Shown here piece by piece: positions 1-64,000 of a DNA stretch of 64,000 nt (positions within the stretch are counted from its first letter, which is position 1; each line of letters starts with the position of its first letter). The translations under genes and the position numbers were made by a program. Location: positions 2,010,030 to 2,074,029 of the forward strand of contig NZ_LR027842.1 of the NCBI RefSeq assembly GCF_900607225.1, given 5' to 3'. The notes beneath the pieces are model-generated. The model was given only the letters and a program-made list of their open reading frames with translations, ran no database searches and had not been told where the DNA came from. The stretch is from [Pseudopropionibacterium] massiliense (GTDB lineage Bacteria > Actinomycetota > Actinomycetes > Propionibacteriales > Propionibacteriaceae).

Positions 1-2
1 TG

Positions 3-143
3 GCCCTGGCCAACACATCCGAACTCGGCATCGAGAAGGTCGTCGTCGGCGGAAACGAGTGGAAGCAGGGGGAACGCACCTGGAAGGATGTCCAACCGGT
101 CTCCGGTGACTCCGTCACGGTGACCATCAAACTCAGGTCGTGA
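3..143 (+). CDS. C-terminal end of an unidentified protein
   Basis: An open frame enters from the left edge and gives 46 residues before a TGA stop. The visible part is rich in Val, Thr, Gly and charged residues (it includes EKVVVGGNEWKQ and ends VTVTIKLRS), which looks like a beta-strand-rich tail. No motif allows a family call. It is followed by the serpin gene on the same strand after about 60 bases, so the two may be co-transcribed. Only the end of the gene is present. Confidence 0.5.
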   Translation, partial: ALANTSELGIEKVVVGGNEWKQGERTWKDVQPVSGDSVTVTIKLRS

Positions 144-204
144 CCAGCGCAGGGCAGAGAATGGATCTGGATGTTCCATGTGTCCCAAGGCCCGGGAGGA
201 GATC

Positions 205-1440
205 ATGCTGCTGAACCGACGAACCCTGATTCTTGTCGGCCTGGCAGTCGCGGCGGTGAGCGGCTGTTCGGCCGAACCCGGGGTGGAGTTGCTGACTGGA
301 ACCGCGGCGCACGTGGCGCAGAATCTTGACAATCCCTTGGCCAAGGTCGTCGCTGCCGCCTCGCAACGGATCGGTTGGCGGCTGCTCGCGCAGGGCGACC
401 ACACGGAAAACCAGCTGGTGTCCCCCGCCTCGGTGTGCGCCGCCCTGGCCCTGGTCGGGCTCGGCGCCGCGGGAGACTCCGCGACCAGCCTGGACGAGCT
501 GTTCGGGATGAGCTCCGAGGACCGGGCGACCGGCATCGGTGCTCTGCGGGCCGGCCTGGCGGACTACGCCTCCCTGCCGGAGAGCGTCGATGCGAAGAAT
601 CCACCCGAGAAGCCGGTCATCAATCTGGCGTCGCGTCTCCTGATCTGCAGTGATGTCCAACCCAGGTCTGCTTTCCTGGACGCCATCCGGAAACACCTCG
701 ACGCATCGGTGGAGAAGGTGAAGAACCCCGACGCCCAGGCCAGTCTGGATGCCTGGGCCAAGAAGAACACCGCGGGGCTGATCGAGAACTCGGGGATCCA
801 GGTGGACCAGGCAACGGCGTTGGTGGTGCAGGACGCCCTGCTGTTCGCCTCCCGCTGGGAAACGCAGTTCAGATCCGACGACGCCCCGCTCGCCTTCACC
901 ACCGGGAGCGGGGAAACCGTGGAGCTCAAGGCCCTGTCGGACAGCTTCTCGGCGCGGGCGGCCTCCGGGCAGGGCTGGCAGGCAGTTCGGCTGCCTTACG
1001 ACGACAACCTCGCCATGGATGTCATTCTCCCGGAACGGGGAACCCACCCGCGGAGCTGGGATGCTCAGGTTTTGGAGGAGACGCACGAGAAACTGGGTCT
1101 GGCCGCCAAGGGCAACGTCGAGGTCACCATGCCCCCTGCCGACCTGGCCGTGAAACGCAACCTCAAGGAGGAATTTGTCCGGCTGGGGGTGGACCTCGAT
1201 CATCTCGACGGCATTTTCGACGGTGCGAGAGCGAACCAGGCCGTCCAGCAGGTGCGCCTCCAGGTGAATGCGAAGGGCACCGTCGGCGCCGCCCTGACGG
1301 AGGTCGGGATCCCAATGAGTGCCCCCGCGGACCCACCGACCACGCTCGTGGTGGATCGGCCCTATGTGATGCGGGTACTGGATGTCCGCACCGGTTGGCC
1401 GCTGTTCCTGGCCGTGGTGTCGAATCCCACGGCAAAATGA
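205..1440 (+). CDS. serpin family lipoprotein (serine protease inhibitor)
   Basis: A 411-residue serpin, close to the usual serpin length, preceded by a lipoprotein signal: MLLNRRTLILVGLAVAAVSGC puts the lipidated Cys at residue 21. An ATG at 178 would add nine residues, but GGAGGA at 195-200 fits the ATG at 205 and gives the cleaner signal peptide. Serpin hallmarks are an N-terminal LVSPASVCAALALV segment, DALLFASRWETQF in the core, a hinge-like KGTVGAALTEVG, a reactive loop with GIPMSAPADPP, and the C-terminal RPYVMRVLDV plus LFLAVVSNP. Serpins trap serine or cysteine proteases by loop insertion; the Gly/Ala-rich hinge suggests an inhibitory type. It is probably anchored on the outer face of the membrane, where it could neutralise host or self proteases. 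The target cannot be read from the sequence. Confidence 0.87.
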   Translation: MLLNRRTLILVGLAVAAVSGCSAEPGVELLTGTAAHVAQNLDNPLAKVVAAASQRIGWRLLAQGDHTENQLVSPASVCAALALVGLGAAGDSATSLDELFGMSSEDRATGIGALRAGLADYASLPESVDAKNPPEKPVINLASRLLICSDVQPRSAFLDAIRKHLDASVEKVKNPDAQASLDAWAKKNTAGLIENSGIQVDQATALVVQDALLFASRWETQFRSDDAPLAFTTGSGETVELKALSDSFSARAASGQGWQAVRLPYDDNLAMDVILPERGTHPRSWDAQVLEETHEKLGLAAKGNVEVTMPPADLAVKRNLKEEFVRLGVDLDHLDGIFDGARANQAVQQVRLQVNAKGTVGAALTEVGIPMSAPADPPTTLVVDRPYVMRVLDVRTGWPLFLAVVSNPTAK

Positions 1441-1467
1441 TCCGGCACCGGAAACGCATCGACCATC

Positions 1468-1492
1468 CGGTGGGCCGGATTCCGGCCCACCG
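1468..1492. terminator. hairpin between convergent serpin and dapC genes
   Basis: A perfect 11-bp stem, CGGTGGGCCGG then ATT then CCGGCCCACCG, lies in the 55-base gap between two converging genes. There is no long T tract on either side, so it is a likely bidirectional terminator of the GC-only type. Confidence 0.6.
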
Positions 1493-1495
1493 TGA

Positions 1496-2605
1496 TCAGT
1501 TGCTCTGAGGTTGCTCCCTCAACCGGGCGGCGGCGGAGGCGATCCGTTCGTCCGTGGCCGTGAGGGCGACGCGGACGTGGGAGCCACCGGAGGTTCCGTA
1601 GAAATCCCCCGGGGCGGCGAGGATCCCGCGTCGCGCGAGCCACGCGATGGTGTCCTGGCACGGTTCGCCGCGGGTGACCCACAGGTACAGCGACCCCTCG
1701 GAGTCGTCCACCCGGAAGCCCGCGGCCTCCAGGGCCGGACGGAGCACGGCCCTCCTGGCCAGGTAACGCCGCCGCTGCTGTTCCACGTGTTCCTGATCGG
1801 CCAGCACGGCTGCCAGCGCGGCCTGGATCGGGCCGGGAACCATCATGCCGAGATGCTTGCGGGCCTGCACCAGGTCCTGCACGATCGCCGGATCGCCCGC
1901 GACGAACCCTGCGCGGTATCCGGCGGCATTCGAGCGTTTCGAGACGGAGTGCACCGCGAGCAATCCGGAGAGGTCGCCGTCGTTGACGCCCGGGTCGAGG
2001 ACGCTCGTGGCCTCCCGTTCCCAGGCGAACTCTCCGTAGCACTCGTCGCTGGCCAACACGGCCCCTTCGCGGCGAGCCACTGCCACCCAGGCGCGCAGCT
2101 GCTCCGGGGCGAGGATGCGGCCCGAGGGGTTGGCGGGCGAGTTGATCCAGATCAACCCGGTTCCGGCCGGGATGGCCCCGGGATCGTCGCAGGCCACGGG
2201 CCTGGCGCCGGCCGCCCGGGCTCCGATCTCGTAGGTGGGGTAGGCGATCTCGGGATGAACCACGACGTCGCCACCCCCCAGGCCGAGAAAGGTGGGGAGC
2301 CACCCGACCAGTTCCTTCGTCCCGATCACGGGCAGCACGGACTCGTGCCGCAGGCCGCGCGCGTTCCACCGGCGTTCCAGATATCCGATGATGCCGTCAC
2401 GCAGCTCCGGGGTGCCCCACACCGTCGGGTACCCGTGGGCGTCCGACGCGGCAGCCAGGGCATCCACGGCGATTTTCGGTGTGGAATCCACCGGGGTTCC
2501 GACGGACAGGTCCACGATTCCGCCCGGATGTTCCCCTGCGATCCGCCGGGCCTCCGCCAGCGAGTCCCAGGGAAAATCGGGCAACTGCTTTGCCAGAGAC
2601 ATCAT
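1496..2605 (-). CDS. dapC: succinyldiaminopimelate transaminase
   Basis: A 369-residue PLP-dependent fold-type I aminotransferase. Visible elements are GYPTVWGTPELRD near residue 60, NSPANPSGR at about 155-163, the D187/Y190 pair that contacts the cofactor, and SVSKRSNAAGYRAGF with K223 as the Schiff-base lysine. The pattern and the partnership with fdxA match actinobacterial DapC, which transfers an amino group from glutamate in the succinylase branch of lysine and diaminopimelate synthesis, feeding cell-wall cross-links. The start overlaps the fdxA stop (ATGA), so the two genes are translationally coupled; a second ATG directly follows the first. A general aminotransferase of other specificity cannot be excluded by motif alone. 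Confidence 0.85.
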   Translation of the reverse strand: MMSLAKQLPDFPWDSLAEARRIAGEHPGGIVDLSVGTPVDSTPKIAVDALAAASDAHGYPTVWGTPELRDGIIGYLERRWNARGLRHESVLPVIGTKELVGWLPTFLGLGGGDVVVHPEIAYPTYEIGARAAGARPVACDDPGAIPAGTGLIWINSPANPSGRILAPEQLRAWVAVARREGAVLASDECYGEFAWEREATSVLDPGVNDGDLSGLLAVHSVSKRSNAAGYRAGFVAGDPAIVQDLVQARKHLGMMVPGPIQAALAAVLADQEHVEQQRRRYLARRAVLRPALEAAGFRVDDSEGSLYLWVTRGEPCQDTIAWLARRGILAAPGDFYGTSGGSHVRVALTATDERIASAAARLREQPQSN

Positions 2606-2922
2606 TCGCCCTGCGGGGGAAGCTGCTCGACCGCCGGGTGGTCGTGGTCGACGGGACCGAGGCGGGCGGCACCGCCGGGTGAACCGAGGGTGTCGAAGAA
2701 CTGGGCGTTGATGTCGAGGTATTCCTCCTGGTCCTCAGGCAGGTCGTCCTCGTAGTAGATGGCCTCCACCGGACACACGGGCTCACAGGCCCCGCAGTCC
2801 ACACACTCCTCGGGATGGATGTAGAGCATCCGGTTACCCTCGTAGATGCAGTCGACGGGGCATTCCTCCACACAGGCCCTGTCTTTCACATCGACGCACG
2901 GCAGGGCAATGATGTAGGTCAC
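2602..2922 (-). CDS. fdxA: seven-iron ferredoxin
   Basis: A 106-residue ferredoxin starting at a GTG with AAGGAG just upstream (a further upstream frame of nine codons lacks an RBS). Cysteines at 9, 17, 21, 25, 40, 43, 46 and 50 with CPVDC and CVDCGACEPVCP follow the FdxA pattern for one [3Fe-4S] and one [4Fe-4S] cluster. The protein has the usual acidic C-terminal extension. It is a soluble low-potential electron carrier. It lies directly upstream of dapC, with overlapping stop and start, an arrangement seen widely in actinobacteria. Confidence 0.92.
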   Translation of the reverse strand: MTYIIALPCVDVKDRACVEECPVDCIYEGNRMLYIHPEECVDCGACEPVCPVEAIYYEDDLPEDQEEYLDINAQFFDTLGSPGGAARLGPVDHDHPAVEQLPPQGE

Positions 2923-2993
2923 TTCACTCCTTCTGGTTCTTCCGCGCAAAGCTTAGCGCGCAGCACCGGAATCAGTCGTCGCCGCTCACAGCC

Positions 2994-4730
2994 TCAGGAG
3001 CCGCAGGTGACCTTGTCCCCCGCGGCATAGGTCCACGAGTAATCCTCGGTTTTGGCCATCTCCCCGTTCTTGTAGAACACCCGTTTCCATGTGGCCGTGA
3101 AGCCCTGAATAGGGGCCTGGGGCTCGCATCCCGGGGTGTTCACGACACGTTCCCCGCCCGAGTAGTAGTTGGACTTCACCGGCTCCGTCGACTCCACCTT
3201 GTCCCATGTCGGGCGGGACCAGATCCGGAAGGTGAGGCTTCCCTTGCCGCCCGGTGTGGAGGGGGTGTTCACGCCCTGTATGTAGGCCGGATAGTCGGTG
3301 TTGTTCCTGAACTTCATGTCGAAGCTGCCGTAGTAGATGGTGGCCTCGCGGCCTGCCGGGTAGCGGTCGAAGTAGAGCGTGTGGGGCCGGTGTTCGACGT
3401 CCTCGTAGCCCGCGAAGAAGCCGGCGTTGTACATGGTGGTTGCTGCCTGTGAAATACCGCCGCCGGATTCCTTGACCAGCAGGCCGCCATTGATGACGTA
3501 ACCGTCTGTGAAACCATTGGCCGGGGTGCGGGGCCCCAAGGTGTCGTTGAGGCTGAATGTCTCACCGGGAAGGAGGACCTTGCCGTTGATGAGTTCGGCT
3601 GCACGCCCCAAATTCGTGTTCCGGTAGTCGGCGTGCGGGTAGTAGGTGGTGAATTCTCCGATCACCTGGGTGGGTTTGAGGGCTTCTGCCTGCTCGGTGG
3701 AGAACTCGGCGGACCCTTCGAGGACCTCGACGGTGGTGGTCCGGGCATCACCGCTCTGGGCGGCCGCCTGGGTGACGCCCTCCGCCAGGCCTTTCATGTC
3801 GAGCTGCTGGCCGCCCTCGGCGGGCACCACCTCGACGGTGTCCCCGTTGAGGGTGTAACCGGCATTCTTTCCTGCTACCAGGCCGAGATCGGCACGGGCC
3901 TCGGCGGTCACCTTGAGGAGCTGCTCCGGGTTGAGGTGTGGAACCAGTTTGCCGTCCTCGGCCACGAAGGTGGTGACCGCAGCGATCTGCTCCGGGCTCA
4001 CCTGGAAACTCTTGTCACGGGCCTTGACCGTGACGGGCCCGGACAACGCCGGGGTCGCGAAGTTTGCAACCGCCTCGTCCACCATGGCCGATGTGACTGC
4101 CGGTGCCTGCGCCCTCGTGGTGGGCGCGACCTCGCGGACCCCCGACTTCATGGCCTCGGCCACCGTCGCACTGGTGGCCTCGACGTCCAGGACCGTCGAA
4201 TCGGTCGACTCGGTGCGACTGATGGCGCCGTCCACGAAGGCGAGGGTGGCGTCGGTCCCCTCGACCGTGAAGACCGGGGCGTGGGTGGTCAGCGTCTCCT
4301 TGAGTTTCTCGGAGTCGACGTTCTTCGGCAGCTCCGTCGGGCCGCCGCCGAGAAGGGTCTTGAACACGTCAACCGGATTCAGGCTCGCTCCTCCGGCCGC
4401 TTTCACTGCGCCCGCGTAGTCGACGCTCAAGCCGCTGTCCAAGGGCACGAGTTCGGCGGAGTGTCCCTTGCCGTCGGTCACGGTCATCGTCGCCTCGTAC
4501 CGGACCCCCAACTCGGTGCGCAGGCGCTGCTCGGCCTCGGCGGGGTGCAGCCCTCCGATGCTCACTCCTTCAACCGTGGTGTTGGTCGGCACCTTGTCAC
4601 CAGCCATGAAATAGGCTGCCGCGTAGGCACCGCCCAACAGCACGACGAGTCCGATGCCACTGCCTATCAACCACTTCCTGCGCCGCGATGGGGGTTTCTT
4701 GCTGGTCAACTCCGGTCCTTCTCTTGTCAC
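2994..4730 (-). CDS. membrane-anchored VanW-domain protein
   Basis: A 578-residue protein with a basic, cytoplasmic N-terminus (SKKPPSRRRKW), one membrane helix at about residues 20-42 and a large external part. Repeated modules after the helix (EGVSIGGLHPAEAEQRL and two later similar stretches) look like peptidoglycan-binding type 4 domains. Residues from about 355 hold the VanW domain, with FTTYYPHADYRNTNLGRAA, LPGETFSLNDTLGPRT and GGGISQAATTMYNAG. VanW proteins occur in some vancomycin-resistance clusters, but most are chromosomal envelope proteins of unknown activity; no van genes are present here. The start is a GTG with no strong RBS. The divergent MFS gene begins 78 bases away. Confidence 0.85.
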   Translation of the reverse strand: MTREGPELTSKKPPSRRRKWLIGSGIGLVVLLGGAYAAAYFMAGDKVPTNTTVEGVSIGGLHPAEAEQRLRTELGVRYEATMTVTDGKGHSAELVPLDSGLSVDYAGAVKAAGGASLNPVDVFKTLLGGGPTELPKNVDSEKLKETLTTHAPVFTVEGTDATLAFVDGAISRTESTDSTVLDVEATSATVAEAMKSGVREVAPTTRAQAPAVTSAMVDEAVANFATPALSGPVTVKARDKSFQVSPEQIAAVTTFVAEDGKLVPHLNPEQLLKVTAEARADLGLVAGKNAGYTLNGDTVEVVPAEGGQQLDMKGLAEGVTQAAAQSGDARTTTVEVLEGSAEFSTEQAEALKPTQVIGEFTTYYPHADYRNTNLGRAAELINGKVLLPGETFSLNDTLGPRTPANGFTDGYVINGGLLVKESGGGISQAATTMYNAGFFAGYEDVEHRPHTLYFDRYPAGREATIYYGSFDMKFRNNTDYPAYIQGVNTPSTPGGKGSLTFRIWSRPTWDKVESTEPVKSNYYSGGERVVNTPGCEPQAPIQGFTATWKRVFYKNGEMAKTEDYSWTYAAGDKVTCGS

Positions 4731-4808
4731 TGCTCACGGGGAATGAGCCCGCCCCATGGTACGCGAGTAGGCTGTCACGTTGGCCGGGGGCAGCAGGAAG
4801 GAGACGAC

Positions 4809-6029
4809 GTGGGAATCACGACACGGCTGAGAAATACCGGGTTGCCCCGTACCGCGTGGGTGCTGGCATCCACGACTTTCCTGGTCGCCGTCGGTTTCGG
4901 GGTAGTGATCCCGGTGCTGAGCCCCTTCGCACGCACCTTCGGAGCCGACAACTTCCAGCTCGGACTGGTGGTCTCCATGTTCGCCCTGATGCGGCTCATC
5001 AGCAGCCCGTTCGTCACCCGGATCGGGCAACTGGCCGGGGAACGCAACGCGATCACCCTGGGAATGGTCATCGTCGCCACCACGACCTTCGGGGTCGCGC
5101 TGTCGCCCAATCTGTCGTGGATGATCACGGTGAGGGCACTCGGTGGTATCGGTTCCGCGATGTTCACCATCGCGGCCATGAACCTACTGATCTCCACCAC
5201 CCCCCAGCACCTGAGGGGGCGCGCCTCCGGCCTGAACCAGGGAGGTTTCCTGCTCGGCAACATGGCTGGCCCGGCGATCGGGGGTCTACTGGGTTCGATT
5301 TCCCTGCACGCGCCCTTCTACTTCTACTCGGGAATGCTGCTGGTGGCCGGGTTGTTCGCTCTCCTGCTGCTCCCGGCCAGATGTGATCCCTTACCGACCG
5401 CGGCGAAGGAGACACGAACGCTCCGGGAGGTCTCGAGAGACATCCGCTACCGGGCCGCCTGTCTTCTCGGGTTCGCCCAGGGTTGGCAGTCGATCGGGGT
5501 CCGCTCCGCGCTGATCCCGGTGATCATCACCGAGACGTACGTCCTGGAAACCGGCTGGACCGGGATGGCCTTCGCAATCGCTGCGGCGTTCCAGGCCGCG
5601 GCACTGACCCCGGCCGGGCTGGCAACCGACCGGATCGGACGCAAACCGGTCATGGTGACGAGCGGATTGGTGTGTGGCCTGTCGGCCATCGCCATGCCCT
5701 TCGCCCCCGGGATCTGGGTGCTCGTTCCGTTGCTGTGCATCTACGGGATCGGCGCGGCCATGCAGGGCACCGCTCCGGCCGCCGCAGTTGGGGACGCCTC
5801 GGGCGGGCGAGGTGGCACATCGGTCGCGGTCTATTCCATGATCGTCGATCTGGGGGCGATCATCGGCCCCGTTGCCGTCGGCTGGCTGGTGGATGTCACC
5901 AACTACCAGGTGGGTTTCGCCGTCGGTGGTGCGCTCCTGCTGATGGGGAGTTTCACCGCATCCCTGATCCCGCGGAAACTGGACCGGTCATTCCTGACCC
6001 CCCCATCCTCCGCAAACGACGACACCTGA
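4809..6029 (+). CDS. MFS transporter, drug-exporter type
   Basis: A 406-residue major facilitator with about twelve hydrophobic segments. The start is the GTG at 4809, preceded by AGGAAGGAG at good spacing; the longer frame upstream runs through the divergent vanW-type gene and is not coding. The loop after the second helix reads SSPFVTRIGQLAGERNAI and the matching loop in the C-terminal half reads LATDRIGRKPVM, the usual MFS motif A. The sequence resembles single-component multidrug or sugar-efflux permeases of the DHA1 type. The substrate cannot be told. It stands alone on the plus strand, facing a pentapeptide-repeat gene that ends four bases past its stop. Confidence 0.8.
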   Translation: MGITTRLRNTGLPRTAWVLASTTFLVAVGFGVVIPVLSPFARTFGADNFQLGLVVSMFALMRLISSPFVTRIGQLAGERNAITLGMVIVATTTFGVALSPNLSWMITVRALGGIGSAMFTIAAMNLLISTTPQHLRGRASGLNQGGFLLGNMAGPAIGGLLGSISLHAPFYFYSGMLLVAGLFALLLLPARCDPLPTAAKETRTLREVSRDIRYRAACLLGFAQGWQSIGVRSALIPVIITETYVLETGWTGMAFAIAAAFQAAALTPAGLATDRIGRKPVMVTSGLVCGLSAIAMPFAPGIWVLVPLLCIYGIGAAMQGTAPAAAVGDASGGRGGTSVAVYSMIVDLGAIIGPVAVGWLVDVTNYQVGFAVGGALLLMGSFTASLIPRKLDRSFLTPPSSANDDT

Positions 6030-6033
6030 GACA

Positions 6034-6645
6034 TCAGTCCTCGAACTCGATCCCCAGCGCCTTCAGGAGGGGCCAGGAATCGGACGGGCTCAGCCTCAGC
6101 CCCGTCGTCCGGTTCTCCCTGGGGTCGAACGCGTAGTTGAAGGATCCGACGAGGCTGGCCCCGTCGAGATCGGTTCGGTGGAATCTGGTCCCTCGCAGGT
6201 CGCAGCCGTTCATCCTGGCCTTGGTGAGTCGCACCTCGGAGAAATCCGCCTCGCGGATCGAGCAGTCGATGAATTGGGAACGCGCCAGGTTCACCCCCAC
6301 GAACCAGCAAAAGTCCATACCGCAGCGCAGGAACTCCATCGGACCGGCGAACTGGTTGACGTGCGAGAGCGCCCAGTTGGTCCCGGAGAGTTTCGTGCCG
6401 GTGAATCTGCACTCCCCCAGGCTGGCGTCCGTCAGATCCGTGCCGGAAAGATTGCAGTCCTCGAAGCGACACCCGGTGAAGGACGCACCCACCAGGACAG
6501 CTCTTTCCAGGTTCGCACCCTTGAAAACGCAGCCCTCGAACTCGAAATCCCGCAGCCCCGCCCCGGGCAGGTTTCCCTCGATCGCGGCGCCGATCACCGA
6601 TCCCGGAGGGGTGCCCACCAGTTCCGCCAGGGACAGCGCGGGCAC
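6034..6645 (-). CDS. pentapeptide-repeat protein
   Basis: A 203-residue protein made almost wholly of A(D/N)LXX-type five-residue repeats, for example GANLERAVLVGASFTGCRFEDCNL and its continuation to about residue 175. Such repeats fold as a square right-handed beta helix. The size and repeat coverage match the Qnr/McbG/MfpA type, some of which mimic DNA and protect gyrase, although most members have no known role. The gene starts five bases after the end of the SppA-type gene on the same strand and is probably in its transcript. Confidence 0.85.
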   Translation of the reverse strand: MPALSLAELVGTPPGSVIGAAIEGNLPGAGLRDFEFEGCVFKGANLERAVLVGASFTGCRFEDCNLSGTDLTDASLGECRFTGTKLSGTNWALSHVNQFAGPMEFLRCGMDFCWFVGVNLARSQFIDCSIREADFSEVRLTKARMNGCDLRGTRFHRTDLDGASLVGSFNYAFDPRENRTTGLRLSPSDSWPLLKALGIEFED

Positions 6646-6649
6646 CGGG

Positions 6650-8335
6650 TCAGCGCACCTCGATGCAGAAGGGCAGGCTCAAAACGCCACGGATCGGGAG
6701 CCCGACCAGTTCGGCGGCCCGCGTCAACAGGTCGTCGGCCGTCGGGAGGCCGATCCGGGTGGATTCGGCACGGTGTTCGCTGGAGCGCGCGGGAATGATC
6801 CTCTCCAGCACGGTGCCGACCCCGATCCTGGCCGGTGTGGCCTCCTCGGGGTCGATGTCCGCCAGCGCACAGGCACGCCGCCAGGCCAGGCGCCAGTCCC
6901 CGACGTGATCCACCAGGCCGCGTTCGCAGGCATCGGCGCCGCTCCACACCCTGCCGCGAGCCAGTGATTCCAGGTGCTCGTGATCCATGGCGCGGTCCTG
7001 TGCGGCCAAGGTGGTGAACTGCTGGTAGATGCGGTCGAGTTCCGCGTTCAGGCGATCCCAGTCCTCGGGGGAGAACTCCGTGGCCGAGCTGAGTAGACCC
7101 GCCGCCGCCCCGATCCGGATCGATTCCCGTTTCAGTCCCATTTTCTCGTACAGTCCCCGGGTGACGAACTTGCCGGCCAGAACACCGATGGAACCGGTCA
7201 GCGTTGTCGCGTGGGCGACGATCTCGTTGCAGGGCATCGAGACGTAGTAGCCGCCCGAGGCGGCCAGGGCGCCCATCCGGGCCACCACGGGACGGCCGGA
7301 TTCCCGGAGCCGCACGATGCTCCGGCGGATGAAATCGGAGGCGACGGCTGACCCGCCGGGGCTGTCAACATCGAAAAGCACCGCTTTGATCTGATCGTCG
7401 CGCAGGGCGGCGCGAAGGTGTTCGTCCACCACATCGGCACCGGCGCTGGGGCCGGTGAGGGTTCCGGGACGTCCCCGGCCGGTCTCGATCGGGCCGCGCA
7501 GGGTCACGACCGCAACCTTCGGCCGGTCCCTCCGGAGCGCCACTGCGAGGTTGGGACGCGCCTGGTAGCGGGATGCGTAGAGCAGGTCCTCGGGTTTCGC
7601 GGTCCATTCGGCGAGTGCCTTGGCGTAGGCCTCGTCGCGATAGCCGATCTCGTCGATGAGACCCAGCTCCTTGGCGCGTTCCGGCACCACCGGGGAGTCG
7701 TTGACGGCCTCCCACACGGTTTCCAGCGCAACCCCCCGGCGCCTGGCGACGACCGCCACTGCGTCGTCCACGGCGGACTGGCCCAGACGATGGGTCATCT
7801 CCCGGTTGGCCTCGCTGATGTCTGACGCCGCGAACTGGTCCGCCGCGGTCTTGTACTCGTAACGTTGCCCGAACTGCGGAGTGACCCCGACTTTCTCCAG
7901 CAACCCGCGGAAAAGGGTGATGCTGACCTCGACACCGCCGATACCGAGCGCGCCGGTGGGCTGGAGCCAGACGGTGTGGCACGCCGTGGCCAGCTTGTAG
8001 GCGGCCAAGGAGTTGCCGAGTTCCCCGAACGACTCGGCCCATGCCATGGTCGGCCTTCTCGTCGCGAAGTCCTCGATCATGTGGGCGATCTCGTCCATCA
8101 CCGTCATCGGTTGGCCGCAGTCCACGGCATGGACGATCAGCCCGGCGACACGTTCGTCCTTGGCCGCTTCCTCGAGGTGGTCGCGAAGATCACTGACGGC
8201 AGTCGCACCCACCACCTGGAGCATCTGCAAGGGGTTCCGCGGGAAGGTTTCCAGTACCCCCCGCGCCAGGTCGAGCTCGAGCACGATGCGTCGAGTGGGG
8301 CGGGGCAGCTTGTCGAGGAGGGACTTGAGCACCAT
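6650..8335 (-). CDS. sppA: SppA-type (67K) signal peptide peptidase / S49 protease
   Basis: A 561-residue S49 peptidase with the duplicated layout of the long SppA class. The general-base lysine is K162 in YEYKTAADQF, and the nucleophile is S360 in LAASGGYYVS; the spacing matches the Ser-Lys dyad of E. coli SppA. The family degrades cleaved signal peptides or membrane-associated peptides. Unlike E. coli SppA, the N-terminus shows no signal anchor (MVLKSLLDKLPRPTRR), so the protein may be cytoplasmic or peripheral, as in archaeal and some actinobacterial forms. A TAGGCT hexamer six bases before the ATG suggests a leaderless message. It probably leads a two-gene unit with the pentapeptide gene. 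Confidence 0.87.
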   Translation of the reverse strand: MVLKSLLDKLPRPTRRIVLELDLARGVLETFPRNPLQMLQVVGATAVSDLRDHLEEAAKDERVAGLIVHAVDCGQPMTVMDEIAHMIEDFATRRPTMAWAESFGELGNSLAAYKLATACHTVWLQPTGALGIGGVEVSITLFRGLLEKVGVTPQFGQRYEYKTAADQFAASDISEANREMTHRLGQSAVDDAVAVVARRRGVALETVWEAVNDSPVVPERAKELGLIDEIGYRDEAYAKALAEWTAKPEDLLYASRYQARPNLAVALRRDRPKVAVVTLRGPIETGRGRPGTLTGPSAGADVVDEHLRAALRDDQIKAVLFDVDSPGGSAVASDFIRRSIVRLRESGRPVVARMGALAASGGYYVSMPCNEIVAHATTLTGSIGVLAGKFVTRGLYEKMGLKRESIRIGAAAGLLSSATEFSPEDWDRLNAELDRIYQQFTTLAAQDRAMDHEHLESLARGRVWSGADACERGLVDHVGDWRLAWRRACALADIDPEEATPARIGVGTVLERIIPARSSEHRAESTRIGLPTADDLLTRAAELVGLPIRGVLSLPFCIEVR

Positions 8336-8341
8336 GCGACA

Positions 8342-8347
8342 AGCCTA
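8342..8347 (-). promoter_or_regulatory. -10 element, leaderless start of sppA-type gene
   Basis: TAGGCT ends six bases before the ATG and no Shine-Dalgarno sequence is present; transcription would begin at or next to the start codon. Confidence 0.5.
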
Positions 8348-8395
8348 CCGACAGCCGCCAACACCCCACTCGGGAAACATGTCAGGGCAGAGTTC

Positions 8396-10450
8396 TCAGA
8401 GCACGGAACGCGCCGTCTTGATCACGTTCTCGACGGTGAACCCGTACTCCTCGAAGCACTTCGTCCCGGCGGCCGAGGCCCCGAAACTCTCGATGCTGAC
8501 GCTGGCCCCGGCATCACCGACGTACCTGCCCCAGCCCATGGCGATGCCGGCCTCGATGGAGACCCTGGCCTTCACGTCCCTGGGCAGCACCGACTCGCGG
8601 TATTCGAGGTCCTGCTCGTCGAACCATTCCATGCAGGGCATGGACACCACACGGGTGGGGACGTTGTCCTCCTCCAGTTTCGCAGCGGCCTCGAGGGCCA
8701 GGGCAACCTCGGAACCGGACGCGACCAGAATCAGTTTCGGTTTGTCGGAGGCCTCCTTCAGCACGTAGCCACCCCGAGCGACCCCCTCCGCGGAGGAGTA
8801 CTCATCGCCGCGCGCCACGATGCGCAGGTCCTGACGGGACAGGATGATCCCCGCGGGACGATCGGTGCGGCGCAGGATCTCACCCCACGCGACGGAGGTC
8901 TCGTTGGCGTCAGCGGGACGCACCACGTCCAGGTTGGGGATGGCACGCAGAGACGCGAGGTGCTCCACGGGCTGGTGGGTGGGTCCGTCCTCGCCGACCC
9001 CGATTGAGTCGTGGCTCCACACGAAGATGGTGGGCAGGCTCATCAGGGCGGCCAGGCGAACCGCGGGACGCATGTAATCGGCGAACACCATGAACGTGCC
9101 CCCGTAGGCCCGGGTCAGACCCGACAGGACGATGCCGTTGAGGATGCCGCCCATCGCGTGTTCGCGGACTCCGAAGTGGAGGATGCGCCCGTAGGGGCTC
9201 CCGGGCCAGTCCTCGGTCTGCCGCGCATCGGGCAGGAAACTCAGCTCATCCTTCATGGTGGTGTTGTTGGAGCCCGCCAGGTCAGCGGATCCGCCCCACA
9301 ATTCCGGCAACTGCGGGGCCAGCGCGGACAGCACTTCCCCGGAGGCCTTGCGGGTGGACATCATGCCCTCCTCGAAGACCGGAAGCTTCAGATCGGCCGG
9401 GAGTTTGCGGGAACGAACCCGCTCGAGCAGGGTGGCACGCTCGGGGTTGGCGGCCTTCCATGCCTCGAACCTCTCGTCCCATTCGGCGCGGTCCGTCCTG
9501 CCACGGGACGCCGCGTTGGCCCGGGCGTGGGCGACGGCCTCCTCGTCGACCGCGAAGGGTTCCGCCGGGAAGCCGAGTTTCTCCTTGAGGGCGGCGATCT
9601 CGTCGGCCCCGATCCTGGAACCGTGGATGGCGTGGTGTCCGGCCTTGTTCGGCAGCGGCCAGCCGATGACGGTGTCGAGTTTGATGATCGAGGGTTTGTC
9701 CCTGACGGCCTTGGCCGCCCGGATGGCCGAGAGCAGCGCGTCGAGGTCCTCCTCGTAACCGGTTCCGCCGTTGGTCCAATCGACTTCCTGGGTGTGCCAG
9801 CCAAGTGCGTCATAGCGACCCAGGACGTCCTCGGTGAAGGCGATGTTGGTGTCACCCTCGATGGTGATCCTGTTGGCGTCGTAGATCACGATGAGATTGC
9901 CGAGATCCTGGGTGGCCGCCAGCGACGAGGCCTCCGCGGCCACGCCCTCCTGGAGACAGCCGTCCCCGACGAGGCAGTAGACGAAGTGGTCGAAGACCGA
10001 CCTGCCCTCGGGGGCGTCCGGATCGAAAAGCCCGCGTTCCCGGCGCGCGGCCATGGCCATGCCGACCGCGTTGCTGATGCCCGCGCCGAGGGGCCCGGTG
10101 GTGCACTCGACGAACCGGGTGTGGCCGTACTCGGGGTGTCCCGCACACTTGGAACCCCAGGTCCGCAGCGACTTCAGGTCGTCGAGTTCGAGATCGGCGC
10201 CGGCGAGGTAGAGCTGGCAGTACTGGGCCAGGGAGGCGTGTCCGATCGACAGGACGAAGCGGTCGCGGCCGAGCCACTTGTCATCGGTCGGATCCACCTT
10301 CATGACCTTCTGGTAGAGCAGGTAGGCCACGGGGGCCAGTGAGATCGGGGTGCCGGGGTGGCCGTTGCCGACCTTCTCCACGGCGTCGGCGGCGAGGATC
10401 CTCGCCGTGTCAACGGCTCGGGTGTCCAGTTCGGTCCAGTCGAGGGTCAT
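8396..10450 (-). CDS. tkt: transketolase
   Basis: A 684-residue thiamine-diphosphate enzyme of full family length. The N-terminal third has GNGHPGTPIS and the ThDP motif GDGCLQEGVAAEASSLA. The middle holds GGSADLAGSNNT and the conserved GVREHAMGGILNG, and THQPVEHLASLRAIPN follows. It moves two-carbon ketol units between pentose and hexose phosphates in the non-oxidative pentose phosphate pathway. The start ATG has AAAGGA upstream. No transaldolase or zwf gene follows within the window, so it is separate from the usual actinobacterial tkt-tal cluster. Confidence 0.95.
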   Translation of the reverse strand: MTLDWTELDTRAVDTARILAADAVEKVGNGHPGTPISLAPVAYLLYQKVMKVDPTDDKWLGRDRFVLSIGHASLAQYCQLYLAGADLELDDLKSLRTWGSKCAGHPEYGHTRFVECTTGPLGAGISNAVGMAMAARRERGLFDPDAPEGRSVFDHFVYCLVGDGCLQEGVAAEASSLAATQDLGNLIVIYDANRITIEGDTNIAFTEDVLGRYDALGWHTQEVDWTNGGTGYEEDLDALLSAIRAAKAVRDKPSIIKLDTVIGWPLPNKAGHHAIHGSRIGADEIAALKEKLGFPAEPFAVDEEAVAHARANAASRGRTDRAEWDERFEAWKAANPERATLLERVRSRKLPADLKLPVFEEGMMSTRKASGEVLSALAPQLPELWGGSADLAGSNNTTMKDELSFLPDARQTEDWPGSPYGRILHFGVREHAMGGILNGIVLSGLTRAYGGTFMVFADYMRPAVRLAALMSLPTIFVWSHDSIGVGEDGPTHQPVEHLASLRAIPNLDVVRPADANETSVAWGEILRRTDRPAGIILSRQDLRIVARGDEYSSAEGVARGGYVLKEASDKPKLILVASGSEVALALEAAAKLEEDNVPTRVVSMPCMEWFDEQDLEYRESVLPRDVKARVSIEAGIAMGWGRYVGDAGASVSIESFGASAAGTKCFEEYGFTVENVIKTARSVL

Positions 10451-10538
10451 GTTCTGTCCTTTGAGCTCCTGAGAGGTGGGGCAACTGCGCCCGCAAGCCC
10501 CACACTATCGGATTGTTAACGTGAACACCTGCGTTGGA

Positions 10539-10748
10539 TCAGGTGTCGGTGACGTTGAGGGAAAGCCCTGCCCACTGGGGCAGCGCGGTGAGCGAGGCCT
10601 CTTCGCCTGCCTCGGTCTCGTCCTCCGGGGAAACCGTCCCGGGAACCGATCCGGGGGTTATGGGACGGATGGTCTCCCCCAGCGCCTCACGGACGAGGCG
10701 TCCGAGGTCAGAACCACCTTCGGAATCGTGAGTGCGGATCTCAGCCAT
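10539..10748 (-). CDS. small acidic protein of unknown function
   Basis: A 69-residue protein, acidic in the middle (SPEDETEAGEEAS), with no membrane segment and no recognised domain; it ends ALPQWAGLSLNVTDT. It fits exactly between transketolase and the phosphoribosyltransferase, shares their strand, and has a TAAAAT hexamer seven bases before its ATG, like several neighbouring genes with leaderless starts. This supports a real gene. Function is unknown. Confidence 0.55.
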   Translation of the reverse strand: MAEIRTHDSEGGSDLGRLVREALGETIRPITPGSVPGTVSPEDETEAGEEASLTALPQWAGLSLNVTDT

Positions 10749-10755
10749 GGCCCGG

Positions 10756-10761
10756 ATTTTA
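10756..10761 (-). promoter_or_regulatory. -10 element before the 69-aa gene
   Basis: TAAAAT ends seven bases before the ATG; AT-rich in an otherwise GC-rich stretch. It implies a leaderless message for the small gene. Confidence 0.45.
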
Positions 10762-10778
10762 CTTGGGATCGCCGGCGA

Positions 10779-11273
10779 TCAGTCCAGGGGTGGCCTGGCG
10801 GACCAGGGAAACACGATCCAGCGGTTGGTTTTCCTCCAGCAGAAGTCGGGTTTCACGATCGTGGCAGGTTTGGAGTAGAGCACCGCGCTGCGCACATCGG
10901 CCCCGAATCCCCGCAGCAGCTTCACCACCAGCGAGAGGGTGCGCCCCGAGTCCGCGACGTCGTCCACCACGAGAAGCTGCCTTCCTGCGATGGATTCGGT
11001 GTCCAGCATGGGGGCCAGCAGAACCGGGTCGGGGAGGGTCTGGTGCACGTCGGTGTAGAACTCGACGTTGATCGCGTCGGTGAGCTTCACCCCGAGCCGG
11101 TAGGTCAACGCCCCGGCAGGGATCATGCCACCCCGGGCGATCGCAATGATCACCGAGGGGCGGAACCCGGATTCGTGGACCTGGAGCGCGAGGTCGTCGG
11201 CGGCCTGCCCGAGCCCCTCCCAGGTGAGCACCTCCCTGCCCTCGTGGTCGCTGGTGTCGCCGTGGTAAGCCAT
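10779..11273 (-). CDS. purine-type phosphoribosyltransferase
   Basis: A 164-residue type I phosphoribosyltransferase. The PRPP-binding loop is clear as QLLVVDDVADSGRTL at about residues 98-112, with an upstream IIAIARGGMIPAGALTYRLG that matches the flexible-loop region. The C-terminal FCWRKTNRWIVFPW resembles the base-binding hood of the Gpt/xanthine-guanine group. It would convert a free purine base and PRPP into the nucleotide, closing the salvage route served by the nucleoside importer and phosphorylase elsewhere in the window. Exact base preference is inferred only. TAGCAT six bases upstream of the ATG suggests a leaderless start. Confidence 0.82.
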   Translation of the reverse strand: MAYHGDTSDHEGREVLTWEGLGQAADDLALQVHESGFRPSVIIAIARGGMIPAGALTYRLGVKLTDAINVEFYTDVHQTLPDPVLLAPMLDTESIAGRQLLVVDDVADSGRTLSLVVKLLRGFGADVRSAVLYSKPATIVKPDFCWRKTNRWIVFPWSARPPLD

Positions 11274-11279
11274 GGCGGA

Positions 11280-11285
11280 ATGCTA
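11280..11285 (-). promoter_or_regulatory. -10 element before phosphoribosyltransferase gene
   Basis: TAGCAT lies six bases before the ATG, without a Shine-Dalgarno sequence; same spacing and hexamer as the next gene upstream. Confidence 0.45.
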
Positions 11286-11290
11286 CCGAG

Positions 11291-11788
11291 TCAGTCGATG
11301 TGGTGGGTGACGAACACGACGTCCAGCCAGCGCCCGAACTTCCTGCCGACCTCCGGGAGCACGGCCGACTCCGCGAATCCCAGGCTCTTGTGGAAGGCTC
11401 GGGAGGCAGCGTTGTCGGCGTCGAGGACACCGACCATGACGTGGACCCCGCGACCCCGGGCATGGTCGAGGAGGGCACCCAGCAGCATCCGGCCGGCCCC
11501 GTTCGAACGGCTTCCCTCGGCCACGTAGACGGAGTGCTCGACGGTGTGAAGGTAGGCCGCCTTGTCGCGGAACGGCCCGTAGCTGGCGAACCCGACCACC
11601 CGGCCGTCCTCCTCGAGGACCAGGACGGGATGTCCTTGGTTCCGCAGCCGCTCGAACCAGGCCGTGCGCTCCTCGAGGGTGACCGGCTCGATGTCGTAGG
11701 AGGCGGTGGTGGCCACGCCACCCTCGTTGTAGATCTCCACGATGGCCGGGAGGTCCTCATGGCTGGCGGAACGGATCACTGGAGGCAT
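11291..11788 (-). CDS. GNAT N-acetyltransferase, phosphinothricin-acetyltransferase type
   Basis: A 165-residue acetyltransferase. It opens with IRSASHEDLPAIVEIYNEGG and has GFASYGPFRDKAAYLHTVEHSVYV, the acetyl-CoA-binding stretch SNGAGRMLLGALLDHARGRG and DADNAASRAFHKSLGF near the end, all typical of the Pat/YwnH group that acetylates small amines such as phosphinothricin or methionine sulfoximine. It probably detoxifies or recycles amino acid analogues. The real substrate is not known. A TAGCAT hexamer six bases before the ATG marks a leaderless start, so the gene may be transcribed separately from the downstream phosphoribosyltransferase. Confidence 0.87.
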   Translation of the reverse strand: MPPVIRSASHEDLPAIVEIYNEGGVATTASYDIEPVTLEERTAWFERLRNQGHPVLVLEEDGRVVGFASYGPFRDKAAYLHTVEHSVYVAEGSRSNGAGRMLLGALLDHARGRGVHVMVGVLDADNAASRAFHKSLGFAESAVLPEVGRKFGRWLDVVFVTHHID

Positions 11789-11794
11789 GGATTC

Positions 11795-11800
11795 ATGCTA
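11795..11800 (-). promoter_or_regulatory. -10 element before GNAT gene
   Basis: TAGCAT ends six bases before the ATG; the message would be leaderless. Confidence 0.45.
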
Positions 11801-11822
11801 GGAGCTCCCCGACCGCGACACC

Positions 11823-12000
11823 TCAGGGCCGGTAACCGAGAAGCAGCCGGGCCGTTTCCTCGTCCGTGGCCAGGGCCGAGACGAGCCCGGTGCGCAGGCT
11901 CGCGTGCAGGGCGGGCACCTTGGCGACCCCCAGGCCACCAGGAGGGCGAGGTCGATCCCCGCCAGCCGCGCATGACCGCGGCCTGTTCCGAGGCCAACGT
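11823..12000 (-). pseudogene. remnant of a sugar-binding transcriptional regulator (SorC/DeoR type), C-terminus
   Basis: Read on the minus strand, the last 37 codons before the TGA at 11823 encode GGLGVAKVPALHASLRTGL followed by VSALATDEETARLLLGYRP. This is the characteristic C-terminal end of SorC-type sugar-phosphate-sensing repressors. Just upstream the frame breaks: AGIDLALLVA, which would precede it, lies in another frame. No helix-turn-helix part is present. The piece lies next to, and diverges from, a deleted MFS gene, so it is probably the last trace of that transporter's repressor. The upstream limit is approximate. Confidence 0.55.
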
Positions 12001-13087
12001 CGCGGGGCTCCTCTCCCAGCTGGGCCGCCGCACGTCCTGGTGCTCGGTTCTGCTGCACAGTGACCTGGCGGAACGATCCGCGAGTGAACAGATCGATGCG
12101 CGGCCCCTCACCGGGAACCAGAAGAACCTGATCTCCCTGGTCATCATCGTCAACATCTCCGAGTTCTTCGACATGTTCCTGAGCGGCCTGCTGGCGGGCC
12201 TGGCTTCCGTTTTCACTCCTCTCGGTTTGCTGCTGGGTGCCCAGGCCCAGCAATGGCTCGCCGCTCCCCTCGGCTGGCGGGGGCTGATCGCGCTGGGGGC
12301 CCTGCCCGTCCTGCTGCTGATCTGGCTGCGCCAGATGCCCGAGTCGCCACGCTTCCTCCAGATCACCGGGCGCAACGACGAGGCGAGGTCGGCCTATGCC
12401 TGGGCCCTGCAGATCCCGGCGGACCAGGTGGGTGCGCTTCCCGAGATCGAGGCCACGAGCAAATCGTCGTTCGGTGTCGTGTTCCGGAAGTACCCGAAGC
12501 AACTCGCCATCATCACCCTCGGGTCGTTCAGTTTCATCCTGGGTTCCTTCACGGTCCAGTCCTGGGGGCAGACCCTCCTCAAGGACGGCTTCGGTTTCGA
12601 AGCGGCCATCGTGGGCGGGTTGTTCACCATCGTGTCGGTGGCTGACATGTTCGGGCGCCTCGGATCGGCGTGGCTGGCCGACCGGATCGGGCGCCGCTGG
12701 GTGATGCTGAGCTTCGGCCTGCTGGGAGCGGTCGGCTGCGTGATAGCCGCGCTCGCGCAGGATCCGTGGCTGTTCTTCGCCGGAATCCTGATCGTCATGA
12801 CCTTCGGGGACGGCGCGTTCGGCATCCTGAACGCCTTCGGGTCGGAGCAGTTCCCCAACGAGGCACGATCCACCGGGCTGGGGCTCGGCTACGGCATCGG
12901 CGCGATGGCCAAGGTGGTCGGGCCGTTCCTGATGAGTGCCCTCATCGGCGGGGACGCCATCCAGCAGAACGTCACCCGCGACGCCGTACCTCCCGCCTTC
13001 TACCTGTTCGCCGCGCTCCTGGTGATCGGCGGCGTGCTCTACCTGTTCGCCAGGGAGACCCGCAACGTCTCCCTGGAGAAGATCTGA
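11972..13087 (+). pseudogene. MFS sugar-type transporter with internal deletion
   Basis: The frame holds ARPLTGNQKNLISLVIIVNI, typical of the start of a sugar or organic-acid MFS porter, and its first helix (ISEFFDMFLSGLL). It then jumps to SVFTPLGLLLGAQAQQWLAA and WRGLIALGALPVLLLIWL, which belong to the fifth and sixth helices. About 100 residues, covering helices 2-4 and the first motif A, are missing, although the frame stays open. The second half is intact, with the WLADRIGRRWVM loop and the C-terminal helices to the stop. No RBS is visible at the only in-frame ATG (11972), and the first codons overlap the remnant regulator. The gene is probably non-functional after a deletion that joined regulator and transporter. 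Confidence 0.72.
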
Positions 13088-13127
13088 TCACCGAGGACCA
13101 TTCATGCGGCGTTGAGCATCTTCGTCG

Positions 13128-13190
13128 GTGGTGAAGGAAATCCCTCCGCGTGCCCGAGTCATCGGAGCACACGGAGGGATTCTTCACCAC
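13128..13190. terminator. long hairpin between convergent genes
   Basis: A near-perfect inverted repeat of about 24 bp (GTGGTGAAGGAAATCCCTCC on one arm, matching GGAGGGATTCTTCACCAC on the other) with a roughly 15-base loop. It sits between the converging MFS remnant and penicillin-acylase genes and would fold on either strand. No T run follows, so it is a bidirectional terminator or a transcript-end stabiliser. Confidence 0.6.
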
Positions 13191-13214
13191 GGCAGGGAAA
13201 CTGATCGAGCGCGA

Positions 13215-15923
13215 CTACTCGGGTCGCAGGATCATGGTGTCCCGCGTCGCCCCGGCGACGGCCTCACGGCTGAAGGGCCAGTCGAAGAAGTCTCCCTCCG
13301 CCCAGGCCTCGAACTGATCCGCGACGTGTGACGACCAGGGGTGGCCGGAGCTTCCCGAGGAGATCACCCACCGGGCCTGGTCGACGTCGCTCATGTCCAC
13401 CGCCATGCGCATGGAGGGGCCACCCAACACCTCGTAGTCCACCTGCCCGTTGTCCTTGACCCTCGTGTCATAGGCAGTCGCGTTGGGAATTTCGGGGCCC
13501 CCACCGATAGCTCGCGGTTTCCGGCTGAAGTGGTCCCTGACAAACCACGGCAGGCCCTCACCTCCCAGGATCTGGTGCCTCGGGGTCTGGACGTGGAGGT
13601 CGCCCCACCGCCACGTGGTGTGGTCCCGGCCCAGTCGGGCGATCAGCTCGGCATCGGTCTCGGCGTAGGCGCGGCGCATGATCTGAGCTGCGTCCTCCAC
13701 CTCGGGGGTGTTCTTGTCGTCCCACAGTGGGTTCTGGGGTTCGGCAATCAGTTTCCCCATCAACTGGGGACCGAGATCGTACCCGTTCTCACCCAGATCA
13801 TCTGCCAGAGCCTCCTTGCCGAGGTGCGAGTAGAGCGACGCCATGATCATCGCCCCCGACTCGTCAACGGCGTAATGGCCGCCCCGCTCATGCCAGCGGG
13901 CCAGTTCCGATTGCAGTTCCTTGTGGCGTTCATCGTTCAGCTCCACCGCGGTCAGGGCAGGGGCGAGCTCCTGGGCCTGTGGCGAGCCGTCGAGGAGCAT
14001 GATTTTCGATGCCTCCTCCAGCGTGACGGGGCCCTGAGCGGTGAGTTGCGCGATGGCGTCGTACATCTGCTGGGAGCGATACCCTGCAACGTAGAAGGCG
14101 ATACCGAGGTAGGGTCCGCTGGCCTCGGGCGTGACCGGCTGGTTCGCCGGGACGATGATCCCGTCGGCCGGGTTGAGCACGGCCGGCATGTCCGAGGGTG
14201 CGTAGAATCCCTGCCAGTCGTAGCTGGAATCCCAGCCGGGACGCGGCCAGCGCCCATCGGCCCCCAGGTTGTCCGCCTCGTGGGCGACACCGGCGCGCCC
14301 GTCGGCCGGGGCCTTGACGGGCCGCACCGGGTGCTTGCCCGGGGCCTGGTAGCCGATGTCGCCGGAGGCGGTGGCGAACAGGATGTTCTCCGCCGGAGCC
14401 TCCATCAGGGCGGCCGCGGCCGAGACCTCCGCGGCATTCGTGGCGCGGCTGAGCGCTATGAACGACTCGCCGGTCCTGCCGGGCATCAGAGCGGTCCACT
14501 GCAGGGCCACCGAGAGGTTCTCCGACGCACCGGGAACCGGCCTGAACTCCTCGTCCGGTGCGAGCAGCCCGGAGACGACGGGGCCGTGCACCGAGGTGCG
14601 TACCTTGATCTCGACGTCCTCGCCTCCAGCGACCCGGATCGTCTCGGTACGGGTCTCATAGGCAAGGCATTTGCCGTCGCGTTGATAGGAATTCTCGCCG
14701 ACGTTCTTCTCGACCACCAGGTCGCTGACGTCACCACCAAGATTGGTCAGTCCCCAGGCCAGGTCAGCATTGCGACCGATCACGACTCCCGGTATGCCGG
14801 CCATGGAGAATCCGGAGACGTCGAAGGTGCATTCACCGTTCAGCTGCTCGCAGTGCAGACCGACCTGGAACCAGAGCGAAGGGTAGGCGATCTGAAGGTG
14901 GGGATCGTTGCCGATGATGGGTTTCCCGGAGGCGGTGTGCTGCCCTGAGATCACGAACGAGTTCGATCCGATCCCCGGGCCGTCGCCCAGCAGGTGCGGC
15001 ACGGCCTCCATCGCCTGCTGGACGCTCTGGAGCGCTCCGGTGGCGTCGCCGGAACTCAGCGAGGGGGCTTCACCGTCGGTCCCGGGCGACTGCGAAAGGA
15101 GCTGATCGGGCTCGGGGCAGTCCTCGGGATTCGTTTCCTGGGTTGCCAGCGGCAGCGGCTCGGCCACCGGGTACTCGGCTCGGGGCCGCAGGTTGCTCCC
15201 CGTCGTCTCCTGCCCGATGATCGGCCTGCGTTTCTCCTCCTCGAACCGCGGGAACAGTTCCTCCACCGCCGACGGACTACCCAGTTTCTGCAGGTACCCC
15301 ATGCGGAGGATCTCGGACGTATGGGTGTTGCTCAGACCCGAATTCAGCTGCTTGAGCGAGACCAGCGAATCGACGCCGGTCCACGGCTCGATGTCGGCTA
15401 CGGGCAGACTCAGGCCCAGCACGGCGTACTCGTTGGCCAGCTGCCACGGCTGCTTTCCCGCTATGTAGGCGTTGACGCCCTCGGCGTAGGCCTCGTAGAA
15501 CCCGCGGACCTCAGCTGACAGCAGGTCCCATTCCTGCTCCGCCACCCGGCGCAACCCCATGGTGCGCATCGTGATGTCCGGTTCCTTTCCGGACTCCCCC
15601 ACGAGTTCCGCCAATCGACCGGAGGCCAGGTGACGCGACAGGTCCATCTGGAAGAAACGCTCCTGGGCATGCACGTATCCCTGCGCGAAGAACAGGTCGT
15701 GGTCGGTGGTGGCGTAGATGTGGGGTACGGCCTGGTCGTCGCGCAACACCCGGATCTCGGAGCGCGGCCCGCGCAGGGTGACCTCCCCCGAGTGTTTCGG
15801 CAAGGGACCATTGAGCACCACCACCACGATGGTGGTTGCCGCCAGGGCCAAGCCGACCACGAGACCGAGAACCGTGAACAGCACCCGCCGAAGCGTTCGC
15901 TTCTTGACAAATTTTCTCTCCAT
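13215..15923 (-). CDS. penicillin acylase family protein (Ntn hydrolase)
   Basis: A 902-residue protein. The start is the ATG at 15923, which has AGAGGA upstream and gives a basic N-terminus plus one membrane helix at about residues 12-35 (VLFTVLGLVVGLALAATTIVV); the longer frame upstream has no signal. The alpha part has IRVLRDDQAVPHIYA and DLFFAQGYVHAQERFFQMDL. The autoproteolytic site is G|SNSFVISG, making S320 the N-terminal nucleophile of the beta chain, followed by GKPIIGNDPHL, and a late NPADGIIVPANQPV. The group cleaves amide bonds; members include penicillin, cephalosporin and N-acyl-homoserine-lactone acylases. Here it is probably membrane-tethered and external. Substrate is unknown. 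Confidence 0.9.
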   Translation of the reverse strand: MERKFVKKRTLRRVLFTVLGLVVGLALAATTIVVVVLNGPLPKHSGEVTLRGPRSEIRVLRDDQAVPHIYATTDHDLFFAQGYVHAQERFFQMDLSRHLASGRLAELVGESGKEPDITMRTMGLRRVAEQEWDLLSAEVRGFYEAYAEGVNAYIAGKQPWQLANEYAVLGLSLPVADIEPWTGVDSLVSLKQLNSGLSNTHTSEILRMGYLQKLGSPSAVEELFPRFEEEKRRPIIGQETTGSNLRPRAEYPVAEPLPLATQETNPEDCPEPDQLLSQSPGTDGEAPSLSSGDATGALQSVQQAMEAVPHLLGDGPGIGSNSFVISGQHTASGKPIIGNDPHLQIAYPSLWFQVGLHCEQLNGECTFDVSGFSMAGIPGVVIGRNADLAWGLTNLGGDVSDLVVEKNVGENSYQRDGKCLAYETRTETIRVAGGEDVEIKVRTSVHGPVVSGLLAPDEEFRPVPGASENLSVALQWTALMPGRTGESFIALSRATNAAEVSAAAALMEAPAENILFATASGDIGYQAPGKHPVRPVKAPADGRAGVAHEADNLGADGRWPRPGWDSSYDWQGFYAPSDMPAVLNPADGIIVPANQPVTPEASGPYLGIAFYVAGYRSQQMYDAIAQLTAQGPVTLEEASKIMLLDGSPQAQELAPALTAVELNDERHKELQSELARWHERGGHYAVDESGAMIMASLYSHLGKEALADDLGENGYDLGPQLMGKLIAEPQNPLWDDKNTPEVEDAAQIMRRAYAETDAELIARLGRDHTTWRWGDLHVQTPRHQILGGEGLPWFVRDHFSRKPRAIGGGPEIPNATAYDTRVKDNGQVDYEVLGGPSMRMAVDMSDVDQARWVISSGSSGHPWSSHVADQFEAWAEGDFFDWPFSREAVAGATRDTMILRPE

Positions 15924-16041
15924 GAGTCCTCTCTTCGATGCCCTCCCCGCTCCGCTCGTCAATAAGCGGATTCCTCTGGAAAAACTACGCCGCCGAAAGC
16001 GACCCAGGCATCGACCGAGAGGCCCCATTTCCGGTGAAATT

Positions 16042-16110
16042 CCTTACGATCTGCGATGCACGTTCTTTACGACCTGCGATGCGAGTTCCTTGCGACTTGC
16101 GGTGTAAGAC
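16042..16110. repeat. three tandem 23-base repeats
   Basis: Three head-to-tail units begin at 16042, 16065 and 16088, each close to CYTTRCGAYYTGCGATGYRMG, with roughly three quarters of positions shared. They fall in the 293-base gap between the acylase gene start and the end of the VWA gene. A period of about two helical turns fits an array of operator sites for the acylase promoter. The rest of the gap shows nothing recognisable apart from a short TCCTG/CAGGA hairpin near 16118-16133. Confidence 0.6.
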
Positions 16111-16216
16111 TCACAGCTCCTGCCGCTACAGGAAGTTCCCAGGGCCTACCCTGGCTTTGGCCCCGGCCAGCATGTGTGGACGGGAACTTCACGGGGCAAG
16201 ACTTGAAGGGTTCCGC

Positions 16217-17365
16217 TCACGCCCCCGCGACCTTCTCCGCCGATGCCCAGCCCGCGAGGTCTCCCTTGTTGATCGCGAGGGCGATCATCTCGGGGAAGGC
16301 GTCAGGGGTGCAGGCGAACGACGGGATACCCATGGCGGCCAGGCTGCCCGCCACGTCGTGGTTGTAGCCGGGGGTGCCGTCGTCGTCGAGGGCGAGCAGG
16401 GTCACCATCGTGACCCCTTGCCGCTGGAACTGGGCCATCCTGCGCAGCATCTGCTCGGAGTTGACGTCGTAGAGGTCGCTGATCAGGACCATCACGGTCT
16501 CCCGGGGGCGCTGCACCAGGTGTTCGCAGTACGCGAGGGCCCTGCTGGTGTCCGTGCCGCCGCCGAGCTGGGTGCCGAAGATGACGTCGACGGGGTCGCT
16601 GAGCTGGTCGGTGAGGTCCACGACAGATGTGTCGTAGACCACCAGGTGGGTTTTCACCGCCTTGATGGAGGCCAGCACCGCGGCGAAGATGCTGGCGTAG
16701 ACCACCGACGTCGCCATGGACCCCGATTGGTCGACCACCAGCATGATCTCCCGCTGGAAACCGTTGTGTTTCCGGCCGTAGCCGATGAGGCGTTCGGGCA
16801 CGACGGTGTTCAGCTCGGGAAGGTAGTTGCCCAGGTTCGCAGCGATCGTCCGTGACCAGTTGATGTCGTTCAGGCGAGGCCGGTTGGTGCGGGCGGCCCG
16901 GTTCAGCGCCCCCCGGACCGCCTGCTGCACCTTGTCGGCGAGCTTCTCCTCCACCTGCTTGACCACCCGGGCCACGACCTCGCGGGCGCTGGCCCTGGCC
17001 TTCTGCGGCATGACCCGCCCCAGGCCGGCCAGGGTGGCCACCAGGTGCACGTCAGCCTCGACGGTCTCGAGCATCTCCGGTTCCAGCAGCAGCTGCTTGA
17101 GGCCCAGCCGGTCGATGGCGTCGGCCTGCATCACCTGCACCACCCGTGACGGGAAATAGGTGCGGATGTCACCGAGCCACCGCGCCACCCTCGGCGCCGA
17201 TGTGCCGAGCCCGGCGTGTCGTTTCTGCCCGTCACCGCCCTGGTTGTCGTAGAGGGCGGCCAGGGCGGCATCCATGGCGGTGTCCTGCCGGGACAGGACG
17301 TCCTCGGCGCCATCCGGGGCGGCACCCAGCAGCAGCCGCCAGCGCCGGTCGCGTTCGTCGTTCAT
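16217..17365 (-). CDS. VWA-domain protein of a MoxR-associated operon
   Basis: A 382-residue protein. The first 200 residues are helical (LRTYFPSR-like stretch, then a charged segment around KARASAREVVARVVKQVEEK). The VWA domain follows, with the MIDAS signature DQSGS at about 212-216, a conserved Thr in GTDTSRAL and VMVLISDLYD near the end. It belongs to the CoxE/ViaA-like group that acts with MoxR ATPases. The start ATG overlaps the DUF5682 stop (ATGA), so it is the last gene of the five-gene unit. Metal-dependent binding of a client or of the ATPase is the expected role; the actual target is unknown. Confidence 0.88.
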   Translation of the reverse strand: MNDERDRRWRLLLGAAPDGAEDVLSRQDTAMDAALAALYDNQGGDGQKRHAGLGTSAPRVARWLGDIRTYFPSRVVQVMQADAIDRLGLKQLLLEPEMLETVEADVHLVATLAGLGRVMPQKARASAREVVARVVKQVEEKLADKVQQAVRGALNRAARTNRPRLNDINWSRTIAANLGNYLPELNTVVPERLIGYGRKHNGFQREIMLVVDQSGSMATSVVYASIFAAVLASIKAVKTHLVVYDTSVVDLTDQLSDPVDVIFGTQLGGGTDTSRALAYCEHLVQRPRETVMVLISDLYDVNSEQMLRRMAQFQRQGVTMVTLLALDDDGTPGYNHDVAGSLAAMGIPSFACTPDAFPEMIALAINKGDLAGWASAEKVAGA

Positions 17366-19500
17366 CGTGCGCTCTCCAGGATCTCGTCAACGGTTGCGAG
17401 CACCGCCGCGAACTCGGTCAGGTCCGGTTCCTCCTCGGCCACCGGCTCGGCTCCGTCGAGGTTTGCGACCTTCCCCGCCAGGGCCCGCCGTTCGGGCCGT
17501 TCCCAGCCGCCGAAGGCGCGCCGGACCACGGGAAGCACGTCGGTGAACGATTCATCCGACAACCCCGTCACCCAGGCGTCGATCACCTTCAGCAGGGCCG
17601 GGGAGTGGAGCAGCAGCAGCGAACTGCCCGACAGCACTCCCTCGGCCCAGGCCGCCTGTTCGCCCGGCGGATGACCTCCCGACAGGGCCAGTGACAGCCG
17701 CCGCTGCACCTCCTCGACTCCCATGTCACCACCGTCGAACAACAACCTTACGAGGCGTCCCGCCAGCAGACCGGGAAGGTCGTGACGGTCGGCCGCGGCC
17801 AGCAGCGTGTTCCGCCACAGCTGCTGGGCTTGATCCCCGAGCAGCCCGACGGCGGCGTTCGCCTTGTCGATCAGACCCCGGTACCGGTCGGCCGCATCAG
17901 GCGCCAGCCCGCTGAGGGCGACGGGAAGGCCCGCGCAGGCGCGCCCCAGGAGGGCGGCGACCACATCCCCCAGGCGTCCGGTCTCGGTGCCGCGCACATC
18001 TCCGTAGCGATACGCCTGAACGAGGTCGGGCAGCGCCTCCAGCAGCCGCGCGACGTCGGTTTCGGCCGCCGCCCGGACGTCCAGGAGCCGCAGCAGCTCG
18101 GGCATGGCCGCGGGCAGGTCGGCCGCCAGCGCCCCGTTCACGCCCCGGGTCACCCCGGCCAGGTCACCGACATCGCCCAGCAGCCGGGCCGCCGCCGCGG
18201 CCTCTACGGTGTTGCCCCAGCGTGCCGCGTCCACGACGGCGATGGAGAGTTCGGGTTCCCACAGCAGGCGCCACGTCTCCTTGAAGGTGCCGGTGCCGGA
18301 ATTTCCGGCAGGCTTTCCCCAGTCGATGCCGAGGATCCTCAGGCGCCTGAGGAAACAGGACCTGGCCAGACCGTTCTCCTTGCGCAGGTCGAGGTCGAGC
18401 TCCTTCTCGGTGGCCTCCTGCCTGAGTCTGAGCCGCCGCGCGGTTGCCGTGAGGTCCGCGTCGAACGGGGTGCGGGGCACATCATCCGGCACCTCCCCGA
18501 GCAGTTCGCCGACGATCGCCTCCCGGGTGACCAGGTCGAGGGCTAGGTCGCTGCCCTCGCACAGCACCGCCAGGGTGGCCTCCTGCACCTCGGGCAGCCC
18601 GGGCATGGGGCGGCCACGCAGCACGGCGAGGGCATCGGCCAGCCGGATGCCCTCGATGATGTGGGCGGACGATGTGGGCAGGTCGTGTTCACGCAGCACG
18701 GCGCCGACGTGGGTCAGCCAGCGTTCGACGGGACGGTCGGGGGCGGTGAACAGGTGGTGGTACCAGCCGGGGGAACGAACCCCTGCCCCGTAACCGGAGG
18801 AGGCTGCCAGCCTGCCGTGGGACCATGGCACCCAGGTGAGCTGGGTTCTCACCTTGGGCAGCTGTTTCAGCAGCGCATTGTCGTCGGCCACTTTCACCTT
18901 CGCGGTCAGCGCCGGGACGTGATAGGCCCCGCACACCACCGCGATCTTCTCGTGGGCGCGTTTCGCCGCGCGCAGCGCCTTGCGCATGTGGGCCTCGCGC
19001 AGCAGGGTCTCCTCGTCATCGACACCGTCCTCACGGACGGCGGCCATGGCCTCTGCAATCACGTCGAAGACGTCCTCGTCACGCTGCTCGACGAGATCCT
19101 CCCACCAGCGTTCGGGATCGTCATACCCGGCGGCCCCGGCCAACAGGCCCAGCGGGTCCGATTCCGCCGCGTGTTCCTCGCGGGAGCGGGCGAGGCCGAG
19201 CGAGCTGGGAAGGTCGATGAACGACGCCGGACGGGAATTGCGGCTGGCCCATTCGAGGGCCTGCCATTCGGGTGAGAAGGTTGCGAACGGCCAGAACGCG
19301 GCCCGCGCGGGTTCGCCGACCACCCATGCCAGCAGCGCGACCGGGGGTTTCAGGCCTGCCACGTGGGAGACCATCGTGTCAGCGTCCGCGGGTCCCTCGA
19401 TGAGGATCGCGTCGGGGGTGAAATCGTCGAGGGCGCGCAGCAGCGACCGGGCCGACCCCGGTCCGTGGTGGCGGATCCCGTAGATCCGGATCTCGCTCAT
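17362..19500 (-). CDS. DUF5682 family protein with TraB/ChaN-like motifs
   Basis: A 712-residue protein starting at the ATG at 19500; upstream codons in the frame belong to the end of the moxR-type gene. The N-terminal 200 residues hold GIRHHGPGSARS (8-19), ILIEGPADAD (32-41) and VVCGAYHVPAL (188-198). The GxxHxGPxS, E and GxxH arrangement resembles TraB/ChaN/EreA-like metal-dependent hydrolases, so an enzymatic domain is plausible. The remainder is helical and Leu-rich, with many RLLxD stretches and no clear motif. It sits 13 bases after the MoxR gene and overlaps the VWA gene. The domain assignment is from its characteristic opening and operon context; its biochemical role is not established. 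Confidence 0.8.
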   Translation of the reverse strand: MSEIRIYGIRHHGPGSARSLLRALDDFTPDAILIEGPADADTMVSHVAGLKPPVALLAWVVGEPARAAFWPFATFSPEWQALEWASRNSRPASFIDLPSSLGLARSREEHAAESDPLGLLAGAAGYDDPERWWEDLVEQRDEDVFDVIAEAMAAVREDGVDDEETLLREAHMRKALRAAKRAHEKIAVVCGAYHVPALTAKVKVADDNALLKQLPKVRTQLTWVPWSHGRLAASSGYGAGVRSPGWYHHLFTAPDRPVERWLTHVGAVLREHDLPTSSAHIIEGIRLADALAVLRGRPMPGLPEVQEATLAVLCEGSDLALDLVTREAIVGELLGEVPDDVPRTPFDADLTATARRLRLRQEATEKELDLDLRKENGLARSCFLRRLRILGIDWGKPAGNSGTGTFKETWRLLWEPELSIAVVDAARWGNTVEAAAAARLLGDVGDLAGVTRGVNGALAADLPAAMPELLRLLDVRAAAETDVARLLEALPDLVQAYRYGDVRGTETGRLGDVVAALLGRACAGLPVALSGLAPDAADRYRGLIDKANAAVGLLGDQAQQLWRNTLLAAADRHDLPGLLAGRLVRLLFDGGDMGVEEVQRRLSLALSGGHPPGEQAAWAEGVLSGSSLLLLHSPALLKVIDAWVTGLSDESFTDVLPVVRRAFGGWERPERRALAGKVANLDGAEPVAEEEPDLTEFAAVLATVDEILESAR

Positions 19501-19513
19501 GGACGGTCCTCGA

Positions 19514-20599
19514 TCACCGCGCCACCTGGCGGCAGGCCCGGTAGAAGTCCTTCCAGTCGGCACGTTCCCGCACCACGGTCTGGAGGTATTCCTGCCAGAT
19601 CACCTGGTCGGCGACCGGGTCCTTGACGACGGCGCCGACGATGCCCGCCGCAACGTCCTCGGCACGCAGCACACCGTCGCCGAAGTGCGCGGCCAGCGCC
19701 AGCCCGTTGGTCACCACCGAGATGGCCTCGGCGGCGCTGAGGGTCGCGGACGGGGTTTTCAGGGAGGTCTTGTTGTCCTCGGTGTGGCCCTGCCTCAGCT
19801 CACGGAAGACCGTCACGACGCGGCGGATCTCGGCGATCGCGTCGGTGGCCTCGGGCAGATCCAGGGAACGTCCCAGCTCTGCCACGCGTTTGGTGACGAT
19901 CCCGAGTTCCTCCTCGGCGCTCGAGGGGAGCGGCAGCACGACGGTGTTGAACCTGCGCCGCAGGGCGCTGGAGAGGTCGTTGACGCCGCGGTCCCGATCG
20001 TTGGCGGTGGCGATCAGGTTGAATCCGGGGCGGGCCTGCACCTCCATGCCCAGCTCCGGCACGGGCAGTGTCTTCTCGCTGAGGGTGGTGATCATGCCGT
20101 CCTGGACATCGGATGGCATCCGGGTGAGTTCCTCGACCCGGGCGATGGCGCCGCGTTCCATCGCAGTCATGATCGGTGAGGCCACCAGCGCCGCCTCCGA
20201 GGGGCCCTCCGCAAGCAGGCGGGCGTAGTTCCAGCCGTAGCGAACGGCCTCCTCCGCCGTACCGGCGGTGCCCTGCACCAGCAGCGTCGAGTCACCGGAG
20301 ACCGCGGCCGCGAGGTGCTCGGAGACCCACGATTTCGCGGTGCCCGGTACCCCCAGCAGCAGCAGGGCCCGGTCTGTGGCCAGCGTCGCCACGGCGACCT
20401 CGATCAACCGTCGGTTGCCGACGTATTTCGGAGTGATCCGTGTCCCGTCGGGCAGTGTGGTACCCATCAGGTACTGCACCACCGCCCAGGGTGAGAGCCG
20501 CCAGTTGAACGGGCGCGGTTTGTCGTCGGCCTTCGCCAGGGCTTCGAGTTCGTGGGCGAAGGCCTGTTCGGCGTGTGGGCGAAGCACGGTCTCGGTCAT
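19514..20599 (-). CDS. MoxR-type AAA+ ATPase
   Basis: A 361-residue AAA+ protein starting at MTETVLRPHA. Walker A is GVPGTAKS at 83-90. The Walker B region reads ARVEELTRMPSDVQDGM, with V-E-E in place of the common D-E pair but with the PSDVQ helix typical of MoxR. Sensor 1 is NLIATANDRDRG, and the arginine-rich RRRF follows. MoxR ATPases remodel or activate partner complexes, often together with VWA proteins. The ATG overlaps the DUF5691 stop (ATGA), and DUF5682 and VWA genes follow. The fold is shared with CobS of cobaltochelatase, but the neighbours point to a different complex. Confidence 0.9.
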   Translation of the reverse strand: MTETVLRPHAEQAFAHELEALAKADDKPRPFNWRLSPWAVVQYLMGTTLPDGTRITPKYVGNRRLIEVAVATLATDRALLLLGVPGTAKSWVSEHLAAAVSGDSTLLVQGTAGTAEEAVRYGWNYARLLAEGPSEAALVASPIMTAMERGAIARVEELTRMPSDVQDGMITTLSEKTLPVPELGMEVQARPGFNLIATANDRDRGVNDLSSALRRRFNTVVLPLPSSAEEELGIVTKRVAELGRSLDLPEATDAIAEIRRVVTVFRELRQGHTEDNKTSLKTPSATLSAAEAISVVTNGLALAAHFGDGVLRAEDVAAGIVGAVVKDPVADQVIWQEYLQTVVRERADWKDFYRACRQVAR

Positions 20600-22053
20600 C
20601 TGGGCTCCTCGGGGTGGGCAATGGTTTCGTGGATGTGCTGGCGAAGGGTCAGGGCGGCGACGGCATCCCGCATGACGCGCTGCCCGAACTGGGAGACGCC
20701 GGATTCCCCGCTCAGCGCTGCGAGGCGGGACAACAGATCGGGAATGCACCGTGGAACGGTGGAGAACGCCAGGAGCTGAGTGGCGTTCTGGTGGACACCG
20801 GCCCTGGCTTTCACGCAGGCCCGGATGCCGTCCAGAACCGCGTCGACCGCCTCGGGACCGAGGCGTAGTCCGTCCCGCTGCTGCGACAGCAGCCGACTGC
20901 ACAGGTCAGTGAACTGCGCGGGTTTGGTGGCGCGGATCGAATCTGCCAGGAAGGTGTCGCGGGCCTCGGGCGGCAGGAGCAGAGCGAGGGCCGGGTCGGG
21001 ATGCTCGACGAGCAGCTCCCGGGCAGCATCGGCGTCACCCCAGCGGAGCACGGCGCCGGTCAGGGCCGGAAGGAGCGGAACCGGTTCGTCGCCCAGCAGC
21101 GCGCCGGGGGCGAGTTCTCGGACGCTGAAACCCAGCTCCACCCAGCACTTCGGCGGTATCACCTCGACGAGGCGCTGCACCCGCCCAGCAGGGCCCTTGG
21201 CGGTGCTCATCAACGCGACCTCGGCATGGAAATCGGCGGCCAGGTCCTTCTCGGGAGGCTCGACGGCGACGATGGAACGTTTCGGGGCCCGCAGTTTCCC
21301 GAGCAGCCCCTTCCGGGGTTTCTCCGCCCATGCGAAACATCTGCGGGCCAGTTCAATCGCACGGGCGAGGTAGGCCGAGCCCTCGAGCCGGGCCAGAAGC
21401 CCGGCGGCGGTGCGGCCCACTTCCCCGGACCGGTCCCGCAGGAAACCCTCGAGAAGTTCCTCGTCATCCGACCCCAGACCCACCTCGAGGGCGGCGACGA
21501 ACCGGGCCCTGTCGGCCGCTTTCTCCTTGCGGGTCTGCTCGACCAGCGCCCGTCCAGCGGCGGCATCGGTGGCACGCACGTGCCGCAGCCACGCGACGCG
21601 TTCGGGGAGGGTGCCCTCGTCCCAGTCCAGCGGATCCGGTTCGGTCACGGCCCAGGTTCGTAGCCAGGTGCCACCAAGCCCGGCCAGCCAGCGGCCACGG
21701 GATCCCAGCACGGCGGGGAGTGCGGATGCGATGTGCCGGTTGTTGTCCGCGACCTCCAGCAGCGGGACGATGAGTCTCGTGGGCAGCACCAGCCCTGCCT
21801 CGGCGAGCAGGGTCAACGCCTCGGCCAGGATCGGGAAACGCATCACCGGCGGACGCGCGAGGACCGCGTTCACCGTGGTGATGAAGGTCTCCGGGGGTTG
21901 GGCGCTTTCCTGCTGCGGTGCGGCCGCCGGCACCGACAGGTCGCGGGTGCGAACGCTGGCGCGGTGCACGGCCGCCTGACGGGCGGCGTGATCGAGCAGC
22001 TCCGGTTCGGGGTTGCCGATCAGGGCGGACGTGATGAGCCGAGAGGATTTCAC
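20596..22053 (-). CDS. DUF5691 family protein
   Basis: A 485-residue protein starting at the GTG that overlaps the SWIM-gene stop (GTGA). It opens SSRLITSALIGNPEPELLDH and has the recurrent segments LPTRLIVPLLEVADNN, LGSRGRWLA and LPERVAWLRHVRATD. The rest is made of helical pairs rich in Leu, Ala and Arg, like a HEAT-type scaffold; FLRDRSGEVGRTAAGLLARL is one such unit. Proteins of this kind are known as companions of SWIM, MoxR and VWA genes. No catalytic residues are apparent, so a scaffold or adaptor role is the simplest reading. Confidence 0.75.
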   Translation of the reverse strand: MKSSRLITSALIGNPEPELLDHAARQAAVHRASVRTRDLSVPAAAPQQESAQPPETFITTVNAVLARPPVMRFPILAEALTLLAEAGLVLPTRLIVPLLEVADNNRHIASALPAVLGSRGRWLAGLGGTWLRTWAVTEPDPLDWDEGTLPERVAWLRHVRATDAAAGRALVEQTRKEKAADRARFVAALEVGLGSDDEELLEGFLRDRSGEVGRTAAGLLARLEGSAYLARAIELARRCFAWAEKPRKGLLGKLRAPKRSIVAVEPPEKDLAADFHAEVALMSTAKGPAGRVQRLVEVIPPKCWVELGFSVRELAPGALLGDEPVPLLPALTGAVLRWGDADAARELLVEHPDPALALLLPPEARDTFLADSIRATKPAQFTDLCSRLLSQQRDGLRLGPEAVDAVLDGIRACVKARAGVHQNATQLLAFSTVPRCIPDLLSRLAALSGESGVSQFGQRVMRDAVAALTLRQHIHETIAHPEEPR

Positions 22054-23348
22054 AGTGGAAACACCGTCGCTTCCCGCAGATATGCAACGGGCCGCAGGCC
22101 GTCGGCGGAGAGCTCTCCGAACACGGTGGCGGAGGTGGTTCCCAGTTCGGCGAACAGGCGCCAATGGTCGGTGGTGTCGCCGGCCAGGGGGACGGCCTGC
22201 CCCGCGATCAGCCACGCCCCGTCGTCCCAGGTCAGCGACCCGTGGATGGCGACCGGCCAGGCGTCGCACCACGGATCGGCGGCCACCGCGTCCCGCAACT
22301 GCCCGGCGGCCGTGACGACGTCATCGCCCACGATGTCCCAGCCGTCGACCCGCCGGGACTCGGCGCGCTTGGCGCCGACAACCGCTCGCAGCCGGGGCCG
22401 CCCGGGATAGAAGTGGAGGTCGGCATCGATCTCGGAACCCGGTTGGAGGCCGGTGTCGAACCCGTCGCCGGACCGGGCGAAGAACAGCACGAGGGCGCGG
22501 GCGCCGGTGTCGCGGCCCCACAGCCAGACGCGCCGCACGCTGACCTGCTCCTCGTCGGCATCGCGCATGCCCAGCACCACCCAGCGATCCTTGAAGCCGG
22601 GGGTCGCGAGCACGTCCTCGGTGCGGGTGCTCAACCCGATGCGGGATCGCACGGTCGCGACGAGATCACCGGGCAATTTCTCGCGCCCGACCCAGGCCCT
22701 GGCCAGGAGGTGCAGGGAACCGTACTCGTCGACGACGCGGGCCGGCCAGTCGCCCGACGACGGCTGGGCGGCGAGTTCCCGGAGCCGCGAGGCCACGCCC
22801 GGGGCCTGCGCATCCACCATGCGTGCCGCCATGTGCTCCAGGCGCCGCGACCGATCCTCGGCGTGGGTGGCCAGGCCCTCGCGGAGCTGGTCGGCCAGGA
22901 AGCGGTCGAGCTCGGCCAGGCCGTCGGTGATTCTCTCCTCGCGTTGCGCGGCTCTCCTTGCGGCGGCCGCCTTCTGTTCCTCGGTTCGTTGTCTCGGCTC
23001 GGTTTTCCCGGTCGCGCGGGTCTCGCGCGCATCCGCCCACCGGGAAGCGAACTCGGCCACCTCACCGGATTCGGAAACCTGGCCCTGGGCCCACAGGAAC
23101 AACAGGGCGAGGGCATGTTTGCAGGGAAACTTGCGGCTGGGGCAGGAGCACTTGTAGGCGGGCGAGGCCACGTCGATGCTCACCCGGTACGGCGTCCTTC
23201 CCGACCCTTGGCAGGCGCCCCACAGCAGATCCCCCCGGAATCCGATCTCGGACCACGGACCCGGTGCGGCGAGTTTGCGGCCTGCCTTGATCGACGATGC
23301 GTCGGGGGCGGCTGCCTCGACCCGGTCCACTGTCCACGGTTCACCCAT
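22050..23348 (-). CDS. SWIM zinc-finger protein, first gene of the MoxR-VWA operon
   Basis: A 432-residue protein. The SWIM motif is at 67-78: C67, C69, C76 and H78 in YKCSCPSRKFPCKHALAL, giving CxCx6CxH. SWIM domains bind DNA, RNA or proteins through zinc. A charged helical region follows (from about 105 to 170, KTEPRQRTEEQKAAAARRAA) and then a conserved C-terminal domain ending at a stop that overlaps the DUF5691 GTG. The ATG at 23348 is preferred because a TACTCT hexamer lies eight bases before it; the frame extends further but shows no start signal. It is the promoter-proximal gene of the unit. Confidence 0.88.
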   Translation of the reverse strand: MGEPWTVDRVEAAAPDASSIKAGRKLAAPGPWSEIGFRGDLLWGACQGSGRTPYRVSIDVASPAYKCSCPSRKFPCKHALALLFLWAQGQVSESGEVAEFASRWADARETRATGKTEPRQRTEEQKAAAARRAAQREERITDGLAELDRFLADQLREGLATHAEDRSRRLEHMAARMVDAQAPGVASRLRELAAQPSSGDWPARVVDEYGSLHLLARAWVGREKLPGDLVATVRSRIGLSTRTEDVLATPGFKDRWVVLGMRDADEEQVSVRRVWLWGRDTGARALVLFFARSGDGFDTGLQPGSEIDADLHFYPGRPRLRAVVGAKRAESRRVDGWDIVGDDVVTAAGQLRDAVAADPWCDAWPVAIHGSLTWDDGAWLIAGQAVPLAGDTTDHWRLFAELGTTSATVFGELSADGLRPVAYLREATVFPL

Positions 23349-23356
23349 GGGTCCCG

Positions 23357-23362
23357 AGAGTA
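23357..23362 (-). promoter_or_regulatory. -10 element of the SWIM-DUF5691-MoxR-DUF5682-VWA operon
   Basis: TACTCT eight bases before the SWIM-gene ATG, no Shine-Dalgarno sequence. It is the only promoter-like element seen for the five genes, whose internal gaps are overlaps or 13 bases. Confidence 0.5.
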
Positions 23363-23508
23363 ACGGGCACCACCGACACGAAGCCTCCCGGGAATTGACC
23401 GGGATCAATGCTCAATCGGCGGAAGGAGCAGCAGGAGAACGCTGCCGTGGATTGTTCGTCTTGCACCCTCGGGCTCCGGAGCCACCGAGACCGTGACCTG
23501 TCCGGCGT

Positions 23509-24594
23509 TCACAGGACCACCACCGATCGCAGTACCTCGCCCCGTTTCATCCGGTCGAAAGCGTTCTCCACCTCGTCGAGGACGATCTCCTCGCTGACGA
23601 AGGCGTCGAGATCCAACCGTCCCCGCAGGTACAGGTCCGTCAGAACCGGGAAGTCGCGGCTGGGCAGGCAGTCGCCGTACCAGCTCGCTTTCAGGGAGCC
23701 GCCGCGGCTGAATACGTCGAGCAGCGGGATCCGGGGCACCTTTTTATCGGGGGTGGGTACTCCGACCAGTACGACGGTTCCCGCCAGGTCGCGGGCGTAG
23801 AAGGCCTGCTCCCAGGTTTGCGGCACACCGACGGCGTCGATCACCACATCGGCCCCGAAGCCTCCGGTGAGGTCGCGGATCGCAGTCACGGGATCCCGGT
23901 GCCGGCCGTCCACGACGTCGGTGGCCCCCAGGTCACGGGCCCAGCGGAGTTTCCTCTCGTCACGGTCGACCGCGATGACCCGTCCCGCCCCTGCGAGCGA
24001 CGCGCCGGCGATGGCCGCGCAGCCGACTCCGCCGCAACCGATCACCGCGACGTTCTCGCCGCGCCTCACGTTCCCGGTGTTGATGGCGGCCCCGAGTCCC
24101 GCCATCACGCCGCAACCCAGCAGTCCCACGGCGGCCGGGCGCGCCGCGGGGTCGACCTTGGTGCACTGCCCGGAGTGGACGAGGGTTTTCTCGGCGAAGG
24201 CCCCGATCCCGAGCGCCGGGGTGAGTTCCGTGCCGTCGGTGAGGGTCATTCTCCGGGACGCGTTGAAGGTGGCGAAGCAGTACTGGGGTTCGCCCCGCCT
24301 GCACGCCCGGCAGGTGCCGCACACGGCCCGCCAGTTCAGCACCACGAAATCCCCCGGGGACACGGTGGTCACCTCGTCGCCGACGCGGTCCACGATCCCC
24401 GCCGCCTCGTGTCCCAGCAGGAACGGGAAGTCGTCGTTGATGCCGCCGTCCCGGTAGTGCAGGTCGGTGTGGCAGACCCCGCAGGTGAGAATCCTCACGA
24501 CCGCGTCCCCCGGACCGGGCTCGGGTATGACAATCTCCTCGACCGTCACGGGTGCCCCCTGTGACATTGCTATCAGGCCACGTGTTGTTTCCAT
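23509..24594 (-). CDS. mscR: S-(hydroxymethyl)mycothiol dehydrogenase (class III alcohol dehydrogenase)
   Basis: A 361-residue zinc-dependent medium-chain dehydrogenase, the usual length for the mycothiol-dependent formaldehyde/S-nitrosomycothiol enzyme. Catalytic zinc ligands are in [14 protein letters not shown] and GHEAAG; four structural-zinc cysteines are in [15 protein letters not shown]. The NAD-binding turn is [12 protein letters not shown] with the acidic residue in [10 protein letters not shown]. It oxidises the adduct of formaldehyde and mycothiol and can reduce S-nitrosomycothiol. The ATG at 24594 has TAGCCT seven bases upstream. No Zn-hydrolase partner gene, common in other actinobacteria, is present downstream. 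A related alcohol dehydrogenase of other thiol specificity is possible. Confidence 0.82.
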
Positions 24595-24601
24595 GTCTTC
24601 G

Positions 24602-24607
24602 AGGCTA
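24602..24607 (-). promoter_or_regulatory. -10 element before mscR
   Basis: TAGCCT seven bases before the ATG in the 166-base region between mscR and the divergent helicase gene. Confidence 0.45.
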
Positions 24608-24760
24608 TGCACGGATCCGGCCCCGAAAACCCCTGCGGCCGGGTTCACAGGGAACCCACAGCCCGGGGATGGCGTTCCCCCGGTGCGCGAATCGTGGTTC
24701 CGGCACCGGGCGATCACGCTCGGCCCCCTCCGCCGGCTTCGTGGAAGAATCGGGGACGTC

Positions 24761-27292
24761 ATGACGAACCTCAACGATCTCCTGCCCTCGGATCCCTCCC
24801 CCGACGCCCTCCTCGATGTCTTCACCGGCTGGGTGGAGTCCTCGGGCATCTCGCTGTACTCGCACCAGGAGGAATCGCTGCTGGCGGTCCTCGCGGGCGA
24901 CAACGTCATCGTCACCACACCCACGGGATCCGGGAAGTCGTTGATCGCACTCGGCGCCCACTTCGCGGCCTTGGCGGAGGACCGCCGCACTTGGTACACC
25001 GCCCCCATCAAGGCCTTGGTGAACGAGAAGTTCTTCGCCCTGTGCGAAGCTTTCGGGGCCGAGCGGGTCGGGATGGTGACGGGGGACGCCTCGGTCAACG
25101 CCGATGCGCCGATCGTCTGCTGCACCGCCGAGATCCTGGCGAACCTGGCGCTGCGGGAGGGGCGCGACGCCGATGTCGGGCAGGTGGTGATGGACGAGTT
25201 CCACTTCCTCGCCGAACCGGAACGCGGCTGGGCGTGGCAGGTTCCGCTGGTGGAGCTCCCGCAGGCACAGTTCGTGATCATGTCGGCGACCCTCGGGGAT
25301 GTGACGGAACTGGCCGGCGACCTGACCCGGCGCACCGGCCGCGAAACGGCCGTGATCGGCGGTGCGACCCGTCCCGTCCCGCTCACCTACCGCTGGTCGC
25401 TGACGCCGCTCCACGAAACCATCACGGAGATCGTCGAAACCCACCAGGCGCCCGTCTACATCGTCCACCCCACCCAGGGGGCGGCCGTCGAGCAGGCGAT
25501 GGCCCTGCTCAGCCAGGGGGTGGTGCGCAAGGCCGGTGCCGCGGTCCCGGAGGAGTTGAAACAGGCCATCACGGGGTTCCCGTTCGCCGGTGGTTTCGGG
25601 GCGACGCTGTCCAAGCTGCTGCGAGGTGGGATCGGGGTCCACCACGCCGGGATGCTGCCGCGCTACCGGCGATTGGTGGAGCAACTGGCCCAGCGGGGAC
25701 TGCTGGCGGTGATCTGCGGCACCGACACCCTGGGGGTGGGCATCAACGTCCCCATCCGCACCGTGCTGTTCAGCTCCCTGACGAAGTTCGACGGCCGGCG
25801 CCAACGGGTGCTGCGCAGCCGCGAGTTCCACCAGATCGCGGGCCGCGCGGGCCGGGCAGGTTTCGATTCCATCGGCAATGTCGTCGCCCAGGCCCCCGAG
25901 CACGAGGTGGAGAACGCCCGGATCCTGGCCAGGCACCAAGGGGACGAGAAGAAACTGCGGTCGGTGCGGCGCAAGAAACCGCCGGAGGGCTTCGTCAACT
26001 ACACGGAGGCCACCTTCACCAAACTGATCGGCTCTTCCCCGGAACAGTTGCACGCCCGGATGAGGATCAGCCACGCCCTGCTGCTGAACCTGTTGCAGCG
26101 GGACGAGGAGACCAGCGCCGCGGTCATCCGCCTGATCGACTCCACCGACCCGGAACCGAAGGCGCGCCGGGCCATGCTGCGCCGCGCCGCAGGGCTCGGC
26201 CGGTCGCTGCTGCGGGCCGGGGTGATCACCCGTCTGCCCGAACCGACCCCCGGCGGTCGCCGCTACCGGTTGAACGTCGACCTGCAGCGCGACTTCGCGC
26301 TGAACCAGCCTCTGTCGGCCTTCGCCCTGGCGGTGGTCGAAACCCTCGACCCGGGCTCCCCCGACTACGCCCTCGACGTGGTCTCCGTGATCGAGGCGAC
26401 CCTGGAGGACCCCCGGGTGGTGCTGCTGGCCCAGCAGTTCAGGGCGCGCGGCCAGGCGGTGGCGGAGATGAAGGCCGACGGCTGGGACTACGAGGAACGC
26501 ATGGAGGCCCTGGAGGAGATCACCTGGCCCCAGCCCCTGGCCGAACTGCTGGAACGGGCCCACCTCGAGTACTCGGTGGCACATCCCTGGCTGTCGGAGA
26601 ACCCGGTCAGCCCGAAGTCGGTGGTGCGGGACATGTACACCCGGGGCATGACCTTCGGCGAGTACGTGGCCCACTACAAGTTGCAGCGCACCGAGGGGTT
26701 GTTGCTGCGCTACCTCACCGATGCCTACCGGGCGTTGCGGCAGAGCATTCCCGAGGGGCTGCGCACCGAGGAGCTGGATGACCTGATCGCCTGGCTGGGT
26801 GAGGTCACCAGGCTGGTGGACTCGTCGCTGCTGGACGAGTGGAACGAACTCGCGACCCTGTCCGGGGTTCCCGTCGAGCAGCGGGTCGAGGTGGCTCCCC
26901 CGAGCCGGCCCGTCACGGGCAACGAACGCGCCTTCAGGGTGATGGTGCGAAACGCCATGTGGCGGCGTGTGGAGTTGTGCGCCGACGACGACGTGGACGG
27001 TTTGACCGCCCTGACCAGCGGAGATCCCATGACCCGGAAACGTTGGGACGACGCCCTGGGGGATTACTGGGACGAGCACGAGGACATTGGCGTCGGCGCG
27101 GATGCGCGCGGCCCCGCGTTCTTCGTCGTCGAACCGAAACGGGGCGGCAGACTCTGGGAGGTGCGTCAGATCATCGACGACCCCGCGGGCAACCGCGACT
27201 GGTCCATTCTCGCCACCGCCGATCTCGACGCCTGCGACGAGGCCGGGGAACTCGTGCTGCGCACCCTGGACTTCAGCCGGCTGGATGGTTGA
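24761..27292 (+). CDS. DEAD/DEAH-box helicase, Ski2/Mtr4-like, with DUF3516 C-terminus
   Basis: An 843-residue superfamily 2 helicase. Motif Q/I region is [14 protein letters not shown] and TPTGSGKS (about 64-71), motif Ia [12 protein letters not shown], motif [11 protein letters not shown] (DEFH), motif [11 protein letters not shown], and motif [12 protein letters not shown]. The C-terminal half after about residue 400 matches the DUF3516 part found in actinobacterial members. The family is thought to act on RNA or DNA; no cellular role is firmly known. The start is [11 protein letters not shown] at 24761; a longer frame upstream overlaps mscR and is not supported. Its 3' end overlaps the converging GNAT-Nudix gene by 20 bases. 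Confidence 0.9.
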
Positions 27293-28118
27293 GCAGGGGC
27301 AGGATCCGTTCGGTGAACAGAGGTGCCCACCCGGGTTGCGGGGAGGCCGGGTCCACGAAACGGGTCTCCTCTATCTCGGCCCGCGGTTCCGGGAGCCGGT
27401 CGAGGGGTTCGGGTGCGCGGAAGACGTCGGCGAGAACGACGGTGTCGGCCTCGTTGGCTGCCGGGGCGCGAAACCTTCCCAACGGCAGCAGCTCCTCCGG
27501 GTTGAGTTCCAGGCCCAGTTCCTCACGCAGCTCGCGGGCGGCGCACCGATCCGGGGTTTCCCCCGGTTCGGGTTTCCCACCGGGGTTGAGGAAGGAGTCC
27601 GTGCCGCGTTTGCGGACCATCAGCACCCGGCCCGCCGTATCTGTGAGGACCACGGCGCTGACCCGGATCTCCCCCGGCCGACGCATCCTCGTGTGCGGGA
27701 TACCCGCCTCCTGGTATTCCGGACCCACCGGCTCGAATCCGAATCCGCGGTAGAGCGGAACCACGTGACTCTGCGAGTGGATCACGATCGGCTGCCCACC
27801 GAACCGTCCCAGCACGGCGGCGACCAGGGCGCGCGCCAGGCCTTCGCCGCGCCTGCCGGCCCTGACGGCCACTCTCCCGAAGGACCGGGTCGCTCCCAGT
27901 TCGGGTTCGTCGAGCACCACCGTGCGCAGGTATCCCGCGCAACCGGCTTCGTCGGGGATCCACCAGTGGAGGGTGGCCGGGTGTCGGTCGAGGTCGTCGA
28001 GGTCGGGAACGTCGATGCGTTGCTCCACGAAGAACACCTCGGATCTCAGCGATGCGATCCCGAAGAACTCGTCCCGGGTCAGTTCTTCCCAGCTCCTGAC
28101 CTGAATCGGGACCTCCAC
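27273..28118 (-). CDS. GNAT acetyltransferase - Nudix hydrolase fusion
   Basis: A two-domain protein of about 281 residues. The N-terminal half is an ElaA-like GNAT: LRSEVFFVEQRIDVPDLDDLDRHP, then FGRVAVRAGRRGEGLARALV for acetyl-CoA and HVVPLYRGFGFEPVGPEY. The C-terminal half is a Nudix domain with the box GKPEPGE, seven residues, then RELREELGL, matching GX5EX7REUXEEXGU. The second domain would hydrolyse a nucleoside-diphosphate-linked substrate. The GTG at 28118 has GGAGG at correct spacing; an ATG at 28130 lies on the same stretch but has no spaced RBS. The two activities are unrelated in most genomes, so a joint metabolite-repair or housecleaning role is only a guess. Confidence 0.87.
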   Translation of the reverse strand: MEVPIQVRSWEELTRDEFFGIASLRSEVFFVEQRIDVPDLDDLDRHPATLHWWIPDEAGCAGYLRTVVLDEPELGATRSFGRVAVRAGRRGEGLARALVAAVLGRFGGQPIVIHSQSHVVPLYRGFGFEPVGPEYQEAGIPHTRMRRPGEIRVSAVVLTDTAGRVLMVRKRGTDSFLNPGGKPEPGETPDRCAARELREELGLELNPEELLPLGRFRAPAANEADTVVLADVFRAPEPLDRLPEPRAEIEETRFVDPASPQPGWAPLFTERILPLLNHPAG

Positions 28119-28231
28119 GACTCCCTCCATTCCCCGACCATCGCCAGAATCCCGCAAGTAACCACGCAACCGCCGCTTTGGTGGCGTGGCGTAACCTTGA
28201 GATTACAGGTGTTTTCTAGGAGTGATGTGCT

Positions 28232-28963
28232 GTGAGCCTGGGTGGTTTGTTGCTCATGATGATTGTGGCCGGGATGGTTTTCCTGGCTCTGAGGGGGTCG
28301 CGCGCGTTGAACGGGGGGCAACAGCCACAACAGCTCATCAACCCGGGACCGGTTCGGTACGGCGAAACCCCAATCGGGGATGCGGCACGCGCTTCCTTGG
28401 ATGCCGACATCACGCGTTTCGGCGACGAGTTGCGCGATCTCGACCTGGACGTGGTCGGTATCGAGTTGAGCGAGGAGGCCCGGGCGAATTACTCGGAGGC
28501 CCTCGATGCCTATGAGAACGCCAAGCAGGCCATGAATCAGGCGCGTTACGAATCCGATGCCACCGCCATCGCCCACATCCTCGAGGAGGGGCGTTACGCG
28601 ATGGCCTGTGTGAAGTCCCGCGCCCAGGGCCAACCGGTGCCGGAACGCAGGCCACCGTGTTTCTTCGACCCGGCCCACGGGCCCTCCACCAGGAACGTCA
28701 CCTGGGCTCCCCTCGGCGGCGCGCCACGCGAGGTTCCGGCCTGCGCGCTCGACGCGGCCCGGGTCACATCCGGGGCGGATCCGCACATCCGTATGGTCCA
28801 GCAGGGCTACCAGGCGGTGCCGTACTGGCAGGATCAGGGGCACGCCGCCTACGCGCGTGGTTACTACGAACCCTACGGGCTGGATCCGGTGGTCCAGGGA
28901 CTGGCGAAGGGTGCGTTGCTGTTCGGTGGGTTCTCCCTCCTGATGGGGCTCCTCGACGACTGA
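28232..28963 (+). CDS. conserved single-pass membrane protein of unknown function
   Basis: A 243-residue protein. The start is a GTG with AGGAG nine bases upstream. One membrane helix lies at the N-terminus (GGLLLMMIVAGMVFLALRG), then a helical region with a coiled-coil look at about 50-130 (DADITRFGDELRDLDLDVVG, later EALDAYENAKQAMNQA). A compact Cys-containing segment follows, PPCFFDPAHGPSTRNVTWAP and REVPACALDAARV, which seems a conserved core with two cysteines that could pair. A second hydrophobic stretch (GLAKGALLFGGFSLLMGLL) closes the protein. I do not recognise the family. A GTAA-N8-TTAC inverted repeat at about 28192-28207 precedes it and may be an operator. Confidence 0.65.
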   Translation: MSLGGLLLMMIVAGMVFLALRGSRALNGGQQPQQLINPGPVRYGETPIGDAARASLDADITRFGDELRDLDLDVVGIELSEEARANYSEALDAYENAKQAMNQARYESDATAIAHILEEGRYAMACVKSRAQGQPVPERRPPCFFDPAHGPSTRNVTWAPLGGAPREVPACALDAARVTSGADPHIRMVQQGYQAVPYWQDQGHAAYARGYYEPYGLDPVVQGLAKGALLFGGFSLLMGLLDD

Positions 28964-28969
28964 CCCGTT

Positions 28970-28991
28970 CGGCACCGGTTTTCCGGTGCCG
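28970..28991. terminator. hairpin after the 243-aa membrane protein gene
   Basis: Perfect 9-bp stem CGGCACCGG / CCGGTGCCG around a TTTT loop, seven bases after the stop codon. No T run follows. Confidence 0.6.
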
Positions 28992-29083
28992 GCAGCCCAT
29001 GGCCCCGGGGACGCACAGGCCCGCCCGGTGGCGGGAGGCCCGGCCATGCGGAAAAATGAGGCACTCGTCCGATGAGGTAGGCG

Positions 29084-30925
29084 GTGCACGTGTTCAGGGA
29101 ACTTCGAGAGGGGATCGGTGGATTTCTGCGATCCGCCGGCCTCATGTTCCGGTATCTGGTCGTCACGAGCTTCCTCCAGGCCACTGTCCTGTTTCCCCTG
29201 TTCTGGTGGGCCGCAAAGTACCTGTTCGCGATGCGGGGCCTGGTGTCCCTGAACAACGCCAACGCGGGCCGGTTCCTGCTGTCCGCCCCGGGGGCGTTGT
29301 TCATCCTGCTCGCCCTGGTGATGGTGTTGTTGACGACCCTGCTGGAGGTGGGAGGGTTCGTGAAGCTGAGCGCCATCGCGATCGGGAGCGACACCAAGCC
29401 TTCCTACCTCACCGTCATCGGCAGTATCCTCCGTTCCCTGTTCAAGATCGCCGGGCCGGGCCTGGTCCTTCTCCTGCCGTTCGCGCTGGTGGTGCTGCCG
29501 TTGACGGGTTCGGCGCTGAACCCGAGTTTCCTCCTCAGGTTTCGCATTCCGAATTTCATCACCGCCACCATCTTCGCCAATCCCCTGTACACCGCGGCCT
29601 ACTGGTGTCTCGTGGCCCTGATGTACGTCGCGGCCCTGATGATCGTCTTCGTCTTTCACTTCATGTTGCTCGGTGACCTCAAGGCCCTCGCCGCCATCAG
29701 GGCGAGCATTCGCCTGATAAAACCGAACGTGCTACGTTTCGCGGCCTTCATGCTTCTCTCGGTTCTGTCCTTCGCCATCCTCGCCGCGCTCGTCATCGGG
29801 GCGGTTGCCAGCCTCCATCTCCTGAGCATGATGGCCATCCCGGAGGATGCCACCACCCTCGCGACCTTCGTCGGCTCCGTTTTCGTGATACTGCTGGCCC
29901 TGGTGGTCGGCCTGATGGCCAGTTTCGCGGTGCCGCTGGAACTGTACCTGGTCACCAACCGCTACTACGCCTTCCTGCGGAAGCTGCCCGATTCCGATCC
30001 GCTCAGGCCGCTGGCCGACGTCGTGCCCACCATGCCCCCCAAGAAACGTCCGAGCCTCCTCGACCGGGCCTTGGGACACCGGGTCGCACTCGGTTTTCTC
30101 GTCGCGGCTTTCGTGGTCGGCATCGCCGGTTTCTTCACCATCACCGCCGACGAATTGACGGCCGCCCCCGACATCGCGGTGGTGGGGCACCGGGGCGGAC
30201 CGGAGGACACCGCGGTGGAGAACAGCATGGATGCGGTCGAGCAGTCGATAACCGCCGGGGCCAGTTACGTCGAGATGGACATCCAGCGCACCCGGGACGG
30301 CCACTACGTGGTTTTCCACGACGAGAATTTCTCACGATTCACCCACGAACGCCGCGCGGTTCACGAAATGACGCTGGCCGAGATCCGGGAGCTGGATCTC
30401 GGCGAGAATTCGAATGGCAGGTTCAGCGATGTCAGGGTGCCCACCCTGGAGGAGCTCCTGGAGAGAACCCGCGGGCGCATCGGGATCTTCCTCGAGCTCA
30501 AGGGCCGCAGCGCCGACCAGCAGATGGCCGACGACGCCGTGGCGGCCGTGAAACGCCACGGCATGCTGGACCGCGTGGTGGTGATATCGCTCAAGTACGA
30601 GCTGATCACCGGAATTGAGGAACGCCACCCCGAGGTGGCGAGCGGTTTCATTTATTTCCTGTCCTTCGGGGACACCGCCCGTCTGGTCGGTGACTACCTG
30701 ATCCTTGAGGAGGACGCCGCCACCAGTGACACGATCGCCCAGATACACGAGGCAGGCAAAAGAGCCGCGGTGTGGACCGTCAACACCGAGGAATCGATGC
30801 ACAAGTTCGTCAACTGGCCGGTGGATGCCGTGATCACCGACCGGGTCCGGCAGTGGCAGGCCGTCGCGGAGGAACGCCGGCGGGCCGCCCCGCTGGACGT
30901 GCTGATGGGCGAGTTCATCGAGTAG
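29084..30925 (+). CDS. membrane-bound glycerophosphodiester phosphodiesterase
   Basis: A 613-residue protein with two parts. Residues 1-360 form the GPDPase membrane domain, with about seven or eight hydrophobic segments (for example VVTSFLQATVLFPLFWWAAK and the last at about 335-355). The catalytic GDPD domain follows, from VVGHRGGPEDTAVENSMDAV at about 368, with the H-R pair, the E-N pair, EMDIQRTRDGHYVVFHDENF and LEELLERTRGRIGIFLELKG. It would hydrolyse glycerophosphodiesters (from lipid or teichoic acid turnover) on the outer or inner membrane face. The GTG at 29084 has a GAGG upstream; another GTG six bases later is possible. Confidence 0.88.
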   Translation: MHVFRELREGIGGFLRSAGLMFRYLVVTSFLQATVLFPLFWWAAKYLFAMRGLVSLNNANAGRFLLSAPGALFILLALVMVLLTTLLEVGGFVKLSAIAIGSDTKPSYLTVIGSILRSLFKIAGPGLVLLLPFALVVLPLTGSALNPSFLLRFRIPNFITATIFANPLYTAAYWCLVALMYVAALMIVFVFHFMLLGDLKALAAIRASIRLIKPNVLRFAAFMLLSVLSFAILAALVIGAVASLHLLSMMAIPEDATTLATFVGSVFVILLALVVGLMASFAVPLELYLVTNRYYAFLRKLPDSDPLRPLADVVPTMPPKKRPSLLDRALGHRVALGFLVAAFVVGIAGFFTITADELTAAPDIAVVGHRGGPEDTAVENSMDAVEQSITAGASYVEMDIQRTRDGHYVVFHDENFSRFTHERRAVHEMTLAEIRELDLGENSNGRFSDVRVPTLEELLERTRGRIGIFLELKGRSADQQMADDAVAAVKRHGMLDRVVVISLKYELITGIEERHPEVASGFIYFLSFGDTARLVGDYLILEEDAATSDTIAQIHEAGKRAAVWTVNTEESMHKFVNWPVDAVITDRVRQWQAVAEERRRAAPLDVLMGEFIE

Positions 30926-30969
30926 ACGGCTCCGGCGCCGTGGCTCCGAGGAATGTCTCGGTCCTGGGG

Positions 30970-30975
30970 TACGCT
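30970..30975 (+). promoter_or_regulatory. -10 element before the second helicase gene
   Basis: TACGCT ten bases before the ATG at 30986, no Shine-Dalgarno sequence; leaderless or near-leaderless transcription. Confidence 0.45.
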
Positions 30976-30985
30976 TCGGGGCCGT

Positions 30986-32734
30986 ATGACTTCCTCCGCG
31001 TTCGAACACCTCTCCCCCGCGTTTCCGCAGCGCGCCGCGTGGGGCACCGCGCAGAGCCTCCGAGCCTGGCAGGTGGCCGCCCTCGAGCTGTACGCGACGA
31101 CCCAGCCCCGCGACTTCCTGTGCGTGGCCACCCCCGGCGCCGGCAAGACGACCTTCGCGCTGCGCGTCGCCCACCAGCTGCTGCACACCCGGACCGTGAA
31201 ACGCATCGTGGTGGTCACCCCCACCGAGCACCTCAAGACGCAGTGGGCCGATGCCGCCGCACGGGTCGGCATTCATCTGGATCCCGGCACCGGCGGGGCG
31301 AGGCGGGGACGCTCCAGGCAGTTCGACGGATCGGTGGTGACCTACGCGGGGGTTTCCCTGCGCGCCTACGCCTACGAGGCGCTGTGCAACCAGGTCTCCA
31401 CGCTGGTGATCTTCGACGAGATCCACCACGCGGGCGACACCCGGAGCTGGGGGGACGGCATCCTGCAGGGTTTCTCCGAGGCCACCCGCCGCCTGGCGCT
31501 CACCGGTACCCCGTTCCGCTCCGACGACAGCCCAATCCCCTTCGTGACCTACGAGGAATCCGACTCGGGGGTCAGGACCTCGCGGGCCGACTACACCTAC
31601 GGCTACCGGGAGGCCCTGGCGGATCACGTGGTGCGGCCCGTGATCTTCATGAACTACGGCGGGCAGATGCGTTGGCGGATGCGTTCCGGGGAGGTTCTCG
31701 ACGCCGACCTGGGAACGATGCTCACCAAGGACCTGACCGCCCACGCCTGGCGCACCGCCCTGTCGCCGACGGGCGAGTGGATCCCCGCCGTGCTGCGGGC
31801 CGCCGACCAGCGCCTGACGCAGGTGCGGCGCGCCATCCCCGACGCAGGCGGCCTGGTGATAGCCACCAACCAGACCGTGGCGCGCGCCTACGCGAAGATC
31901 CTGACCGGGATCACGGGGAGACGCCCCACCGTGATCCTCTCCGACGACACCAGGGCAGGTGGGAGGATCGAGGAGTTCGCCGCGGGCCAGGAGCGCTGGA
32001 TGGTGGCGGTCCGGATGGTCTCGGAAGGCGTGGACGTGCCCCGGTTGGCGGTCGGGGTCTACGCGACGTCCACCTCGACGCCGCTGTTCTTCGCCCAGGC
32101 GGTGGGCAGGTTCGTGCGTTCGAGGCGGCGGGGCGAGGTGGCGACGGTGTTCCTGCCCACCGTCCCGATCCTGCTGGCCCACGCCGCGACGCTGGAACGA
32201 CAACGCGACCACGTGCTGGGGCGTCCCCGCTCCGGGGAAACCGGCATCTGGGCCGAGACGGAGGCCCTCATCGAGGCGGCCAACCGCACCGATTCGGCCT
32301 CCGACGACCTCCTGGGCGAGTTCGAGGCCCTCGAGTCCCAGGCCACCTTCGACCACGTGTTGTTCGACTCCCAGGCCTTCGGGATGCACGCCGAACCCAC
32401 ATCGCAGGATGAACTCGACTATCTGGGGCTGCCCGGCCTCCTGGAACCCGACCAGGTGAGCACCCTCCTGGCCGAGCGGCAACGCCGCCAGCTCAGGCGA
32501 CGCGAACGCCGGGACCCGAAGTCGCAGCCGGAGGTGCCGCTGCACCGGGCGCTCGCGAACCAGCGCAAGGAACTCAACTCCCTGGTGGCCCAGCTGGCCC
32601 GCCTGGAACAGCGTCCCCACAGCCATGTCCACGCCGACCTGCGCCGCGAGTGCGGTGGCCCGCCACTTGCCCAGGCGACGACCGAGCAGGTGGCCGAGCG
32701 CATCACCAGGGCGAGGGCCTGGCTCAGGCGCTGA
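30986..32734 (+). CDS. superfamily 2 DEAD/DEAH helicase (RAD25/SSL2-like)
   Basis: A 582-residue helicase. Motif I is VATPGAGKTTFALRV, Ia is VVVTPTEHLKTQW, motif II is IFDEIHHAGD (DEIH), motif III is LALTGTPFRSDD, and motif VI is FFAQAVGRFVRSRR. This order and the short length match actinobacterial DNA/RNA helicases of the RAD25-like group. The C-terminal tail is rich in Arg and Leu (RQRRQLRRRERRDP, and NQRKELNSLVAQLARLEQ, coiled-coil). Its role is probably in nucleic acid repair or processing, but no partner is linked. It follows the GDPD gene after 60 bases. Confidence 0.88.
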   Translation: MTSSAFEHLSPAFPQRAAWGTAQSLRAWQVAALELYATTQPRDFLCVATPGAGKTTFALRVAHQLLHTRTVKRIVVVTPTEHLKTQWADAAARVGIHLDPGTGGARRGRSRQFDGSVVTYAGVSLRAYAYEALCNQVSTLVIFDEIHHAGDTRSWGDGILQGFSEATRRLALTGTPFRSDDSPIPFVTYEESDSGVRTSRADYTYGYREALADHVVRPVIFMNYGGQMRWRMRSGEVLDADLGTMLTKDLTAHAWRTALSPTGEWIPAVLRAADQRLTQVRRAIPDAGGLVIATNQTVARAYAKILTGITGRRPTVILSDDTRAGGRIEEFAAGQERWMVAVRMVSEGVDVPRLAVGVYATSTSTPLFFAQAVGRFVRSRRRGEVATVFLPTVPILLAHAATLERQRDHVLGRPRSGETGIWAETEALIEAANRTDSASDDLLGEFEALESQATFDHVLFDSQAFGMHAEPTSQDELDYLGLPGLLEPDQVSTLLAERQRRQLRRRERRDPKSQPEVPLHRALANQRKELNSLVAQLARLEQRPHSHVHADLRRECGGPPLAQATTEQVAERITRARAWLRR

Positions 32735-32766
32735 GCACCCGTATCGAGCCGGATCCCCCGGCCCTA

Positions 32767-32772
32767 TATACT
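32767..32772 (+). promoter_or_regulatory. -10 element before the TM2 gene
   Basis: TATACT, the most AT-rich spot in the 75-base gap after the helicase gene; transcription starting about 8-10 bases later would include the GAGGAG at 32793-32798 as a ribosome site. Confidence 0.5.
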
Positions 32773-32809
32773 CTTATTTCTTCGAACCCCACGAGGAGAT
32801 TCAAGTCAC

Positions 32810-33190
32810 ATATCCCAGTTCCCCTACGACTCGCAATCCCCCTACGGATACGGCTCCTCCCAGTCTGCGGATCCCTACGGGTACCAGCAGCAGCCGGGTC
32901 AGAACCCCTACGGCGGCTACGCTCCCGGCATGCCGAACCCGTACGCACCCTGGGGGTCACACCCCGTCACGGGAGTTCCGTACTCGGAGAAATCCAAACT
33001 CGTCGCGGGGCTGCTGGGAATCTTCCTCGGCTATCTGGGGGCCGGACGCTTCTACACCGGCCACTACGGTCTCGCCGTGTGCCAGCTCCTGTTCGGCTGG
33101 TTGACGCTGGGAATTTGGCCCCTGATCGATGGAATCGTCCTGCTGGCTTCCGACTCCACGGATTCGGAAGGACGCCTGCTCCGCAGCTGA
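32810..33190 (+). CDS. TM2-domain protein with Pro/Tyr/Gly/Gln-rich N-terminus; apparent ATA start
   Basis: The TM2 domain is clear: YSEKSKLVAGLLGIFLGYLGAGRFYTG, then HYGLAVCQLLFGWLTLGIW and a short charged tail. TM2 proteins have two membrane helices joined by a DRF-like turn (here GRFYTGHYG). The first ATG is at 32930, but the same frame continues upstream for 40 codons of the low-complexity type common to these proteins: SQFPYDSQSPYGYGSSQSAD, then PYGYQQQPGQNPYGGYAPG. It opens with ATA TCC CAG TTC CCC directly after a ribosome site (GAGGAG at 32793-32798), where ATG would be expected. Either ATA is used, or the base was misread or recently mutated. From 32810 the protein is 126 residues; from 32930 it is 86. 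Confidence 0.72.
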   Translation: MSQFPYDSQSPYGYGSSQSADPYGYQQQPGQNPYGGYAPGMPNPYAPWGSHPVTGVPYSEKSKLVAGLLGIFLGYLGAGRFYTGHYGLAVCQLLFGWLTLGIWPLIDGIVLLASDSTDSEGRLLRS

Positions 33191-33219
33191 GCCACCGGCA
33201 CCATCGGTTCATTCGCCAC

Positions 33220-33225
33220 TACGCT
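33220..33225 (+). promoter_or_regulatory. -10 element before purine nucleoside phosphorylase gene
   Basis: TACGCT six bases before the ATG; leaderless start. Confidence 0.5.
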
Positions 33226-33231
33226 TGGAGC

Positions 33232-34032
33232 ATGAGCGATGACCCCACGAAAAAGGCGCACGAAGCCGTCGAGTTCCTCTCCTCCCGGTTCGGCCTGGAT
33301 CGCATCGACCTGGCGCTGGTGCTGGGTTCCGGCTGGTCCGCCGCGGCCGATCAGTTGGGTGAAGGACTCGGCGAGATCACGCTCGGCGCGGTACCGGGTT
33401 TCAGCGCCCCCGTCGTGAGGGGTCACGGTGGTGTTCTGAAGCTGGTCAGGACCGCAGGCGGCAGGAGTGCCGCGGTCCTGACTGGCCGCACCCACTACTA
33501 CGAGGGCCGGGGAGTCACTCCGGTGGTCCACGGGGTGCGCACCATTGCCGCCTGGGGCGCCACAACCCTGGTTCTCACCAACGGTTCCGGCGGCTTGAAC
33601 CCGACGTGGGCACCGGGGACCGTCGCCCTGATCCGTGACCACATCAACCTGACCGGAGCCACCCCGTTGAAAGGGGCGGCCTTCATCGACATGACCGAGG
33701 CCTACTCGGGGCGGCTGCGCGACCTGGCCCGGACAGTCGACCCGACGCTTCCCGAGGGCGTCTACGTGCAGTTCCGCGGCCCCCAGTACGAAACCCCCGC
33801 CGAGGTGCGGATGGCGGCGCTGCTGGGAGGGGACATGGTGGGGATGTCGACCGCACTCGAGACCATCGCCGCCCGCGAGGCCGGGCTGGACGTGCTGGGC
33901 CTCTCCCTGGTGACCAACGCCGCCGCGGGCCTGGCGGAGGCGGGACTCGATCACGCCGAGGTGCTGCAGGCCGGACGCGATGCCGGTCCCCGACTGGCCT
34001 CGCTGCTGGCGGGAATAGTGGGTGTGTTGTGA
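33232..34032 (+). CDS. purine nucleoside phosphorylase
   Basis: A 266-residue trimeric-type phosphorylase, of usual length for the family. Visible elements are DLALVLGSGWS (phosphate loop), LTGRTHYYEG (about 83-92), TLVLTNGSGGLNPTW, FRGPQYETPAEVRM and GMSTALETIAAREAGLDVLG, with SLVTNAAAG at the end. It splits purine (deoxy)nucleosides with phosphate, giving the base and (deoxy)ribose 1-phosphate. The stop overlaps the next gene's GTG (GTGA), which encodes a phosphohexomutase; these genes are commonly paired in actinobacteria, since the mutase can turn ribose 1-phosphate into ribose 5-phosphate. Confidence 0.92.
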   Translation: MSDDPTKKAHEAVEFLSSRFGLDRIDLALVLGSGWSAAADQLGEGLGEITLGAVPGFSAPVVRGHGGVLKLVRTAGGRSAAVLTGRTHYYEGRGVTPVVHGVRTIAAWGATTLVLTNGSGGLNPTWAPGTVALIRDHINLTGATPLKGAAFIDMTEAYSGRLRDLARTVDPTLPEGVYVQFRGPQYETPAEVRMAALLGGDMVGMSTALETIAAREAGLDVLGLSLVTNAAAGLAEAGLDHAEVLQAGRDAGPRLASLLAGIVGVL

Positions 34033-35675
34033 CCGCCCGGGATGCGGCCCGCTCCTGGCTGGCGGCCGACCCCGACCCGGACACCCGCGCCGAGCTCGAG
34101 GAACTGCTGGGGGCGGCCGATTCCGGGGATCCGAAGGCCGCGGAAGCTATCGAGGATGCCTTCAGGGGCCCGCTGGTCTTCGGCACGGCCGGGCTCAGGG
34201 GCCGGATGGGGGCCGGCCCGAACCGCATGAACCGCTTGGTCGTGGCTCAGGCTGCGATCGGCATCGCGGACTGGCTGACGGAACACGGCCACGCCGGCGG
34301 GCAGATGCTGGGGGGTCACGACGCCCGCCACAAGTCGGAGGAGTTCGCCCGCGACACCGCGGAGATCCTGGCCGGGGCGGGTTTCAAGGTGCTGCTCACG
34401 GGAACTCCCGTCCCGACCCCCTTGGTTTCCTTCGGCATCCGCCGGTACGGCTGCGTCGCGGGGATCGTCGTGACGGCCTCCCACAACCCGGCCACCGACA
34501 ACGGCTACAAGGTCTACCTCGGCGACGGGTCGCAGATCATCCCGCCGGCGGACACGCAGATCGCCGCCCGCATCGCCGCCCACCCCGTCGATTCCCTCGC
34601 CCGGCTTCCGCGCAGCGACTCGTACAGGGTGATGTGCGACCAGCTCACCCGCGACTACGTGGCCAGGGGTGCCGGTCTCGTTCCGGAGGGGACTCCCCGC
34701 GGGATCACCTGGGTGCACACCGCGATGCACGGCGTGGGGGCCCGCACTCTCCGGGAACTGACTGCGGCGGCGGGGTTCCCTCCTGCCCACGAGGTTCCCG
34801 AGCAGGCCGAACCGGACCCGGATTTCCCCACCGTCGCCTTCCCGAACCCGGAGGAGCCGGGTGCGATCGACATGGCCTTGGCGCTGGCCGAGGAAACCGG
34901 GGCCGATCTGGTGGTGGCGAACGATCCCGACGCCGACAGGTGCGCGGTCGCCGCTGTCGTCGACGGCCGGTGGCGGATGCTGACGGGCGACGAGCTGGGC
35001 CTGCTGCTCGCCGACCACATGCTCCGGCGAGGCGCAAAGGGGGTGCTGGCCAGTTCGGTGGTCTCCTCCGGCGCCCTCGCCGCGCTGGCCGCCGCGAGGG
35101 GACGGCACCACGTCACCACCCTCACCGGTTTCAAGTGGATCGGGAGGGTCCCGGATCTCGCCTTCGGCTACGAGGAGGCCATCGGCTACTGCTGCGATCC
35201 CGAGGCGGTCCCGGACAAGGACGGCCTGACGGCGGCGCTGATGGTTCTCGAACTGGCCGCCGGGTTGCGCGCCATGGGTCTCACCCTGGCCGACCGGTTG
35301 GACGAGCTGACCGCCGAGCTGGGGCTCCACGCCACGTCCCAGCTCGCGATCCGCGTCAGTGATCTCTCCCTGATCGCTGACGCCATGGCCAGGCTGCGTG
35401 AGAACCCACCCACATCCCTCCTGCACGCGCCCGTCGCCTACCGCGATCTGGCGGAGGGCACATCCGGGCTTCCCCCGACCGACGCGGTGGAACTGTCCGG
35501 CGGTGAGGTGCACGTGGTGGTGCGCCCTTCCGGGACCGAACCGAAGCTGAAGTGCTACCTGGAGGTGCGGCTGACCCCCGAGGGGTCTCGGAACGGCGCG
35601 GCCGCCCGGCTGGCCGCCGAGATCCGAATGGTGGCCCTGCGGGGGCAGATGCAGTCCGTTCTCGGTCTGGGCTGA
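34029..35675 (+). CDS. phosphoglucomutase/phosphomannomutase-type phosphohexomutase
   Basis: A 548-residue alpha-D-phosphohexomutase of the long (PgmB/ManB-like) actinobacterial type. The phosphoserine loop is TASHNPATDNGYKVY, with the active Ser near residue 150. The Mg-binding loop is NDPDADRC at about 297-304, the sugar-binding loop GYEEAIGYCCD, and the C-terminal phosphate loop VVRPSGTEPKLKCY. It starts at a GTG that overlaps the phosphorylase stop. Its neighbour suggests action on pentose 1-phosphate (phosphopentomutase role), but hexose phosphates are equally possible from the sequence. Confidence 0.88.
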   Translation: MTARDAARSWLAADPDPDTRAELEELLGAADSGDPKAAEAIEDAFRGPLVFGTAGLRGRMGAGPNRMNRLVVAQAAIGIADWLTEHGHAGGQMLGGHDARHKSEEFARDTAEILAGAGFKVLLTGTPVPTPLVSFGIRRYGCVAGIVVTASHNPATDNGYKVYLGDGSQIIPPADTQIAARIAAHPVDSLARLPRSDSYRVMCDQLTRDYVARGAGLVPEGTPRGITWVHTAMHGVGARTLRELTAAAGFPPAHEVPEQAEPDPDFPTVAFPNPEEPGAIDMALALAEETGADLVVANDPDADRCAVAAVVDGRWRMLTGDELGLLLADHMLRRGAKGVLASSVVSSGALAALAAARGRHHVTTLTGFKWIGRVPDLAFGYEEAIGYCCDPEAVPDKDGLTAALMVLELAAGLRAMGLTLADRLDELTAELGLHATSQLAIRVSDLSLIADAMARLRENPPTSLLHAPVAYRDLAEGTSGLPPTDAVELSGGEVHVVVRPSGTEPKLKCYLEVRLTPEGSRNGAAARLAAEIRMVALRGQMQSVLGLG

Positions 35676-35723
35676 GGGATTCCACGAAGCTCGGGGCCCG
35701 GTCCGCCTGCACCCAAAGACCTC

Positions 35724-35729
35724 TACTCT
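35724..35729 (+). promoter_or_regulatory. -10 element before the first DUF2207 gene
   Basis: TACTCT seven bases before the ATG; leaderless start for the paired DUF2207 genes. Confidence 0.5.
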
Positions 35730-35736
35730 GGGAATC

Positions 35737-37578
35737 ATGCGTAGGTTGTTCAGGGGGTTGCTCCTCGTCATCGCCGTGGTTCTCGTGGGGCTGGTGAGCA
35801 GCCCACGGGCTTGGGCCGACGACGCCGCACCCGTGAACTGGTGGAGAACCACCGTCAATATTTCCAGTGACGGGATTGCCCACATCGAGCACGAGTTCGA
35901 GATGGATTTCTCCAAGGTCGAAGGACGTGGACCTGTCATCGCATTTCCCGAGAGGCAACGAACCAACATTGAGCGGGAGTGGTTGAACTTTGGGATCTCC
36001 AACATTGACGTGAGTTCCCCCAGTGGCGCCAATTCCGAGACGAAGATCACCCATGAGGACGGAAACGTCAGCATCCGAGTGGGGGAGAAGAACACGGTCT
36101 ACCACGCTCCTCAGACCTATCGAATCAGCTATGAAGTCACCGGGTTGATCGCCACCAACAACTCACAGAGCGGTTTGGACGAGTTCAGTTGGAACCCCAT
36201 CACAGGCGGAAAATCAGAAATTCGGAACTTCCAGGTGACCATCACCGGCCCAGCAGACATCTCGAAGACCGCCTGCTGGCGTACCAGAGACCTGAAAACC
36301 CCCTGCACGTCCAGCACCAGCGGCACCACTGCGTCGTACTCCGTGGACACGATCCCGGGCGGTGAGCCGGTTCAAGTGGTGGCTGGTTTCCCGGCAGGCA
36401 CCTTCCCAGGAGTCACCCAGAACGTGACGAAGGACCCCACTCTTCTGGAGCTTGCCTCAGAGGCTTATTCGCTGAATCCGGTCACGGGTGCCACCACTGC
36501 GGTGCTGGGAGCAGGAGCCGTGGCAGGGTTGTTGGTGATGGGGAATCGGAAGACCCGGGACGAGGTGTTCATTGATCTCACTCCGGGACTGGCCCCAGCC
36601 GATGGCGAGACAGCCCGAGTGGGTAAACGCCAGGGCAAGGCGAACGTGGCCGTCGCCTTTCAACCACCCCAGGGCACTCGCCCCGGAGAGATCGGCACCC
36701 TGATGGACGCCACCGCCAACTCCGTGGACATCTCCGCAACCATCATCGATCTGGCCGTCCGTGGTTACCTCACGCTGGCTCCTCTCCCCAAGAAGGGCCA
36801 CGTACTGAAACGCACCGGCAAAAGCAGCACACACGAGCTGGCCGACTATGAACGGCGACTCCTGCACAGCATCTTCAAAGCCGGGAACAGCGTCACCCTC
36901 AAGGAGCTGAGAAATGAGAAATACGGTGATGTGCAGAGCAGGGCGAAGAAGAATCTCTACGCCCAGGTGATGTCGCTCGGATGGTTCCGCGGTGATCCAC
37001 GTAAGGCGCGCAACTCGGCGCTGGCCCTGGGTATTGTCCTGACCGTTGCAGGCTTGGCGGGCAGCCTGTGCCTGGGGCTGGTATTCGGCTGGGGGCTGGT
37101 TCCCCTACCGATCGCTTTGTTCGGCATCGGGTTGATCTTCCTTTCCCGCCGTTTCGGGACCCGTACGGCTCAGGGATCGGTGGCGCTCGAGCAGGCGCGA
37201 GGTTTCGAGCTGTACCTGCGCACCGCAGAAAAGGACCAACTCAAATTCGAGGAAGGTATCGATGTCTTCAGCCGCTACCTGCCTTACGCCATGATCTTCG
37301 GCGTCGCCGAACGCTGGACCAAACTATTTGCCCAGCTCGGCGCCGAGGGCCGCTACCAAGCCGACACTTCTTGGTACCACGGCACGGATCTCTACCACTC
37401 CACAGGCCTTTTCTACGCAGGCATCAGCAGCTTCTCCCAGGATTTCTCGCACTCACTGTCACAGGCCACGGCCGCTGCGACCGCAGCGCAGGCAGCCTCA
37501 AGCAGTTCTTCCGGAGACTCGGGATTCTCCGGAGGAGGCGGATTTTCCGGTGGGGGCGCCAGCGTGGGTTCATGGTGA
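35737..37578 (+). CDS. DUF2207 family membrane protein, copy 1
   Basis: A 613-residue secreted or membrane protein. It has a signal peptide (LLLVIAVVLVGLVSSPRAWA|DD), an external beta-rich DUF2207 domain to about residue 235 with GRGPVIAFPERQ, then a membrane segment near 245-265. A cytoplasmic part follows, with GEIGTLMDATANSVDISATI and SRYLPYAMIFGVAERWT, and a second two-helix hairpin lies near 425-470. The C-terminus is Ser-rich then FSGGGGFSGGG, a tail seen in many DUF2207/YgcG-like proteins. No enzymatic role is known. The base composition is slightly lower in GC than the neighbours. A paralogue starts 20 bases later. TACTCT seven bases before the ATG marks the start. Confidence 0.85.
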   Translation: MRRLFRGLLLVIAVVLVGLVSSPRAWADDAAPVNWWRTTVNISSDGIAHIEHEFEMDFSKVEGRGPVIAFPERQRTNIEREWLNFGISNIDVSSPSGANSETKITHEDGNVSIRVGEKNTVYHAPQTYRISYEVTGLIATNNSQSGLDEFSWNPITGGKSEIRNFQVTITGPADISKTACWRTRDLKTPCTSSTSGTTASYSVDTIPGGEPVQVVAGFPAGTFPGVTQNVTKDPTLLELASEAYSLNPVTGATTAVLGAGAVAGLLVMGNRKTRDEVFIDLTPGLAPADGETARVGKRQGKANVAVAFQPPQGTRPGEIGTLMDATANSVDISATIIDLAVRGYLTLAPLPKKGHVLKRTGKSSTHELADYERRLLHSIFKAGNSVTLKELRNEKYGDVQSRAKKNLYAQVMSLGWFRGDPRKARNSALALGIVLTVAGLAGSLCLGLVFGWGLVPLPIALFGIGLIFLSRRFGTRTAQGSVALEQARGFELYLRTAEKDQLKFEEGIDVFSRYLPYAMIFGVAERWTKLFAQLGAEGRYQADTSWYHGTDLYHSTGLFYAGISSFSQDFSHSLSQATAAATAAQAASSSSSGDSGFSGGGGFSGGGASVGSW

Positions 37579-37597
37579 CCGAAAGGAACAGTTACGC

Positions 37598-39457
37598 ATG
37601 AAACGAAACGGACTGCAGGGACTACTGGCGCTGACCATCATCCTGCTGACGGCCTTCCTGGCCGCCCCTCAGGCGTGGGCCGACGAATCGGCCCCGATCA
37701 ACCGCTGGAACGTGGATGTCAATCTGTCGCGGGACGGGGTGGCACACGTGAACGCCGAACTCGAGATGGACTTCTCCACAACCCGCGGGCGCGGCCCGGT
37801 CTTCGTCCTGCCCACCCGGCAGCCGGGCGGAGAGGACGGCCAGTTCTACCGCTACAAGATCTCCGGCATCAGCGTCAGCTCCCCCACGGCCCCGGACCAG
37901 ATCCAGACGACCACGGACAAGGAAGACAACATCCAGATCCGGGTCGGCAACGCGAACCGGTACCTTCACGAGAAACACACCTACCGGATCAGCTACACCG
38001 TAACCGGGTTGATCGCCCCCAACCACCCGAAGAGCCACCTCGACGAGTTCAACTGGAACGTCATCAGCAATTGGCGGGGCAAAATCAACAATTTCACGGT
38101 GAAGGTCACCGGCCCCGTGGACGTGTCAAGAGCCGCCTGCTGGACCGGAACCAACTACAAGCAGTCCTGCGCATCGGGAAGCAGCGGAAAAACGGCCACC
38201 TACAGTCTGACCTCGATCAGCCCCGGAACCCCGGTGCAGGTTGTGGCGGGATTCCCTGCGGGCACCTTCCCCGGGGCGAAACAGGACGTGGAATACCGGA
38301 GAACCCTCAGCAACGCCTTCTCGTTGACGCCGATCACGGGGGCGGCGACGCTGGTGACGACCGCCGGAGCCGCTTTCTCCATCGTCAAGATCCGCAACCG
38401 ATATACGAGGGACGAGGCCTACCTCGGGGTGACCCCCGGTTTGAGCCCACGCGCCGGTCAGGAGGAGCACATAGGTTTTCTCCCGGACGACCTGAACGTC
38501 GCGGTCCAGTTCCATCCCCCGAAGAACGCCACCCCGGGTGAGATCGGCACCCTGATGGACGCGAGCGCCGATTTCGTCGACGTCTCCGCCTCGATCATCG
38601 ATCTCGCGGTTCGCGGCCACCTGGTGATCACGGCGCAGGAGGACGGCGATCACCTGCTCACCCGGACGAAGAAGGACCAGAGGCAACTCGCCACGTACGA
38701 GCAGCAACTGCTGTCGAGGCTTTTCCAGTCGGGCGATGAGGTCACCCTGAAAGAACTCGGCGACGAAAAATACGATGGCCTGGATTCCGAGATCCGGGAG
38801 CTGCTCTACCAGCGGGTGGCGGAGCTCGGCTGGTTCCGTGAAAACCCGAAATCCATGCGCTGGACCGGGGTCACCGTCGGCTTTCTCATCATAGCCGCGG
38901 GGTGCCTGTTGTCCCTGGTCCTCGGTTACGGTCTCGGCTGGGGCCTGGTATGTCTTCCCGTCGTGGCGATCGGCATCGCGGTGCTCATGATGTCCGGCAA
39001 GTTCGGGAAACGCACGGCCAAAGGCTCCGCAGCCCTGATACAAGCACGTGGTTTCGAGCTCTATCTGAGCGTCGCAGAAGCGGACGAGCTGCGTTTCGAG
39101 GGGGGCGTCGACATCTTCAGCCGATACCTGCCCTACGCCATGATCTTCGGCGTGACGAGGCGGTGGACGGAGCTGTTCGCCCAGCTCGAGCAGACGAACC
39201 GTTTCAAGGCCGATACCTCCTGGTATCAGGGAGTTGATCTCCGCTCCTCGAACAGTGTTTTCTACACCAGGTTCAACAATTTCTGCTACAACTTCTCCGA
39301 CGCCATGTTCACGGCCCACGAGGCCGCAAGGGCGAGCCAGTACAGCTCGAGTTCCTTCTCCTCGTCCAGTTACTCCTCCTCCGGAACCTCGGGAGGTTCC
39401 GGGTTCTCGGGCGGCGGCGGGTTCTCCGGGGGCGGCTTCAGCGGCGGATCATGGTGA
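37598..39457 (+). CDS. DUF2207 family membrane protein, copy 2
   Basis: A 619-residue paralogue of the preceding protein, colinear over its whole length. It has a signal peptide (LALTIILLTAFLAAPQAWA|DE), GRGPVFVLPTRQPG and HTYRISYTVTGLIAPNHPKS, the same GEIGTLMDASADFVDVSASI and SRYLPYAMIFGVTRRWT, and ends with a Ser-rich stretch (SSSSFSSSSYSSSGTSGG) and GGGFSGGGFSGGSW. It follows copy 1 by 20 bases with AAAGGAACAG upstream, and is likely co-transcribed. The pair arose by tandem duplication, and then diverged more in the external domain than in the cytoplasmic segment. Function is unknown. Confidence 0.85.
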   Translation: MKRNGLQGLLALTIILLTAFLAAPQAWADESAPINRWNVDVNLSRDGVAHVNAELEMDFSTTRGRGPVFVLPTRQPGGEDGQFYRYKISGISVSSPTAPDQIQTTTDKEDNIQIRVGNANRYLHEKHTYRISYTVTGLIAPNHPKSHLDEFNWNVISNWRGKINNFTVKVTGPVDVSRAACWTGTNYKQSCASGSSGKTATYSLTSISPGTPVQVVAGFPAGTFPGAKQDVEYRRTLSNAFSLTPITGAATLVTTAGAAFSIVKIRNRYTRDEAYLGVTPGLSPRAGQEEHIGFLPDDLNVAVQFHPPKNATPGEIGTLMDASADFVDVSASIIDLAVRGHLVITAQEDGDHLLTRTKKDQRQLATYEQQLLSRLFQSGDEVTLKELGDEKYDGLDSEIRELLYQRVAELGWFRENPKSMRWTGVTVGFLIIAAGCLLSLVLGYGLGWGLVCLPVVAIGIAVLMMSGKFGKRTAKGSAALIQARGFELYLSVAEADELRFEGGVDIFSRYLPYAMIFGVTRRWTELFAQLEQTNRFKADTSWYQGVDLRSSNSVFYTRFNNFCYNFSDAMFTAHEAARASQYSSSSFSSSSYSSSGTSGGSGFSGGGGFSGGGFSGGSW

Positions 39458-39551
39458 CCAGTCAGGGCGCAGGCAGGCCGAATCCGAGCTGTTCGATGAG
39501 CTTGCTATCCAAACTCGCTCCTGAGCCGACGATTTGCTGGTCCTCCGGGTG

Positions 39552-39617
39552 GAACGCTTGCCTTGGGGTCGAACGCTTGCGCTATAGCGCTGGCGTTTGC
39601 CCGTAAGGCAAGCGTTC
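39552..39617. repeat. long palindromic element
   Basis: GAACGCTTGCCTT at 39552-39564 is exactly complementary to AAGGCAAGCGTTC at 39605-39617, and the 40 bases between hold a further GAACGCTTGC copy and a GCGCTATAGCGC self-complementary core. The block lies in the 298-base gap between the DUF2207 pair and metG. It looks like a mobile palindromic unit or a strong transcription end between convergent genes. The rest of the gap, 39458-39551, shows no gene. Confidence 0.6.
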
Positions 39618-39713
39618 CCGTCGAGAAGGCAAGCAGACGACGAGAAGACCAGCGAACCACCACCCCAGAGGTGAGTTCGAGGACGTGTGGTCAGGTCTGC
39701 TTCCCGACCGCCA

Positions 39714-39764
39714 GGTGGTTTCGACACAGCCACTCGCTAACGCTCACGAGCTGGCTCAACCAGC
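39714..39764. repeat. REP-like hairpin overlapping the end of metG
   Basis: GGTGGTTTCGACACAGCC, then ACTCGCTAACGCTCACGAG, then CTGGCTCAACCAGC. The inner arms AGCCACTCG / CGAGCTGGCT pair with one bulge. Elements with GGTTTCGACA and GCTCAACCA ends recur in many actinobacterial genomes. The unit covers the metG stop codon, so it supplies the final codons of metG. Confidence 0.5.
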
Positions 39765-41549
39765 TTCACCGATCGGCGCCCAGCTCGGTCCCTCGGTCGC
39801 CAGTTTCTCGTCGAGTTTGCGGAACAGCGGACTGGGTTTTGCCAAGGGGGTGCCGGCGACGACGGGGCGGCGTTCCCACACCGCCTGCTGGGCCGCGTAG
39901 TCGCCGGTCAGGATCGGGTAGGTGACGTCACCGTCGGTGACCTCCCTGAGCTCCGGCTGGGCCGCCCACACACCCTCGTTGCCGAGGGCCTCGAAGACGG
40001 CCTGGGCGGAGTGCGGCAGGTACGGGGTCAAAAGGGTGTTGCAGTCGGAAACCACCTGCAGCGCCACGTGCAGCACGGTGTCGCGGCGGGCCGGGTCGTC
40101 CTTCAGCTTCCAGGGCTCCTGATCGGAGAGGTACTTGTTGGCCAGGGAGACGATCCGCATCGCCTCGGTGATGCCGGCCTTGAAGCGGCGGGCCGCGATG
40201 TGCTCCCCCACCGTCGCGAAGGCCGCGGCGGAGGCGTCGAGCAGTTCACGGTCGGCCTCGGTCAGTTCCCCGGCCCGGGGGATCGCACCGTTGTTCTTGT
40301 GGGCCATGGAGATGGAGCGGTTGACGAGGTTGCCCCATTCGTTGGCCAACTCGAAGTTCACCCGGCGCACGAATTCCTCCCAGGTGAAATCCGTGTCCTG
40401 GTTCTCGGGGCCGGCCACTGCGATGAAGTACCTGAGTGCATCGGGCCCGAACTCGTCCAGGAAGTCGCCGACGAAGATGGAGGCGCCCCTGGAACTCGAG
40501 ACCTTCGAGCCGCGCATGGTCATGAACTCCGACGACACCACCTCCGTGGGAAGTTGCAGCTCCCCCAGGGCGGGCTTGATCTCGCCGCCGACGGATCCCT
40601 GCCCATTGGCTCCCAGCAGGATGCCCGGCCAGATGACGGAGTGGAAGACGATGTTGTCCTTGCCCATGAAGTAGAAGCTCTGGGCGGTTTCCGCGTTCCA
40701 GAACCTCCGCCAGGCCTCCGGGTCGCCGCTGCGTCTGGCCCACTCGATCGAGGCCGACAGGTAGCCGATGACCGCGTCGAACCACACGTAGATGCGTTTC
40801 ATGGGCGCATCCACCCATCCTTCGAGGGGAACGGGGACCCCCCAGTCGAGGTCGCGGGTGATGGCCCTGGGACGGATCTTCTCCAGCAGGTTGTGGCTGA
40901 ACTTCAAGACGTTGGGCCGCCAGTCCTCGCGGGAGTCGAGCCAGGTCGTCAGCTGCTCCGCGACCTTCGGCAGGTCAAGGAAGAAGTGCTCTGTCTCCAC
41001 GAACCGCGGGGTTTCACCGTTGATGCGGGATACCGGGTTGATCAGGTCCGCCGGGTCGAGCTGGTTTCCGCAGTTGTCGCACTGGTCGCCGCGGGCCCCG
41101 GCGTAGTCGCAGATGGGGCAGGTTCCCTCGATGAAACGATCGGGCAGGGTACGTCCCGTGGACGGGGAGATGGCTCCCATCTGGGTCTGGGCAATGACGT
41201 ATCCGTTGTCGTACAGTGCCTTGAACATCTCCTGCACCACCCGGTAGTGGTTGGGTGTGGTGGTGCGGGTGTACAGATCGTAGGACAGCCCCAACCCTTG
41301 GAGATCGGAAGCGATCACCCTGTGGTATTTGTCGGCGCACTCGCGGGCCGTCAGGCCTTCGGAATCGGCTTTCACCTGGATGGCGGTGCCGTGCTCGTCC
41401 GATCCGGAGACCATCAGCACGTTGTGTCCCGCCATGCGCATGTAGCGCGCGAACACGTCCGAGGGGACGCCGAAACCGGACACATGACCGATGTGGCGGG
41501 GCCCGTTCGCGTAGGGCCAGGCAACCGCCGCTAGAACGTCAGAACACAT
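39756..41549 (-). CDS. metG: methionyl-tRNA synthetase
   Basis: A 597-residue class I synthetase. The HIGH-type motif is [13 protein letters not shown] near residue 20, the zinc knuckle has [20 protein letters not shown] at about 145-165, and [16 protein letters not shown] is intact. The KMSKS loop reads [17 protein letters not shown], a variant also known in actinobacterial enzymes. No C-terminal tRNA-binding (EMAP) domain is present, so the enzyme is the short form. It charges tRNA(Met) for initiation and elongation. The ATG at 41549 is supported by TAGGAT seven bases upstream; an ATG nine bases earlier lies inside that hexamer. Confidence 0.94.
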
Positions 41550-41556
41550 GGCCTGC

Positions 41557-41562
41557 ATCCTA
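41557..41562 (-). promoter_or_regulatory. -10 element before metG
   Basis: TAGGAT seven bases before the ATG at 41549; it rules out the upstream ATG as a start. Confidence 0.5.
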
Positions 41563-41590
41563 TCGGGTGCCGCACGGCCCCGTGTCCTGC

Positions 41591-42190
41591 TCAGGCCCGC
41601 GCGATGCGGAAACCGCTCCAGCCTCCGCACGCGGCCCCGACCAGCATCAGGATCACCCAGCACGTGCCGACGATGAAGGCGACCAGATCGAGCCCGACGA
41701 ACAGGGGCCACAGCACCAGGTAGAACAACGCGACCGCGGCTCCCCATCCCAGAACGGCCACAACCGCCCCGCGCCACCCGTAGCCCAGCCAGAGAGCGCA
41801 CCCCAGCATCAGCAGGGCCACGATGGGCAGGCCGTAGAACAGAAAAAGCCCCTCCGAACGACCGGCGTCTGCCTGCCCCACGACCAGCCGAGCGATACTG
41901 CCGATGATCTGCCAGAGCATCGGCAATCCGACACTCAACGCGACGAGCATCGGAAACACCCGTCGCCTGTTGTGTCCCATGGCGACGGCGAAGCGCGCTC
42001 CCCACAGCCACAGCAACGGCACCGTCGCCAAACAGACCAGGAAAAGCACACCGGCAGGCTCCTGAACGTTCTCCCGCCGGAACGTGGCGACCATCGCGAC
42101 ATCCGCCAGCCAGGGGACGGCAGGCCACCAGTAGCGCCACGCAAATCGCCCGCCGATGGCGGACAACACTGCACCGACGTCTGCGTTCAT
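41591..42190 (-). CDS. small integral membrane protein of an ABC system
   Basis: A 199-residue protein with about six hydrophobic segments (for example [38 protein letters not shown] and [20 protein letters not shown]). No known domain is recognised. It follows the ABC ATPase directly; an alternative GTG at 42196 overlaps the ATPase stop, but the ATG at 42190 has better spacing from GGAAG. The likely role is the permease half of a small ABC transporter, although it is short for that. Confidence 0.6.
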
Positions 42191-42192
42191 CG

Positions 42193-43059
42193 TCACTTCC
42201 CTTCCTCGACGTCCACCTGGGCGTCACGTCTGGGGCCTATCAAGAGATCGGCCAGTTCGCGAAGACTCACGGGTTTCGCCGGCAGGTCACCCTCCGACCC
42301 CTTTCTCACGACGGCGCTGGCCCATGCACCCTCTCGATCCAGCCGCCCGAGCCTGGGAAGCGCATCCACTTCCGCGATCGGCCCGCTCACCCGGGTGAAC
42401 GAAGTGATCATTCCCCCCACCGTGTCAGCTGCTGTCACCCGGCCGCCCTCCATGAGGGCCACGTATTGGAACAGCGGTTCGGCCTCGTCGACGAGATGCG
42501 TGGAGATCAGCAGGGTTCGGGGAAACATGCGTAACTCCTCCAGTAGAACCCTCGTGAACCGCTGCCGTGCTGGCACGTCGAGTCCGTTGTAGGGCTCGTC
42601 CAGCAGGGTCAGTGGGGCACGAGCCGCCAACGCCAGACTGAGGAAAGCCGCCGTGCGTTGCCCCCGGCTGAGGGCCATGGGATGGCGACTTTCGGGGACG
42701 TCGAACCAGGCCAACAGCTCCTTGGCGCGTTCCATGTCGAAATTCGGATGCACACGGGAGACATGCTGTGCGAGGTCACGCAGGCGTTGGTCCCCCCCGA
42801 AGGGCCAGTGTTCCGCGGTCAGGTAGACCGTCCCGGAAGCCGCCTCGGGGAGCTCCCTGCCGAAGACCTGTGCCTCACCGGTGTATCGGGCCTCACGGCC
42901 GGCGAGCAGCCGCAGCAGAGTGGACTTGCCCGCCCCATTCCGCCCGATCAGGCCCGTTACCGAGCCAACGGGTGCCGACAGGTTCACCTGTTGCAACACC
43001 ACCCGCGACCCCAGCCCAACCTGCACATCCTTCAACCCGAAGGCTGCTTCACCTGCCAC
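42193..43059 (-). CDS. ABC transporter ATP-binding protein
   Basis: A 288-residue ATPase. Walker A is GRNGAGKST at about 38-46, the signature is [16 protein letters not shown], Walker B is [12 protein letters not shown], and the H-loop lies in [12 protein letters not shown]. It resembles the YtrB type of efflux ATPases that sit beside a GntR regulator, but no such regulator is present here. The GTG start overlaps the S9 peptidase stop by 11 bases, and the small membrane protein follows, so the three are one unit. The substrate is unknown. Confidence 0.82.
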
Positions 43060-45109
43060 GTCGTGCCTCTTTCATCCGTACCGGGAGCTGTTCGGCCCAC
43101 CAGTCGAGAATTGCTTCGAATCTTTGTCTTCTGTGCCACGGTGTCCCGGATCGGGAGAGTTCATGATTCTCACCGGGGAAAACCAGCATCCTGGCGATCA
43201 CCTCGTTGCGTTGCAGCGCTGCGAAGTAACGTTGCGCCTGTTCCAACGGGCACCGCAGGTCTCGTTCGGAATGAATGACCAGTGTCGGGGTCGTGACCTG
43301 CCCGACCCTTGCCATGGGCGACTGCTGTTCAACCCCATCCGGATCGACACCAACATAGCCGTCCGAGAAAAACCATCCGATGTCGCTGGTCCCGATGAAC
43401 GCGGCGGGATCCAGGTAGCCCCGCTCGACGACGGCGGCGGCGAACCTGTTGTCGTGGGCGGTGATCCACGCGGTCAGGTAGCCCCCGTAGGATCCCCCCA
43501 TGATGCCCACCCGGTCCTCGTCCAGGCTCTTGAACTGCGTACACGCCCCATCCAGGAAGGCCAGCACGTCGGCCATGTCGACCACGCCCATGCGTTCCTT
43601 GACCGCCCGGCCATGGGCCTGCCCGTAGGACGCGGAACCCCGCGGGTTGCACTGCACCACGGCGTAGCCGGCACGGACGTAGACCTGGGCCTCGTCGAAG
43701 AAGGCCCAGCTGAAGTTCGAGAACGGGCCGCCGTGGATGTTCAGCAGAACCGGGTGAGGTCCTCGCCCCTTGGGTACGAACACCCAGCCGTGGATGTCAT
43801 GCCCCTCCTCGGCCGGCACTGTCAGTTCTCTCGGCTCCACCGGGGTCGCCGCGGCGATGAGGGGCCGCGCGAAATCTGTCAACCGGACGAGTCTTCCCTC
43901 GGCGAGACGGGCGAGTTCCATCGGGTGTGTGGCCTCACTGACGACCGCCACGGTCACTCCTTCACGTTCCGCGGCGGCGCTGACCACCCTCGGGCCCCTG
44001 ACGAGAACGTCCACGTGCCCGTCGGGGGAGATCGCATGCAGTTCCCCGCACCCCCGGACCCTGGCGGGTGCCAGAACGGATTCCTGCCCGAAGGGCTCCA
44101 GGAAACCCCACGGGGCCTCGTAGTCAGTGGTCGTCGGATCCGTGAGGAGCCGGGGTTCGGTGCCGGGTTCCGCTTCGACGGCCAGGGCGGCGACGGCCTT
44201 TGCTCGCCCGACGAAATCGAGTCCGCTCTCGCCGAGGTACTCGGTCAGCATGAACAGGGTCCTGCCGTCACGGCTGAAACAGGGTCGTGACCAGGCCTGC
44301 GTTGATTCGGGGCCACCGGCCACGAGGAACAGCTCGCCACCGGCCACGGACACACCGTGGATCATCGATCGCAGATCCGAGTCCTCCCCGCTGTGCAGGG
44401 CCGCGGTGAAATAAACCTTCTTCCCATCGGGGGTGAACTCCGGCTGGTGACAGTCGGCCTCCAGCGGGGTGAGCAGCCTCGCCCGGGGAATTCCGTGTCG
44501 CCCTCCGAGAACCGTGCTGTCCCTGGGTTCTTCCTCGGTCCCCGATGCAGCGCGTCCCAGAGGCTCCAACCACGGCTCCTCGTCAAGGGAAGGAACCTCG
44601 AGCAGGTAGATCCCCCGGGGACGGTCCCGGGTGTATCCGAGACCGTTGGCCTGGTACTTGTTCCCCACGATCAGCCTGGGGTCCTCACGGTCGGCGGGGA
44701 CACCGTCGAGGGTCCCGTACCGCCCCTCCTCGGGCATTCTGGCGACGAAGGCCAGCTTTCCCGAATCCCCGGACCACGCGAACTCCTCGACCCCCAACGG
44801 GGCATCGGTGATGATCCTGGGCTCCCCACCCTCGGCAGCGACGATGGCGAGCTGCGGTTTGGCACCGACGCCGCCTCGGAGGAAGGCCACCGTCTGCCCA
44901 TCAGGACTCAGCCGTGGCGCAAGGTCCGATGTGCCCCGGGTCAGGGGTCTGGGACGTCCCCGGCCCGCCGTGGCAACGCTCCAGATTCTCCCGACATCGG
45001 CATCGACGACGAAGGAAGGGTGTCGCGCGGCAAAAACCGCCTGCTCGCCATCGGGGCTGAGGGTCGGGGATGACAGACTGACCAGCAGGTCCAGGTGGCG
45101 TGGTTTCAC
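43049..45109 (-). CDS. S9 family prolyl oligopeptidase / acylaminoacyl peptidase
   Basis: A 686-residue serine peptidase with a beta-propeller half (repeats of SPDGQTVAFLRGG type) and a C-terminal alpha/beta-hydrolase. The nucleophile is S540 in IMGGSYGGYLT, the acid is in VIHSERDLRCPL, and the His is in PGENHELSRSG. The propeller filters peptides, so the enzyme acts on short substrates in the cytoplasm; there is no signal peptide. The GTG start has TACGGT seven bases upstream. It heads a unit with an ABC ATPase and a membrane protein, so peptides or a peptide-like compound may be the common substrate. Confidence 0.88.
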   Translation of the reverse strand: MKPRHLDLLVSLSSPTLSPDGEQAVFAARHPSFVVDADVGRIWSVATAGRGRPRPLTRGTSDLAPRLSPDGQTVAFLRGGVGAKPQLAIVAAEGGEPRIITDAPLGVEEFAWSGDSGKLAFVARMPEEGRYGTLDGVPADREDPRLIVGNKYQANGLGYTRDRPRGIYLLEVPSLDEEPWLEPLGRAASGTEEEPRDSTVLGGRHGIPRARLLTPLEADCHQPEFTPDGKKVYFTAALHSGEDSDLRSMIHGVSVAGGELFLVAGGPESTQAWSRPCFSRDGRTLFMLTEYLGESGLDFVGRAKAVAALAVEAEPGTEPRLLTDPTTTDYEAPWGFLEPFGQESVLAPARVRGCGELHAISPDGHVDVLVRGPRVVSAAAEREGVTVAVVSEATHPMELARLAEGRLVRLTDFARPLIAAATPVEPRELTVPAEEGHDIHGWVFVPKGRGPHPVLLNIHGGPFSNFSWAFFDEAQVYVRAGYAVVQCNPRGSASYGQAHGRAVKERMGVVDMADVLAFLDGACTQFKSLDEDRVGIMGGSYGGYLTAWITAHDNRFAAAVVERGYLDPAAFIGTSDIGWFFSDGYVGVDPDGVEQQSPMARVGQVTTPTLVIHSERDLRCPLEQAQRYFAALQRNEVIARMLVFPGENHELSRSGTPWHRRQRFEAILDWWAEQLPVRMKEARRGR

Positions 45110-45116
45110 ACCCCAT

Positions 45117-45122
45117 ACCGTA
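45117..45122 (-). promoter_or_regulatory. -10 element before the S9 peptidase gene
   Basis: TACGGT seven bases before the GTG start, no Shine-Dalgarno sequence. Confidence 0.4.
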
Positions 45123-45127
45123 AGGCT

Positions 45128-46444
45128 TCACCGCTTCCAGGCGCCACGCGAACCCAACGGACGGATGGGCCACGGCAACTTTCGAATCGGAACCGACATG
45201 GGGCGTGCCATGGCAGCGCCCGCGGCGACGCCCGCCGCCAGGATGATTCCCACCGCTGCTGCGGTCATCAGGTCCTGCTGGCCGTCCACGAAGGACGACT
45301 CCCCCTTCCCGAGAGCCAGCTTCAAAACCCCGGACCATGTGACCAGGCCGGGCAGGATCGGCACCACGGCCGAGGCCGAGATGGAGTCCAGCTGTACCCG
45401 CAACAGACGTGCCGCCACGGCGGATGCCATCCCGACCAGCAGGGCGGCTGCCCCGGTGGCTGCGACGACGGGCCAGCGCTGCGCCAACAGCCACAGGAAA
45501 AGCCACCAGCTGGCCGCGCCGATCAGTCCGGCGCTGACGATCGCCCGCCGCGAGGCACGGGTGCAGAACGCCCACGCCGCGGCCACGATCCCGGACCAGA
45601 ACACCGAGACGGGACCCAGCAGGCCATCGATGCTGAACTGTGCGTTGATCCACACCGGAATGCCCAACCAGCTGGCGCCCGCCACCACGACACTGGCGCC
45701 GATCACCAGCCCGATGGTGACGATCAGCCCGTGGATGGCGTGGGCGGTGCCGGTCACGTAGAGACCAGAGATGGCGTCCTCCGAGGCACCGAGAATGGCC
45801 AGGCCCGCGAGCATCGAGATGATGGCGCCGATGACTATCAGCCCCGGTTCGATCCCGGCCAGCCCCGGGACACCCCACCCCTTGGCCAGGGCCACGCCGA
45901 CCGCAGCGGCCGCGGCCATCGCCCCGCCTACACACTGCTGGAAGAACACCGAGACCCGTCGCTTCGAAAGCCACACCTGGGTCCGGTGGATGCTCCAGGC
46001 GACGATCAGCGCCAGCAGACCGACGATCCACCGGGCCCCGAACATGAGCGCCGCCGCGCTGGAAACCGCCCCGAAACCCAAGGAGACGTCGAGCCCTCCC
46101 CAGCGTCCGTGACGCCCGAGGATGGCCTCGATCCGAGCCCGGGAGTCCGGGATGCTGTTGTTCCGGGCCTCGGAAGCCACCTGCTGCAGCATCGTTATGA
46201 GCTCGAAGTCCTGATGGCCGATGGGAACCACCCGCATGGCGGTCAGGGGTTCGCCGTCGGTCTCTCCCCTGACCGAGACGATGATCATGTTCCCGGTGAC
46301 GTCGGTGTGGTATTCCGCCATTCCGAGGTCCCGCATGGCGTGCCGGGAGGCCCGGATCGCCGACGAAACGGAGGCGCCGTGGGCCAGCATTCCGCAACCG
46401 ATCTCCAACCCCAGGTCCAGTACCTCCCGGGGATCGGCGGTCAT
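45128..46444 (-). CDS. threonine/serine exporter family protein (ThrE)
   Basis: A 438-residue protein with an N-terminal cytoplasmic domain (to about 120) holding LGLEIGCGMLAHGASVSSAI and TDVTGNMIIVSVRGE, followed by about ten membrane helices. This is the ThrE layout in which both halves are fused; it exports threonine and serine in Corynebacterium. The ATG overlaps the RNase HI stop (ATGA), so the gene is at the end of the nucleoside operon. It ends with RRL-type basic residues. The exported substrate is inferred from the family. Confidence 0.85.
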   Translation of the reverse strand: MTADPREVLDLGLEIGCGMLAHGASVSSAIRASRHAMRDLGMAEYHTDVTGNMIIVSVRGETDGEPLTAMRVVPIGHQDFELITMLQQVASEARNNSIPDSRARIEAILGRHGRWGGLDVSLGFGAVSSAAALMFGARWIVGLLALIVAWSIHRTQVWLSKRRVSVFFQQCVGGAMAAAAAVGVALAKGWGVPGLAGIEPGLIVIGAIISMLAGLAILGASEDAISGLYVTGTAHAIHGLIVTIGLVIGASVVVAGASWLGIPVWINAQFSIDGLLGPVSVFWSGIVAAAWAFCTRASRRAIVSAGLIGAASWWLFLWLLAQRWPVVAATGAAALLVGMASAVAARLLRVQLDSISASAVVPILPGLVTWSGVLKLALGKGESSFVDGQQDLMTAAAVGIILAAGVAAGAAMARPMSVPIRKLPWPIRPLGSRGAWKR

Positions 46445-46989
46445 GCCCGCTCGCCGGGAAGCTCGAACAGCGCGAGCTGTTCGGGTGCATCGTCGCGCAG
46501 CGGTTCCGGTCGTGCCGGTTTCTTCCCCGCCCCAGGGAACCCGGGTCCCCGGGCCACGGGGGCACCGTCCCGATGGGCGGTGGCGGCGGCACGTGCCCGT
46601 TCGTCGGCGGCCTCGTTCAGGGGATGGCCCGCGTGTCCCTTGACCCATTCGAAACGCACCCGCCTGCCCTGCAGGGCCCGGTCCAGTTGTTTCATCAGGT
46701 CGGCGTTCAGGACGGGTTTGCCGTCGCCCTTCTTCCAGCCGCGGCGTTTCCAGCCGGGAAGCCACGCGGTCAGGGAATTGATGACGTACTGCGAATCGCA
46801 CAGGACCAGCAGCTCCTCGTCCGTACCCGCCGTGGAGTTCAACAGATCCAGGACCGCCATCAGCTCCCCCATGTTGTTGGTTCCGTGGGGCCATCCCCCA
46901 GCGGCCCATCGGTCGTCGTCGATGTACCAGGCCCACCCGGCCGGGCCGGGATTTGCCAGCGAAGACCCGTCCGCGGCGGCCGTGATCAC
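46441..46989 (-). CDS. rnhA: ribonuclease HI
   Basis: A 182-residue RNase H. The catalytic carboxylates are D7 in AAADGSSLANPGPAGWAWY, the Glu in NNMGELMAVLD, the Asp in VLCDSQYVINSL and the Asp in NEAADERARAA. A basic handle-like stretch (PGWKRRGWKKGDGKPV) and the C-terminal Pro/Arg tail are present. It cuts RNA in RNA-DNA hybrids. The GTG at 46989 overlaps the adenosine deaminase stop; the frame runs on upstream through that gene but is not coding there. The coupling to nucleoside-salvage genes is unusual. Confidence 0.88.
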   Translation of the reverse strand: MITAAADGSSLANPGPAGWAWYIDDDRWAAGGWPHGTNNMGELMAVLDLLNSTAGTDEELLVLCDSQYVINSLTAWLPGWKRRGWKKGDGKPVLNADLMKQLDRALQGRRVRFEWVKGHAGHPLNEAADERARAAATAHRDGAPVARGPGFPGAGKKPARPEPLRDDAPEQLALFELPGERA

Positions 46990-48077
46990 GCCCGTGCCTC
47001 GCGGCGGGCGGCGTGGAAGGCGGGACGGATCAGCCCCTCGACGAGGGCTTCTCGTTCGTCGTGGTGCAGGAAGGCCGCGCGCATGGCCGCCACGGTCACG
47101 GCCTCCACCTCGGCGAGTCCCCATCCGAAGGTCTCGGAGAGTTTCGCGAACTCCTCGGACAGGGAGGTGCCGCTCATCAGGCGGTTGTCGCAGTGGATGG
47201 TGACGTTGAAACCGAGCTCGGCCAGCCGTCCGACGGGATGCCGGTCGAGGGACTTGGCCACGCCGGTTTGAAGGTTTGAGGTCGGGCACACCTCGAGCGG
47301 GATCTGCTGGTCCCGGACGAAGGCCGCGAACCGCCCGAGCCTGGGTCGGTCTCCCCAGAAATCCTCGATGTCCTCGCAGACGCGCACGCCGTGGCCGATG
47401 CGCTGGGCGCCGCAGAGCTGGACGGCCTCCCACATCGACTTCGGCCCGTCTGCCTCGCCGGCGTGAATCGTGAAGTGTGCGTTGTTGCGTCGCAGCAGGT
47501 CGAAGGAGGCCTGGAAACGGGTGGGGCGGAAGCCCATCTCGGCGCCGGCGATGTCGTATCCGACGACGGAGTCGTCGCGATAGGCCAAGGCCAGTTCGGC
47601 GATCTCGGTGGTGGGTTCGTCGACGTGACGCATCGCCGTGACGATCTGGGTGGCGACGATGGCCCGTCCCGCGGCCTCGGCCTGCGCCATGCCATCGGCC
47701 AGGCCGTCGCGGACCGCCTCCACCGCGGCCTCCGGCGTCAAGCCCTTCTCCAGGTGCTGTTCGGGTGCCCAGCGGGCCTCGGCGTAGACAACACCATCGG
47801 CGGCCTGGTCCAGCACGAACTCGCGCGCCACCCGCACGAGCTGGTCGCGGGTCTGCATGGCTGCGGTGGTGTGGGCGAAACCCTCCAGGTAGCGCACCAG
47901 GGAACCGGAATCGGCGGATTCGAAGAACCACCGGCCCAGCTTCTCCGGGTCGGTGGTGGGCAGTTCGTGCCCGTTCTCGGCGCAGTGCTCGACCACGGTC
48001 GCGGGCCGCAGCCCGCCGTCGAGATGGTCATGGAGGGCAACCTTGGGCAGGGCGCGTAGTTCTTCCGGGCTCAGCAT
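46986..48077 (-). CDS. add: adenosine deaminase
   Basis: A 363-residue enzyme. Zinc ligands are H16 and H18 in VALHDHLDGGLRP, a later His in HAGEADGPKSMWEAV, and the Asp in IHCDNRLMSGTSLSEE. EVCPTSNLQTG is also typical. It converts adenosine to inosine, for the phosphorylase encoded 13 kb away. TAGGAT six bases before the ATG gives a promoter separate from the upstream transporter genes; the gap to the cytidine deaminase gene is 29 bases. The stop overlaps the rnhA start. Confidence 0.92.
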   Translation of the reverse strand: MLSPEELRALPKVALHDHLDGGLRPATVVEHCAENGHELPTTDPEKLGRWFFESADSGSLVRYLEGFAHTTAAMQTRDQLVRVAREFVLDQAADGVVYAEARWAPEQHLEKGLTPEAAVEAVRDGLADGMAQAEAAGRAIVATQIVTAMRHVDEPTTEIAELALAYRDDSVVGYDIAGAEMGFRPTRFQASFDLLRRNNAHFTIHAGEADGPKSMWEAVQLCGAQRIGHGVRVCEDIEDFWGDRPRLGRFAAFVRDQQIPLEVCPTSNLQTGVAKSLDRHPVGRLAELGFNVTIHCDNRLMSGTSLSEEFAKLSETFGWGLAEVEAVTVAAMRAAFLHHDEREALVEGLIRPAFHAARREARA

Positions 48078-48083
48078 GAAAAC

Positions 48084-48089
48084 ATCCTA
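48084..48089 (-). promoter_or_regulatory. -10 element before add
   Basis: TAGGAT six bases before the ATG, in the only sizeable internal gap of the nucleoside operon downstream of the importer genes. Confidence 0.45.
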
Positions 48090-48106
48090 GGAGTTGTGGG
48101 CCGGGG

Positions 48107-48505
48107 TCAGCGGGCATGGTCCAGATCGGCGGGTCCGAAGGCCTGCGGCAGCACCTCCGACATCGGCAGCACCCCGACCGGGGTGTCCATGAGAAGCCCG
48201 TTCCCGCCGAACTCGAACAGCAGCTGCCGGCAACGCCCACAGGGCATGATCCGCTCCCCCAGCTTGTTGCAGCAGGTGAACGCAACCAGCCGGCCACCTC
48301 CGGTGGCGTTCAGCTGCGAGACCAGTCCACACTCGGCGCAGAGCCCCACCCCGTAGGAGGCGTTCTCCACGTTGCAGCCGACCACGATGCGGCCGTCGTC
48401 CACCAGTGCTGCCGCACCCACCTGGTAGTCGGAGTAGGGCGCGTATGCCCTTCCCGTGACCTCCCGTGCCGCGTCCCGCAGCCGTTCCCAGTCGATGCCG
48501 GTCAT
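48107..48505 (-). CDS. cdd: cytidine deaminase
   Basis: A 132-residue homotetramer-type deaminase. Zinc and catalytic residues are C56-A-E58 and the PCGRC motif with C89 and C92; the substrate loop is CNVENASYGVGLCAE. It turns cytidine and deoxycytidine into uridine forms. The ATG lies one base from the stop of the upstream permease gene, so it is in the nucleoside importer operon. Confidence 0.93.
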   Translation of the reverse strand: MTGIDWERLRDAAREVTGRAYAPYSDYQVGAAALVDDGRIVVGCNVENASYGVGLCAECGLVSQLNATGGGRLVAFTCCNKLGERIMPCGRCRQLLFEFGGNGLLMDTPVGVLPMSEVLPQAFGPADLDHAR

Positions 48506-48506
48506 C

Positions 48507-49835
48507 TCAGTGGGTCTTCACGAAGTGGGCGCCATCGGCGGCGGGCGGACGGACGCGGCCGACCAGTCCCGCGACGGCGATGATGGTGGCGACGTAGGGC
48601 AGCATCTCGATGAACTCGCTGGGAATCGGGAGGTTCATCAGCTTGATGGACTGTGCCAGGGCCCGGGCGAATCCGAAGAACAGGGCCGTGCCCGCTCCCC
48701 AGACGGGATGCCAGCGGCCCATGATCACCGCGGCCAAGGCGATGAAGCCGTTTCCGGCCGTGATGTTGTTGTCCTGGAAGGCTCCGACGAAACCAACCGT
48801 GAAGTAGGCCCCTCCCAGACCCGCGAAGATCCCGCCCAGCAGCACGGCCTGGGTCTTGGTGGAGATCACCTTGATCCCGACGGTGTCCGCGGCCCGTGGG
48901 TGTTCACCGACCGCCCGGACCCGGAGCCCCCATTTGGTGCGGTGGAGCAGGAACCACACCAGCGGAACCGCCAGCAGGGCCATGAAGGTCAGGGGACGCT
49001 GGGTGAACAGGATCGGCCCGATGAACGGGATGTCGCTCAGCGCGGGAACGGCGAACACCGGCATGGGGCTGACCACGCCGAAGGTCTTGAGGTCACGGGC
49101 GACGAGCTGCTGGAAGATGAAGCCCGTCAACCCCGTCGCCAGCAGGTTCACGACCACCCCGACGATCACGTGATCCACCAGGTACTTCAGCGTGAACAGG
49201 GCCAGCACGGCCCCCATCAGGAGACCTGCGACGGCCGCCGCCGTCAGGGACATCAGGAAGGACTGGGTCACGGAGAACCACCCCGAGGACTGGGTGATGG
49301 AGAACATCACAGAGGCTGCGAAGGCCGCGGCCAGGAACTGGCCCTCGATCGCGATGTTCACCACGCCGGCGCGCTCCGACAGGACACCGGCCAGCACCCC
49401 GAACAGCAGCGGCGTCGAGTACGCCAGCGTGAGGTTCAGCTGGCTCGTCAGGGTGAACGGGACGGTGGAGGACGCCGCGGCCCAGACCATGAAACCGATG
49501 AGGATGCTGACCCCGGCGACCGCTCCCGCCGCGGTTCGCCACCTCTTCGGGAGCCTGCCGCTCAGGAACCCGGCCCCCGCGGCCAGGGTGAGCAGGGCGA
49601 GGAGCAGCAGCACCGGCAGGCCCGGAACCTCGATGGTCGGCAGCTGGACATCCGCGAAGGCGTCCGACAGGGCGATTCTCCCGGTCGGGTTGGCGGTGAA
49701 CGCCATCACCACCAGCAGCACCCCGAGCAGGGTGAGCAGAATCCCCGCCGCCATGCGTGTGGAACGCCCCTCCGGTGATTCGACGACGTCCCTTTCCGGG
49801 GCGTCGGCACCGGGAACGATGGTGTCGGTGCTCAT
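48507..49835 (-). CDS. nucleoside ABC transporter permease (second permease)
   Basis: A 442-residue permease of the branched-chain amino acid/nucleoside type. It has about ten membrane helices; the typical element is RAGVVNIAIEGQFLAAAFAA, and the EAA-like loop is in KWGLRVRAVGEHPRAADTVG. The ATG overlaps the stop of the first permease gene (ATGA). The N-terminus is longer than usual, with a 30-residue acidic cytoplasmic part before the first helix. The C-terminus runs to within two bases of cdd. Confidence 0.88.
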   Translation of the reverse strand: MSTDTIVPGADAPERDVVESPEGRSTRMAAGILLTLLGVLLVVMAFTANPTGRIALSDAFADVQLPTIEVPGLPVLLLLALLTLAAGAGFLSGRLPKRWRTAAGAVAGVSILIGFMVWAAASSTVPFTLTSQLNLTLAYSTPLLFGVLAGVLSERAGVVNIAIEGQFLAAAFAASVMFSITQSSGWFSVTQSFLMSLTAAAVAGLLMGAVLALFTLKYLVDHVIVGVVVNLLATGLTGFIFQQLVARDLKTFGVVSPMPVFAVPALSDIPFIGPILFTQRPLTFMALLAVPLVWFLLHRTKWGLRVRAVGEHPRAADTVGIKVISTKTQAVLLGGIFAGLGGAYFTVGFVGAFQDNNITAGNGFIALAAVIMGRWHPVWGAGTALFFGFARALAQSIKLMNLPIPSEFIEMLPYVATIIAVAGLVGRVRPPAADGAHFVKTH

Positions 49836-51010
49836 GCCTTGGCCTCCTCGGGAACGGTCCGGACGGCCCTGCGCCTGCGTTCCTTGAGGAAGGGCAGCAG
49901 CCATGTGACGAAGGCGGGCGCCGCGACGAGCAGGACGATCAGGGCCTGGATGAGATCAACCAGCTGCTTGGGGGTGTCGGCGATCGTGACCATGGCTGTA
50001 CGGCTCGCCTTCAACGCGCCGAACAGCAGCCCCGCCAGCACCACACCGAGGGGGCGGGAACGCCCGAGCAGGGCCACCGTGATGGCGTCGAACCCGAGGG
50101 TGCCGATGATGCTGACGGTCAGTTGCGGCGGGTAGCTCGTCAGGATCACGGGGGCGGTGACGGTGATCAGGCCCCCGAGACCGGCCAGGCCACCGGCCAG
50201 CGCCATCGTCGTGAAGGTGACCCGCCCCACGGAGGTGCCCGCGGTCGCCGCGGCGTCCGGGTTCAACCCGACCGCCTGCAGCCGGAGACCGAACCTGGTG
50301 CGTTCCAGGAGCCACCAGCATCCCAGGGCGGCCAGCAGCGCCAGCCCGAACCCCAGGTGCAGGCGGGTCCCGGCAACCCGGGGCAGGGTGGCGCTCCACT
50401 CCAGAACCGGGGCGATCGGGTTGGATGCCCCCGGCTGCCGCATGAACGGTTGCTTCAGCAGGTAAGAGAGGATGTTCGCGGCGACGTAGTTCATCATGAT
50501 GGTGAGGATCACCTCATGGGCTCCGGTGCGTGCCTTGATGAGGCCGACCACACCACCCCAGAGCGCGCCCATGAGAACACCCGAGAGAATCACCAGCGGA
50601 AGGTGCAGGATGGCGGGGAGTCCCTTGACGCTGAAGCCGAGATAGGCCCCGACCAGCGCCCCCATCACGGCCTGCCCTTGGGCACCGATGTTGAACAATC
50701 CGGCCCGGAAGGCCAGCGCCACCCCGAGACCGGCCGCTATCAGGGGGGCCGCCTCCGCGGTGGTTTCGGTGAGGGCGGTCACCGACCCGAGGGAACCCAC
50801 GTACATGGCCTCGAGGGTGAGCCCTATCTTGCCGAAGGTGGCGTCCAGGGCGTCGCCGGGCCGGGCGACGAAGTAGGCGTACTTCGCCATGATCTCCGCG
50901 TCGGTGACCACCATGATGATCATCGCGACGGCGAAGGCCAGGATCAGCGAGGCCGTGCTCACCAGGGCTGTGTTGACCCAGGCCGGGCGACCACGGGATC
51001 CGGTGTTCAT
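49832..51010 (-). CDS. nucleoside ABC transporter permease (first permease)
   Basis: A 392-residue permease with about nine to ten helices. It has AFRAGLFNIGAQGQAVMGAL and the loop GLRLQAVGLNPDAAATAG, both typical of NupP/YufP-like proteins. The ATG overlaps the ATPase stop (ATGA). It forms the channel together with the following permease. Confidence 0.88.
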   Translation of the reverse strand: MNTGSRGRPAWVNTALVSTASLILAFAVAMIIMVVTDAEIMAKYAYFVARPGDALDATFGKIGLTLEAMYVGSLGSVTALTETTAEAAPLIAAGLGVALAFRAGLFNIGAQGQAVMGALVGAYLGFSVKGLPAILHLPLVILSGVLMGALWGGVVGLIKARTGAHEVILTIMMNYVAANILSYLLKQPFMRQPGASNPIAPVLEWSATLPRVAGTRLHLGFGLALLAALGCWWLLERTRFGLRLQAVGLNPDAAATAGTSVGRVTFTTMALAGGLAGLGGLITVTAPVILTSYPPQLTVSIIGTLGFDAITVALLGRSRPLGVVLAGLLFGALKASRTAMVTIADTPKQLVDLIQALIVLLVAAPAFVTWLLPFLKERRRRAVRTVPEEAKA

Positions 51011-52560
51011 GCCTGGCCCTCCTGCTCCGTGATGGTGACCGCATCCTCGTGGTCGATCCCCGCCATCATGAGTCCCAGCACGTCGCGGGGGGTGTCCGGG
51101 GCGACGAGCCCGACGATGCGTCCCCGGTACATGACGGCGATGCGATCCGCGAGGGACTCCACCTCGTCGAGTTCCGTGGAGATGATGAGCACCGCGGTTC
51201 CCCTGTCCCGTTCGGCGACTATCCGGTTGTGGAGGAATTCGATCGCACCCACGTCGACGCCCCGGGTCGGTTGGTTCGCCAGCAGCAGCGACAGTGGGCG
51301 GGACAGTTCCCGGGCCAGCACCACCTTCTGCTGGTTGCCGCCCGACAACGACCTGGCCGGTTGCGCGTAGGAATCGGTGCGGATGTCGAACTCCTCAACA
51401 AGCGTCGCTGCGTGCTGGTTGATCTGCCCCAGTTTGAGGTTCCCGCCCACGCTGAAGTGGTCGAGGTTGTCCAGCACCAGGTTCTGGGCGATCGAGAACT
51501 CCCCGATCAGGCCGTCCTTGTTCCGGTCCTCCGGCACATATCCGAGGCCTGCCCTCAGGGTTCTGGCGGGGTTGAGCCTCGTGACATCGGCGCCGTCAAG
51601 GACGATCGTGCCGCCAACCGGGGTCATCGTGCCGAGCAGCGCCTCGGCCAGCTCGCTCTGCCCATTGCCCTGAACCCCCGCGATGACGATGATCTCGCCG
51701 CCGCGCACCGTCAGGTCGAGGTGGTCGACTGCCACCGCCCCGGATGCGTTGGCCACCGTCAACCCGGAGATCACCAGGCGCTCCTCCCCGATGTTCGGCG
51801 CCTGCTTGGTCACCTTCAGATCGACGGAACGCCCGACCATCATGGCGGCCAACTCGGCCTCGGTGCTGGTGGGTTCGGCGCGCCCGACGACCTCCCCGCG
51901 TCGAATGACCGTGATGTCGTCGGCGACCTCCAGCACCTCGCGGAGCTTGTGGGTGATGAAGACGATCGCGCGGCCCTCGTCGCGCAGCGCACGCATCACA
52001 CCCATCAGTTCGCTGATCTCCTGCGGGGTCAGCACCGCGGTCGGCTCGTCGAAGATCAGGTAGCGGGCGTCCAGCGCCAGGGACTTCAGAATCTCGACCC
52101 GCTGCTGGATACCTACAGGAAGATCCTCCACGAGCGCATCCGGATCGACCTCCAGGTGATACCGCTCCGAGAGCTCCCGCACCCGCCGCCTGGCCTGGTC
52201 GATGTCGAGGAGCCCCGCGGAGCCGGGTTCGTGTCCCAGCACCATGTTCTCCGCGACCGTGAACGGGGGAATCAGCATGAAGTGCTGGTGCACCATGCCG
52301 ATACCGGCCGCCATGGCCTGGCGGGGATCCCCCAGCCTCAGTTGCTCCTCCCCCATCCAGATCTCGCCCTCGTCGGGGGTCAACAACCCGAAGAGGATGT
52401 TCATCAGGGTGGATTTTCCCGCGCCGTTCTCCCCCAGCAAGCAGTGGATGCGCCCCGGGACGACATCGATGCTGATGTCCTTGTTCGCCGTGAAGGAACC
52501 GAAACGTTTCGTGATGCCTTCCAACGACAACACGGGAGCGGCCGGGGGAGACGAAGTCAC
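51007..52560 (-). CDS. nucleoside ABC transporter ATP-binding protein (two-domain)
   Basis: A 517-residue protein with two nucleotide-binding domains of the sugar/nucleoside (Mgl/NupO) type. Domain 1 has [14 protein letters not shown] and YLIFDEPTAVLTPQ; domain 2 has a degenerate Walker A (GVQGNGQSELAEALLG), SLSGGNQQKVVLAREL and LLANQPTRGVDVG. It starts at the GTG at 52560 with GGAGGAACA upstream. The stop overlaps the next permease gene. It powers uptake of nucleosides delivered by the BMP lipoprotein. Confidence 0.92.
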   Translation of the reverse strand: MTSSPPAAPVLSLEGITKRFGSFTANKDISIDVVPGRIHCLLGENGAGKSTLMNILFGLLTPDEGEIWMGEEQLRLGDPRQAMAAGIGMVHQHFMLIPPFTVAENMVLGHEPGSAGLLDIDQARRRVRELSERYHLEVDPDALVEDLPVGIQQRVEILKSLALDARYLIFDEPTAVLTPQEISELMGVMRALRDEGRAIVFITHKLREVLEVADDITVIRRGEVVGRAEPTSTEAELAAMMVGRSVDLKVTKQAPNIGEERLVISGLTVANASGAVAVDHLDLTVRGGEIIVIAGVQGNGQSELAEALLGTMTPVGGTIVLDGADVTRLNPARTLRAGLGYVPEDRNKDGLIGEFSIAQNLVLDNLDHFSVGGNLKLGQINQHAATLVEEFDIRTDSYAQPARSLSGGNQQKVVLARELSRPLSLLLANQPTRGVDVGAIEFLHNRIVAERDRGTAVLIISTELDEVESLADRIAVMYRGRIVGLVAPDTPRDVLGLMMAGIDHEDAVTITEQEGQA

Positions 52561-52603
52561 TGTTCCTCCTTCATCAGGCGGACCCACTCTACAAGCGTTC
52601 ACC

Positions 52604-52637
52604 GGAACGGGAACACCCCAGGGGACGTCCCCGTTCC
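52604..52637 (-). terminator. hairpin between BMP lipoprotein gene and ATPase gene
   Basis: GGAACGGG at 52604-52611 pairs with CCCGTTCC at 52630-52637, with CCCC/GGGG pairs inside. No T run follows. Its place between the binding-protein gene and the ATPase gene fits partial termination, which would raise binding-protein levels over the other parts. Confidence 0.5.
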
Positions 52638-52666
52638 GCCTTGTTTCACTTCACCTTGTTACCGCA

Positions 52667-53785
52667 TCACCTGACGGTGGTTTCGACCGTGATCTTCCCG
52701 GAGATGATGTCGGCACGGATCTGTTCCAACTCCGTTTTGGTCTCGGCCGACACCTTGGAGTCGAAATCGTGGAACTCGGAAAGATCAACGCCCTTGTTCT
52801 TGAGGGTTCCGACGTACGGATCGGAGGAGAAGGAGCCCTCCTTGGCGGCCTTGATGACGTCGAGGACGGCCACGTCCATGCTCTTCACGATCGAGGTGAT
52901 GATCACGTCTTTGTACTCGGGCGCGGAGACGTAACCGTCGGTGTCCACCCAGATGGCGTTCACCTTGCCGTTGGTCTCCTTCACGGCGTCCAGCGCACCC
53001 AGCCCGGAGGGGCCTGCGACTGGCAGGATGACGTCGGCGCCCTGCGCGATGAGCGTGTTGGCGGTGTTCTTGCCACCGGTGTTGTCGTCGAACGGGTTGG
53101 CGCCGCCGATGAACTGCCCGTCCTGGGCGGCACGGTCCCAACCGAGCACCTGAACGCTCTTGCCCTTGGCCTGGTTGTAGTACTCGACTCCCTGGGCGAA
53201 ACCGTCCATGAATATCGACACGGTCGGGTACTTGGCCCCCCCGAAGGTGCCGACCTTCCCTGTCTGGGTCAGCGAGGCGGCGACGTAACCCGCCATGAAG
53301 GCGGGCTGGGCGGTGTCGAAGATCAGCCCCTTCGCGTTGTCCACGCCTTCGAAGGATTCGTTGTCAACGATCGCGAACTTGACGTTCGGGTTCTGCTTCG
53401 CGGCAGCCTCCGTGGCATTCGCCAAGGCGAACCCGACCGTCACGATGACACCGCACTTGGCGTCGATCATGGACTGGACGTTGCGTGCGTACTCGGATTC
53501 CTCCTTGGATTCGATCTGTGCGGTCTCGACGCCTAGTTGCTCCTTCGCCTGCAGCAGCCCCTTGTAGGAGGTCTCGTTGAAGGACTTGTCGTCAAAACCA
53601 CCGAAGTCGGAAACCATGCAGGCCTTGAAATCCCCCGAGGCGGCGGTTGCGTCGCCGGTGGCACTGCTGGCCGGCGCGGAACCGGCCGGGGACGAGGAGG
53701 TCGTCGTCGGCGCCTCGGCGCAGGCGGACAGCAGCAGGGAGCTGATGGCGGCGAGAGAGGCGAGCTTGAGCAGGGACTTGGTCAC
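52667..53785 (-). CDS. BMP family nucleoside-binding lipoprotein
   Basis: A 372-residue lipoprotein: signal peptide to LLLSAC with C22 lipidated, a Thr/Ser/Ala-rich linker, then the BMP domain starting ACMVSDFGGFDDKSFNETSY. Further landmarks are VKFAIVDNESFEGVDN, GKVGTFGGAKYPTVSIFMDG and GADVILPVAGPSGLGALDAV. The family (PnrA/TmpC/NupN) captures purine or pyrimidine nucleosides outside the membrane. It is the first gene of the importer operon. The GTG start has TTGGAG nearby upstream and gives a clean signal peptide. Confidence 0.92.
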   Translation of the reverse strand: MTKSLLKLASLAAISSLLLSACAEAPTTTSSSPAGSAPASSATGDATAASGDFKACMVSDFGGFDDKSFNETSYKGLLQAKEQLGVETAQIESKEESEYARNVQSMIDAKCGVIVTVGFALANATEAAAKQNPNVKFAIVDNESFEGVDNAKGLIFDTAQPAFMAGYVAASLTQTGKVGTFGGAKYPTVSIFMDGFAQGVEYYNQAKGKSVQVLGWDRAAQDGQFIGGANPFDDNTGGKNTANTLIAQGADVILPVAGPSGLGALDAVKETNGKVNAIWVDTDGYVSAPEYKDVIITSIVKSMDVAVLDVIKAAKEGSFSSDPYVGTLKNKGVDLSEFHDFDSKVSAETKTELEQIRADIISGKITVETTVR

Positions 53786-53873
53786 TTCGAGCTCCAAACT
53801 TCGGAAGGTTTCCTGGCTGCCTTGACCATATCGCGCGCACATCCCCGGGGAGCGGCACCCCGCCGAATCGTTA

Positions 53874-55079
53874 TCAGCCCGCAACCTGCCTGACCAGGGC
53901 CAAGGCCGATCGGACCATCTGCCTGGTGGATTCCTGCCAGTTCGGTTCCTGGCTACGGTAGGGGCCCGTTGCCAGGGAGATGACGACGGCCGCTGCCCGC
54001 AACCTCAGCTCCACCGGGTCCACTCGTCTGTCGAAGACCGGAACCCAACGCGCCAGCAGGTCCCGCACCTTGGCCTCCTGAGCCGGGTTCATGCGCTGAA
54101 TGGTGGACAGGTGGGCGATCAGGCAGGCCAGGTCGTCGGCACGCCGGCCGGGTCCGATGGTGTCCACGTCGAGGATCCCAACCACCCGCCCCGCGGCCAC
54201 GTGCACCTGACCCTCGTGGAAGTCGCCGTGAGTGGGTTCATTGCCGAGCGGGATCCCGGCGAGACCGATCTGGATCCGTTGCGCTGCCCATCCGAGATCG
54301 CCACGCACCTCGGGCAGGGCGGAGGAGACGATCTCCGCGTAGTGCTGGACGGCGTCGCTCCAGGGTGGGCGACGCTCCAACTGTGCGACGCTCGCGGGCA
54401 TGGAGTCGAGCACCTCGATCAGCTGTTCGGGGGTGCACGGGTCACCGGGCTCGAAGATCGCACGTGCCAGGGATCTGCCCTGCAATGCATCGAGAATCAT
54501 CAATTGGTCGTCGGTGGTGTGCGCGACGTGGGGCGCCGGCACTCCCGCGCTGGTCAGCATCCGATGCCTGAACAACACGTCGTCGAAGAGCTTGGCGCGA
54601 ATCGCCTTGATGTAGAAGGTGTTTCCGCCCGTGGTGAACCGCACGACGGCACGACGACGAGGCCGGTAACCGATGATCTTCAATTCGAGCTCGTCCCCGG
54701 TGACGAGATACGGCAGCAGCCGGGCGTCATTGACCAGCTCGGCAAGCAGCTCGGGATAGGCGGCCCGTTTCAGCCCCGGAAGATCGGGATCGGCCGGGTA
54801 GATCCACACCGCCACCTCACGGTTGCCGTCGCCGAAGACCTCGGCCCCGCGGTCGGTTTCCGACAGTTCCCCGCTGCGGGCGGAGACACCCAGCAACTCG
54901 GTGCGCTCCCCATAGGGCCAGGACACCTTCGCCAGGTACGTGGCGGTGGTGGACTGGTTCGGATTGGCGTCCACGTGTTCCAACGTCCAGCTGAGCAGCT
55001 CTCCCCCGGCGTGACGAACTGCCGCGCTGAGAACGGGGCCCGCCCCGGGACCTGTCAGCAACCTCGACCCGTCATCCAT
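53874..55079 (-). CDS. APH-fold phosphotransferase (kinase-like)
   Basis: A 401-residue protein with the aminoglycoside/choline phosphotransferase fold. The catalytic loop is THGDFHEGQVHVAAG and the metal-binding Asp is in VVGILDVDTIGPG. The N-terminal 170 residues hold a distinct beta-rich part with WIYPADPDLPGLKRAAYP. The length exceeds that of resistance enzymes, and there are no mobile elements here, so it is more likely a metabolite or maltose-type kinase. Substrate unknown. The ATG at 55079 overlaps the CNNM gene stop by eight bases, so the two are co-transcribed. Confidence 0.78.
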   Translation of the reverse strand: MDDGSRLLTGPGAGPVLSAAVRHAGGELLSWTLEHVDANPNQSTTATYLAKVSWPYGERTELLGVSARSGELSETDRGAEVFGDGNREVAVWIYPADPDLPGLKRAAYPELLAELVNDARLLPYLVTGDELELKIIGYRPRRRAVVRFTTGGNTFYIKAIRAKLFDDVLFRHRMLTSAGVPAPHVAHTTDDQLMILDALQGRSLARAIFEPGDPCTPEQLIEVLDSMPASVAQLERRPPWSDAVQHYAEIVSSALPEVRGDLGWAAQRIQIGLAGIPLGNEPTHGDFHEGQVHVAAGRVVGILDVDTIGPGRRADDLACLIAHLSTIQRMNPAQEAKVRDLLARWVPVFDRRVDPVELRLRAAAVVISLATGPYRSQEPNWQESTRQMVRSALALVRQVAG

Positions 55080-56403
55080 CGCCAGCTCCCGAGACCCTGC
55101 GCGCGGATATCCAGGAAGCACGTCTTCCGTCCATGTCCTCGACCCTGAACACCCAGGTCGGCGCCACTGTGTCCCCCTCCGCCGGTTCGCGCGGGGAGAG
55201 TTCCACGCTCACCTCGTCCCCGACCGTGGGCAGGCGTCCGAGCCGGGCCATGACGTATCCCGCGACGGTGTCGTAGGGACCCTCGGGAATGACGTACCCG
55301 GAAAGTCCCGCGAACTCCTCGATGGTGGTCAATCCGTCAAGCCGGGCCAGGGGATCGACTCTCGCGGGCGATGTGCCGTCCACCACGTCGTACTCATCGG
55401 TGATGTCGCCGATCAGTTCCTCCACCAGATCCTCCAGGGTGACGATCCCCGACGTGCCACCGTACTCGTCCCGGACGATGGCCATGTGGGCCTTCGCGGC
55501 ACGCATCGCGGACAGGGCCCGCAACAACTTCACCGTTTCCGGAAGGTTCAGCACGGGCCGCACGATTTCGGACAGCTGCCCTCCGCGTTCCCCGGCGTCG
55601 AGATCCATCAGGTCCCGGACGTGACAGAAACCGATCACCCTGTCCACGGAGCCGGCCGTGACCGGGTAGCGGGAATGGGGTGCCCCGCGCACTTCTTTGT
55701 AGGCCAGCTGAATGGGCATGTCGGAGGGCAGGAATTCCACCTCGGTGCGAGGCACCATCACTTCACGGAGGCTGAGCTGCCCTGCGGCGAAGACCTCGTC
55801 GACGATGTTGCGTTCCTCCTGCCCCAGAGTTGTCGATCCCGAGACCATTTCCCGCAGCTCCTCATCGCTCACGGCGTCCTTCGAGAGTTTCGGATCGCCG
55901 CCGAAGACCCGGACCACAACGTCGGTGGAGACGCCCAGGAACCAGATGACGGGACGCGCCAAGGACGCGATTCCGGCCACCAGGGGGGCGAGTGCCAGCG
56001 CGAATTCCTCGGCGCGTTGCATGGCGAGGCGTTTCGCGCTCAGCTCCCCGATCACGATGGAGAAGTAGGAGATCACGATCGTGATGATCACCAGCGCCAG
56101 CGGCTCGGCCACTGAGACGGGTATCCCCCAGCTCTCGAAAACGGGGGCGAGTCCCGCGGCCAGGGTCGCTCCACCGAACGCCGCGGAGAGGAAACCGGAC
56201 AGCGTCACGCCGATCTGCACCGCGGACAGGAAACGATTGGGGTCACTCGTGAGTCGTTCAATGGCCCGGCCCCGTTTGCCCTTGACGGCAAGTTGCCTGA
56301 TCTGTGACTCGCGCAGCGTCACCAAGGCCATCTCGGCGGCCGCAAAGGTGCCGCCGATCAGGATGAACAGCGCGATCAGCGCAATGTCAGAGGCCGCCGA
56401 CAT
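55072..56403 (-). CDS. hemolysin C/CorC-type CNNM transporter with CBS domains
   Basis: A 443-residue protein. The N-terminal CNNM domain has about four membrane segments (IALIALFILIGGTFAAAEMA, then VQIGVTLSGFLSAAFGG and VIITIVISYFSIVIGELSAK). Two CBS domains follow, with VMVPRTEVEFL, HVRDLMDL, HMAIVRDEYGGTSGIVTLED and DLVEELIGDI; the CorC/HlyC C-terminal domain closes it. Such proteins export or control divalent cations (Mg or Co). The ATG shares one base with the purU stop (TGATG), so translation is coupled to purU. No true hemolytic role is implied. Confidence 0.9.
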   Translation of the reverse strand: MSAASDIALIALFILIGGTFAAAEMALVTLRESQIRQLAVKGKRGRAIERLTSDPNRFLSAVQIGVTLSGFLSAAFGGATLAAGLAPVFESWGIPVSVAEPLALVIITIVISYFSIVIGELSAKRLAMQRAEEFALALAPLVAGIASLARPVIWFLGVSTDVVVRVFGGDPKLSKDAVSDEELREMVSGSTTLGQEERNIVDEVFAAGQLSLREVMVPRTEVEFLPSDMPIQLAYKEVRGAPHSRYPVTAGSVDRVIGFCHVRDLMDLDAGERGGQLSEIVRPVLNLPETVKLLRALSAMRAAKAHMAIVRDEYGGTSGIVTLEDLVEELIGDITDEYDVVDGTSPARVDPLARLDGLTTIEEFAGLSGYVIPEGPYDTVAGYVMARLGRLPTVGDEVSVELSPREPAEGDTVAPTWVFRVEDMDGRRASWISARRVSGAGDG

Positions 56404-57242
56404 CAGCGGAAGATCACCGTCCTGTTCCCGTCCATGAGCACCCGGTGTTCGGCGAACAGACGCACGGCCTCCGCCAAGGTCTCCGATTCCTGGCCCCGCC
56501 CCTTGCTGACCAGCTTGCTGACTCCCATGGTGTGATCCACCCTGACCACGTTCTGTTCGATGATCGGTCCCTCGTCGAGATCGCTGGTGACGAAATGGGC
56601 GGTCGCACCGATGAGCTTCACCCCGCGGTTGTGTGCCTGCCTGTAGGGATTGGCCCCCTTGAAACCGGGTAGGAAGGAGTGGTGGATGTTGATGGCGCGC
56701 CCGGCCAGGTGGTCGCACAGCTCGGGGCTGAGGACCTGCATGTAGCGAGCCAGAACCACCAGGTCCACGTTCTTCTCCTCGACCACGCCTCGAAGCTCGG
56801 CCTCGAAATCGGCTTTCGTCTCGGGAACGACCACCCGATGGGTGAACGGCACCCCGTAGAAATCGGCCAGCGATCTCAGAACGTCGTGATTGGCCATGAC
56901 GCCGACGATGTCGATGGGGAGGGTCCCCGCACGCCATCGGAACAGGAGCTCGTTGAGACAGTGCGCCGTCCTCGAGGCGAGCAACAGCACGCGGGTCGGA
57001 CGTTCCATCTCGTAGATGTCGAATTCCGCATCGAGTTTTTCGGCGACGGGGCGCAGAACGCTCATCAGATCGTCACGCGTGGGGCCGATCAGGGCGATTC
57101 GGGTGAAAAAACGCCCCGTGTCGGCGGATGCGAACTGCTGACATTCGGTGATGTTGCCCCCCAGGGAGACGACGGCTCCGGTGAGGGCGTGGACGATGCC
57201 AGGACCATCCGGGCATCGCAACGTCATGACGAGGTCCTGCAT
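56403..57242 (-). CDS. purU: formyltetrahydrofolate deformylase
   Basis: A 279-residue enzyme. Residues 1-80 form an ACT domain (LVMTLRCPDGPGIVHALTG). The transformylase-like catalytic part has LARYMQVLSPEL, AINIHHSFLPGFKGANPYRQ and SDLDEGPIIEQNVVRV, with the Asn, His and Asp of the PurU active site. It hydrolyses 10-formyl-THF to formate and THF, balancing one-carbon pools for purines. TACGCT seven bases before the ATG suggests a leaderless start. The gene diverges from cobN and leads a transcript with the CNNM and APH-fold genes. Confidence 0.94.
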   Translation of the reverse strand: MQDLVMTLRCPDGPGIVHALTGAVVSLGGNITECQQFASADTGRFFTRIALIGPTRDDLMSVLRPVAEKLDAEFDIYEMERPTRVLLLASRTAHCLNELLFRWRAGTLPIDIVGVMANHDVLRSLADFYGVPFTHRVVVPETKADFEAELRGVVEEKNVDLVVLARYMQVLSPELCDHLAGRAINIHHSFLPGFKGANPYRQAHNRGVKLIGATAHFVTSDLDEGPIIEQNVVRVDHTMGVSKLVSKGRGQESETLAEAVRLFAEHRVLMDGNRTVIFR

Positions 57243-57249
57243 GAGCCCC

Positions 57250-57255
57250 AGCGTA
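57250..57255 (-). promoter_or_regulatory. -10 element before purU
   Basis: TACGCT seven bases before the ATG; no Shine-Dalgarno sequence. Confidence 0.45.
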
Positions 57256-57285
57256 GGCCATGTGCACCGAGTACTTCGCTCTCAG

Positions 57286-57316
57286 CCGTTGATGAAACCC
57301 CAACCGTTGAAGAAAC
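57286..57316. repeat. two direct 13-base repeats upstream of the cobalamin riboswitch
   Basis: CCGTTGATGAAAC (57286-57298) and CCGTTGAAGAAAC (57304-57316) differ at one position and are spaced 18 bases apart. They lie between the purU promoter and the riboswitch, where an activator or repressor could act on purU or cobN. Confidence 0.4.
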
Positions 57317-57334
57317 AACTCGCCTGGCGACAGG

Positions 57335-57431
57335 AACGCTAGGCTTGGCTCGCCTTCGGGCTCTGGAACCCGGTGCGACTCCGGGACGGTCCCGCCACTG
57401 TGACGCATCCGCGAAGTCAGGAACACCCCGC
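57335..57431 (+). promoter_or_regulatory. cobalamin riboswitch controlling cobN
   Basis: The conserved core is complete: GAACCCGGTGCGACTCCGGG (57366-57385), then ACGGTCCCGCCACTGTGA, and AAGTCAGGA with the B12 box at 57414-57422. The limits are approximate. It sits in the 5' leader of cobN on the same strand, and the region 57432-57474 includes the GGAGGACACC ribosome site that could be masked when cobalamin is bound. This implies that cobN is repressed by the end product. The minus-strand cob genes (cobF, cobQ, cbiB) are not under this copy. Confidence 0.92.
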
Positions 57432-57474
57432 AGGCACCTCAACCACCCGGACGTGGATCCTGACGGAGGACACC

Positions 57475-60400
57475 TTGACCAGAATCGCACTGCTCACCAC
57501 CACCGAGACCGACCTGCTCAGCGCACGCGCGAGCCAAGCCGACTACGTGTACGGCAATCCCGTGAAACTCGACGTCGACGCGGTGAAGAAATTGATCGAC
57601 GGCGCGGAGCTGGTCGTGTTCCGTTTCCTCGGCGGCAGGGAACAACTGCCCGAGACCTTCACCACGTGCGTTGAATCGGGGTTGCCGCTGGTGGTTCTCG
57701 GTGGTCAGCACACCCCCGACGCCGCACTGATGGAGCTCTCCACCGTGCCGATGGGGGTCGCGGCGCAGGCCCATTCCTATTTCGTGCAGGGTGGTCTCGA
57801 CAATCTTCGCAACGTGCACGCCTTCCTCGCCGACACCGTTCTGCTGACGGGTGATGCCTTCGAACCGGTCTCGATGATGCCCGTCTGGAGTGAACTGCCC
57901 CGGCCCGATGCCCCCACCGACGAGCCCGCAGGGCATCGCCGCCCCAGGATCGGCATCATCTTCTACCGGGCCCATTACGCGGCCGGCAACATCGCCCACA
58001 TCATCGCTCTTGCCGATGCCATCGACGCGGCGGGTGGGCTGGCCGTTCCGATCCAGACCGCATCGCTGCGCGACCCCGACCCGGGACTGATCGAACACCT
58101 GGGCACCTGTGACGCCATCATCACCACCGTGCAGGCCTCGGGTGGTCTCACCCCCGCCGACGCTTCCGCCGGCGGTGACGAGGGCGCCTGGGACGTGGAG
58201 CAGCTCGCCAAACTGGACGTCCCGATCCTGCAAGGCCTGACCCTGACCTGGAGCCGGGAGACCTGGGAGGCCACCGACGATGGTATGGGCCCCTACGACG
58301 TCGCCACCCAGGTGGCGGTTCCCGAGTTCGACGGGCGGCTGATCACCGTCGCCTTCTCCTTCAAGGAGATCGATGCCGACGGCCTGCCCCACTACGTCCC
58401 CGATCCGGAACGCTGCGCCCGGGTCGCCGCGCTGGCCGTCAATCACGCGAGACTGCGACTGATCCCGCCCGCCGAACGGCGGGTCGCCATCGTCCTGTCG
58501 GCCTATCCCACCAAGCACGCCCGGATCGGCAACGCGGTCGGTCTCGACACCCCCGTCTCGATCATCCGGCTGCTGCGCGCCATGCGGGAGGCGGGCTACG
58601 ACCTGGGAGCCCCCGGCGAGATCCCGGGCACCGGCGAGTTGGAGCCGGTGGAGGGCGAACATCCGGACACCACAGCGGGCAACGCCCTCATCCACGCCAT
58701 CATCGCGGCCGGCGGGCAGGACGAGGAATGGCTGACCAGCGAGCAGCTGAGCGGTCAGCCCGTCCGTATCGACGCCGCCACCTATCGTCGCTGGTTCGCG
58801 GAATTTCCCGCCGAGCTGCGGGAGCAGGTGAGACAGACCTGGGGTGAGGCCCCCGGCAATCTGTTCGTGGATCGCGCCACCAACCCTGACGGCGAGATCG
58901 TCGCCGCAACCCTGCAGGCGGGCAACATCGTGATCCTCGTGCAGCCGCCCCGTGGTTTCGGGGAGAACCCGATCGCGATCTACCACGACCCGGACCTGGC
59001 GCCCAGCCACCACTACCTGGCCACCTACCGCTGGTTGGAGAAGAAGTTCGGGGCGCACGCCGTCGTCCACGTCGGCAAGCACGGCAATCTCGAGTGGTTG
59101 CCCGGCAAAACCCTGGCCCTCGATGCCGTCTCGGGCCCTGATGCGGCCCTGGGCAACCTGCCGCTGATCTACCCGTTCCTCGTCAACGATCCCGGTGAGG
59201 GCACGCAGGCCAAGAGGCGTGCCCATGCCACGATCGTCGACCACCTCATCCCACCGATGGCACGTGCCGAGTCCTACGGCGACATCTCCCGGCTGGAGCA
59301 GCTGCTCGACGAGTACGGCAACGTCTCCGTGATGGACCCGGCGAAGGCTCCCGCGCTGCAGGGCGAGATCTGGCAACTCATCAAGGCCGCCCAGATGCAC
59401 CAGGACCTCGGACTCGAGGAACGCCCCGACGAGGATGCCTTCGACGAGTTCGTGATGCACGTTGACGGCTGGCTGTGTGAGATCAAGGACGTCCAGATCC
59501 GCGACGGCCTCCACGTGCTCTCGCAGGCTCCCGAGGGTGAGGGCATGGTCAACCTGGTGTTGGCGATCCTGCGTTCCAACCAGATCTTCGGGGGCCGCAC
59601 CGACGGAGTACCGGGGCTGCGCGTCGCCCTCGGCCTGCCGGAGGACCAGCAGGACGTCTCCGTCACCCGGGAGGAAACCGACAGGGTGGAGGCAGAGGCC
59701 CGTTCCCTCGTGGAACAGCTCGCAGCGGCCGGCTGGGATACTGGCGCCATCGACGGCATCGTCGCCCCACTCGCCGGGCGCGACGGAATCGACGTCGCCG
59801 GGGTGCGCGCCGCCCTGGAGTTCGGCGCCACCGAGGTGATGCCCCGTCTGAAGGCCACCGAGGGTGAGATCCCCGCGGTCCTCCATGCCCTCGACGGCGG
59901 CTACATCCCTGCGGGGCCATCGGGTTCACCGCTGCGTGGCCTGGTGAACGTGCTGCCGACCGGCCGTAACTTCTACTCCGTCGATCCGAAGGCGATCCCG
60001 TCGAAGCTGGCCTGGCAGACCGGGCAGGCCGCGGCCGAGAACCTTGTGGCCCGCTACCTGGAGGAGACCGGGGAATACCCGAGCTCCGTCGGGCTGTCCG
60101 TGTGGGGCACATCCGCGATGCGCACCTCCGGCGATGACATCGCCGAGGTGTTCGCCCTGCTCGGTATCCGTCCCGTGTGGGAGGAGCAGTCCCGCCGGGT
60201 GGTCGGCCTGGAGGTCATGTCCCTGGAAGAGCTCGGCAGGCCCCGCATCGACGTGACCGTCCGGATCTCCGGGTTCTTCCGCGACGCCTTCCCACACGTG
60301 GTCGCCCTCCTGGACGACGCCGTGGCACTCGCCGCGGCGCAGGAGGAACCCGCTGAATCCAACTTCGTGCGCTCCCACGTGACTGCCGATCTGGAGGCCC

Positions 60401-61140
60401 ACGGCGACGAACGTCGCGCCCGCACCCGCATCTTCGGTTCCAAACCCGGTACCTACGGGGCCGGGATGCTGGAGCTGATCGAGTCCGGGAACTGGCGTTC
60501 CGACGAGGACCTGGCCGAGGTCTACGCCGCCTGGGGTGGTTTCGCCTACGGACGCGACCTCGACGGCGCCCCCGCCCGCGACGACATGGAGAACAACTAT
60601 CGCCGCATCAAGGTGGCCGCGAAGAATGTCGACTCCCGCGAACACGACATCATCGACTCCGATGACTACTTCCAGTACCACGGCGGCATGGTGGCTACGG
60701 TCCGGGCCCTGACCGGTGAAGCGCCGAAGGCCTACGTGGGTGACACCAGCATCCCCGACGCGGTGCGCACCCGCTCCCTCGCCGAGGAGACCGCCCGCGT
60801 GTTCCGGGCGCGCGTGGTCAACCCGAGATGGCTGGCGGCGATGCGCCGCCACGGTTACAAGGGGGCCTTCGAGATGGCCGCCAGCGTCGACTACCTGTTC
60901 GGTTTCGACGCCACCGCACAGGTGGTGGGCGACTGGATGTACGAGTCCGTGGCGAACACCTATCTGCTCGACGAGCAGAACCAGGAGTTCCTGCGCCAGG
61001 CCAACCCGTGGGCACTGCGCAGCATGGTCGAGCGTCTCCAGGAATCGGTGGATCGCGGAATGTGGGAAAACCCCGACCCCGAATTGATCAACCAACTCCA
61101 CGAGCTCTACCTGGAGGTGGAGGGCGACCTGGAGGAGTGA
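57475..61140 (+). CDS. cobN: cobaltochelatase subunit CobN
   Basis: A 1221-residue CobN/BchH-type large subunit, of full length. It starts at a TTG with GGAGGACACC upstream (TRIALLTTTETDLL). Landmarks are FLGGREQLPETF, GRPRIGIIFYRAHYAAGN-like text near 160, LNCAYPT-type text AIVLSAYPTKHARIGN, VHVGKHGNLEWLPGK (about 530-545), FIDVTVRISGFFRDAFPH-type text and IDSDDYFQYHGGMVATVRAL near the end. It inserts cobalt into hydrogenobyrinic acid a,c-diamide together with an AAA+/VWA pair (CobS/CobT) that is not in the window. The presence of CobN and CobF indicates late cobalt insertion. The stop is followed by a 315-base gap. Confidence 0.95.
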   Translation: MTRIALLTTTETDLLSARASQADYVYGNPVKLDVDAVKKLIDGAELVVFRFLGGREQLPETFTTCVESGLPLVVLGGQHTPDAALMELSTVPMGVAAQAHSYFVQGGLDNLRNVHAFLADTVLLTGDAFEPVSMMPVWSELPRPDAPTDEPAGHRRPRIGIIFYRAHYAAGNIAHIIALADAIDAAGGLAVPIQTASLRDPDPGLIEHLGTCDAIITTVQASGGLTPADASAGGDEGAWDVEQLAKLDVPILQGLTLTWSRETWEATDDGMGPYDVATQVAVPEFDGRLITVAFSFKEIDADGLPHYVPDPERCARVAALAVNHARLRLIPPAERRVAIVLSAYPTKHARIGNAVGLDTPVSIIRLLRAMREAGYDLGAPGEIPGTGELEPVEGEHPDTTAGNALIHAIIAAGGQDEEWLTSEQLSGQPVRIDAATYRRWFAEFPAELREQVRQTWGEAPGNLFVDRATNPDGEIVAATLQAGNIVILVQPPRGFGENPIAIYHDPDLAPSHHYLATYRWLEKKFGAHAVVHVGKHGNLEWLPGKTLALDAVSGPDAALGNLPLIYPFLVNDPGEGTQAKRRAHATIVDHLIPPMARAESYGDISRLEQLLDEYGNVSVMDPAKAPALQGEIWQLIKAAQMHQDLGLEERPDEDAFDEFVMHVDGWLCEIKDVQIRDGLHVLSQAPEGEGMVNLVLAILRSNQIFGGRTDGVPGLRVALGLPEDQQDVSVTREETDRVEAEARSLVEQLAAAGWDTGAIDGIVAPLAGRDGIDVAGVRAALEFGATEVMPRLKATEGEIPAVLHALDGGYIPAGPSGSPLRGLVNVLPTGRNFYSVDPKAIPSKLAWQTGQAAAENLVARYLEETGEYPSSVGLSVWGTSAMRTSGDDIAEVFALLGIRPVWEEQSRRVVGLEVMSLEELGRPRIDVTVRISGFFRDAFPHVVALLDDAVALAAAQEEPAESNFVRSHVTADLEAHGDERRARTRIFGSKPGTYGAGMLELIESGNWRSDEDLAEVYAAWGGFAYGRDLDGAPARDDMENNYRRIKVAAKNVDSREHDIIDSDDYFQYHGGMVATVRALTGEAPKAYVGDTSIPDAVRTRSLAEETARVFRARVVNPRWLAAMRRHGYKGAFEMAASVDYLFGFDATAQVVGDWMYESVANTYLLDEQNQEFLRQANPWALRSMVERLQESVDRGMWENPDPELINQLHELYLEVEGDLEE

Positions 61141-61357
61141 CGTCCCGACCAGCTGCGCGGCAGAGTCTGGAGGCTTGTTCACAGCCTCTCCGAAGCCGGT
61201 TGAGACCTTGGCCACAACCCCCTCACCAGAGGATTGTGCTGGTCGGTGCCCCCACCTTGTGAGCAAGCCTCATGGGATTGGGGCATTCATGAGATGGGAG
61301 ACGATCCGACCTGACCGGTGGGTGTGGCCGGAGTCGTGCACAACATCCTGGTTGTGT

Positions 61358-61411
61358 GGCGCTCAACCCCGATTTTTGACGGGAAGGCGAGTCAGCCGAG
61401 GGTTGAGCGCC
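61358..61411. repeat. inverted repeat in the gap between cobN and cobF
   Basis: GGCGCTCAACCC (61358-61369) is exactly complementary to GGGTTGAGCGCC (61400-61411), with GATTTTTGACG in between. It lies in the 315-base region (61141-61455) where cobN and cobF converge and could end transcription from both sides. The remainder of the gap has no convincing gene or RNA element. Confidence 0.6.
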
Positions 61412-61455
61412 GCATGGGCCGCCGGGATGTCGACGTCTCTCTCAGGGCCGCCGGG

Positions 61456-62226
61456 TCAGTCAGCTTCGGGAAGAGCGAAGGCGTAGACGTCCATCACCCA
61501 TCCGTGCTCCCGGCGCACCTTCGCCCGGGTGGCGATGATCTCGTCGATCACGTCCGCCAGGCGACCGCTCCTGAGTTCCTGGGATGGCAGTCCCAGATTG
61601 GCCGCCCACCAGATGGTGGCATCCGCCGCCTTCTCCACGAGGTGCTGGACCTTCAGGTGTCCGTCCAGCATCACCACCGTCATGCCCAGATCGGGACGCC
61701 ACTGCTCCACCAACCTCCGGCCCGTGGTGATGTGCACGGGTCCGCCGACCTCGTGGAGCACGATGCCGTGGGCCGCCGCGAGGGCCTGGAAGGCCGTGAT
61801 GCCCGGCACCACGTGGGGTTCGACGTCGACGAACTCGCGGATGCGCTCCACGATGCGGATCGTGGAGTCGTAGAAGGCGGGATCACCCCAGACGAGAAAA
61901 CCGACGACGCTGCCCTCCGGAAGCTGCCTCATGACCTCCGCGTAGCCACGTGCCCGGGCCGCGTGCCAGTCGGCCACCCCGGCCTCGTACTGTTCCCTGG
62001 TGCGCTCCGCGTCCGGTCCCCGTTTCGGGTCGTCGACGGCGATGAAACGATACGTCCCGGCCTCCAGGTGTGCTTCACACAGGGAGCGGCGAGCATCCAC
62101 CAGGTCGGCCTTCACCTCCCCCTTGTCCGCCACGAGGAACACGTCCACCTCACGCATGGCCTCGATGGCCTCACCCGTCAGGTGGGCGGGATTGCCCGCC
62201 CCGATACCGATGATGTTCACCTTCAC
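61456..62226 (-). CDS. cobF: precorrin-6A synthase (deacetylating)
   Basis: A 256-residue SAM-dependent methyltransferase. It opens MKVNIIGIGAGNPAHLTGEA, followed by VDVFLVADKGEVKADLVDAR, EGSVVGFLVWGDPAFYDST and PHVVPGITAFQALAAAHGI; this is the CobF pattern. It methylates C-1 of precorrin-5 and releases the acetyl group, a step found only in the late-cobalt (aerobic-type) route. The ATG overlaps the cobQ stop (cobQ ends at 62223), so the genes are coupled in the order cbiB-cobQ-cobF. Confidence 0.92.
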   Translation of the reverse strand: MKVNIIGIGAGNPAHLTGEAIEAMREVDVFLVADKGEVKADLVDARRSLCEAHLEAGTYRFIAVDDPKRGPDAERTREQYEAGVADWHAARARGYAEVMRQLPEGSVVGFLVWGDPAFYDSTIRIVERIREFVDVEPHVVPGITAFQALAAAHGIVLHEVGGPVHITTGRRLVEQWRPDLGMTVVMLDGHLKVQHLVEKAADATIWWAANLGLPSQELRSGRLADVIDEIIATRAKVRREHGWVMDVYAFALPEAD

Positions 62227-63656
62227 CTTGCCACCTCCAGCAGCGCCGACACGTCCAGGTTGTCCTCGCAGGCATCCGCGAGTCGTTCAATCATGGCCTC
62301 CCGCTGTTCGGCGTAGCCGGGTGCCCCCTCGCTGGGCCGCCAGCCGCTGCCGGTCAGCCGCGCGATCTCCTCGAGGAAGGCCCGGCGGAAACCGTCGGAC
62401 TCGAAGGCCCCGTGCCACATGGTCCCGAAGGTGGCGCCGACCTGCTGACCCTCGCAGAACTCCTCCCCGCCGGTGGCGTGAACCCGCCCGTGGTGGATGG
62501 TGTAGCCCTCGACCGGTTCTCCCCGCCAGGTCCCGGACGGTCTGCCGAGCACCTTAACCTCGCCGAAACGCACCTCGCCGGGAAGCAGGCCCAGGCCGGG
62601 GACGTCGCCGTCACCGGATTCGAGGTCGTCGAGGATGCGGTCGGTGAGCATCTGGTAGCCACCGCAGATACCGAGCACGGGCCGCTGCTGGCGGGCGCGG
62701 TCCCGGATCGCGTCTGCCAGGCCCCTGTCCCTGAGCCACGCCAGGTCCGTGACGGTGGCCCGCGATCCCGGCAGCACCGCGAGGTCGGCACTGGCGACCT
62801 GCTCGGGTGATGCGGTGACGACCACCTGGACGCCCGGTTCCGCGGCGAGGGCATCCACGTCGGTGGCGTTCGAGGTTCGGGGGAAGTGCACGACGGCGAC
62901 GTTCAGCACCCCGGTGCCGGGACGCAGCGCCCGCGACCCGATGGTCAGGGCGTCCTCCCCGTCCAGCCACACGTCCGCCAGCCAGGGCAGCACACCGTAG
63001 TTCCTGAGGCCGGTGCGCCGGGTCAGCTCGTCCAGCCCCGGGTCGAGCACCGCCTGGTCGCCGCGGAACTTGTTGATCAGATATCCCACCAGCCGGCCCC
63101 GGTCCTGTTCGGAGACGATGCCGTGGGTGCCGAAGATCGCCGCCAGGGCACCCCCGCGGTCGATGTCGGCGGCCAGAACCACGGGCAGCCCGAAACGTTC
63201 CGCCAGGCCGAAGTTGACGTAGTCGCCCCGCCGCAGGTTGATCTCGGCGGGCGATCCGGCGCCCTCGCACAGCACCAGGTCGTGGCCGGCGGCGAGCTCC
63301 TCGTAGGCGTCGAAGGCGGCCTCGGCCAAGTGCTGGCGTCCGCTGGCGTACTCCCCCGCCCCGAGCTGGCCCGCGGGACGGCCACGGAGCACGACGAAAC
63401 TGCGCCGGTCGCTGCCCGGTTTCAGCAGCACGGGGTTCAGCAGGCTGCTCGGCTCCACCCCGGCGGCCTGCGCCTGCAGGTACTGGGCGCGCCCGATCTC
63501 GGTGCCGTCCGAGCAGACCATCGAGTTGTTCGACATGTTCTGCGACTTGAACGGGGCCACCGTGATCCCGCGGCGCTGGAACGCGCGCGCCAGACCCGTC
63601 ACGATCAACGACTTGCCCGCATCCGATGCGGTCCCGGCGATCAGCAGCCCGGTCAT
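62223..63656 (-). CDS. cobQ: cobyric acid synthase
   Basis: A 477-residue glutamine amidotransferase. The ATP-binding start is LLIAGTASDAGKSLIVTGLA, followed by FKSQNMSNNSMV, EGAGSPAEINLR and AADIDRGGALAAIFGT. The glutaminase half has the nucleophile Cys in VLGICGGYQML, and the His-Gly pair in TMWHGAFESDGF. It amidates four carboxylates of adenosylcobyrinic acid a,c-diamide. The ATG at 63656 overlaps the cbiB stop, and its own stop overlaps cobF. A longer upstream frame runs into cbiB and is not coding. Confidence 0.94.
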   Translation of the reverse strand: MTGLLIAGTASDAGKSLIVTGLARAFQRRGITVAPFKSQNMSNNSMVCSDGTEIGRAQYLQAQAAGVEPSSLLNPVLLKPGSDRRSFVVLRGRPAGQLGAGEYASGRQHLAEAAFDAYEELAAGHDLVLCEGAGSPAEINLRRGDYVNFGLAERFGLPVVLAADIDRGGALAAIFGTHGIVSEQDRGRLVGYLINKFRGDQAVLDPGLDELTRRTGLRNYGVLPWLADVWLDGEDALTIGSRALRPGTGVLNVAVVHFPRTSNATDVDALAAEPGVQVVVTASPEQVASADLAVLPGSRATVTDLAWLRDRGLADAIRDRARQQRPVLGICGGYQMLTDRILDDLESGDGDVPGLGLLPGEVRFGEVKVLGRPSGTWRGEPVEGYTIHHGRVHATGGEEFCEGQQVGATFGTMWHGAFESDGFRRAFLEEIARLTGSGWRPSEGAPGYAEQREAMIERLADACEDNLDVSALLEVAR

Positions 63657-64000
63657 TTCCTTCCACCTCCGAACGCGATCAACGCCCCGGCCAGGAGCCC
63701 CGTGGCGGCGGCGGTGACGGCGGTCACCAGTTTCGCTGCGCGACGCACCTGCGGTCCCGTGGGGCGGGGGCCGTCGCCGAGGGTGGGGCGGGACTCCACC
63801 TGGTCGCCGTAGCGGTTCTCCCCGCCCAGTCGCACCCCGAGCGCACCTGCCCATGCGGACTCGCACCAGCCGCCATTCGGACTGGGATGACTGGCGCCGT
63901 CGCGCCGCATGATGCGCCAGGCCCGGATCGGATCCCCCCCGACCAGCGGCGCGCACACGCACGCCAGGGCCCCGGTGAGCCGCGCCGGCAGCCAGGCCGC
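63653..64000 (-). CDS. cobalamin biosynthesis protein CbiB/CobD, C-terminal part
   Basis: The frame enters from the right edge and gives the last 115 residues. It has the family stretch AWLPARLTGALACV, RDGASHPSPNGGWCESAWAG (the conserved H-x-S-P-N-x-G segment) and LGVRLGGENRYG, then a C-terminal hydrophobic end (VTAVTAAATGLLAGALIAFG). It is an inner-membrane enzyme that attaches the aminopropanol arm to cobyric acid. The stop overlaps the cobQ start (ATGA). The N-terminal half is outside the window. Confidence 0.9.
   Translation of the reverse strand, partial: AAWLPARLTGALACVCAPLVGGDPIRAWRIMRRDGASHPSPNGGWCESAWAGALGVRLGGENRYGDQVESRPTLGDGPRPTGPQVRRAAKLVTAVTAAATGLLAGALIAFGGGRK

Follow-up and report, generated by a model that had tools for sequence, protein, structure and literature searches.

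Pairs of a MoxR-type AAA+ ATPase and a VWA protein are known as chaperones. Among these pairs are RavA-ViaA, NorQ-NorD and CoxD-CoxE, whereas the YehL branch, one of seven MoxR subfamilies (PMC3893208), has no role assigned in the literature searched. In E. coli K-12 this branch is represented by the yehL-yehM-yehP-yehQ cluster with yehF/yehI, for which the literature searched yielded only genome reports on yehLMPQ and no paper naming DUF5682. Related genes have nevertheless appeared in DNA-damage regulons. E. coli molR is listed as LexA regulated (PMC11039860), yehF is modestly upregulated in the SOS response (PMC11002266), and the DUF4132/WGR proteins DRA0166 and DR2173 of D. radiodurans are DdrO targets that are raised by mitomycin C in an IrrE-dependent manner (PMC8533742). 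In mycobacteria, the RecA-independent damage promoter has the form tTGTCRgtg-8 nt-TannnT (PMC5656591); it has been named RecA-NDp and is used by PafBC (PMC6789036). An M. smegmatis pafBC mutant has reduced levels of MoxR1, MoxR2 and a von Willebrand protein (PMC5656591), an observation that was set aside as evidence here because these need not belong to the system described below.

Results

Genes and products of the operon

The operon lies on the minus strand of the window, by which we mean the whole 64-kb stretch of DNA that was analysed (Table 1). The first-pass annotation had described five genes on one strand, and this layout was reproduced at the same coordinates, with 4-base overlaps at three junctions and a gap of 13 bases between the MoxR and DUF5682 genes. 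Its list of products was likewise confirmed by Pfam matches for all five proteins. The zinc site of the SWIM protein has the form CxCxnCxH, and the ligands CxC...CxH are kept among relatives in the alignment. The energy module that had been proposed was recognizable in the MoxR P-loop (GVPGTAKS) together with the VWA partner, in which sequence inspection revealed the expected MIDAS in complete form (DQSGS...GGTD...SD). In phmmer searches the ATPase matched YehL at 2e-70 and RavA at only 0.0035; judged by sequence, it is YehL-like and not RavA-like. A HEAT-like scaffold had been predicted for DUF5691, and this was backed by a fold search in which the predicted structure of a naturally occurring SWIM=DUF5691 fusion matched HEAT/ARM solenoids at E values of about 0.002-0.05, the top matches being nearly all HEAT/ARM and reaching probabilities of up to 1.0.

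Table 1. Positions of the operon, its genes and its predicted promoter in the window
Feature	Position	Strand	Start codon	Remarks
Five-gene operon SWIM-DUF5691-MoxR-DUF5682-VWA	16217-23348	minus		gap-free
SWIM zinc-finger protein, 432 aa	22050..23348	minus	ATG	Pfam SWIM 9e-7
DUF5691 protein, 485 aa, HEAT/ARM-type helical scaffold	20596..22053	minus	GTG	Pfam DUF5691 6e-67
MoxR-type AAA+ ATPase of YehL kind, 361 aa	19514..20599	minus	ATG	Pfam AAA_5 2e-35
DUF5682 protein, 712 aa	17362..19500	minus	ATG	Pfam DUF5682 1e-245
CoxE-type VWA protein, 382 aa	16217..17365	minus	ATG	Pfam VWA_CoxE 5e-44
Predicted RecA-NDp/PafBC-type DNA-damage promoter, GTGTCGGTG-N8-TACTCT	23357..23379	minus		11/12 consensus positions

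Directly upstream of the operon (window 23509-24522) is a gene for S-(hydroxymethyl)mycothiol dehydrogenase (TIGR03451, 2.5e-189), which detoxifies formaldehyde, and a mycothiol-dependent formaldehyde dehydrogenase gene also adjoins the SWIM gene in genome G435. A formaldehyde link of the operon was set aside, the dehydrogenase being a neighbour at the genus level only.

Conservation of the five-gene set

Among 296 genomes of the phylum, DUF5682 was present in 25 and DUF5691 exceeded the cut-off in 22. Since all 22 of the DUF5691 genomes also possess DUF5682 (hypergeometric P = 2e-30), the grouping of these genes in the operon is not due to chance. More than 560 relatives of DUF5682 were returned by a scan of GTDB genomes, and 80 loci fetched by DUF5682 similarity were kept. 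All five genes were found in the same order as in the window in 40 of the 80 loci, SWIM and DUF5691 were joined in a single fused reading frame in 15, and about 18 had a divergent form, typical of Streptomyces, in which SWIM-DUF5691 is transcribed divergently from MoxR-DUF5682-VWA; nearly all of the remaining loci were clipped by a contig end. Wherever a locus extended far enough for its gene content to be assessed, DUF5682 had MoxR and VWA genes as neighbours. The five-gene set is found in Actinomycetota and also in Leptolyngbya, Thiofilum, Deinococcus and Rhizobium, in the last two of which it is carried on plasmids, and within the genus of the window its distribution is patchy. The five genes are thus kept together in almost every complete locus fetched, and this conserved linkage supports the earlier reading of a single functional unit. 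The single co-directional operon that had been proposed holds for the linkage but not always for the arrangement, given the divergent Streptomyces-type genomes and the 15 fused loci. A full-length DUF5682 is also encoded on a metagenome scaffold labelled "Bacteriophage sp." (L215, MT835988.1; match 1453-3561), although this label is unverified and the scaffold may be bacterial contamination.

Further comparison of gene content indicated that a core consisting of MoxR, DUF5682 and VWA exists in at least four architectures, the five-gene set being one of them. The window represents architecture A (SWIM-DUF5691-MoxR-DUF5682-VWA). Architecture B combines MoxR with a DUF5682=VWA fusion, preceded in Streptomyces by a DUF4132 protein; architecture C, that of the E. 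coli yeh cluster, includes SWIM together with WGR/DUF4132; and architecture D starts with two unassigned genes, followed by VWA-MoxR-DUF5682. The two unassigned proteins of architecture D, which had no Pfam match over the cut-off, may be the counterparts of SWIM and DUF5691. The natural fusions suggest that the system has two physical arms, namely, an effector arm (DUF5682-VWA) and an adaptor arm (SWIM-DUF5691). The E. coli yeh cluster shares with the operon homologous MoxR (40% identity), DUF5682 (28%) and VWA (33%) proteins as well as a SWIM protein within the cluster, whereas WGR and DUF4132 proteins are found where the operon has DUF5691, the gene order is different, and control is of the LexA type rather than of the PafBC type predicted here. 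The yehLMPQ genes were detected in 5,321 of 5,426 complete E. coli genomes (98%), almost invariably as a single chromosomal copy and at one site. A second copy of the system is present in the genome of the window itself (2184320-2193819); it has architecture C, with WGR-DUF4132 replacing DUF5691. This copy (MoxR-DUF5682-VWA-SWIM-WGR/DUF4132; L004 and L005) adjoins genes for DHFR and dinB.

DUF5682 as a candidate hydrolase

The AlphaFold model of DUF5682 (pLDDT 89) consists of an N-terminal alpha/beta domain followed by a helical region. Residues without variation across the four architectures include, in the N-terminal domain, H11, H12, E35, R168, E169 and H194, an enzyme-like set in keeping with the hydrolase-like motifs noted at first pass. 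TIKI hydrolases need two His residues, a Glu and a conserved Arg (PMC6254334), and H11/H12, E35, R168 and H194 of DUF5682 resemble these, and the H, E, R and H of the TIKI/TraB/EreA superfamily, in order, spacing and strand/helix positions. Unlike members of this superfamily, DUF5682 has a long helical region after the N-terminal domain, and VvRRSP has ExH where DUF5682 has HH. No significant profile or fold match to the superfamily was obtained. With hhalign, DUF5682 aligned to TraB at P 0.009 and to Ere at P 0.033, with the motifs in register but with probabilities under 5%; unrelated controls gave values of at least 0.069 and the accepted relatives Ere and TraB only 0.2, so that the comparison had little power, and the ChaN and TraB families had too few members in the phylum to build a good profile. 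Foldseek with the full-length model, in which the helical region dominates, returned weak helical-repeat matches only, and a search of the DUF5682 profile against PDB sequences returned nothing credible. On the strength of the invariant residues and the model, the balance tips toward DUF5682 being a TIKI-like hydrolase.

A damage-type promoter in front of the operon

The RecA-NDp motif was chosen after a literature lead, i.e., the presence of WGR, DUF4132 and molR in DNA-damage regulons, and the search was therefore not blind. Sites were scored out of 12 positions with the pattern TTGTCRGTG-N8-TANNNT, the consensus being mycobacterial. The site in front of the operon, separated from the SWIM ATG by 8 nt, is both the best match and the only site of at least 11/12 in the window. 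The same site with the same spacing was present in G435, G445 and one Propionibacteriaceae metagenome-assembled genome. Across 76 loci, 57 sites of at least 11/12 fell in operon upstream regions (30 kb) compared to 20 in the remaining 3.18 Mb, corresponding to about 300-fold enrichment upstream of the operon. Of the 53 actinobacterial loci of the non-divergent type, 28 had a top upstream score of 10 or higher, compared to 0.6% of dinucleotide shuffles (P about 1e-48, a nominal value, as the loci are related), and this score was reached in 12 of 25 genera. Several actinobacterial loci scored only 7-9; many of the lower-scoring loci retain TGTCR and TAnnnT with spacing and position unchanged. 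Actinobacterial LexA boxes were set aside, as no exact site was present upstream of the operon and sites with one mismatch were only somewhat more frequent than in the background.

A perfect site was found in 18 of 20 divergent loci, and perfect sites are located between the SWIM and MoxR genes of Streptomyces in L093, L116, L139-L144, L148, L150 and L153-L158. In S. venezuelae, an initial motif search had found that the PafBC motif was not conserved (PMC9380542); unlike that search, the sites observed here suggest that this promoter class is present in Streptomyces. Other architectures carry the motif as well (L067, L068, L069-L071 and L162). In the type D loci (L069:12415-15916, L070 from 4049, and L071:12267-15684) a perfect 12/12 damage-type site is at the front of the cluster. 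In two Streptomyces type B operons (L064:1063-8338 and L073:926-8060), a 12/12 site marks the start, about 6 kb ahead of MoxR, and is followed by the DUF4132 protein and a protein of ~1,700 aa without a Pfam match.

The same motif elsewhere in the genome

As a control within the same genome, 1.69 Mb (49% of the genome) was scanned. Ten sites of at least 11/12 were found; of those in promoter geometry, most stand before genes for replication or repair. A strict scan, in which a TGTCR core, TAnnnT and a start codon 2-14 nt further on were required, returned six genes from the 1.69 Mb: dnaX, dinB, xseA, gpi, SWIM and WGR-DUF4132. The identities of dnaX, YbaB, BrxA and DinB were confirmed by Pfam, whereas xseA, gpi and recA were recognized by eye from the sequence and are presumed to be these genes. 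Further sites were located at ybaB (11/12) and at the second DUF5682 gene (10/12); that of dinB scores 10/12, and recA has a weaker site (TTGTCACCC-N8-TACAGT, 9/12) in addition to an SOS box. Because SWIM, WGR-DUF4132 and the second DUF5682 gene each carry a site, the motif is found at each of the three transcription units that make up the two systems in this genome. With a weak WYL query, PafBC was not detected in the 49% that was sampled, and the best size-matched candidate was rejected as a DeoR regulator. The only perfect 12/12 site of the sampled half (G000:C1:455442-455464, minus strand) precedes a BrxA gene (L242:14786-15406; Pfam BrxA, 7e-46), and the promoter match suggests that this BREX phage-defence locus may also be DNA-damage-controlled.

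Damage regulators in other phyla

The five-gene operon of Deinococcus has a single match of at least 13/15 to the DdrO consensus in 18 kb, and this match is located 21-35 nt before the start. In E. coli, a LexA-like box was found just upstream of yehF. In the loci of Rhizobium, Sinorhizobium and Thiofilum, the upstream regions contained no LexA box in the sense direction. A cyanobacterial LexA-like site (AGTACATTTGAACT) in one Leptolyngbya was discarded, as equally good sites occur elsewhere in the same locus.

Discussion

The presence of a DNA-damage-type promoter upstream of the operon points to genotoxic stress. As in the mycobacterial PafBC (RecA-NDp) regulon, the promoter is positioned at the start codon (PMC5656591), although the literature searched on that regulon does not list the operon among its members. 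From the promoter matches, the operon is very probably under DNA-damage control, and it probably serves DNA-damage survival. On balance, the five genes would appear to encode one DNA-damage-inducible protein machine. Genotoxic stress would cause PafBC to switch the operon on, and the ATP-driven MoxR ring, with VWA as its grip, would remodel or activate DUF5682, the putative hydrolase with a TIKI/EreA-like active site. SWIM and the HEAT-type DUF5691 scaffold would recruit the machine to damaged DNA or to proteins that have become stuck there, with SWIM and WGR-DUF4132 as the adaptors of the sister systems, and the outcome would be repair, clearance or damage tolerance. The WGR domain, which the sister-system adaptor carries, is known from PARP1, where it contacts DNA. 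The SWIM, DUF5691 and WGR adaptors may bind DNA. The first-pass annotation had proposed a sense-and-activate device; the idea that MoxR-VWA acts on DUF5682 is strengthened by the DUF5682=VWA fusions beside MoxR. A more specific version is a new class of DNA-damage-response machine, in which the AAA+ (MoxR-VWA)-driven hydrolase would remove or cut proteins that are trapped on damaged DNA, as a functional counterpart of the eukaryotic p97-SPRTN pathway, under PafBC, DdrO or LexA depending on the phylum; this version is speculative and would be rather a surprise.

The suggested link to phage defence or defence islands was not supported, and we consider it unlikely that the operon is an NTP-dependent conflict system (anti-phage or abortive) of the MoxR-vWA ternary kind, armed by damage and with DUF5682 as third component or effector. 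Ternary systems of this kind, in which MoxR and VWA are accompanied by a third constant protein (VMAP, iSTAND, FtsH or beta-propeller), are described in PMC7159879, and the P-loop variant GxxxTAKS reported there is present in the operon's MoxR. The patchy distribution within the genus, the occasional plasmid location and the perfect RecA-NDp site at a BREX gene of the same genome are also compatible with such a role. However, PADLOC protein models gave no match, with only IetA at E 0.058, and bpMoxR reached 24.9 bits versus a cut-off of 27. Compared with the systems in PMC7159879, the operon has DUF5682 as its third component; its five proteins have no VMAP, STAND, FtsH or beta-propeller Pfam match, no hypervariable (variable) effector was found, and its E. 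coli relative is core and at one site rather than mobile. The evidence weighs against a mobile anti-phage role of the E. coli form.

It is also doubtful that the operon encodes a chaperone for enzyme maturation or metal insertion in the manner of CoxD-CoxE or NorQ-NorD, in which case DUF5682 would be the client enzyme and damage control incidental. The VWA protein is of the CoxE type, and the MoxR-VWA pairs described so far act in the maturation or activation of client complexes (PMC3893208; PMC7159879). On the other hand, the conserved set is devoid of metalloenzyme or respiratory genes, DUF5682 being the sole constant partner, and the promoter class is common to DNA-repair genes. The operon also differs from RavA-ViaA, NorQ-NorD and CoxD-CoxE in its distant relation to RavA, in its dedicated DUF5682, SWIM and HEAT partners and in its DNA-damage-type promoter. 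Finally, the promoter match might be a generic actinobacterial feature, uninformative on DNA damage, as the choice of motif was prompted by the literature and the strict-scan set includes one non-repair gene, read as gpi. Given the scarcity of high-scoring sites in the 1.69 Mb, the position of those with promoter geometry mostly before replication or repair genes, and the separate links to DdrO and LexA in other phyla, this is very improbable.

With a DNA-damage-inducible machine as the preferred reading, what is new here is the damage-type promoter at the operon and the proposed placement of the YehL branch in the DNA-damage response via unrelated regulators in different phyla. A candidate hydrolase would be added to the PafBC regulon, and a long-uncharacterised core operon would gain a directly testable function.
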